Source: Candidatus Calescibacteriota bacterium
Lineage (GTDB): Bacteria; CAIJMQ01; JAADFP01
Direction of reading: 5' to 3'
Length of the DNA: 32,801 nt
Assembly: GCA_021162785.1 (NCBI GenBank)
Contig: JAGGYA010000020.1
Location: 1 to 32,801 of the forward strand
Below are positions 1 through 32,801 of the stretch, piece by piece. Positions within the stretch are counted from its first letter, which is position 1, and every line of letters begins with the position of its first letter. Made by a program: the position numbers and the translations under genes. Under the pieces are notes generated by a model, which was not told where the DNA came from, searched no databases, and worked only from the letters and a program-made list of their open reading frames with translations.

Positions 1-878
1 ATTATCTTTTTTAAAATCTCAGGAGGTAAATTTTTAATAATTTTTTCTATTTCCTTTTTCTTCTTTTCTTTTATTATTCTATCTTTTTCTTCATTCAACT
101 TAAATAATTTCCACACAAGTTCTAAAATCTCACCCTTAAGCTCTTGGACATTAAGTCCAATTTTTCTTGCCTCATCGATATTTATGCAAAATCCGTGATC
201 CGCATATTCTCTTGTCAATCTCTTTGCTATTTCCTCTGGACTTGAGTTTAACTTTCCTGTCTTACTCATACGTGACTTTAGTAAACGAACAAGATACTGT
301 TCTGCAATCTCATGGGATTTTATAAAACTACCAAGCGTTAATGGAAATTGAAGACGTCTTAGTAATCCTTCAGCCAACTCCTTGTTTCCATTTTCAAATT
401 CACTGCGAATTAAATCTAATGTCGTTTGTATATGTAAAGGGGAAAATTGCTCGAATCTTTCTTCAAGTGGGTTAATTTGAGTAATTTGTGGATCTAAAGG
501 CCCTAATTCAGCTATAGGTGACATTAGAATTTCATCTCCAGCACAAACCAAAAGAGTTGAAGCACTTTTTGCCCATCTGGGGACTATAAAACTCAATTTC
601 TTATTTCCAAATTTTTGAAATAAGCAAGCTAGATTGTATGCGGCATCTATGTCTCCTCCGCCAGAGTGAACAATAACATCTAACTCACCGTTGGCATCTT
701 CAAAAGTGTTTCTTAGCTCTTCAAATACTTCTTCAACTAATCTTGGGGTTATATTTTTCCACAGAACAAAACAACGTTTTCCGCGCTCTTTTTCTATTTC
801 TTGGATTGTCTCTTTTATTTCTTTTTTTAATTTGTCCATTTCATCTATACTTTTCTCTTTTTGTTGTTTTTTATTCAT
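1..878 (-). CDS. Serine dehydrogenase proteinase (ClpP/SppA-fold) family protein, 3' end outside window
   Basis: This reading frame is open from the ATG at 878 to the window edge (292 codons and a partial one), so its C-terminus is missing. After a charged, helical N-terminus (about residues 1-35) the protein shows a crotonase/ClpP-like core. There is a Gly-rich oxyanion-type loop HSGGGD near residues 71-76, the likely nucleophile Ser105 in AKSAST, and the segment ELGPLDPQI near 124-132. These match the serine dehydrogenase proteinase family (Pfam SDH_sah), soluble relatives of SppA. Substrates of such proteins are poorly known. The start is well set: AGGAGG lies 8 nt before the ATG. The gene overlaps the end of the small HTH gene by 8 nt, so the two are probably translated together. 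Family is fairly sure; function is not. Confidence 0.82.
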   Translation of the reverse strand, partial: MNKKQQKEKSIDEMDKLKKEIKETIQEIEKERGKRCFVLWKNITPRLVEEVFEELRNTFEDANGELDVIVHSGGGDIDAAYNLACLFQKFGNKKLSFIVPRWAKSASTLLVCAGDEILMSPIAELGPLDPQITQINPLEERFEQFSPLHIQTTLDLIRSEFENGNKELAEGLLRRLQFPLTLGSFIKSHEIAEQYLVRLLKSRMSKTGKLNSSPEEIAKRLTREYADHGFCINIDEARKIGLNVQELKGEILELVWKLFKLNEEKDRIIKEKKKKEIEKIIKNLPPEILKKI

Positions 879-1104
879 TTTCTACGCCTCCTTTTGGCAT
901 GTCGCACAACTTGTTCATCTCCGCATTGCGTATATTCTTACAATTTTGGGATATATCTGCACTACTGCGGATATGCATCCCTCTGGATGCAGTCATATTT
1001 CTTCCTGGCTCAAGTTTCACAGCAGGGATTTTATCTTCCCTTGCCATTTTGTAAAGAGTAGATTCTCCTGTTTTTAAATATTTTGCGGTCTTATCAAGGG
1101 TCAT
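871..1104 (-). CDS. Small helix-turn-helix DNA-binding protein (excisionase/MerR-like HTH_17)
   Basis: A protein of 77 residues whose first 35 residues read as a winged HTH of the excisionase type: MTLDKTAKYLKTGESTLYKM followed by AREDKIPAVKLEPG. The recognition-helix pattern (S/T-TLY) and the KIPA-K wing are typical. The C-terminal half departs from the usual short W-R-F-x-x-x-D-I ending: an insertion precedes HIRSSADI, and the tail may be degenerate. I chose the ATG at 1104 because TTTGGAG sits 5 nt upstream. An in-frame ATG at 1164 would add 20 residues but has no ribosome site. It heads a two-gene unit with the downstream protease, which it overlaps by 8 nt, so it may control that gene. 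A similar miniature HTH protein is at 32240. Confidence 0.7.
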   Translation of the reverse strand: MTLDKTAKYLKTGESTLYKMAREDKIPAVKLEPGRNMTASRGMHIRSSADISQNCKNIRNAEMNKLCDMPKGGVENE

Positions 1105-1182
1105 TATTTCTCCAAATTTTTCCATCATAGTTTTAGCCCTTTTTGTGCTGCCAGAGTTTGGCATCGTTTAACATTACATGAT

Positions 1183-1212
1183 AATATATGGCAAAGGGAG
1201 GGGGAAAGTCAA
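1183..1212 (-). promoter_or_regulatory. Predicted sigma70-type promoter of the HTH-protease pair
   Basis: On the minus strand TTGACT (1212-1207) and TATATT (1188-1183) are separated by 18 nt. The start point expected near 1176 would give a leader of about 70 nt to the preferred ATG at 1104. Prediction from consensus only. Confidence 0.5.
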
Positions 1213-1508
1213 GTTCATTTTTTTAAAAATTTTTCTTTTAATGCTGGTGGGTTCATTATTATCAATCAAGAATAGGGAAAAGAGAGAGTTTTACTTTTCC
1301 TGAGTAGGGTCTTTTTAGCTGTGAAATTTGTTGTGCGTCTTCAAAAGAAAAAGCTTTTCCGTACTTTGCCAATTTTGATAAAAATTCAAGTATTCTCATT
1401 CGCACTTTGGATAATACCCAAAATGGTCTATTTTGTCAAATAGAATTGAGAATTTCTTAGGCTGGGATATCATAGTTTACAAAAATGGATACCTGGCCAT
1501 AGGAAATG
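1213..1508. other. Intergenic stretch, possible gene remnant
   Basis: No convincing gene here. A 45-codon minus-strand frame runs from an ATG at 1399 to a TGA at 1262 (MRILEFLSKLAKYGKAFSFE at its start). It lacks a ribosome site, but its amphipathic, Lys-rich start could be a relic of an HTH or similar gene. I see no clear terminator downstream of the VIT/vWA gene. Confidence 0.3.
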
Positions 1509-3794
1509 CTATATGTATTTCAGTTCAATTAGTACAGTGCCATTTACATGGGGTGGGAAATTCACTTTTTTCCATAGTCTTTTCATAAGCTCAAAGTCGC
1601 AGTTTTTACCTTCCCAGCGTTTTACCTCTACCTTCTTCACTCCTCCACCTTCTACTTTAAGCAGGATGGTTAAAGATTTGAGTTCCCAGTTCTTGAAAAT
1701 TCTCTCAAGTTCTTTACCTATGCTTTTTCTTACCAGTTTCTCCACATCTTCCAGTCTCAAATCTTTTGGGCAGACTGCGTTAGTAAAGAAGAGGGTGGGC
1801 TGGGGAGTGGGCTTCCAGGTTACATTCTGTGGATAAGATTTTATTTCTTCTCGGGCAGTGAACATTTTCACTCCTCCTGCTTTTACAAAACCAATGCCCG
1901 TTAATCCCTCACCTACTGCGTAATTACTTACTCCCTGGGGGAGGGGCAGAGGTTGTTTGACGGTAACCACTTCTCCAGTTTCTCTTACCACTGTATCTAC
2001 AGCCACAAAAGATGTGTAAGCAGTCATAAGATGATATTTGAGTCCAAGTTTTTTCACTTCTTCTTTAACATCTGCTCCCAGGTTTGCATAATCCGAAAGT
2101 TGTGCTATTTTCTCCCTTGCCCAGAGGTATTTAAGTGCTGTGTTATTTTTGTCTTCCATTTCTTGAGTGATTAGAATCTCCCGTCTGTATTCTCCTCCTG
2201 GAGTGTTGCCTTTTACAACGATTCTCCCTTGAGGCTGGGTGTATTTCCCGAAAATAACCAGAGGTCTTTCACTGAAAAGATCGGGGAAGGAAGAGGGCTG
2301 GATATCGTAAGCATCAAATCCTTCAAATTCCACTTTTATATCTGTGAGGAGAGGTGAGCTGACATATTTTATAAATCTTTCTGCCATTACTTTTGCTTCT
2401 TTCTGGTCAGTTACTACAAAAGGGCATCCCTGTCCCACTCTGGCAATTCCCTCAATGAGGTAACGATTCACACTTTTCCCAATCCCAAAGGCAAAGAAGT
2501 TTGCCTGATGGAGGTTTTTTCTTATGAGATCAAAGGTTTCCTTTTCCACGCATACATATCCATCCGTGGCAATTACTACTATGCGTGAGAGGCCCTCTTT
2601 TTTAGGAAGGGAGAGGGCCTTTTTGAGAGCCTGAAGTATTCTGGTTCCTCCACCTCCACGCTGGGAGAGAAGCATGGCTATGGCTTTTTTCTTGTTTTCA
2701 GGAGTGGCAGGTAGAGGGTAAGGAGAAAGGGCTTTAGAACCTCCGGAGAAAAAGAGGATGTTGAAGTAATCTCCCTTCCTCAAATTTTCAATGATTTTCT
2801 TAATTAATGCCTTAGAAACTTCCAGTGGGAAACCATACATGGAACCGGAGACATCCACTATGAAAATATATTCCCGGGGTGGAATACTTGCAGGGGTTAT
2901 TCTTTCAGGGGGTTGAACCATGAGAAGGAAGAAGTTTTCCTCTTTACCCGGATAAAGGAGAGCACCTGTCTTGATGGCTTTCCCTTTGAGGGTATAGCGA
3001 AGGATAAAATCGCGATTCCCACCTTTCACCTCATCCTGGGAAAGGAGTATCTTAATTCCTTTTCCTTCTTCCTTTATAACCACCTTATGGGAAGGAACCC
3101 AGATTCTTTTAACGGGCACAGGAGTATTTAGATTCACTTCTATGTGAAAAATGTAGGGTGGTTCTTCTCCTTCATGGAGATAAGGGGTGGCTACCCAGTT
3201 ATCTTCTTTCTCCAGTGTGTTTTCATCCTTCTCTCCTGTGTACCTGGGGCCAACCACGGTGGGGAATACAAATTCATATATTCCTTCTTCCGGCACCAGA
3301 ATTTCTGTGTACTCCACCACCACCTCTACCACATCTCCTGGCATAATGTTGGCAACTTTCATCTGAAAGACATTTGGTCTTTTCTGTTCCAGAAGTGATG
3401 CAGTTTTACCCTGATCCTTTGCTGACTGGTAAATTTTCTGTGCGACTTCTCTCTCTTCAATTTTGGCTTCGATTGTCCGATTACCTATTCTCATCCTCAT
3501 AGCGTGAATGGCGGATCTGGTTCCCAACGGGAAAACATAAATTGCTTCAATGGTTCTCTTTCCTTCATTTTTGTAAATCTGGGTGAGTTCAACTTCCGCA
3601 ATTACTCCGGCAATTTTTACTTTAGCTTTTGTGCTGAGAAGAGGGAAATGGTCCACTTCCGGATCTCCTTGGACAAAGAAGTAGGGAGAGAGTTTCTTCT
3701 CCTCTCTTTCCAGTGGGGGATTAGAGATGAAAGGGGTTGCAAAAAGTGTAAAACCCACCATTATTAGGGTGACCAGGATCATCATTCTTCTCAT
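1509..3794 (-). CDS. Secreted VIT / von Willebrand A domain protein
   Basis: A 761-residue protein with a signal peptide (residues 1-20, ending LFAT). A VIT domain follows (about 40-170, with FPLGTRSAIHAM and MPGDVVEVVVEY), then a vWA domain (about 306-480). The metal-ion-dependent adhesion site is complete: D314-V-S316-G-S318, T384 and D411. A segment reading YHLMTAYTSFVAVD, typical of bacterial VIT proteins, lies near 610-625. The last 75 residues (LTILLKVEGGGVKKVEV, then KVNFPPHVNGTVLIEL) resemble the TonB-C/AgmX-type domain. No sortase signal or C-terminal membrane helix is visible, so it is probably periplasmic or released. It has a strong ribosome site (AGGAGG, about 8 nt from ATG) and its own sigmaE-type promoter, and it lies just downstream of the sigma/anti-sigma pair. 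Adhesion or envelope maintenance is inference. Confidence 0.88.
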   Translation of the reverse strand: MRRMMILVTLIMVGFTLFATPFISNPPLEREEKKLSPYFFVQGDPEVDHFPLLSTKAKVKIAGVIAEVELTQIYKNEGKRTIEAIYVFPLGTRSAIHAMRMRIGNRTIEAKIEEREVAQKIYQSAKDQGKTASLLEQKRPNVFQMKVANIMPGDVVEVVVEYTEILVPEEGIYEFVFPTVVGPRYTGEKDENTLEKEDNWVATPYLHEGEEPPYIFHIEVNLNTPVPVKRIWVPSHKVVIKEEGKGIKILLSQDEVKGGNRDFILRYTLKGKAIKTGALLYPGKEENFFLLMVQPPERITPASIPPREYIFIVDVSGSMYGFPLEVSKALIKKIIENLRKGDYFNILFFSGGSKALSPYPLPATPENKKKAIAMLLSQRGGGGTRILQALKKALSLPKKEGLSRIVVIATDGYVCVEKETFDLIRKNLHQANFFAFGIGKSVNRYLIEGIARVGQGCPFVVTDQKEAKVMAERFIKYVSSPLLTDIKVEFEGFDAYDIQPSSFPDLFSERPLVIFGKYTQPQGRIVVKGNTPGGEYRREILITQEMEDKNNTALKYLWAREKIAQLSDYANLGADVKEEVKKLGLKYHLMTAYTSFVAVDTVVRETGEVVTVKQPLPLPQGVSNYAVGEGLTGIGFVKAGGVKMFTAREEIKSYPQNVTWKPTPQPTLFFTNAVCPKDLRLEDVEKLVRKSIGKELERIFKNWELKSLTILLKVEGGGVKKVEVKRWEGKNCDFELMKRLWKKVNFPPHVNGTVLIELKYI

Positions 3795-3824
3795 TTTTTC
3801 TCCCTCCTTTCTTCTTCCACTACT

Positions 3825-3853
3825 TTAGACAGTGTGAGATTAGAAAAAGTTCC
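3825..3853 (-). promoter_or_regulatory. ECF (sigmaE-type) promoter of the VIT/vWA gene
   Basis: On the minus strand GGAACTT (3853-3847) is followed after exactly 16 nt by GTCTAA (3830-3825). The predicted start near 3818 leaves a leader of about 24 nt that carries the AGGAGG ribosome site. Both hexamer regions and the spacing are identical to the element upstream of the ECF sigma gene at 5256-5284, although the spacers differ in sequence. That argues for a shared sigma factor. Confidence 0.82.
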
Positions 3854-3860
3854 CTTAGAT

Positions 3861-4646
3861 TCAGGGGGAGGGGTGAATGTTGAGCCAGAGAGTTATTTTC
3901 CCTTCTTTCTTTGAAGGAGGAGGGAGGGGTTTTTTCAACTCACCGAGATTTTTAAGTTCTTCCAAGAAAAAGTTGTATTTTTCTACGGGAATTTCCAGTT
4001 TAATATAATCGTTTCCCCGGGAAGAGACTGTTAAAAGCACCTCACCTCCCAGCCTGGTTACCAATTTCTCTATTTTTTCCAGGGTAACTTTCTCCTTTAA
4101 TTTTTCTGTTTTCTTCTTTCCTGCACCGGATGGTGCATAGGCTCTGGACATTTTGTTGATTGTTTCTCTCCCTTTCAGCCCCACTTCTTCTTTTGTAGCC
4201 AGGGGGAGAGGTTGTGGTAGGAGGAGAACAAGTTGAGGATACTTTCCCTCTTCTTTCTCGCTTACTTTTATTTTCTCCTCTATTGATGGAGGAAGCTGAG
4301 CTACATGTTTGTCTCTCATGAATAGGGGTTGAAGAATATGGAGGACTATGAAAACCATGGCTGCAACACCTACAACTTCCAGAGGAAGTTTAATATGGAG
4401 AGGGGAAAAGAGTCTCTCCCAGACTCTTGGTTTCCGGAGGCGAGTATGAAGTTTGTAAATGAAATCCTCCGGAGCCTTAACCTTTTCCAGGGCATTCATG
4501 GTTTGGAAATAGGATTTCCACCGGAGGAGTTCCTCCCTGCAAGCAGGACAGGTGGAAAGATGCTCTTTTACTTTTCTTTCCTCCTCTTCTTCTAAAGCTC
4601 CTTCCACATACAGGGAGAGGAGTTCTTTAACCTTCTTGCATTCCAT
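3861..4646 (-). CDS. Membrane anti-sigma factor with zinc-finger (zf-HC2) N-terminus
   Basis: A 261-residue protein. The N-terminal anti-sigma zinc-binding domain has C3, H29, C33 and C36 (H-x3-C-x2-C in HLSTCPAC). One transmembrane helix lies at about 87-108. After it comes a Pro-rich extracytoplasmic linker and a C-terminal domain (about 185-261) with GGEVLLTV and IPVEKYNFFLEELKNLGEL, resembling the DUF4349/DUF2275 class often found on such proteins. The expected role is to hold the ECF sigma factor at the membrane and release it on an envelope signal. Its ATG overlaps the sigma-factor stop by one base (TAATG), implying coupled translation at near equal amounts. The promoter for the next gene lies just beyond its stop. 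The sensed signal cannot be read from the sequence. Confidence 0.9.
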   Translation of the reverse strand: MECKKVKELLSLYVEGALEEEEERKVKEHLSTCPACREELLRWKSYFQTMNALEKVKAPEDFIYKLHTRLRKPRVWERLFSPLHIKLPLEVVGVAAMVFIVLHILQPLFMRDKHVAQLPPSIEEKIKVSEKEEGKYPQLVLLLPQPLPLATKEEVGLKGRETINKMSRAYAPSGAGKKKTEKLKEKVTLEKIEKLVTRLGGEVLLTVSSRGNDYIKLEIPVEKYNFFLEELKNLGELKKPLPPPSKKEGKITLWLNIHPSP

Positions 4647-5251
4647 TAAATCAACCCCCTCAGTTTCTCTTTGAGTTTCTCTCTTGCCCGGGCTATCCGG
4701 GATTTCACCGTCCCCGCTTTTAAGCCAGTTATTCCCGTTATCTCCTCGTAAGAAAGGTCATCAATATCCCTGAGAATTATGAGGGTTTTGAATTCGGGGG
4801 GAAGGGAGTTTATGGCTTCCTGGATAATCCTTTCCTTTTCTTTCCTTTCAATGATGGTAAGTGGGGCAAGGGATTCATCCCCTACTTCCCTTTCAAGATT
4901 TCCATTTTGAAGGTTTAAAGGGTCATCCAAGGAAAATCTGCTCTTTTCTCTTTGCAGTTTGAGGGTTTTAAGCCGGTTTCTGCACATATTTACAGTAATC
5001 CGGTAAAGCCAGGTAGAAAAGGAAGAACGAAATTTAAATTTTCTTAAGCTATTATAGACCTTTATAAAAACTTCCTGGGCACATTCTTCAGCCTCCTCAT
5101 AATCTCCCAAGAATCGATAACAGAGATTGAATACTTTATCCTGATACTTCATCACAATGTTATCAAATACCTTTTTATCTCCGGAAAGAAAGGATTCTAT
5201 CCAGTTTTTTTCCTCTTCCACAGGTATTTTTCTTCCCCTTTCTCTCTCCAT
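4646..5251 (-). CDS. ECF RNA polymerase sigma factor (RpoE-like)
   Basis: Up to 201 residues with region 2 (DKVFNLCYRFLGDYEEAEEC, then AQEVFIKVYNSL and FSTWLYRITVNMCRNRLK) and region 4 (INSLPPEFKTLIILRDIDDL, SYEEITGITGLKAGTVKSRI). Regions 1 and 3 are absent, as usual for ECF factors. It is followed directly by its anti-sigma gene. The start is uncertain. The ECF-type promoter at 5256-5284 has only 4 nt between its -10 and the ATG at 5251, so transcription would begin at or inside that ATG. Either the message is leaderless, or translation begins at the GTG at 5221 (residue 11), which follows a purine-rich tract, GGAGAGAGAAAGGGG, and still leaves all of region 2. Autoregulation is strongly suggested. 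Confidence 0.92.
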   Translation of the reverse strand: MERERGRKIPVEEEKNWIESFLSGDKKVFDNIVMKYQDKVFNLCYRFLGDYEEAEECAQEVFIKVYNSLRKFKFRSSFSTWLYRITVNMCRNRLKTLKLQREKSRFSLDDPLNLQNGNLEREVGDESLAPLTIIERKEKERIIQEAINSLPPEFKTLIILRDIDDLSYEEITGITGLKAGTVKSRIARAREKLKEKLRGLI

Positions 5252-5255
5252 TTAT

Positions 5256-5284
5256 TTAGACAAATTTCTTAAGAAAAAAGTTCC
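5256..5284 (-). promoter_or_regulatory. ECF (sigmaE-type) promoter of the sigma/anti-sigma operon
   Basis: On the minus strand GGAACTT (5284-5278), a 16-nt spacer, and GTCTAA (5261-5256). This matches the known E. coli sigmaE consensus closely and is the same as the element before the VIT/vWA gene. ECF factors commonly transcribe their own operon. Confidence 0.82.
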
Positions 5285-5328
5285 CCTGCTTCATATTATC
5301 ATGGGGGGAGGAAGAAATAAAAGAAAAG

Positions 5329-5402
5329 TGGGCGGTGGAGGACTTGAACCTCCGACCTCCACGATGTCAACGTGACGCTCTAACCAGCTGAGCTAACCGC
5401 CC
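5329..5402 (-). tRNA. tRNA-Val(GAC)
   Basis: A complete cloverleaf. The acceptor is GGGCGGT paired with ACCGCCC, the D-arm is GCTC/GAGC, the anticodon loop is TTGACAT (GAC), and the T-arm is GGAGG-TTCAAGT-CCTCC. The discriminator is A and CCA is not encoded. It is the last of three tRNAs after the long operon; a T-rich tract follows on the minus strand. Confidence 0.95.
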
Positions 5403-5431
5403 TCATTAATATTTTACCTTAAATTTTTGAG

Positions 5432-5516
5432 TGCCGAGGGCCGGACTCGAACCGGCACGCCCAAGGTGGGCGAGGGATTTTAAATCCCTTGCGTCTGCCA
5501 CTTCCGCCACCTCGGC
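5432..5516 (-). tRNA. tRNA-Leu(TAA)
   Basis: A class II tRNA with a long variable arm (TCGCCCACCTTGGGCG). The acceptor is GCCGAGG/CCTCGGC, the anticodon stem is AGGGA/TCCCT with loop TTTAAAA (TAA), and the T-arm is GCCGG-TTCGAGT-CCGGC. The discriminator is A. Confidence 0.95.
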
Positions 5517-5520
5517 TTCG

Positions 5521-5592
5521 AGGCGGCGCCCGGATTCGAACCGGGGTATCGCGGCTTTGCAGGCCGCTGCCTTGCCACTTGGCTACGCCGCC
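5521..5592 (-). tRNA. tRNA-Cys(GCA)
   Basis: The acceptor is GGCGGCG/CGCCGCC, the anticodon stem is GCGGC/GCCGC with loop CTGCAAA (GCA), and the T-arm is CCCGG-TTCGAAT-CCGGG. The discriminator is T. It begins 15 nt after the stop of the M24 gene and 4 nt before tRNA-Leu, so the three tRNAs may be cut from the long operon transcript. Confidence 0.95.
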
Positions 5593-5607
5593 TTTTATTT
5601 AATTTTA

Positions 5608-6696
5608 TCATAAACATAAAATATCTGGTCTCTCCCATACTCTTCCAGCATACTCAACTTTAATCTTAGGCCAGGAGGGGGTATAGGTGATTATTAAGGG
5701 TGATTCTGGATAGGAAATGATGGTATCCTCGCTTTTTGTTCCTTCAATGGAAGGATTCCAGGCAAAGGGCTGACGGAAATTAACCTTCCGTGCTTCCCCA
5801 GGTGTGACTTTAAATTCGCGGGTAAGGTAACCAATAGGCCCTCCCTGATGGTGTTTCCTCCATTCTTCCCCATACCCTTTTTCCTTATAAGCTTTTATGC
5901 CTTTATCCAGGATTTTTCCCATTTCCTCACCGGGTAAAGTGGAAGCAATGAGAACCGTATCCACATAGACTACAGCTGAGTGTTTCTTCTTCATTTCTTC
6001 ATCCACCTCACCTAAGGAGACTAAACGGGTAAGTGCTACTATCAATCCTCCTCTTCTTCCACATACAACAGCCATAAGATACTTCTTGAGTTTCTTATCC
6101 GTAGGTATGGGATGGCGGAACTTTTTTATCCTCTCATCACAGGCTACCAGATTCACTATTGGGTATATACCACGGGAAAGGAAAACTTCATTTATCCTTC
6201 CCGCTACTTCTCTCTCACTTATTCCTCCTTCCACACTCCTTAAAACTTTCTCTAAACTCTCTGCACATTCCCTACCCAGAATGTAGTATCTCTCCACTTC
6301 TTCCGGTGTTAAAGCGGAACGGAGGGTGTAAAGGTCGCTGTCCAGGTCCTCCAGGTCTGGAATAACTCCATCTCCTGCTATTCTCCGGTTCCCTGCTCTT
6401 TTCATAATTCTTTCCTTTATATCCTCCCACCAGTTCACTTCCTCGATTTCTACAGGTATCTCCAGGAATTCCTCCTCCTTCATACGGGGAGCTTCTATAT
6501 TGGTGGTGAAATACACTGCTTCTCTATCTGTGATAAAGAAATAACCAGTCCCTTGTTCCGTGTTAAGAGGGACAAAGTTAGTTTTTCCTCCCGTAAGCCA
6601 GGCAAAGTTATGATATTTACCCAGGATTATTCCTTCATAGCCTCTTGTTTTAATCCATTCCCTCAATCTTTCCAATTTTTCTTCAAACTCCTTCAT
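5608..6696 (-). CDS. M24 (creatinase/prolidase 'pita-bread') family protein lacking several metal ligands
   Basis: A 362-residue protein. The N-terminal creatinase-like domain (about 1-130, with GIILGKYHNFAWLTGG) is followed by the M24 fold. Of the five metal ligands of prolidases, the His (in HHQGGPIGY) and the last acidic position (in KSEDTI) are visible. The two Asp positions read as VVCGRRGG and VALTR where families have D-x-G and S-D-x-T-R, and the EPG glutamate position reads RQPFAWNP. So it may be a metal-independent hydrolase, like creatinase, or a non-enzymatic member. The ribosome site decides the start: GGAG sits 6 nt before the ATG at 6696 but abuts the ATG at 6702, so I use 6696. 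It overlaps the end of folC by 14 nt and is the last protein gene of the operon. Confidence 0.78.
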   Translation of the reverse strand: MKEFEEKLERLREWIKTRGYEGIILGKYHNFAWLTGGKTNFVPLNTEQGTGYFFITDREAVYFTTNIEAPRMKEEEFLEIPVEIEEVNWWEDIKERIMKRAGNRRIAGDGVIPDLEDLDSDLYTLRSALTPEEVERYYILGRECAESLEKVLRSVEGGISEREVAGRINEVFLSRGIYPIVNLVACDERIKKFRHPIPTDKKLKKYLMAVVCGRRGGLIVALTRLVSLGEVDEEMKKKHSAVVYVDTVLIASTLPGEEMGKILDKGIKAYKEKGYGEEWRKHHQGGPIGYLTREFKVTPGEARKVNFRQPFAWNPSIEGTKSEDTIISYPESPLIITYTPSWPKIKVEYAGRVWERPDILCL

Positions 6697-7984
6697 ATCC
6701 ATCTCCTTTCAATTTTAGCATCTTACCTCTTACCTCGCCAACAAGATAGAGAGATCCGGATACCAGAATTATATTTTTTTTGGGGAGATTTAGCAAGGCT
6801 TCCGGGACACTGGGGAAAAGTTTTACATTTGGATTGTATCTTTTGCCTTCCTCAAAAAGGATTTGAGGGGATACCGCTCGGGACGATTGAGGAGCGGTTA
6901 CTCTTACCTCATCAACTACCGGAAATAGCTCTCTCATTATCTTATCCCTCTCCTTATCTTTAAGAACACCAAAAATTAGGGTTATTTTTTTTCCTTCTTC
7001 CTTCCACCGAAGGATTTCCCTTTTCAGGTATAAAGCACCTCCCGGATTATGGGCACCATCCAGGATTATGGTAGGTCTTCTTCTAAGCACTTCCATCCTT
7101 CCTGGCCAGCGAGTGATTCGCACTCCTTCCACTATATCTTTGTGGGTTAAGGGGAAGAATTCCATAAGTAGTTCACAAGAAGCTACTGCAAGGGGGAGAT
7201 TGTGAACCTGGTAATCACCCCACAAAATGGTGGTAAGGGAATAACTATTTTTCAGTCCTTTCATCTGGATAGAGATTTCACCATCTCTTTTCTCAAATTT
7301 TTTTACTTCAAAATCTTCTCCCAGTATGTAAAGGGGAGCATTCTTTTCTTTTGCTGATTCACGAATCACTTTCACTGCTTCCCCTTCACAACCAGTTATA
7401 ACTGGGATTCCCTTCCTTATAATTCCAGCTTTTTCTCTTGCAATTTTGGGAATTGTATCTCCCAGATACTGGGTGTGGTCAAAGGAAACATTGGTGATGA
7501 CGGAAAGTATGGGATCCACCACATTGGTGGCATCCAGTCTCCCTCCCATCCCCACTTCCAGAACTGCAAGGTCTACCTTTTCCCAGGAAAAGTAAAGGAG
7601 GGAAGCAGTGGTTAGGGTTTCAAAATAGGTGGGACGAAATTCTGGAATACTTTCTACAATCTCTTTAAGTTTCCCCACTAAGTGGGCAAAAACAGGTGGT
7701 GGAATGAGTTTCTTCCTCCCCTTTTCTATTATGGCCATCCTTTCTCTCACAGTAACCAGATGAGGAGAGGTGAAGAGACCAACCTTTGCTCCACAGAGAG
7801 AGAGAATATGGGCTATATAGGAGCAGACAGAACCTTTCCCATTTGTTCCCCCAATAAGAATATTTTTGTAATTAAGATGAGGGTTCCCCAAGATTTCCAG
7901 GAATTTTCGGGTGTTTTCTAACCCGAGTTTTATACCTTCACCTATTCTTTCATAAAGCCATTTTAAGGCTTGGGTATAATCCAA
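6683..7984 (-). CDS. folC: Folylpolyglutamate synthase / dihydrofolate synthase
   Basis: A 433-residue Mur-ligase-family enzyme that adds glutamate to (dihydro)folate using ATP. Visible are the P-loop GGTNGKGS (about 45-52), FTSPHLVTVRERM, the YFETLT segment, EVGMGGRLDATNVV, and TNVSFDHTQYLGDT with its metal-binding His. GIIRKGIPVITG and ILDGAHNPGG (C-terminal domain) follow. Length is normal for FolC. Translation starts at TTG (7984) behind GGAGAG. The gene overlaps the upstream exported protein by 22 nt. A single bifunctional enzyme is usual in bacteria, but activity on dihydropteroate cannot be told from sequence. Confidence 0.95.
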   Translation of the reverse strand: MDYTQALKWLYERIGEGIKLGLENTRKFLEILGNPHLNYKNILIGGTNGKGSVCSYIAHILSLCGAKVGLFTSPHLVTVRERMAIIEKGRKKLIPPPVFAHLVGKLKEIVESIPEFRPTYFETLTTASLLYFSWEKVDLAVLEVGMGGRLDATNVVDPILSVITNVSFDHTQYLGDTIPKIAREKAGIIRKGIPVITGCEGEAVKVIRESAKEKNAPLYILGEDFEVKKFEKRDGEISIQMKGLKNSYSLTTILWGDYQVHNLPLAVASCELLMEFFPLTHKDIVEGVRITRWPGRMEVLRRRPTIILDGAHNPGGALYLKREILRWKEEGKKITLIFGVLKDKERDKIMRELFPVVDEVRVTAPQSSRAVSPQILFEEGKRYNPNVKLFPSVPEALLNLPKKNIILVSGSLYLVGEVRGKMLKLKGDGYEGV

Positions 7985-8634
7985 TTTATCTCTCCTTTAC
8001 CCTGAATTTTCCCGGGAGAGACCTGTAAGGAAAAATTTTGGATTTCTACTTTCCCTTTATTCCATTTAAAAATTACCTGTATTTTTTCAAAATCTCCTTC
8101 TAAAAACTTCATATCCACTTTACCCCTTAAAGGAGGTTTTTTCCCTCCATAGATGGTAAGGGAAAGATCTCCGCAAAGACTATAACACCATTCGGGTATT
8201 TTCCAGGTAGGGAAGATTTTTTTTATTTTTTCTGCACTGAAACCTGGAAGTGAAACTATAAGGTTATAAGTAAAAGGGGAGTATTTGCCTTTCCCCTTTA
8301 CTTCAAAATCTATTCCCTCCCATGTTCCTTTCCCTTCCGAAACTATCCATTCCGTAGGGGAAAGAGCAAATTTAACCAAAGGGAGGGATACAATCCCTTT
8401 TTCCTTAGGTAAAGCCAATTTTGCGTTTTCTATCCTGCCTTCGCTCTTCCATTCTGTAATTCCTCCTTCCCTCTTATATCCTCCCCGTATCTCACCTTTA
8501 CCCGATAGGAAAACATAACCCCCCGGTATCTCTTTACCTTTAAGATCTATATCTTTCCAGATATATTCAATTTCCCAGGGGAAAAGAGTAAAGCTTAAAA
8601 TGAAAACCAGAGGAAGGAAAAGGATTTTTTTCAA
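7963..8634 (-). CDS. Exported beta-rich protein of unknown function
   Basis: A 223-residue protein with a clear signal peptide (MKKILFLPLVFILSFTLFPW). The rest is repetitive in character: many short beta strands with Gly-Lys-Gly turns (SGKGEIRGGY, EGKGTWEGIDFEVKGKGKY, GKIQGKGEI). This is the pattern of AsmA/TamB-like or LPS-transport-like beta-taco domains, though I cannot assign a family. Two Cys (WCYSLCG) could form a disulfide outside the cytoplasm. The start is TTG at 8634, 3 nt after the clpC stop, with only a weak ribosome site (AAGGTAG), so it may rely on reinitiation after clpC. It overlaps folC by 22 nt. Confidence 0.6.
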   Translation of the reverse strand: MKKILFLPLVFILSFTLFPWEIEYIWKDIDLKGKEIPGGYVFLSGKGEIRGGYKREGGITEWKSEGRIENAKLALPKEKGIVSLPLVKFALSPTEWIVSEGKGTWEGIDFEVKGKGKYSPFTYNLIVSLPGFSAEKIKKIFPTWKIPEWCYSLCGDLSLTIYGGKKPPLRGKVDMKFLEGDFEKIQVIFKWNKGKVEIQNFSLQVSPGKIQGKGEINWIIPKP

Positions 8635-8637
8635 AGG

Positions 8638-11040
8638 TCAGACTACCTTTATAAGTTCTTTTTCCGGGAGTCGGAATCTCAATTTGCCTCGGATAACCAC
8701 ACCCTCCACAGTACTCCCAGGAGGAATATCACCCCGGAGAAGAAGTTCAGCAAGCGGGTCTTCTACCATTCTTTCCAGTGTTCTCTTCAAAGGTCGGGCA
8801 CCAAAACTTGGATCGTAGCCTCTTTCAATTATTAAATTTTTTGCCCCTACGGAGAGTTTTATCTTTACCTTCTGTGAAGATAGTCTCTCTTCAATGTCTT
8901 TCAGCATCAGGTCTATGATGGCACGAAGGTCTTTTTGTGTAAGGGGTTTAAATACTATAATTTCATCCAGACGATTGAGGAATTCTGGTCGGAAAGTTTT
9001 TTTCACTTCCTCAAGGAGTCTCTTTTTCATATCCTGGTAATAAACCTTCTCATTCTCTAAACGAAATCCTATACCTGGTGTCTTCTTAATGTATTCAGCA
9101 CCCAGATTAGAGGTCATGATGAGAACCACATTCCGAAAGTCAACGGTATGATGGAGAGCATCAGAGAGTCTTCCTTCATCCATTACTTGAAGAAGGATGT
9201 TGAATACTTCTGGATGGGCTTTTTCTATTTCATCCAGGAGAACCACGGAATAGGGTTTTCTCCTCACTTTTTCCGTGAGTTCTCCTCCCTCTTCATAGCC
9301 CACATATCCGGGAGGTGAACCTATGAGACGGGTTACGGAAAATTTTTCCATAAATTCAGACATATCCAGTCTAATAAGAGCACTCTCGTCACCAAAAAGG
9401 AATTCTGCTAAAGCTTTGGCAAGTTCTGTTTTACCTACACCAGTGGGGCCCAGGAAAAGGAAACATCCTATGGGTCTTCGAGGGTCTTTAAGACCTGAAC
9501 GGGACCTTCTTATTGCTCTTGCCAGAACTTTTATAGCTTCATCTTGACCAACAACCCTCTTCTTCAGTTCCTCTTCCATCCTCAAGAGTTTCTCTGCTTC
9601 AGTTTCTTCCAATCGGGAGAGAGGAATACCCGTCCATTTGGATACCACTTCTGCTACTTCTTCTTCGGTAACTTCCACCTTTTCCATCTCCCGGATCCTC
9701 TCCAGAATCTCTCTTTCCCTGTCCCGCAGGCGGGCAGCTTTTTCAAAATCCTGAACCCTTATGGCTTCTATTTTAGCTTCTCGAGTGTGGGTGAGTTCCT
9801 TAACCAAATCTTCCGGAATAGGTTTTTCTTTCTTCTTGAAGAGTCTGGCCATAGCACAGGCTTCGTCTATAACATCAATTGCTTTATCAGGTAGGTAGCG
9901 ATCAGAGATGTAGCGATCAGAAAGTCTTGCTGCTGCTTCTATTGCCTTCTCGGTTATCCTTACTCCATGATGAGCTTCGTACTTCTCTTTCAGTCCCTCG
10001 AGAATCTTCACCGTCTCTTCCACAGTGGGAGGATCCACCATGACCGGCTGGAATCTCCTTTCCAGAGCAGAGTCTTTCTCAATGTATTTTCTATACTCGT
10101 CAAGCGTTGTGGCACCTATACACTGGATTTCCCCCCGGGCCAGGGCTGGTTTGAGAATGTTGGAGGCATCAATGGCTCCCTCAGCTGCCCCTGCTCCTAT
10201 AAGAGTGTGAACCTCATCTATGAAGAGAAGAATATTTCCCTGTTGCTTAACCTCATTTAGAACCGCTTTGATCCTTTCCTCAAATTGCCCTCTGTACTTT
10301 GTGCCAGCTACCATTAAAGCAAGATCAAGGACAACAATTCTTTTCATCCGCAAATTCTCAGGAACTTCTTCCCGGACAATTTTCTGGGCTAACCCTTCCA
10401 CTATTGCAGTTTTACCCACTCCTGCATAACCTACTAAGAGGGGGTTGTTTTTCTTCCGTCGGGAAAGTATCTGAATTATCCTCTGTATCTCCCTTTCCCT
10501 TCCAATTATGGGATCCAGTTTTCCTACCCGGGCAAGTGCAGTGAGATCCACTCCAAAGGTATCCAGGGCAGGTGTTCTACCCTTTTTCTCCTGATGGATA
10601 AAGGCACGCTGGATTCTAACAACCTCTTCTCGAATACTCTTAACATCTGCTCCCAGTCCACGTAAAACATCTGAAGCTGTGGTTCCTTCCATTCTCAAAA
10701 CAGCAAGGAGAAGGTGTTCTGTGCCTACAAAAGGATGACCCATATCCCTCGCTTCTTGAACTGCAAGCTCTACCACTCTTTTTGCTCGGGGGGAGAAGAC
10801 GATTTCACCATAATGAAGAAGTGCAGTGAATGTCTTCTTCATACTTTCCTCTACTAAGAATCTCAGGTCCTGGGGTCGAATGTGGAAGTTATTAAGGATT
10901 TTTACTGCTATTCCTGTCCCTTCCTTTAGTATGCCCAGGAGTATATGTTCAGGCTCTATCTGATAGTGTCCTAAGCGTCTGGCTTCCTCTCGAGCTAAGG
11001 TGAAAACTCTTCTCGCTCTTTCCGTAAACCTACTATGCAT
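8638..11040 (-). CDS. clpC: ATP-dependent Clp protease ATP-binding subunit ClpC
   Basis: An 800-residue AAA+ unfoldase. It has two N-terminal Clp repeats (about 1-145) and a first AAA module with Walker A GYAGVGKT (204-211) and Walker [12 protein letters not shown] short middle domain carries a UVR motif ([20 protein letters not shown]). The second AAA module has [14 protein letters not shown], followed by [20 protein letters not shown] and the C-terminal D2-small domain. The UVR-bearing short linker marks ClpC rather than ClpB. In Bacillus, ClpC recognises phosphoarginine-marked proteins with its N-domain and feeds ClpP. Here it follows mcsA and mcsB directly, overlapping mcsB by 8 nt. No clpP is in the window. 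Confidence 0.97.
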
Positions 11041-12064
11041 TACCCACCTGCCTGAAAAGCCTTTCTCGTATATACTCTGCTCTCAAAATGTCCCTCTCCA
11101 CCGGAGTAAGAGTTCTCCCTTTCCTCCTCTGGAGATGAAAAGGTTGAATATCTAAAAAAAGTTTCTTCATTGACTCATCTTCTATCAAGTTTATTATACC
11201 AAATACACTTGCCAGCCACAAAATGGAGAGATACTCCAGTGCTTCGTAAGTATTGAGCTTTGGCGCGAACCTGAGTAAGGCAAGGGCTCTCATAAACTTA
11301 TCTTCCCATTCAATCCTTCCTTCTTTAAGTAGCCAGGCTCTCAAAACTAATTCTTCTTCTTTTATTTCCTTTTCTTTCTTCTCCAGACCTTCAAGTATCT
11401 CTTCTTCACTCCAGCCTAAGGTATACCGATTGGTTATCTGAAATAGGTTGCCTGCGCCAGGGGTTCCTTCTCCAAAAATTCCGCGTATTTCCCAGCCTTC
11501 CTTCTCCCATCTTTTAGCAATTTCTCTAATCCTACCTGTCAATCCTAAAGCAGGGAGGTGTAAACAAACTGAGACTCTAAGTCCTGTACCCAGATTTGTG
11601 GGACAGGCAGTTAAATAACCCCACTTCATGGAAACAGCAAAGGGAAGTTCTTTCTCTAAGAGACGATCAATTTCTATGATTTTTTCTAAATATTTCCTTC
11701 TCTCTTTACCATTTTCAGAGGTGAAAAACTGCAATCTTAAATGGTCTTCTTCATTAACCATTATACTCATACTTTTGGAAGGGGAAAGGAAAAGATAACG
11801 GGGATGTTCCGCACAGGCAAACCCAAAGCTTATCCATCTTTCTTCAGCCAAAATTCCTTTCTCAATAGGGTCAAGACTCTCGGGATCTATTCTCCAGAAA
11901 TCATTAAAGAAGGGAATTTTATTAATGGCCTTTTTAATTCTATCTTTTATTTCTTTCAGGATCTGGGAAGGGGCACGGTTGACAAAAGGATAATTTTTCA
12001 AATTCCGGGCGAGTCTTATCCGGAAGCTTATGAAGATATCCCTGTCAACTCCCTTTTCCAACAT
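11033..12064 (-). CDS. mcsB: Protein arginine kinase McsB
   Basis: A 343-residue phosphagen-kinase-fold enzyme that phosphorylates arginines in proteins, marking them for ClpC. Conserved features are present: SFRIRLARNLKNYPFVN at the N-terminus, IMVNEEDHLRLQ, the cysteine loop TACPTNLGTGLRVSV, and IFGEGTPGAGNLFQITN with the catalytic Glu region. Near the C-terminus RDILRA fits the RDxxRA motif of the allosteric phosphoarginine pocket. All these speak for McsB rather than arginine or creatine kinases, whose N-terminal helical domain is missing. It overlaps mcsA by 20 nt and clpC by 8 nt. Confidence 0.96.
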   Translation of the reverse strand: MLEKGVDRDIFISFRIRLARNLKNYPFVNRAPSQILKEIKDRIKKAINKIPFFNDFWRIDPESLDPIEKGILAEERWISFGFACAEHPRYLFLSPSKSMSIMVNEEDHLRLQFFTSENGKERRKYLEKIIEIDRLLEKELPFAVSMKWGYLTACPTNLGTGLRVSVCLHLPALGLTGRIREIAKRWEKEGWEIRGIFGEGTPGAGNLFQITNRYTLGWSEEEILEGLEKKEKEIKEEELVLRAWLLKEGRIEWEDKFMRALALLRFAPKLNTYEALEYLSILWLASVFGIINLIEDESMKKLFLDIQPFHLQRRKGRTLTPVERDILRAEYIRERLFRQVGNA

Positions 12065-12521
12065 GGGAACGAGGAGAGAGAAGTTTATCCAGTTTTTCCT
12101 TCAATTCGCCTGCATCTTCAAATCTCTCCTCCTCAATAGCATCCTGCAATAGTTTTTTTAAAATCCTCTCTTCTCTTAACTTCTCCAATCTGGTGGGTAG
12201 TCTCCCTTTATGATATGGGGCAAACTGTATCTTCTTAACCAACCCTTCTATTTCCTTACGAAAAGTGGAATAGCAACGGGGACATCCCAGAAAACCTGTC
12301 TCTTTAAACTCTTCCTTGCTTAATCCACAGTCAGGACATTTCTTTTCTTCCTTTACTGGTAGAAGGAGTTCCAAGAATTTATTCAATCCATCAATTACTT
12401 TATCCTTCAAACCCTTTCTTGCACACTCTGGACAAAGTTTGAGATGAAAAAGAACTGTTTTCCCTTTCTTTAAAGCATAAAGGACAGTAGCTTCTCTCTT
12501 ACCACAGAGTTCGCACTTCAT
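12045..12521 (-). CDS. mcsA: McsA, zinc-finger activator of McsB
   Basis: A 158-residue protein with four CxxC pairs: CELC, CPEC, CPDC and CPRC (about residues 3-100), expected to bind two zinc ions. A C-terminal UVR motif (DAIEEERFEDAGELKEKLDK, about 127-147) follows. This is the exact architecture of McsA, which activates McsB and bridges to ClpC. Its ATG overlaps the ilvE stop by 4 nt (ATGA). The repressor CtsR, which precedes mcsA in Firmicutes, is not here; ilvE takes that place. Confidence 0.94.
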   Translation of the reverse strand: MKCELCGKREATVLYALKKGKTVLFHLKLCPECARKGLKDKVIDGLNKFLELLLPVKEEKKCPDCGLSKEEFKETGFLGCPRCYSTFRKEIEGLVKKIQFAPYHKGRLPTRLEKLREERILKKLLQDAIEEERFEDAGELKEKLDKLLSPRSHVGKGS

Positions 12522-13399
12522 TTCTCGTAAACTGGTGTTCCCTCCTTAGACACATATTCCCTGAATATTTCCCGAATCCTTCCCGTGATAGGGCCAGGAG
12601 AACCTGTGCCAATTCTTCTCCCATCTACCTTAACCACAGGAACTATCTCTGCTGCTGTCCCGGTAAGGAAACATTCATCAGCATTATATAAACGATAGCA
12701 GGAAAATATCTCCTCCTTCACCTCTATGTTATTTTTCTTAGCCAGTTCTATTACTGTATTTCGTGTAATCCCTTCCAAAACACCAATATAGGTGGGAGGA
12801 GTGATCAATACACCATCTTCAACTATGAAGATATTATCTCCTGTGCATTCCAGCACCCAACCTTCTTGATTTAGCATGATTGCCTCCACACAACCAGCTA
12901 TTCTACCTTCAATTTTTGCCAAGATGTTGTTGAGGTAATTCAAGGACTTTACCTGAGGGTCAAGAGAATAAAGGGGATTCCTCCTAATCGAAACTGTAAC
13001 TACTTCCAATCCCTTTTCATAAAAATCTTTCGGATAAAGTTGAATACGGTCTGCTATGATGAAATAGTTAGGATGTGGACATTTTTCGGGGTCCAGTCCA
13101 AGGTCTCCCTCACCTCGGGTAATCACTACTCTGATGTAAGCATCGCGTAATTGGTTTTTTCTAACTGTTTTTATTATTTCCTCGCCCATTTCCTCTTTTG
13201 AGATTGGTGGTTCCAGCATAATGAAGTGTGCAGAGCGGTAGAGACGGAACAAATGTTCTTCCAGTTTAAAGATTCGACCATTATAACTTCTCAATCCTTC
13301 AAAAACACCATCTCCGTAAAGGAGACCATGGTCAAAAACAGATATTTTAGCCTCCTCTCTTTTCACGAATTTACCATTGAGATTTATCCAGTTACCCAT
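12518..13399 (-). CDS. ilvE: Branched-chain amino acid aminotransferase
   Basis: A 293-residue class IV PLP aminotransferase interconverting Leu, Ile, Val and their 2-oxo acids. It shows FDHGLLYGDGVFEGLRSY near residues 22-39, YIRVVITRGEGDLGL, the PLP-lysine region QVKSLNYLNNILAK, the segment EAIMLNQEGWVLECTGDNIF, and the phosphate-binding EGITRNTVIELA and LTGTAAEIVPV. The GDGVFEG and C-terminal motifs favour IlvE over D-amino-acid transaminase or ADC lyase. The ribosome site AAGGAG precedes the ATG. It lies in the operon between rpiB (8-nt overlap) and mcsA (4-nt overlap), so it is likely a passenger of shared transcription. Confidence 0.93.
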   Translation of the reverse strand: MGNWINLNGKFVKREEAKISVFDHGLLYGDGVFEGLRSYNGRIFKLEEHLFRLYRSAHFIMLEPPISKEEMGEEIIKTVRKNQLRDAYIRVVITRGEGDLGLDPEKCPHPNYFIIADRIQLYPKDFYEKGLEVVTVSIRRNPLYSLDPQVKSLNYLNNILAKIEGRIAGCVEAIMLNQEGWVLECTGDNIFIVEDGVLITPPTYIGVLEGITRNTVIELAKKNNIEVKEEIFSCYRLYNADECFLTGTAAEIVPVVKVDGRRIGTGSPGPITGRIREIFREYVSKEGTPVYEK

Positions 13400-13844
13400 C
13401 GCCCCTACTCCTTTCTATTTCTAAGATTTTCCTTACCCTCCTTTCGTGCCTCCCTCCTTCGAAGTTTCCCTCAATCCAGATTTTTAAAATCCTCTCTGCT
13501 TCCTTAAAACTCAAAACCCTTCCCCCAAGACAGAGGATGTTTGAATCATTATGAGTTCGGGCAACCTGTGCAGTATACTCATCCCAGCATACAGCTGCCC
13601 TTATCCCTTTCACCTTATTAGCCACGATACTCATCCCAATACCTGTGCCACAGATAAGTATTCCGCGGTCAAAATCCCCTCCTGCTACTTTTTTTGCTAA
13701 AGGGAAAGCTATATCTGGATAATCCACCGGTGTTTCCTCAAAGGTGCCCATATCCTCCACCTCTACACCCCAATTTTTAAGGTATTTTTTGAGATGTTCT
13801 TTAAGTTTCACCCCTGCATGATCACAGCCTATTACAACTCGCAA
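13392..13844 (-). CDS. rpiB: Ribose-5-phosphate isomerase B
   Basis: A 150-residue RpiB/LacAB-family enzyme converting ribose 5-phosphate to ribulose 5-phosphate. Visible are GCDHAGVKLKEHL at the start, VDYPDIAFPLA, the active-site Cys in LICGTGIGMSIVANK, and RAAVCWDEYTAQVARTHNDS with the catalytic His, followed by NILCLGGR. Length is typical. Translation begins at TTG (13844) with AGGAGG about 9 nt upstream, inside the preceding gene, which it overlaps by 23 nt. The order Sua5 - YwlE-like - RpiB matches the known ywlC-ywlE-ywlF arrangement in Bacillus subtilis. Confidence 0.95.
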   Translation of the reverse strand: MRVVIGCDHAGVKLKEHLKKYLKNWGVEVEDMGTFEETPVDYPDIAFPLAKKVAGGDFDRGILICGTGIGMSIVANKVKGIRAAVCWDEYTAQVARTHNDSNILCLGGRVLSFKEAERILKIWIEGNFEGGRHERRVRKILEIERSRGDG

Positions 13845-14769
13845 TTTCCAGCTCCTCCTTCAGAATTTTAAGGGATTTTAAAAGTTTTTTCCTCACCCCT
13901 TCCCAATTCCCGGAGATACAAGGGTCCTCAATATCTCCTAATCCTGCAATCTCTCTTAATGAAAAGACTTTTCGGTGAGAGGAGGGGAAGCGATTTATCA
14001 GGATATTTTTCTGTCTTTCCTCCATAGTAATTATGAGATCTGCCCATTCCATATCTTTCTCATTTACTTTATACCTTGCAGTGGAAGAAATTCCCGCAGA
14101 AAGTATCTTTAAAGAAGGTAGCATCTTGGAAAAAATATTCTGCGCCCACACACTTCTTTCTCGATTTTCCTCACATACAAAGAGAATTTTATAAATTTTC
14201 AGAACTTTTTTCACCTCTTCCACCTTAATTAACCCTTCTCTCACTATTCTCACACCATTTTCCCCCACCTCCACTACCGTAGAGGGAATACCTTTAACCA
14301 GCTCCTCACCTTGAGAAATAATCATATCCACCCCTTGAGGGAAATAACCACTCACTTCCCGCGCAGTGGTAGCGCTCTTCTTTCCGCTGGGATTAGCACT
14401 TGTAGACCATAATGGAGAAATTTTCTCCAGAACTTTAAGGGGAACAGGATGGTCCGGGATACGAAAACCAGCAGTTTCCCATGGGAAATGGATCCCTTCC
14501 TTTATCTTCAATACCAGAGTCAAAGGGCCTGGCCAGAAATTTCTGGCCAGTATCCAGGCAGGAAGTGAAAACTTAACCCATTTCCTCATTTCATCCCTGT
14601 CTCTTATGAAGAGTGCAAGTGGTTTTTGGAAATCCCTTCCTTTCAGTTCATAGATCTTCTTCCATGACCCCTCAATACCATAGAAACTTATGAGTCCATA
14701 AACTGTCTCAGTGGGGAGAGCAACAACTCCACCACTCTTAAGTATTTCCACCACTTTCTCAAGTTGCAT
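13822..14769 (-). CDS. Fusion: threonylcarbamoyl-AMP synthase (Sua5/TsaC) + YwlE-like low-molecular-weight phosphatase
   Basis: A 315-residue two-domain protein. Residues 1-185 are a Sua5/YrdC domain (ALPTETVYGLI, ELKGRDFQKPLALFI, WPGPLTLVLK, WSTSANPSGK), the enzyme making threonylcarbamoyl-adenylate for tRNA t6A. Residues 193-310 resemble low-molecular-weight phosphatases, closest in pattern to the arginine phosphatase YwlE: ILFVCEENRERS, SAGISS, ADLIITMEERQKNIL, KVFSLREIAG and GDIEDP with general acid D282. The P-loop keeps C199-x5-R205-S but reads CEENRERS instead of CTGNTCRS. The Thr that gives YwlE its phosphoarginine preference is Arg203 here, and the middle of the domain is shortened. 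It lies upstream of mcsA-mcsB-clpC, overlapping prfB by 11 nt and rpiB by 23 nt. The first domain is sure; phosphatase substrate and activity are open. Confidence 0.88.
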   Translation of the reverse strand: MQLEKVVEILKSGGVVALPTETVYGLISFYGIEGSWKKIYELKGRDFQKPLALFIRDRDEMRKWVKFSLPAWILARNFWPGPLTLVLKIKEGIHFPWETAGFRIPDHPVPLKVLEKISPLWSTSANPSGKKSATTAREVSGYFPQGVDMIISQGEELVKGIPSTVVEVGENGVRIVREGLIKVEEVKKVLKIYKILFVCEENRERSVWAQNIFSKMLPSLKILSAGISSTARYKVNEKDMEWADLIITMEERQKNILINRFPSSHRKVFSLREIAGLGDIEDPCISGNWEGVRKKLLKSLKILKEELEIASCNRL

Positions 14770-15851
14770 CTTTCCCCTTTTTCCAATGGAGGAAGGCTTC
14801 TATGAAGTGGTCTATTTCTCCATCCAGAACTTTTAGGGGTTGAGGATCCTCAAGGCCGGTGCGGTGATCCTTCACCAAGTTATAGGGGTGGAGGATGTAT
14901 GACCTTATCTGATTTCCCCAACCTATCTCCTTTTTCTCCCCTTTTATTTTTTCCAGTTCTTCTTTTTTCTTTTTCTGGTAATAATCAAAGAGTTTAGCTT
15001 TTAATATCTTCATGGCTCTCTCTTTATTTTGATGCTGGGATCTTTCTGCCTGGCACTGGACCACTATACCGGTAGGGATATGGGTAATTCTCACTGCTGA
15101 ATCTGTAACATTCACATGCTGACCACCTGGACCTGAGGCACGGAAAGTTTCTATTTTCAAGTCCTTAGGGTTTATCTCCACCTCTACCTCTTCTTCCACC
15201 TGTGGGAGAACTTCCACCAGAGCAAAAGATGTGTGGCGTCTCCGGTTTGCATCAAAGGGAGATATTCTCACCAGTCTATGCACCCCTTTCTCCGCCTTAA
15301 GGAATCCATATGCATAATCACCTTCTACACTAACCACAGCTGAACGTAGGCCCGCTTCTTCACCAGGGAGAAGATCTAAAATCTCTGTCTTATACCCCCT
15401 CCTTTCACCCCAGCGAAGATACATACGTAATAACATCTCCACCCAGTCACAGGATTCTGTCCCTCCTGCACCTGCGTGCAGGAAGAGGAGAGCAGGGTAA
15501 TCATCGTATTTTTCATTGAGGAGAAGAGATAACTCCTTCTCCTTTAATTCTTTCTCAAATCTCTCAATTCCTTTATGGAGTTCCCTTTCCCATTCTCTAT
15601 CCTCTCGGGCTAATACTTCCATATCTTCCAGATCCCTCAGCCAATCCTGGAGTTTTTCCAGTGATTCTACCTCTTTCTTAAGCATGGAAATCTCCCTCAT
15701 TATCTTAGAGGCTTCCTGCTGGTTTGACCAGAAACCAGGAGAAAGGGTTTTCTTTTCTAATTCCTCAATCCTTTTCTCTTTTTCGAGGGGGTCAAAGATG
15801 CTCCCTTATTCTTGCAAGTCTTCTTTTTAACTCCTGGATTTTCTCTTCCAT
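14759..15851 (-). CDS. prfB: Peptide chain release factor 2, made by programmed +1 frameshift
   Basis: RF2 ends translation at UGA and UAA. The coding sequence is split. Frame one starts at the ATG at 15851 (AGGAGG upstream), runs 19 codons and meets TGA at 15794-15792. Skipping base 15794 continues in the second frame from GAC (15793) to the stop at 14759, giving 363 residues, a normal RF2 length. An ATG-started frame alone (15700-14759) would lack about 50 N-terminal residues. Domain motifs: HAGAGGTESCDW, the SPFDANRRRHTSF region of RF2, and the catalytic GGQ in RASGPGGQHVNVTDSAVR. It is the first gene of the long operon, divergent from the radical SAM gene. Confidence 0.96.
15791..15806 (-). 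promoter_or_regulatory. RF2 programmed +1 frameshift site
   Basis: On the minus strand: AGGGAG, 3 nt (CAT), then CTT TGA C. This has the same arrangement as the E. coli prfB site (AGGGGG TAT CTT TGA C): an internal Shine-Dalgarno element 3 nt before the slippery CUU, with an in-frame UGA. Low RF2 lets the ribosome slip, so RF2 controls its own amount. Confidence 0.95.
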
Positions 15852-15919
15852 ACTGCTCCTCCTTTCCTTTATTTTAACCGAAAAGGTATTTACTTTGGTG
15901 AGCTTTAAAAGTTTTGCGG

Positions 15920-15925
15920 TATAAT
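15920..15925 (+). promoter_or_regulatory. -10 element just before the radical SAM start codon
   Basis: A perfect TATAAT ends 5 nt before the ATG at 15931 and no Shine-Dalgarno sequence lies between them. The expected transcript start is about at the ATG, so the message is probably leaderless. A -35 is not clear (TTGGTG at 15895-15900 would need a 19-nt spacer). Confidence 0.5.
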
Positions 15926-15930
15926 AACTC

Positions 15931-16998
15931 ATGCGACATGTAATAATTTATACATTATTTCTTCTTTTTTCTTTTCAACTCTTTTCCCAACATGAAGCGG
16001 AATATTATATCCCTTTAGAGAATGGAATGGTACAGTGCACTCTCTGTCCCCGTTATTGCATAATCCCCCCAGGGGGAAGGGGATTCTGTACAGTAAGAGT
16101 CAATAGAAGGGGGAAACTGTATACTCTGGTTTATTCTCATCCCTGTGCAGTTCATGTTGACCCCATTGAAAAGAAACCTTTTTTTCATGTTTTGCCAGGG
16201 ACTAAGGCCTTTTCCATTGCTACTGCTGGATGTAATTTGAGATGTTTATTCTGTCAAAACTGGTACATTGCTCAAAGACCTCCAGAAAGGGTCAAAAGCT
16301 ATAATCTCTCACCGGAAGTTATAGTAAGAAAAGCCAAGGAGATGGGTTGCAAGAGTATTGCCTATACTTACACTGAACCTGTAGTATTTTTCGAATATAT
16401 GAAGGATTGCTGTAAACTGGCAAAGAATTACGGGATAAAGAATGTGGTGCATACTGCAGGATACATTAACCCTGAACCTTTAAGAGAACTGTGTAGGTAT
16501 GTAGATGCAGTGAATGTAGATTTAAAAGGGTTTCGTCAAGAATTTTACGATAAACTATGTTGGGGAGGGAGATTAGAAGATGTTTTAAGGACCTTAAAGA
16601 TCCTTAAAGAAGAAGGTGTCTGGATAGAAGTAACCAATCTGATTATTCCCACTTATAATGACAATCCCAATGATATTCGCAGGATGTGTGAATGGATAAA
16701 AAATAATCTGGGTGAGGATGTCCCTTTACATTTTTCCCGTTTTTTCCCCATGTATAAATTGGTCAAACTCTCCCCCACTCCAGTATCCACATTGGAAAGA
16801 GCGTATAAAATTGCTAAAGAGGTGGGATTGAAATATGTTTACTTAGGTAATGTGCCAGGGAGTCCTTATGAGAATACTTACTGTCCTAAATGTGGGAAAG
16901 TTTTGATTAAGAGAGTGGGTTATGTAGTTTTAGAAAACAACATTAAAGATGGAAGATGTCCTTACTGTGGCGAGAAAATTCCGGGGGTATGGAAATGA
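15931..16998 (+). CDS. amrS: AmmeMemoRadiSam system radical SAM protein (AmrS-like), with export-type N-terminus
   Basis: A 355-residue radical SAM protein. The cluster motif is C101-x3-C105-x2-C108 (CNLRCLFC) and the core includes YTYTEPVVFFEY, VNVDLKG and LIIPTYND. Ahead of it lie Cys-rich sites (C36, C39, C43, C53), and the C-terminus has a zinc-ribbon pair CPKCG...CPYCG. This matches the AmrS family, formerly annotated as pyruvate-formate-lyase-activating-like, whose genes go with MEMO and AMMECR1. The target reaction of the family is unknown. Oddly, residues 1-20 (MRHVIIYTLFLLFSFQLFSQ) look like a Sec signal peptide or membrane anchor, unusual for an enzyme needing an iron-sulfur cluster. 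No other Met lies nearby, so this start is forced. It overlaps the next gene by 4 nt. Confidence 0.9.
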   Translation: MRHVIIYTLFLLFSFQLFSQHEAEYYIPLENGMVQCTLCPRYCIIPPGGRGFCTVRVNRRGKLYTLVYSHPCAVHVDPIEKKPFFHVLPGTKAFSIATAGCNLRCLFCQNWYIAQRPPERVKSYNLSPEVIVRKAKEMGCKSIAYTYTEPVVFFEYMKDCCKLAKNYGIKNVVHTAGYINPEPLRELCRYVDAVNVDLKGFRQEFYDKLCWGGRLEDVLRTLKILKEEGVWIEVTNLIIPTYNDNPNDIRRMCEWIKNNLGEDVPLHFSRFFPMYKLVKLSPTPVSTLERAYKIAKEVGLKYVYLGNVPGSPYENTYCPKCGKVLIKRVGYVVLENNIKDGRCPYCGEKIPGVWK

Positions 16999-18419
16999 AA
17001 AAATTAATAATTTTTCTCTTCTTTCCTCTCCTTCTTTTTTCTCAAGTAAAAAGACCTAATGTAGCGGGAATGTTCTATCCAGCGGATAAAGACTATCTTT
17101 CTCGAATGGTGGAGGGCTTCCTTAAGAAGGCTGAGTTTCCACCTGTGGAGGGGGAGATACTGGGATTAATTGCCCCTCATGCAGGATATGTTTACTCCGG
17201 GCCAGTAGCCGGTTACTCTTTCCGCGCTGTAGAGGGCAGAAGTTATTCCACGGTAATAATTCTTGCTCCCAGCCATCATTTTTATTTCCGTCGCGTGGCC
17301 ATTTATCCTCACGGAACTTTCCTCACTCCTTTAAGGAGTCTTGAAGTGGATAAATCTTTCTGTGGTGCTTTACTTTCCGAAACAAAGAATATTACAGCAA
17401 GACCTGAAGTCTTTGAAAGAGAGCATGCAATTGAAGTGGAGTTACCTTTCCTCATCAAGTCCCTTAAAGGCGAATTCCGCATAGTTCCTATACTTTTCTC
17501 CCAGTCGGATTACTCCCTTTGTGAAGATGTGGGTAAAGCAATTGCCCGAACCATTAAGAAATTCCCTGAGAAGAAGTTCCTTATTGTGGCCAGCACAGAC
17601 CTTTCTCATTATCACCCTTATGAAGAGGCACAAGCAATTGATAGAAGAACAATAGAGGAAATTAAAAAATTTTCCCCAAAGAGTTTGCTGGATAAGGGAT
17701 TGAAAGGAGAGTGTGAATTGTGTGGATTACCTGCTGTGGTCACTATGATGATTGCCACAAAAGAATTGGGGGCAAACGAGATAAAAATACTTAAGTACCT
17801 GAATTCAGGAGATACTCAGGGGATGCGAGAAAAAGTGGTGGGGTATCTTGCAGCAGTAGTGGTTAAAAAAGGGAACTTAAGCAGGGAAGAGAAAGAATTT
17901 TTGCTTAAACTTGCCCGAGAAAGTATTAAATCATTTTTTGAATTGGGGAAATTATCACTTCCAGAAATAGTAAAGTATCCGCGTTTAAAAAAACCAGGTG
18001 CCTGCTTTGTTACCTTGAAAGAAAATGGGAGATTGAGAGGTTGTATAGGCACTCTATTTCCTGTGAGACCACTTTATGAAAATGTTGCCAGAATGGCTGT
18101 AAATGCTGCTTTCTATGATTACCGATTCCCTCCTCTTAGAAAGGAAGAACTGGAGAAAATAAAGATAGAGATTTCTGTCTTATCCCCTCTTAAGAGAATA
18201 AAAAGTTTTGAGGAGATAGAGGTAGGGAAGCATGGCCTTTATTTAGTAAAGGGTTCTTATAGAGGGGTTCTTCTACCCCAAGTTGCAAGAGAGTATGGAT
18301 GGGATCGCTGGCAGTTTCTCCAAGCGGTATCACGAAAAGCAGGACTTCCTCCTGATGCTTACAAGGAAGGTGCGGTTATTTATATCTTTACAGCTGAGGT
18401 CTTTGGAGAGGAAGAGTGA
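16995..18419 (+). CDS. Exported MEMO-AMMECR1 fusion (AmmeMemoRadiSam proteins B and A)
   Basis: A 474-residue protein. It has a signal peptide (MKKLIIFLFFPLLLFSQ) and a MEMO domain at about 20-275 (APHAGYVYSGPVAGYSF, LAPSHH, REHAIEVELPFL, ASTDLSHYHP, ECELCGLPAVV). An AMMECR1 domain follows at about 300-474 (GACFVTLKENGRLRGCIGTL, RMAVNAAFYDYRFPPL, GVLLPQVAREYGWDRWQFL). MEMO resembles non-heme-iron dioxygenases and its metal-binding His are kept. The ATG at 16995 is chosen: GGGGG lies about 7 nt upstream, it overlaps the previous stop as ATGA, and it gives a clean signal peptide. A start at 16956 would prepend 13 residues before it. Fused and separate forms of these domains are known; function is not. 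Confidence 0.9.
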   Translation: MKKLIIFLFFPLLLFSQVKRPNVAGMFYPADKDYLSRMVEGFLKKAEFPPVEGEILGLIAPHAGYVYSGPVAGYSFRAVEGRSYSTVIILAPSHHFYFRRVAIYPHGTFLTPLRSLEVDKSFCGALLSETKNITARPEVFEREHAIEVELPFLIKSLKGEFRIVPILFSQSDYSLCEDVGKAIARTIKKFPEKKFLIVASTDLSHYHPYEEAQAIDRRTIEEIKKFSPKSLLDKGLKGECELCGLPAVVTMMIATKELGANEIKILKYLNSGDTQGMREKVVGYLAAVVVKKGNLSREEKEFLLKLARESIKSFFELGKLSLPEIVKYPRLKKPGACFVTLKENGRLRGCIGTLFPVRPLYENVARMAVNAAFYDYRFPPLRKEELEKIKIEISVLSPLKRIKSFEEIEVGKHGLYLVKGSYRGVLLPQVAREYGWDRWQFLQAVSRKAGLPPDAYKEGAVIYIFTAEVFGEEE

Positions 18420-19045
18420 TACATAACTTCCTCTTCCTTTTCTTATACGGGATAAGCACGGGTTTAGGACCTTGTTTGGTAAATTGTGGGCCCTTGCTCT
18501 TTGCACTTATTGGTGGAGAAAGGGTTCCCCCTTTAGAGGGGATTAAAAGGGTTCTTCTTTTCTCTTCCGGAAGGATATTCGTATATTTACTTTTAGGATG
18601 TTTAGCAGGAAGGGTAGGAGAATATATAACCCATCTACGGGAAAGCATCTATCCTTATATACTCTGGGCAGGTGGTTTCCTCCTGATTTTTATTGGAATC
18701 TTTTTTCTCATACCATTCTCTTTTTTGTGTCCTCTTAAGGAAAGGAGAGAGAAGTTTAAAGGTTCTTATGTTCTGCTGGGTCTCCTCTGGGGACTTCTCC
18801 CCTGTCTCCCTTTAACTTCTGTCCTCCTTTACATTGCCCTTATTTCCAAAAATCTTCTTCAGGGGTTTCTCTACTCCTTCTCTTTCTCCATGGGAACCCT
18901 TATCTCTCCCCTACTGGCTGTGGGAGGGTTAGCCGGTTGGATATCTTCCCGAATAATCCAGGAGAGGAGTTTTTGGGTTTTCCGAATCTTTCTGAGTATT
19001 CTCCTAATGATTATGGGCTTTTCTCTCCTTATAGAGACAATGTAA
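18416..19045 (+). CDS. CcdA/DsbD-like membrane thiol transporter
   Basis: A 209-residue protein with about six transmembrane helices in the DsbD transmembrane/CcdA pattern. The first helix has GLGPCLVNCGPLL and the fourth GLLPCLPLTSV. The cysteine in each corresponds to the redox pair that moves electrons across the membrane in this family (Pfam DsbD_2 type). It starts at GTG, overlapping the previous stop by 4 nt (GTGA), with GGAG about 8 nt upstream, so it forms one operon with the AmmeMemoRadiSam genes. A likely role is to send reducing power to Cys-bearing proteins outside the cytoplasm, perhaps the exported MEMO-AMMECR1 and radical SAM proteins (inference). Its 3' end overlaps the convergent gene by 42 nt. 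Confidence 0.8.
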   Translation: MIHNFLFLFLYGISTGLGPCLVNCGPLLFALIGGERVPPLEGIKRVLLFSSGRIFVYLLLGCLAGRVGEYITHLRESIYPYILWAGGFLLIFIGIFFLIPFSFLCPLKERREKFKGSYVLLGLLWGLLPCLPLTSVLLYIALISKNLLQGFLYSFSFSMGTLISPLLAVGGLAGWISSRIIQERSFWVFRIFLSILLMIMGFSLLIETM

Positions 19046-21238
19046 TAGGAAAATCAGTGATAGAATCTTTAATATAGAAATAATCCCACTGCTTTTAAGC
19101 ACTCCCATTAAGGGGAAGAAGAATACCCCTCCTAAGAATCCACCTAACCATCCACCTAAGAGGTCCTGTGCATATAAGATACCCGCAGTTTCCCCGGGTC
19201 TCTCTCTCCCATAAAGAAAGTTACCTGCAGGGAATTCAGCTCCCACTGGAAGTCCAGCAAAGAAGGAAAGGATAAGAAATGGAAATCCTAAGGGAGATTT
19301 TTCAAAGAAAGCCTTGCCCATGGAGAAGAGAAAGGGTAGAAGAAGGGAAAAGATTATTAAATAAATTTCCCCACTTATGAGAATCCGGTAGGGGGATACT
19401 CCTCTTTCCACCCATTTAGACATAAGAATACTACCTACTGCCATACCTCCCATAAATGCGGTTATAAGAAGAGTAATTTGATAATAAAGATAACCTCGGT
19501 ATATCTGGAAAACAAAGGTCACCATAAGGTTAAGTAGCATTCCTGCAAAACCCGTGGTGAAAATCGCGTAACCTACACTTTTTCTTTTAATTCCTGCATG
19601 AAATGGGAAGAATAGAAAAGGGAGGAGGAGAAATAGGTATAAAAGACAATTTTTTCTCATGAATATTTTGAGAAAGGGAGCTAAACGGGGAGAAAATTTT
19701 TCGCTCCAGTAAATGAGAAAATAAAACACTCCCACTGGTTTAAGATCCTTATTTGCTTTTGCTTTCACCTTGGCAAGATTCTGTGATAGCCACCCAAGGT
19801 ACTGGGGAGAGGTTTTTAAAGCAAAATTGTCCGGTAGGGAAAGTATGGTGGTAAGGTTTCTCTTTTCCATTCTTTCTTTTAAAACTGAGGATGTAAAAAT
19901 GGGTTTTTCTTTACTTTTGAAAGCAAGGAAAATGTGATAATCACCAGGGAGAATAAAAATATGGGGGAAGATTCCTTTAAGGCTTTCCCAAACATTCCGG
20001 TTTACCAGAAGGATATCTTCTGTAAGGTAAGAAAAAGATCCCGGTAAAGTGAAACATAAGATCCCATTGGAACGAAGGTGATCTCTTACTATATTAAAAA
20101 ACTCCTGGGTGAAAAATCTAATCCTCTGCAGACTCCCTAAATCGGATATTCCAATAAATATCACATCGTATTTCAGATGGGTGGTGGAAAGGAAGTGTCT
20201 CCCATCAGTGAAATGGAGATGCAGGCGAGGATCGGAAAATTCTCGGATAGAAATTGGTGTGGGAAATTTTTCTAAAGTTTTTATGATTAAAGGGTCTATC
20301 TCCACATAATCTACTCTCTCCACAGGTTGTTTTAGTATCTCTGCAATTACTCCCCCTGCACCACCAGAAATTACCAGGACATTTAAAGGGTGGGGATGGA
20401 GAAGAAGTGGGAACTGAGAGAATTCTTCCACAAAAAATATATCAGGCATAGGAGTTACTATAACTGGGATCCCATTGGAGAAAAAAGTGTACTGCTCACC
20501 CTTTTTCCCTACCACCATGTTTCCATAGATTGAATCTGCATAATAAATAGGATTTTCTCCTTTCCACTCCTGGTTTATTGATTTTTCATGAAGATGCTTT
20601 GGAATAATAGGAAAAAGTGCTATTAAAAGAGCTGTGATTGCGGTAAAGATGAAAGCATTCTTTGATTTATAAAAAAGTAGTATACCAACAATTAACATGG
20701 TCACCACTATTCCCAAGGATATTTGGAAGGAATGGTATCGAGGAAGAAGATAAAAATTGAGAATCACTCCCCCGGTAGTTGTGCCCAGGCTCTCCCAGAA
20801 ATACATTCTTCCTGCAGATTGTCTTCCCCTCTTCATGGGATAAATCCTGGTAGCAATGGAAAACAGCGCTCCATGCGGGAAACTCACCGGTAAAAGGACA
20901 AGGAAGGAGAGAAGAAGCATCCCCCCAATACCCACACCTTCTCCAGGGAGGGATTTTAAAAGGAGGCGTCCTAAACGAACCGCATAGATTCCCACTACTA
21001 AGGAAAGCGAGAAGAATAAAGAAAAGGAGTAGAAAAACTCAACCCTTTTCCTGATTTTTTCCACCCCTTTCCCACCTATGTATGATCCAACCGCTTCCAG
21101 AATCAGCCAATTGCTCAAAATAATTCCCACAGAAAGTTCATTACCCTGAAAAATGGTAAGAAGTTCTCTAAGGAGAACTACCTGGGCAATTAAACCTGAA
21201 GCACCCGTTATAAAAACAGCTATGGCTATCCTCTCCAT
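19004..21238 (-). CDS. Membrane-embedded spermidine synthase-like protein
   Basis: A 744-residue protein. The N-terminal half has several membrane helices (GASGLIAQVVLLRELLTIFQ through about residue 215). A soluble spermidine-synthase/methyltransferase domain follows (about 225-440), with the nucleotide-binding VLVISGGAGGVIAEIL, VDYVEIDPLII and DGRHFLSTT. The C-terminal part has a second block of helices (about 520-740). Such fused membrane/SpeE-like proteins are widespread in bacteria; whether they make polyamines is unknown. The acidic substrate-binding residue after 'Y-D-V-I' is not the usual D-x-x-D/S-P: it reads YDVIFIGISDLGS, so an altered substrate is possible. The ATG has no ribosome site and is divergent from tmRNA across only 40 nt. 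Confidence 0.82.
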   Translation of the reverse strand: MERIAIAVFITGASGLIAQVVLLRELLTIFQGNELSVGIILSNWLILEAVGSYIGGKGVEKIRKRVEFFYSFSLFFSLSLVVGIYAVRLGRLLLKSLPGEGVGIGGMLLLSFLVLLPVSFPHGALFSIATRIYPMKRGRQSAGRMYFWESLGTTTGGVILNFYLLPRYHSFQISLGIVVTMLIVGILLFYKSKNAFIFTAITALLIALFPIIPKHLHEKSINQEWKGENPIYYADSIYGNMVVGKKGEQYTFFSNGIPVIVTPMPDIFFVEEFSQFPLLLHPHPLNVLVISGGAGGVIAEILKQPVERVDYVEIDPLIIKTLEKFPTPISIREFSDPRLHLHFTDGRHFLSTTHLKYDVIFIGISDLGSLQRIRFFTQEFFNIVRDHLRSNGILCFTLPGSFSYLTEDILLVNRNVWESLKGIFPHIFILPGDYHIFLAFKSKEKPIFTSSVLKERMEKRNLTTILSLPDNFALKTSPQYLGWLSQNLAKVKAKANKDLKPVGVFYFLIYWSEKFSPRLAPFLKIFMRKNCLLYLFLLLPFLFFPFHAGIKRKSVGYAIFTTGFAGMLLNLMVTFVFQIYRGYLYYQITLLITAFMGGMAVGSILMSKWVERGVSPYRILISGEIYLIIFSLLLPFLFSMGKAFFEKSPLGFPFLILSFFAGLPVGAEFPAGNFLYGRERPGETAGILYAQDLLGGWLGGFLGGVFFFPLMGVLKSSGIISILKILSLIFLLHCLYKERKAHNH

Positions 21239-21278
21239 TCTTTAGTTTATGGTAAAATATTCTTGGGTTCTTTGAAAA

Positions 21279-21668
21279 GGGGGCGATCTGGGTTCGACAG
21301 GGAGGTAAATCCTGGGAAGAGGCATGCCGGGGTTGCCGGGAGGCCCCGTCCCGAGGTAAACTCGGGATCCCGATCTGGCATCGGGATAAAAACCCGGCAA
21401 AGAAATAAACGCCGACTGCGTTAACGCTCTGGCTGCATAAGATGCAGCCACATCCTCTTCACCTTGCCTGCAGGTGAAGAAGGGTGTCGGTAGCAGGCTC
21501 TCCTTGTCTCTCCTGCTCCGGGGGAGATGAGGGAAAAATTACCGGAGCTGGTCCCTCCCTCTCTGTCCAGGGGAGAGTGAGGGATGAGATAAAATCCCTG
21601 GACTAAGCATGTAGTTATCTTCCCGGGATAACTCTCTGGACGCGGGTTCAATTCCCGCCGCCTCCACC
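21279..21668 (+). ncRNA. ssrA: tmRNA (ssrA)
   Basis: Transfer-messenger RNA that rescues stalled ribosomes. The 5' end is GGGGGCGATCTGGGTTCGAC and the 3' end carries the TTCAATT T-loop (CGGG-TTCAATT-CCCG). The 7-bp acceptor stem is GGGGGCG/CGCCTCC, with discriminator A at 21666. The tag frame runs GGC to TAA (about 21396-21440) and encodes GKEINADCVNALAA. With the tRNA-like Ala in front this gives AGKEINADCVNALAA, close in form to the Bacillus tag (AGKTNSFNQNVALAA) and ending in ALAA. A cysteine in the tag is unusual. Several pseudoknot-like GC hairpins follow the tag. CCA is not fully encoded. Confidence 0.95.
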
Positions 21669-21674
21669 CTTTGC

Positions 21675-22727
21675 ATGAGGAAAAGTATTGGAATATTTTT
21701 ACTTCTTACCTTTTCTTTTTCTCTTTTTTCCTTAGAAATCAAAGGTGTTCGATATTCCTGTTCTCCATCCAAAGCAAGGGTTGTCCTTACTCTTGACTCT
21801 TACCCTTACTACAATGTGGAAAGGGAGGAAAAAACTTTAAAGGTATATCTCCCTGGTTATGAAGGGGAGGAGAAAAAGATTACATTTCCAAACTCTCTGG
21901 TGAGCTCTATTAAACTTGTAGCCCAACCCGTTTCTTTCCTTGTAGAGGTGAATACTACATGCCCTTTCCAATACCAGATCTTCCGGCTGGGATCACCGGA
22001 AAGGCTTGTGATAGATATTTTTCCCCAAAATTTATCCTCTATCAATATAAGAAAAGTTGTTATTGACCCAGGTCATGGAGGAAAGGATCCAGGTGCTATT
22101 GGATGGGGAGGAATCAAAGAGAAGGACATTGTTTTGAGAGTCGCGCTTTATCTGAGGAATTTTCTGGTTCAGGAGGGATTGGAAGTTTATCTTACCAGAA
22201 GAAGAGATGTCTTTGTCCCTTTGAAAAAGAGAGTGGAATTTGCCAATAAAATTGGTGCAGATCTTTTTATCTCCATTCATTGTAATTCCTCATTATCCCG
22301 GAGAGCCTGTGGGTTTGAGACCTACTACCTTTCGGAAGCACTTGATGACCATGCTCGCGCAGTAGCCCGAGTGGAAAACTCCGTGGTGAAACTGGAAAAT
22401 CCGGTGGAAAAGTGGAAACTCACCATACTGGAAGATCTGAGTCTGCTGGAGTTCCGGAAGGAGAGTATCCTTTTAGCCCAGCTTCTTCAGGAAAAATTGG
22501 ATGCCTGTCTCCCTACACCTAACCGAGGCGTTAAATCTGCTCTATTCTATGTTCTTAAAGGTGTGCATGCACCAGCTGTTTTGGTGGAAATAGGTTTTAT
22601 TTCTAATCCCTGGGAAGCCCGAATGCTTAGAAAGAGTTATTTTCAGCGCGAAATTGCCAGGTGTATCAGTGAGGGAATTGTTAAATTTACTCGGAAAATT
22701 GCATTAAGGGAGAATGAAATCCTCTAA
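21675..22727 (+). CDS. N-acetylmuramoyl-L-alanine amidase with AMIN domain
   Basis: A 350-residue exported peptidoglycan hydrolase. It has a signal peptide (about 1-20), an AMIN domain (about 22-115; AMIN domains target amidases to the division site) and an Amidase_3 zinc domain (about 126-340). The metal and catalytic sites are visible: H in DPGHGGKDPGA, E in the GGIKEKDIVL segment, H in SIHCNSS, and E in VLVEIGFISN. This is the AmiC type. The ATG lies only 6-8 nt past the tmRNA 3' end and has no Shine-Dalgarno sequence, so translation may start on a message produced by tmRNA 3' processing. It overlaps murI by 14 nt, in keeping with a cell-wall operon. Confidence 0.92.
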   Translation: MRKSIGIFLLLTFSFSLFSLEIKGVRYSCSPSKARVVLTLDSYPYYNVEREEKTLKVYLPGYEGEEKKITFPNSLVSSIKLVAQPVSFLVEVNTTCPFQYQIFRLGSPERLVIDIFPQNLSSINIRKVVIDPGHGGKDPGAIGWGGIKEKDIVLRVALYLRNFLVQEGLEVYLTRRRDVFVPLKKRVEFANKIGADLFISIHCNSSLSRRACGFETYYLSEALDDHARAVARVENSVVKLENPVEKWKLTILEDLSLLEFRKESILLAQLLQEKLDACLPTPNRGVKSALFYVLKGVHAPAVLVEIGFISNPWEARMLRKSYFQREIARCISEGIVKFTRKIALRENEIL

Positions 22728-23520
22728 CTTACCTATAGGAATTTTTGACTCGGGAGTGGGTGGATTAACTGTCTTCAAGGCTATAAGAAAACTGCTCCCT
22801 CAGGAAAATTTGGTTTATTTTGGAGATTTAGCCAGGGTTCCCTATGGAATGAAGTCGCCCCGGTTAATCCAGACCTATTCTCTTCAAATTGCAAAGTATC
22901 TTATAGAAAAAAGCAAAGTTAAGGCACTTGTTGTGGCTTGTAATACTGCTTCCTCCACCTCCTTAGAAATTCTAAAGGAGAATTTTAACCTGCCTATTCT
23001 TGGGGTTATCCTCCCCGGTGTAGAGGAGGCATTGAGACTTACACGCAATGGGAGAATTGGAGTAATTGGCACACGAACAACTATAAAAACGGGTGCTTAC
23101 CAGAAAGCTTTACTGGAAAGAAGGAAAGGGATAGAGGTATTTGCTTATCCAACACCTCTTCTGGTACCTTTGGTGGAAGAGGGATGGTTTGAGAACAGGA
23201 TTGCTCGTTTAGTGGTTAGGGAGTACCTGGCTCCTTTTATCCAAGCAGGCGTGGATACCCTTATCCTCGGCTGCACTCATTACCCACTTTTGAAGAAAAT
23301 TATGGGGAAGGAAGGTAAAGGGATTATGCTTGTGGACTCTTCCCAGGCTGTGGCACAGAAACTCAAAGAAATTCTTGAGGAAAAGGATTTAAAGGGTGGT
23401 GAGGGAAAAGAAGAGTTTTATCTTACAGATACTCCCCAGAATTTCTCCTTCCTCTTTCGTGTCCTTCTGGGAAGAGAACCTGAGAATGTGAAACTGGTTA
23501 AACTGGAGGAACTGTTATGA
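22714..23520 (+). CDS. murI: Glutamate racemase
   Basis: A 268-residue cofactor-independent racemase supplying D-glutamate for peptidoglycan. Visible are GIFDSGVGGLTVFKAI, YFGDLARVPYG, and the two catalytic cysteines in VVACNTASS and LGCTHYPLL, followed by the D-S-S-QAVA segment. Length is normal. It sits between the amidase and the glycerate kinase, overlapping each (14 and 4 nt). Confidence 0.96.
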   Translation: MKSSNLPIGIFDSGVGGLTVFKAIRKLLPQENLVYFGDLARVPYGMKSPRLIQTYSLQIAKYLIEKSKVKALVVACNTASSTSLEILKENFNLPILGVILPGVEEALRLTRNGRIGVIGTRTTIKTGAYQKALLERRKGIEVFAYPTPLLVPLVEEGWFENRIARLVVREYLAPFIQAGVDTLILGCTHYPLLKKIMGKEGKGIMLVDSSQAVAQKLKEILEEKDLKGGEGKEEFYLTDTPQNFSFLFRVLLGREPENVKLVKLEELL

Positions 23521-24827
23521 AGGATATTCAATGGGTTATAGATCTTTTCAAACGGGGCATCCAGAAAGCCCATCCTTCCAATGTAATTAAAGAAAATGTT
23601 CGCTTGCAGAATGACACCTTGATGGTCAAAAATGATCCTTTTCCCTGCAAAAACCTATGGGTTGTAGGAGCAGGGAAGGCTTCTGCTGAAATGGGGAAGG
23701 CTTTGGAGGAGTTACTGGGTGAAAAAATCAAAGGTGGAATAATTGTTACCAAGGATGGGCATGGAGTTCCCCTTTCTTTCATAGAGGTAAGGGAGGCTTC
23801 TCACCCAATTCCTGATGAAAGAGGGCTTAAAGCTAGTGAGGATATCCTGAAATTTGTAGAAAAACTGGGTGAGGAAGATACTCTAATAGTGCTCATTTCT
23901 GGTGGTGGTTCAGCTCTTCTTCCCCTTCCCCAGGAGGGGCTGAGTCTTGAGGAGAAACAGGAAATTACCCGGATAATTATGGAAAGTGGCGCTAATATTG
24001 AAGAGTTAAACACGGTAAGAAAGCACCTTTCCAGAATTAAGGGGGGGAGACTTACTCAATCTGCATTTCCTGCCACTGTTATCACCCTGGCTATTTCAGA
24101 TGTTATTGGGGACTATTCTCATCTTATTGCTTCAGGTCCTACTGTTCCGGATCCCTCCACATATAAGGATGCTAAAGATATCCTGCTTAGAAGGGGGATA
24201 TGGGAAGATATACCTCCCCGCTCTAAGGAAATTATTGAGAAAGGTTTAAAAGGTCTCTTACCGGAAACCCCTAAGGGGGGTGAGGCATTCTGGAAGAGAA
24301 ATTACTATTACATACTGGCCAGTAATGAAATTGTTTTGGAAAGCATTAAGGATCTGGCTGAGAAAGAAGGGGTGAAAACCGTTATTCTCTCCTCCTCCAT
24401 AAGGGGAGAAGCTAAGGAGGTAGCTAAGGTCTATGTGGCTATTGCGGAAGAGATAAGAAGATTTTCCCGTCCCTTTGATACTCCTCTTCTTATTCTTGGA
24501 GGAGGAGAAACAACAGTCACGGTGAAGGGAAAAGGTAAAGGTGGAAGAAATCAGGAAATGGCTCTTGCTTTTTCCATAGAAGCAGGAAAAATTAAAGATT
24601 TTTATTTCCTATGTGCGGGAACTGATGGAACAGACGGGCCAACGGATGCAGCTGGTGCCTGGGTAGACGAGAATACCTACACTGACGCTCTAAAAAAGGG
24701 ACTTACACCGGAAAATTTCCTTAAGGAAAATGATTCCTATCACTTTTTTAAAAAAATGGATTCCCTCTTAATCACTGGGCCAACGGGAACAAATGTTATG
24801 GATATACACATGCTTCTTTTACTTTAA
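23517..24827 (+). CDS. Glycerate 2-kinase (GckA/MOFRL family)
   Basis: A 436-residue protein. The N-terminal DUF4147/GckA domain shows WVVGAGKASAEMGKAL, HPIPDERGLKA, LISGGGSALLPLP, LNTVRKHLSRIKGG and DVIGDYSHLIASGPTVPD. The C-terminal MOFRL domain shows GGGETTVTVKGKGKGGRNQE, then CAGTDGTDGPTDAAGAWVD and TGPTGTNVMD. It is expected to phosphorylate glycerate at C2; older annotations call the family hydroxypyruvate reductase. The ATG overlaps the murI stop (ATGA). It is the last gene before oriC. Confidence 0.92.
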   Translation: MKDIQWVIDLFKRGIQKAHPSNVIKENVRLQNDTLMVKNDPFPCKNLWVVGAGKASAEMGKALEELLGEKIKGGIIVTKDGHGVPLSFIEVREASHPIPDERGLKASEDILKFVEKLGEEDTLIVLISGGGSALLPLPQEGLSLEEKQEITRIIMESGANIEELNTVRKHLSRIKGGRLTQSAFPATVITLAISDVIGDYSHLIASGPTVPDPSTYKDAKDILLRRGIWEDIPPRSKEIIEKGLKGLLPETPKGGEAFWKRNYYYILASNEIVLESIKDLAEKEGVKTVILSSSIRGEAKEVAKVYVAIAEEIRRFSRPFDTPLLILGGGETTVTVKGKGKGGRNQEMALAFSIEAGKIKDFYFLCAGTDGTDGPTDAAGAWVDENTYTDALKKGLTPENFLKENDSYHFFKKMDSLLITGPTGTNVMDIHMLLLL

Positions 24828-25040
24828 AAAATTGTTGATTTTTGAACTGGAAAATTGTAAAATTGGCTGAATTTCAACCTGTTGAAAAGCTGTGGATAAA
24901 TTGAAGATTTTTGGATCGCTTGGAAATTCAAGATACTCAATAATAAGATTTCACAGTATCTTTACCAATTCCATTTTTTTAAAAGGGTTTAGGGGATTTT
25001 TTATATCCTGTGGATAACTTGTGGAAAAAGGAGGTCTGCT
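24828..25040 (+). other. Replication origin region (oriC), upstream part
   Basis: An AT-rich gap before dnaA. Two perfect DnaA boxes read TGTGGATAA on the plus strand (24891-24899 and 25009-25017), and a one-mismatch box TGTGGAAAA follows at 25020-25028. Between them are AT-rich runs (for example 24971-25006) suited to unwinding. The boxes near 25009-25028 lie directly before the dnaA ribosome site AAAGGAGG, so DnaA probably represses its own gene. Confidence 0.85.
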
Positions 25041-26393
25041 GTGGAAGAGTCAGCGGGTAAAAAGATATGGGAGAAAAGTTTAGACCTTCTCAAGGGGAGT
25101 ATGGAGGAAAAGGATTTTCATATGTGGATTAATCCTATTAAATTTGTTTCTTATAACAATGGTTCATTTCATCTGGAAGTTCCCAATCGAGGTTTTGCAG
25201 AATGGGTAGAGAATAACTACCTGGATGCTATCAAAAAAACTCTCTCCCTTATCCTGGACAAAGAACCCGAGATTATCTTTACCTATCCTAAAACTAAGAA
25301 GAGAAAAACCAGATTGGTAGAAACTCTACCTCCTTTTGTGCAGGGGGAATTGGAGTTCCAAAGTGCTTTAAACCCTGCTTATACCTTTGAAGAATTTGTA
25401 GTGGGGCCGGGAAATAGGTTTGCCCATGCAGCTTCTTTAGCGGTTGCTCAATCTCCAGGAAAAGCATACAATCCTTTGTTTATTTATGGAGGGGTGGGAC
25501 TTGGTAAAACGCATTTAATTCAAGCAATAGGACATTATATAAGGGAGACTAAGAAGAGAATGAGAGCCTATTACACCTCTTCCGAAAGTTTTACTAACCA
25601 GCTCATCACCGCTATTCAAAATAAAAATACGGAAAAATTTAGAAAAAGGTACCGGAGTGTGGATGTCCTTTTGATTGACGATATCCACTTTATTGCTGGG
25701 AAGGAAAGCACAGAAGAGGAATTTTTCCATACCTTTAACGAATTATACAATGCTGGGAAACAGATTGTGATTACTGCTGATAGACCACCTTCGGAAATAC
25801 CCACAGTTGAAAAGAGGCTTGTTTCCAGATTCCAGTGGGGTTTAGTGGTGGAGATCCAACCTCCAGACTTTGAAACAAGGGTGGCTATCTTGAGGAAAAA
25901 AGCATCTTCACGGGGTTTTGTTATTTCTGACGAGGTTCTTTACTATATTGCTCAAGGAATTACTTCCAATATAAGAGAATTAGAAGGTGCTTTAATAAAA
26001 GTAATGGCCTATTCCACCATTAATAAAATACCTGTGGATAAAAATTTGGTTAAGGAAGTTCTTAAAGATATAATCCCCTTAGGAAGAGAAAGTAGGGTAA
26101 GTGTAGAGAAGATTAAGAATGCAGTAATTGAATTTTTCCAATTAAAACCTGCAGATTTAATTTCTAAAAAAAGAGCAAAAAGTATTGCTTTACCCCGCCA
26201 GATTGCCATGTATCTTACAAGAGAACTTACCGAACTTTCTCTTCCTGAGATTGGATTGAATTTCGGAGGGAGAGACCATACTACTGTGCTTCATGCTTGT
26301 GAAAAGATTAGAAAAAAGATAGAAGAAGACGAAAAATTTAAAGAAATAGTTGAAGCTTTAAAGAAAAAAATCGTCTATGGAAAAGGTGGATAA
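25041..26393 (+). CDS. dnaA: Chromosomal replication initiator DnaA
   Basis: A 450-residue initiator. Domain I covers about 1-85, with a short linker. The AAA+ core carries Walker A GGVGLGKTHL, Walker B VLLIDDIHFIAG, the FHTFNELYNAGKQIVITADR sensor region and LVSRFQWGLVVEIQPPDFET. The C-terminal HTH binds boxes through GGRDHTTVLHACEKI. It starts at GTG 41 bases into the last line of the oriC spacer, with AAAGGAGG about 7 nt upstream. The gene order dnaA-dnaN-dciA-gyrB supports this as the origin. The stop codon overlaps a near-match DnaA box. Confidence 0.98.
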   Translation: MEESAGKKIWEKSLDLLKGSMEEKDFHMWINPIKFVSYNNGSFHLEVPNRGFAEWVENNYLDAIKKTLSLILDKEPEIIFTYPKTKKRKTRLVETLPPFVQGELEFQSALNPAYTFEEFVVGPGNRFAHAASLAVAQSPGKAYNPLFIYGGVGLGKTHLIQAIGHYIRETKKRMRAYYTSSESFTNQLITAIQNKNTEKFRKRYRSVDVLLIDDIHFIAGKESTEEEFFHTFNELYNAGKQIVITADRPPSEIPTVEKRLVSRFQWGLVVEIQPPDFETRVAILRKKASSRGFVISDEVLYYIAQGITSNIRELEGALIKVMAYSTINKIPVDKNLVKEVLKDIIPLGRESRVSVEKIKNAVIEFFQLKPADLISKKRAKSIALPRQIAMYLTRELTELSLPEIGLNFGGRDHTTVLHACEKIRKKIEEDEKFKEIVEALKKKIVYGKGG

Positions 26394-26520
26394 TGTGGAA
26401 AATTTATCCACAGGTTTTTAAATTAAAAATGGGCGGTATTTTTTACATGGAGGGTTTTTCCAAAATTTCCACAGGGTTATTACTAAGGATACGATTTCTT
26501 AAATAAGGAGGAGAGGTAAT
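26394..26520 (+). other. oriC, downstream part between dnaA and dnaN
   Basis: This holds a perfect DnaA box in the opposite orientation, TTATCCACA (26404-26412), facing TGTGGAAAT at 26395-26403. A one-mismatch box GGTGGATAA (26385-26393) overlaps the dnaA stop. The pair forms an inverted repeat. DnaA boxes on both sides of dnaA suggest a two-part origin, as known in Bacillus. Confidence 0.75.
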
Positions 26521-27609
26521 ATGAGAGTAAAGTGTGAAAGAGACCAAATCCTAAAGGGTATTTCTTTCTGTCAGGGAGTGATAAGCACCCGGACAACATT
26601 ACCCATACTTTCCTATGTATTAATGAAAGCGGAAAAGAATACACTATCGCTTTATGCTACGGATCTTGAAGTAGGAGTAGAGACGAGAATAAATGCAGAA
26701 ATTGTAGAAGAGGGATCAATAACTCTACCTGGTAAAAAGATGCTGGAGCTTATTAGAGAATTCCCTTCAGGGATTATTACTCTTTCTTCCGAAAATAATC
26801 TGGTAACTATCAGAAATGAAAATATTTGGATAAAAATGATTTCTCTACCTCAAGAGGAGTTCCCTGCTTTTCCTGAGGTTAAAGGTAGGGAAATAAAAGT
26901 GAATGGGAAAATCCTTAAGAAGATGATAAAGAAAACATCATTTTCCGTTTCCCATGAAGAAACTCGATACATGTTAAATGGTATTTATACTACAGTGTTT
27001 GAAAAACTCATAAGTATGGTTTCCACTGATGGTAGAAGACTTTCCTTAATAACTCAAGAACTGGAAAATGTAGTGCCTACAGAGGTAGAAGCAATTCTTC
27101 CCTTAAAAGCATGTGAGCAGTTAACCAAAATTATGGAAGATGATGAAGTATTAATTGTTTGGGGAGATAAACAGATTAAATTTACTCAACCAGGTGTCTC
27201 CTTAGTCACCAGAATTATTGAAGGAGAATTCCCTGATTATAAAAGCGTTATACCAAAATCTTTTAAAGGGGAAGGACACATTGATAAAACCAAATTTCAA
27301 GAGTCTATTAGAAGAGCCTACATCCTTACTAAAGAGAAAGCTCTGTCTGTAAGACTTTCGCTTCAGGAAGGGAAAATGAAGATAACTACCAGAGTACCAG
27401 ACCAGGGAGAATCTAATGAAGAAATGGAGATTGAGTATAGTGGTGAAGCAATGGATATAGCATTTGATCCTGAGTATCTTCTGGATGTTCTGCGAGTGTT
27501 GGATTGTGAAAAGATATTTTTTGGAGTAAATGGCCCAGAAGATCCAGCTCTTATTAAGCCAATTAATGGAGAGTCTTACATTTATGTGGTAATGCCCATG
27601 AAGATTTAA
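26521..27609 (+). CDS. dnaN: DNA polymerase III beta subunit (sliding clamp)
   Basis: A 362-residue three-domain clamp that holds polymerase III on DNA. Visible features: the opening repeat with STRTTLPILSYVLMKAE, LYATDLEVGVETRI, SLPQEEFPAFPEV in the first domain, TDGRRLSLITQEL and IEGEFPDYKSVIP in the second, and a C-terminus ending in YIYVVMPMKI (the conserved V-M-P-M). Ribosome site AGGAGGAGAGG. Two bases separate it from dciA. Confidence 0.97.
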   Translation: MRVKCERDQILKGISFCQGVISTRTTLPILSYVLMKAEKNTLSLYATDLEVGVETRINAEIVEEGSITLPGKKMLELIREFPSGIITLSSENNLVTIRNENIWIKMISLPQEEFPAFPEVKGREIKVNGKILKKMIKKTSFSVSHEETRYMLNGIYTTVFEKLISMVSTDGRRLSLITQELENVVPTEVEAILPLKACEQLTKIMEDDEVLIVWGDKQIKFTQPGVSLVTRIIEGEFPDYKSVIPKSFKGEGHIDKTKFQESIRRAYILTKEKALSVRLSLQEGKMKITTRVPDQGESNEEMEIEYSGEAMDIAFDPEYLLDVLRVLDCEKIFFGVNGPEDPALIKPINGESYIYVVMPMKI

Positions 27610-27611
27610 AA

Positions 27612-30250
<2,639 letters not shown>

Positions 30251-30253
30251 TTG

Positions 30254-30262
30254 TGATATACT
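30254..30262 (+). promoter_or_regulatory. Extended -10 promoter of the tRNA-Ala/Pro pair
   Basis: TGATATACT is an extended -10 (TG-n-TATACT) whose start point would be about 30269, 3 nt before the tRNA-Ala 5' end. No good -35 is seen. It overlaps the spacer just after the gyrB stop. Confidence 0.55.
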
Positions 30263-30271
30263 TTAAAAGGT

Positions 30272-30344
30272 GGGGCAGTAGCTCAGCTGGGAGAGCGCTA
30301 CCTTCGCACGGTAGAGGTCGCCGGTTCGAATCCGGTCTGCTCCA
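30272..30344 (+). tRNA. tRNA-Ala(CGC)
   Basis: The acceptor is GGGGCAG/CTGCTCC with one G-U pair, the D-arm is GCTC/GAGC, the anticodon stem is CTACC/GGTAG with loop TTCGCAC (CGC), and the T-arm is GCCGG-TTCGAAT-CCGGT. The discriminator is A. Confidence 0.95.
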
Positions 30345-30351
30345 CTGAGTT

Positions 30352-30426
30352 CGGGGTGTAGCTCAGCTTGGTGAGAGCGCTGCGTTCGGGACGCAGAGGT
30401 CGCTGGTTCAAATCCAGTCACCCCGA
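30352..30426 (+). tRNA. tRNA-Pro(CGG)
   Basis: The acceptor is CGGGGTG/CACCCCG, the anticodon stem is CTGCG/CGCAG with loop TTCGGGA (CGG), and the T-arm is GCTGG-TTCAAAT-CCAGT. The discriminator is A. A T-rich run (from about 30429) follows and may end transcription. Confidence 0.95.
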
Positions 30427-30435
30427 CTTCTCTTT

Positions 30436-30672
30436 TTATTTTTTCTTCAGTAATTCCATCAGTTCCTCCACTTCAGGGACCCTACCAGCTACCACAAGCT
30501 TTCCATCCACCATCACTGCAGGTGTTTGAGAAACTCCACGCAGAATAATTTCTTTCATATCGTAGACATGGGCTACTTCTGCAGAAATACCCAGTCTCTG
30601 GATAGCTTCTCTCACATTAGCCTCGGTTTTCTTACACTTTGGACATCCTGCACCCAGAACCTCAATTTTCAT
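30436..30672 (-). CDS. Small thioredoxin-like redox protein (CxxC)
   Basis: A 78-residue protein of the TM0996/MTH895 class (thioredoxin_3). It starts MKIEVLGAGCPKCKKTEANV, with the CPKC redox motif at residues 10-13. The SQTPAVMVDGKLVVAGRVP segment carries the thioredoxin cis-Pro. The ATG at 30672 is used because AAGGAGG lies 8 nt upstream; an in-frame GTG at 30681 falls on the ribosome site itself. It begins 15 nt after the permease stop. Such proteins are often encoded beside this permease family, so it may pass electrons to it. Confidence 0.9.
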   Translation of the reverse strand: MKIEVLGAGCPKCKKTEANVREAIQRLGISAEVAHVYDMKEIILRGVSQTPAVMVDGKLVVAGRVPEVEELMELLKKK

Positions 30673-30687
30673 GATTTTCACCTCCTT

Positions 30688-31707
30688 TCAAAAGGTTCTG
30701 AAAACCATCGTGTAAATGAGACCTGAAATTATCCCCATGAGAATGGCCAGAATGGCATAGGTTATCACACACTTAGGACTTATTATCCGTGATACTCCAA
30801 GCATTGAAGGGATGGAAGCCATGGGTGCTCCAATGAGAAAGGCTAAGGAAGCACCGGGAGACATCCCCAGGTTTATCAGAGCTTTCACCAGAAAGACCTC
30901 CACAAGTGTGGGAGTATACATGGGAACACCAATCACTGCTCCTAAAACCACTCCCTTAAGGCCGGTAAGATACCTGGCCACTACTTCTCTCGGAAGGTAA
31001 GCTTCCACATAGCTCACCAAGGCTACTCCAAGAAGGAGGTAGGGAAGAGCCTTTCTGGCCAGATCAAGAGCGTCCTGGAGAGCATCAATAGATTTTTCCT
31101 GGAAATTCCTTTCCTCTCCTTCTTCCACTCTCTGGGCAACGAGTTTCCCGTATTTTTCTGCTTCTTTCTTTCCCCAGGGTGTTTTATCCAGAATATATCC
31201 AGTGATTACCGCTCCAAAGAATGCTCCTATAAAACGGGCAAGAGCAAGTTTCCCGGAGATGATTTGAGCGGTAAAGACAAGAGCAAGGATATTTGAGGCA
31301 GGGGCCATAAGGAGGAAACTCACTGCAGGTCCTATCCCCGCACCAGCCATGAGAATACCTCCAAAAACAGGTATCATGGCACAGGAACAAACAGTGAGGA
31401 AAGGAGCGAAAAGAGCAGCCAGGATATAGGAGGTTTTCTTTTTCCCCGAAAGGGCGTTTCTCATCTTTTCCTTAGGGAAAAAAGAGGAGATCACCCCTCC
31501 TAAAAGGAAGGCAAAGATGAATACTCCCCAGGCTCTTGAGAGATAGCTTGCGGTGTAGACAAAAGGAATAAGAAGGAAAGGGTAATCCTTCAGGTTTCCG
31601 TAATGAAAAATGGGGGTTAAAGGATGATGGGTAATGCGTGGATAGATGAGGTAGAAAAGCCCAAAAAGGAGAAGGAACCACATAAGGATAACTTTAAACA
31701 CACGCAT
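30688..31707 (-). CDS. ArsP-like permease (SO_0444/DUF318 family)
   Basis: A 339-residue membrane protein with about 8-10 helices in two halves. A Cys motif, TVCSCAMIPVFGGIL, lies near residues 105-119. The mirrored second half has GVPMYTPTLVEVFLV and IGAPMASIPSMLGVSR. This is the ArsP_1 permease family, some members of which export organoarsenicals; the substrate here is unknown. The start at 31707 is set by AGGAGG 8 nt upstream; a TTG at 31713 would overlap the site. It leads an operon with the CxxC protein. Two candidate promoters precede it, one of them ECF-like. Confidence 0.88.
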   Translation of the reverse strand: MRVFKVILMWFLLLFGLFYLIYPRITHHPLTPIFHYGNLKDYPFLLIPFVYTASYLSRAWGVFIFAFLLGGVISSFFPKEKMRNALSGKKKTSYILAALFAPFLTVCSCAMIPVFGGILMAGAGIGPAVSFLLMAPASNILALVFTAQIISGKLALARFIGAFFGAVITGYILDKTPWGKKEAEKYGKLVAQRVEEGEERNFQEKSIDALQDALDLARKALPYLLLGVALVSYVEAYLPREVVARYLTGLKGVVLGAVIGVPMYTPTLVEVFLVKALINLGMSPGASLAFLIGAPMASIPSMLGVSRIISPKCVITYAILAILMGIISGLIYTMVFRTF

Positions 31708-31749
31708 AGCCAAAACCTCCTTTAGAAAAGGGTTTTTAAAAGAAAAAAT

Positions 31750-31779
31750 TTAGAGTGAGGAAAGATTAAATCAAGTTCC
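31750..31779 (-). promoter_or_regulatory. Candidate third ECF-type promoter, before the permease operon
   Basis: On the minus strand GGAACTT (31779-31773), a 17-nt spacer and CTCTAA (31755-31750). Compared with the two elements at 3825 and 5256, the -35 is identical, the -10 has one mismatch (C for G) and the spacer is 1 nt longer. It lies 42 nt before the ATG. Confidence 0.55.
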
Positions 31780-31821
31780 TTTCCACCAGCACTTACAGAG
31801 ACTTTTTCTCTTCACACAAAT

Positions 31822-31849
31822 ATTTTACCACTTTTTAAACTTAACTCAA
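31822..31849 (-). promoter_or_regulatory. Candidate sigma70 promoter of the permease operon
   Basis: On the minus strand TTGAGT (31849-31844), a 16-nt spacer and TAAAAT (31827-31822). It would give a leader of about 108 nt that includes the ECF-like element and a small hairpin, GGAAAG...CTTTCC. Confidence 0.45.
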
Positions 31850-32158
31850 CTTTGACACCCTGATTTCTGAAATTGGCATGAATAAAGGGATTGGGAGGGG
31901 AGCATTAAAGGTAAGGATTGGGGGGGACCTATTTTGAGTTCTGGATGTGTCTAATAATATAGAAAGAGAGAGAAAAGTCTGAAAAGGGAGGGAAAGATGG
32001 GAGAATGGAAATTGAGTAAGGAAGGACTTGAGAGATGTGTAATAAAGAGGCGGTAGAAAAGACAATAGAAAATTCTCCCCGAAAGTATTCTTCCAGAAGT
32101 GGGAGACTGGCTATTTTAATAAATTCTTCTATCTTCTTTAAACCGTTACCCTGGTAAG
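31850..32158. other. Intergenic stretch without a supported gene
   Basis: About 300 nt that is purine-rich on the plus strand. Minus-strand open frames here (for example 31929-32261) have no ribosome site and would run antisense into the promoter and start of the downstream HTH gene. I see no repeats of note other than the palindrome that follows. Confidence 0.5.
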
Positions 32159-32188
32159 AATCTCCTGAACCATTTACTTCAGGAGATT
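32159..32188. repeat. Perfect 11-bp inverted repeat, probable operator
   Basis: AATCTCCTGAA (32159-32169) and TTCAGGAGATT (32178-32188) are separated by 8 nt. The right arm shares its last two bases with the TTGACA of the downstream promoter. No U-run follows on either strand, which argues against a terminator and for a protein-binding site. Confidence 0.65.
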
Positions 32189-32215
32189 GACAAATGTTAT
32201 CTAAAGTTATATAAG
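32187..32215 (+). promoter_or_regulatory. Strong sigma70-type promoter of the HTH/response-regulator operon
   Basis: A perfect TTGACA (32187-32192), a 17-nt spacer and TATAAG (32210-32215). The expected start near 32222 is 18 nt before the ATG. Overlapped by the palindrome, so likely repressible. Confidence 0.75.
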
Positions 32216-32239
32216 TTATCAAAAATTGTTGGATTTTAT

Positions 32240-32398
32240 ATGGAAGAATTTTCAACCCCAAAAGATGTAGTTAAATTTTTAAAGATTCATAAAGTTACTC
32301 TTTATCGTTTAGTTAAAGAAGGCAAAATCCCCGCAATTAAAATTGGTAAACAATTAAGATTTAGTAAAGGAAGACTTTTAACACTCCGTTTTAATTGA
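32240..32398 (+). CDS. Miniature helix-turn-helix protein (excisionase-like HTH_17)
   Basis: A protein of 52 residues: MEEFSTPKDVVKFLKIHKVT, then LYRLVKEGKIPAIKIGKQLR and FSKGRLLTLRFN. It is a nearly bare excisionase/MerR-type HTH with recognition helix VTLYRLVKEG and wing KIPAIKIGKQLRFS. The last helix is short: the usual D-I-x-x-W is replaced by GRLLTLRF. It follows the palindrome/promoter and lies 5 nt before a response regulator gene. It shares the L-K-x4-TLY...KIPA-K pattern with the protein at 871-1104. A function as regulator of the operon is inference. It is too short for many gene finders. Confidence 0.75.
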   Translation: MEEFSTPKDVVKFLKIHKVTLYRLVKEGKIPAIKIGKQLRFSKGRLLTLRFN

Positions 32399-32403
32399 GA
32401 AAA

Positions 32404-32801
32404 ATGAATGAATTAATAGCGGTAATAGATGATGAACCTGATATTTTAGAACTTGTATCGTTGCACCTTAGTAGATCTGGTTTTAAAGTTAAAGGGTTTT
32501 TAAATGTAGATAGCTTTTTTAAATTCTTATCTTCAAAGATACCTGACCTTATAATCTTAGACCTCATGCTTCCAGATGCTGATGGTATTGAGGTTTGCAA
32601 ATATCTGAAGTCAAACCAAGATTTTAGTTCCATTCCTATTATTATGCTTACTGCCAGAGCTGATGAAGCAGATAAAGTTTTGGGTTTAGAGTTGGGAGCA
32701 GATGATTATGTAACTAAGCCTTTTTCTCCAAGAGAATTAGTTGCCAGGGTAAAAGCAGTTTTAAGAAGAAAAACACAAGATTCTGGCAAAAAGATTAAAA
32801 T
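32404..32801 (+). CDS. Response regulator (receiver domain), 3' end outside window
   Basis: 132 residues are visible. The CheY-like receiver has the acidic pair in IDDEPDIL (D9, D10), phospho-acceptor D53 (LIILDLMLPDADG), T83 (MLTARAD) and K105 (DDYVTKPFSPRELVARVKAV). The end (LRRKTQDSGKKIK) is the linker that usually leads to an OmpR/PhoB winged helix, outside the window. It starts 5 nt after the HTH gene. A partner histidine kinase is not seen here but may follow. Confidence 0.9.
   Translation, partial: MNELIAVIDDEPDILELVSLHLSRSGFKVKGFLNVDSFFKFLSSKIPDLIILDLMLPDADGIEVCKYLKSNQDFSSIPIIMLTARADEADKVLGLELGADDYVTKPFSPRELVARVKAVLRRKTQDSGKKIK

Follow-up and report, generated by a model that had tools for sequence, protein, structure and literature searches.

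Genes and promoter sites at the locus

The window (the whole stretch analysed, 32,801 nucleotides of contig JAGGYA010000020.1 from a Candidatus Calescibacteriota genome) carries on its minus strand the genes for an ECF sigma factor, a membrane anti-sigma factor and a VIT/vWA protein (Table 1). The initial annotation had claimed that two identical promoters serve these genes. Both sites were found on this strand exactly as claimed, with 7+6 core bases shared, a 16-nt spacer in each and different spacer sequences. P2 lies between the stop codon of the anti-sigma gene and the start of the VIT/vWA gene; about 30 nt separate its -10 element from the ATG, and the leader contains a ribosome-binding site.

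Table 1. Coordinates in the window of the genes, domains and promoter sites at the sigma/anti-sigma/VIT locus.
Feature	Coordinates	Strand	Basis or remark
VIT/vWA gene, 761 aa, hydrophobic signal-like N-terminus	1509..3794	-	ORF, Pfam, alignment
C-terminal TonB-C/AgmX-like tail, degenerate	1512..1793	-	aligns with NF033768-bearing tails
vWA domain, complete MIDAS (D314, S316, S318, T384, D411)	2427..2867	-	VWA_3 2.5e-17
VIT domain, residues 53-162	3309..3638	-	PF08487 1.2e-33
Shine-Dalgarno sequence AAGGAGGGAG of the VIT/vWA gene, inside the P2 leader	3800..3809	-	sequence
P2, GGAACTTTTTCTAATCTCACACTGTCTAA (GGAACTT-N16-GTCTAA)	3825..3853	-	precedes the VIT/vWA gene
Anti-sigma factor of 261 aa with zf-HC2, a single membrane span and a periplasmic part	3861..4646	-	ORF, Pfam, alignment
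zf-HC2 domain of the anti-sigma factor (His-Cys-Cys motif)	4536..4640	-	PF13490 2.5e-13
ECF sigma factor, 201 aa	4646..5251	-	ORF, Pfam; ATG at 5251
Alternative in-frame GTG of the sigma gene	5219-5221	-	codon 11, preceded by AAAGGGG
P1, GGAACTTTTTTCTTAAGAAATTTGTCTAA (GGAACTT-N16-GTCTAA)	5256..5284	-	4 nt before the sigma ATG
tRNA-Val, tRNA-Leu, tRNA-Cys	5328..5592	-	just upstream of P1, strand shared with the sigma gene

Pfam analysis of the sigma factor detected Sigma70_r2 (2.8e-18) and Sigma70_r4_2 (1.1e-15), with no match to r3, and the protein scored 115 bits against TIGR02937 (sigma70-ECF; cut-off 42.9). With only the sigma2 and sigma4 regions and an anti-sigma gene next to it, the factor belongs to the ECF (group 4) class. 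Its score against the RpoE model TIGR02939 was 143.8 (E 6e-42), below the curated cut-off of 236.15. The anti-sigma factor classifies as a ZAS protein by the N-terminal His-x3-Cys-x2-Cys of its zf-HC2 domain, in which H29, C33 and C36 are nearly invariant among aligned homologues. A single membrane span, judged by eye, follows this domain, and the periplasmic part shows weak similarity to DUF4349. The Pfam scan detected no RseA domain in it, which sets it apart from RseA-type anti-sigma factors. Its Shine-Dalgarno sequence is strong (-11.9 kcal/mol).

No terminator-like site was detected between the three tRNA genes and the sigma gene, and read-through from the tRNA genes is a possible sigma-independent source of the window's sigma factor. 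Downstream of the VIT/vWA gene, the minus strand of positions 1-1164 contains an excisionase-like HTH_17 ORF (871-1164) and, by eye, an apparent reading frame for an SDH/ClpP-type serine protease. A tmRNA gene with the tag peptide ADCVNALAA lies at 21279-21668.

The VIT/vWA protein, a predicted target

The MIDAS residues are invariant among the aligned VIT/vWA homologues. An AlphaFold model of the window protein (mean pLDDT 63) matched ITIH1 (6fpy) with a Foldseek E of 2.3e-33; with a VIT domain followed by a MIDAS-bearing vWA domain and a predicted ITIH core fold, the protein is ITIH-like. Against the TIGR03788 sortase-target model it scored 421.2 bits, below the cut-off of 551.65, and no LPxTG-type C-terminal anchor was seen in its sequence; it is related to that family and is not a member of it.

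The C-terminal tail alone gave no match to NF033768 (AgmX/PglI; cut-off 40 bits), but homologous tails matched this model with 75.3 and 96.8 bits (E down to 6e-28). Its predicted structure is beta-alpha-beta-beta-alpha-beta (pLDDT 80.6), and TonB/TolA C-terminal domains were prominent among its best Foldseek matches, although with E > 0.05. Alignment and model together suggest that the tail belongs, as a weak member, to the AgmX/PglI/TonB-C group. The initial annotation was right that the protein is secreted and carries a MIDAS, and probably right about its AgmX-like tail, which is undetectable on its own and aligns with the tails of NF033768-bearing homologues.

Frequency of the motif in the window and home genome

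Shuffled versions of the window contained a mean of 0.03 motif matches, and none of 100 shuffles contained two. In a whole-genome scan of the kind that had been proposed as a check, GGAACTT-N16-GTCTAA occurred only twice in 949,252 bases, and the reversed-pattern control did not occur. Because the home genome is a metagenome-assembled genome (MAG) of 64% completeness, further targets may be missing from it. A larger regulon in this genome was considered and rejected, as allowing up to two mismatches at N16 gave 19 sites, no excess over the 38 of the reversed control. A DUF4139 gene was likewise rejected as a target here; the gene, at G000 C23, belongs to a more distant subfamily and has no motif.

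Conservation of the promoter at predicted target genes

All genomes compared were MAGs, and organism names are given as deposited, several with uncertain labels. Sigma orthologues with 51-54% identity were found in four genomes of the same class (G001, G003, G004 and G006, the last deposited as Candidatus Ratteibacteria). In G001, G003 and G004 a motif pair surrounds the sigma and anti-sigma genes, each time with different spacers. In G006, P1 at the sigma gene is GGAACCT-N16-GTCTAA and the sigma contig ends inside the anti-sigma gene; the exact motif precedes a VIT gene on another contig. The five other whole-genome matches in G002, G005 and G006 did not precede a sigma, VIT or DUF4139 gene.

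The gene behind P2 varies among these relatives. It encodes the tailed VIT/vWA protein in the window and tail-less VIT/vWA proteins of only 25-29% identity in G001 and G004. In G004, P2 is followed by VIT and then by a DUF4139 gene, and in its sister G003 no VIT/vWA gene was found and P2 is kept directly before DUF4139. In this natural deletion the promoter has outlived its target gene, as a regulon predicts.

The promoter also precedes VIT/vWA genes in Ratteibacteria relatives, Omnitrophota, Nitrospirota and a deltaproteobacterial phylum. For counting we used the pattern GGAAC-N16..19-GTC, which is less strict than the complete core of 13 bases. Its background, counted with the true sites, is 0.034 per 260 nt. 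In the Nitrospirota sample, 296 genomes were searched and the motif was sought within 260 nt upstream of VIT. The motif was present before 42 of the 48 close VIT homologues examined (4/4, 3/3, 11/12 in Nitrospirota and 24/29 in the phylum of the deltaproteobacterial MAG G061, where one more upstream region was cut by a contig end), whereas none of 18 distant homologues (Nitrospirota) had it. With the stricter GGAACY..GTCTAH, the close sets gave 4/4, 3/3, 7/12 and 17/29, against 0/18 distant. The sole Nitrospirota exception is the second target gene in the order sigma, anti-sigma, P2, DUF4139, VIT, and there the motif stands where predicted. Co-occurrence of the genes, another of the checks that had been proposed, held as well: the sigma factor was found with E <= 2.1e-42 in all 11 searched Nitrospirota genomes with a close VIT (beside G062), whereas the search passed 1e-35 in none of the eight with only a distant one. 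The related loci in the VIT/DUF4139 set showed an anti-sigma gene beside the sigma gene.

Targets need not be linked to the sigma gene. Besides P1, the motif precedes a VIT/vWA gene on another contig in G062 (Nitrospirae), where one further site precedes neither a VIT nor a DUF4139 gene, and a DUF4139 gene on another contig in G063 (Omnitrophica). In G601, sigma and VIT lie 540 kb apart on one contig. G085 has P2 before a VIT gene behind the anti-sigma gene and a second copy before an unlinked DUF4139 gene. P1 and the VIT promoter of G060 have the variant GGAACC in common, which, judged from the two sites, is shared drift.

In summary of the target side, the claim that the ECF factor controls the VIT/vWA gene is strongly supported by a promoter that is conserved across phyla, also at unlinked genes, and absent at distant VIT homologues; on this evidence the predicted ECF-to-VIT regulon is real and widespread. 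In some genomes the promoter precedes a DUF4139 gene instead of, or besides, VIT, and by the same sign DUF4139 is a second predicted target family, which the initial annotation had missed. The motif was absent before the DUF4139 counterparts of G001 and G002, which belong to the more distant subfamily, and before that of G005, a genome in which no sigma orthologue was found (best 1e-29).

Comparison of the loci L059 and L206 (G063 and G085) suggested that VIT and its P2 were lost jointly from G063, which retains the DUF4412 and glycosidase genes that follow. At L061, from a Fibrobacteres MAG, a divergent VIT gene adjoins the sigma and anti-sigma genes and is preceded only by a weak GGAACTTTTCC...GGTCTTA-like site. 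Monophyly of the sigma factor for all VIT-linked cases was not retained, as the tree backbone was weak; the 24 sigma genes of the set may represent two or more lineages.

Position of the sigma start codon relative to P1

P1 was aligned for the 24 sigma genes of the VIT/DUF4139 set. In 23 of them the start codon lies between 8 nt before and 7 nt after the end of the -10 element. The ATG abuts GTCTAA exactly and in frame in 12 genes, overlaps the -10 element in three (its G being the G of GTC) and follows it by 4-7 nt in eight, two of which also have an overlapping alternative. The sole exception, G066, has a normal 26-nt sigma leader with a ribosome-binding site. VIT leaders from P2 measured 23-61 nt in all 41 cases, and in an Omnitrophota group with short anti-sigma factors (see below) the first ATG is mostly 13-41 nt away. 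Most sigma starts have no Shine-Dalgarno sequence, in contrast to the anti-sigma starts: the median Shine-Dalgarno energy was -1.6 kcal/mol for the sigma genes versus -7.1 kcal/mol for the anti-sigma genes (Wilcoxon, p 6e-5). In G063, G085 and G099 the first ATG of the sigma gene is the only in-frame start. We dropped GTCTAAATG as a general Omnitrophota trait, since among 12 matches it was in frame only in these three genomes and the control gave 8 matches.

The GTC/GTT of ECF -10 elements has been placed at -11 to -9 (PMC6411747) and GTC at -12 to -10 (PMC3397946), which puts the expected +1 at base 6 or 7 past GTCTAA. Where the ATG abuts or overlaps the -10 element, it is then upstream of +1 and absent from the P1 transcript, and an ATG 4-5 nt past GTCTAA lies at the transcript 5' end at best. 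This suggests that many P1 transcripts carry the anti-sigma gene without the sigma start codon, that is, negative feedback. In the window, with its ATG 4 nt from the -10 element, sigma could possibly still be made from P1 by a leaderless mRNA or from the internal GTG.

The earlier statement that the ECF factor controls itself therefore stands for the operon but probably not in the sense of positive self-amplification, since at 23 of 24 loci the start codon falls within P1 or at its margin. Across phyla, the sigma start would be built into the sigma factor's own promoter, and the induced transcript would encode the inhibitor without sigma, making a self-limiting circuit for VIT/vWA and DUF4139; we put this forward tentatively, as a nearly even call that leans slightly against. 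Since P1 would make anti-sigma mRNA, a sigma-independent source of sigma is required. Candidate sigma-independent promoters were found upstream of P1 in G001 (TTGACG-N17-TATCCT), G003, G004, G006 and G668. A housekeeping promoter at this position was rejected as a general feature, the best sigma-70-like score being 7.9 versus 7.4 in shuffles over 23 loci.

Proposed circuit and alternatives

From the computed promoter conservation, subfamily specificity, co-occurrence, geometry and domains, we infer promoter recognition by the sigma factor, a signal, the sign of the feedback and a target function. The zf-HC2 membrane anti-sigma factor would hold the ECF sigma factor until an envelope signal at the periplasmic DUF4349-like part releases it, as the family suggests. 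Free sigma would recognise GGAACTT-N15/16-GTCTAA, a specificity to which the conservation points. From P2 it would turn on the secreted ITIH-like VIT/vWA protein with its complete MIDAS and TonB/AgmX-type tail, and in other genomes a secreted DUF4139 protein would be turned on also or instead. In most relatives the P1 transcript would contain the anti-sigma gene with a strong ribosome-binding site and no sigma start, giving self-limiting feedback, and sigma would be supplied by a sigma-independent upstream promoter or by read-through. Judged by their fold, the targets most likely act under stress as binders or scaffolds for some component of the periplasm or outer membrane. As a whole, a compact envelope-stress regulon with self-limiting feedback appears quite likely.

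Most ECF operons are positively autoregulated (PMC8103513), and the same could apply here if P1 mRNA is translatable, either as a leaderless message with its start 4-7 nt from the -10 element or from the internal GTG at codon 11; P2 would still drive VIT/vWA, with no special negative feedback. The window, G061 and several Nitrospirota, whose start codon 4-7 nt after the -10 element is at most 1-2 nt from a plausible +1, are consistent with this, as is G066 with its normal leader and ribosome-binding site. The geometry is contrary to a positively autoregulated sigma mRNA at 15 of 24 loci, namely the 12 abutting and three overlapping ATGs, which are upstream of any plausible +1, and G063, G085 and G099 offer no other in-frame start. 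We give positive autoregulation a substantial minority chance.

The third position of VIT/vWA behind the anti-sigma gene also allows a role as co-regulator of the anti-sigma factor, like periplasmic CnrX or RseB, a feedback element made from P2 and not an effector. In Omnitrophota, small proteins of the Metal_resist/LTXXQ family, which comprises periplasmic sensors and chaperones, take that position, again following a second identical promoter. However, several genomes carry VIT/vWA unlinked from sigma, and in G003, G063, G066 and G099 it is missing though sigma, anti-sigma and P1 persist, which makes such a role rather improbable. As for P2 itself, about one exact match is expected by chance per genome of such size (0.03 per 32.8 kb), and VIT/vWA might simply be the third gene of the operon or have a housekeeping promoter. 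The motif keeps its position across several phyla, with spacers that have diverged, and is absent at distant VIT homologues, which leaves a chance match at P2 only a very slight probability compared with the regulon proposed above.

Relation to known systems

E. coli sigma-E (RpoE), for which the -35 box GGAACTT has been reported (PMC8103513), likewise combines an RpoE-like sigma factor, a membrane anti-sigma factor and envelope targets. The present system differs in having zf-HC2 in place of RseA, no RseB/RseC-like neighbours, a regulon of one or two genes and a sigma start inside or at P1. In the C. glutamicum SigH-RshA system, a SigH-dependent promoter drives only the anti-sigma gene and housekeeping promoters make both products (PMC3489674), which is the circuit proposed here; in C. 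glutamicum, however, that promoter precedes rshA, whereas the present one is placed at the start codon of sigma, and both the family and the targets are different. Streptomyces sigma-R and sigma-R' arise as different sigma products from self-independent and self-dependent promoters (PMC4921905). In that case the self-dependent transcript is the longer one and adds 55 residues (PMC4921905), whereas here it would be too short.

ITIH1 and TIGR03788 proteins share the VIT domain and the vWA domain with MIDAS, but the window protein ends in a TonB/AgmX-type tail. Cupriavidus CnrYXH-type ECF systems consist of a sigma factor, an anti-sigma factor and a periplasmic third protein. They resemble the Omnitrophota variant with a Metal_resist third gene; by contrast, the VIT/vWA or DUF4139 gene here is a separate transcription unit that can be unlinked. 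The initial annotation knew of no described pairing of this kind, and our literature search, which left most subscription journals outside its coverage, found none between an ECF factor and VIT; nor did it find one between an ECF factor and DUF4139. The protein families are known singly; as far as checked, the regulon, its wide occurrence and the placing of the sigma start codon are new.

The predicted ECF envelope-stress regulon would for the first time give a regulatory context to DUF4139 proteins and to the bacterial VIT/vWA proteins that end in an AgmX-type tail, one common to candidate phyla, Nitrospirota and deltaproteobacterial lineages. The promoter specificity would allow regulon members to be read directly from genomes. 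The embedded start codon would reverse the textbook expectation of self-amplifying ECF operons and predicts that sigma activity raises anti-sigma and not sigma.

Occurrence of the promoter in other systems

In 384 Omnitrophota genomes, GGAACTTTTN11-14GTCTAA gave more than 150 sites versus 16 for the reversed control. Many were pairs about 1.1 kb apart flanking another sigma factor with a short anti-sigma factor, and the second promoter of this group stands before a small periplasmic protein (Metal_resist/LTXXQ in the two cases scanned). The layout of two identical GGAACTT-N16-GTCTAA promoters thus appears in a second Omnitrophota system (L183-L202 and others, e.g. L186:500-2145), and RND efflux genes are sometimes near the Metal_resist/LTXXQ loci. 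Sequence comparison points to the two-promoter layout as a recurrent design, for which a role in envelope stress would be the natural reading.

At L059:7548-8192 and its counterparts in G085 and G099 (Omnitrophota), the anti-sigma factor has lost the zf-HC2 domain and keeps the membrane span and periplasmic part; the sigma factors of these three are N-terminally shortened. In Clostridia (L062:741, L064:5971, L083:4208, L085:6621, L110:1592 and L121:4140), the 3' end of the sigma gene holds GGAACTT...CGTCTA, immediately ahead of the anti-sigma gene, a layout that would likewise yield the anti-sigma factor only.
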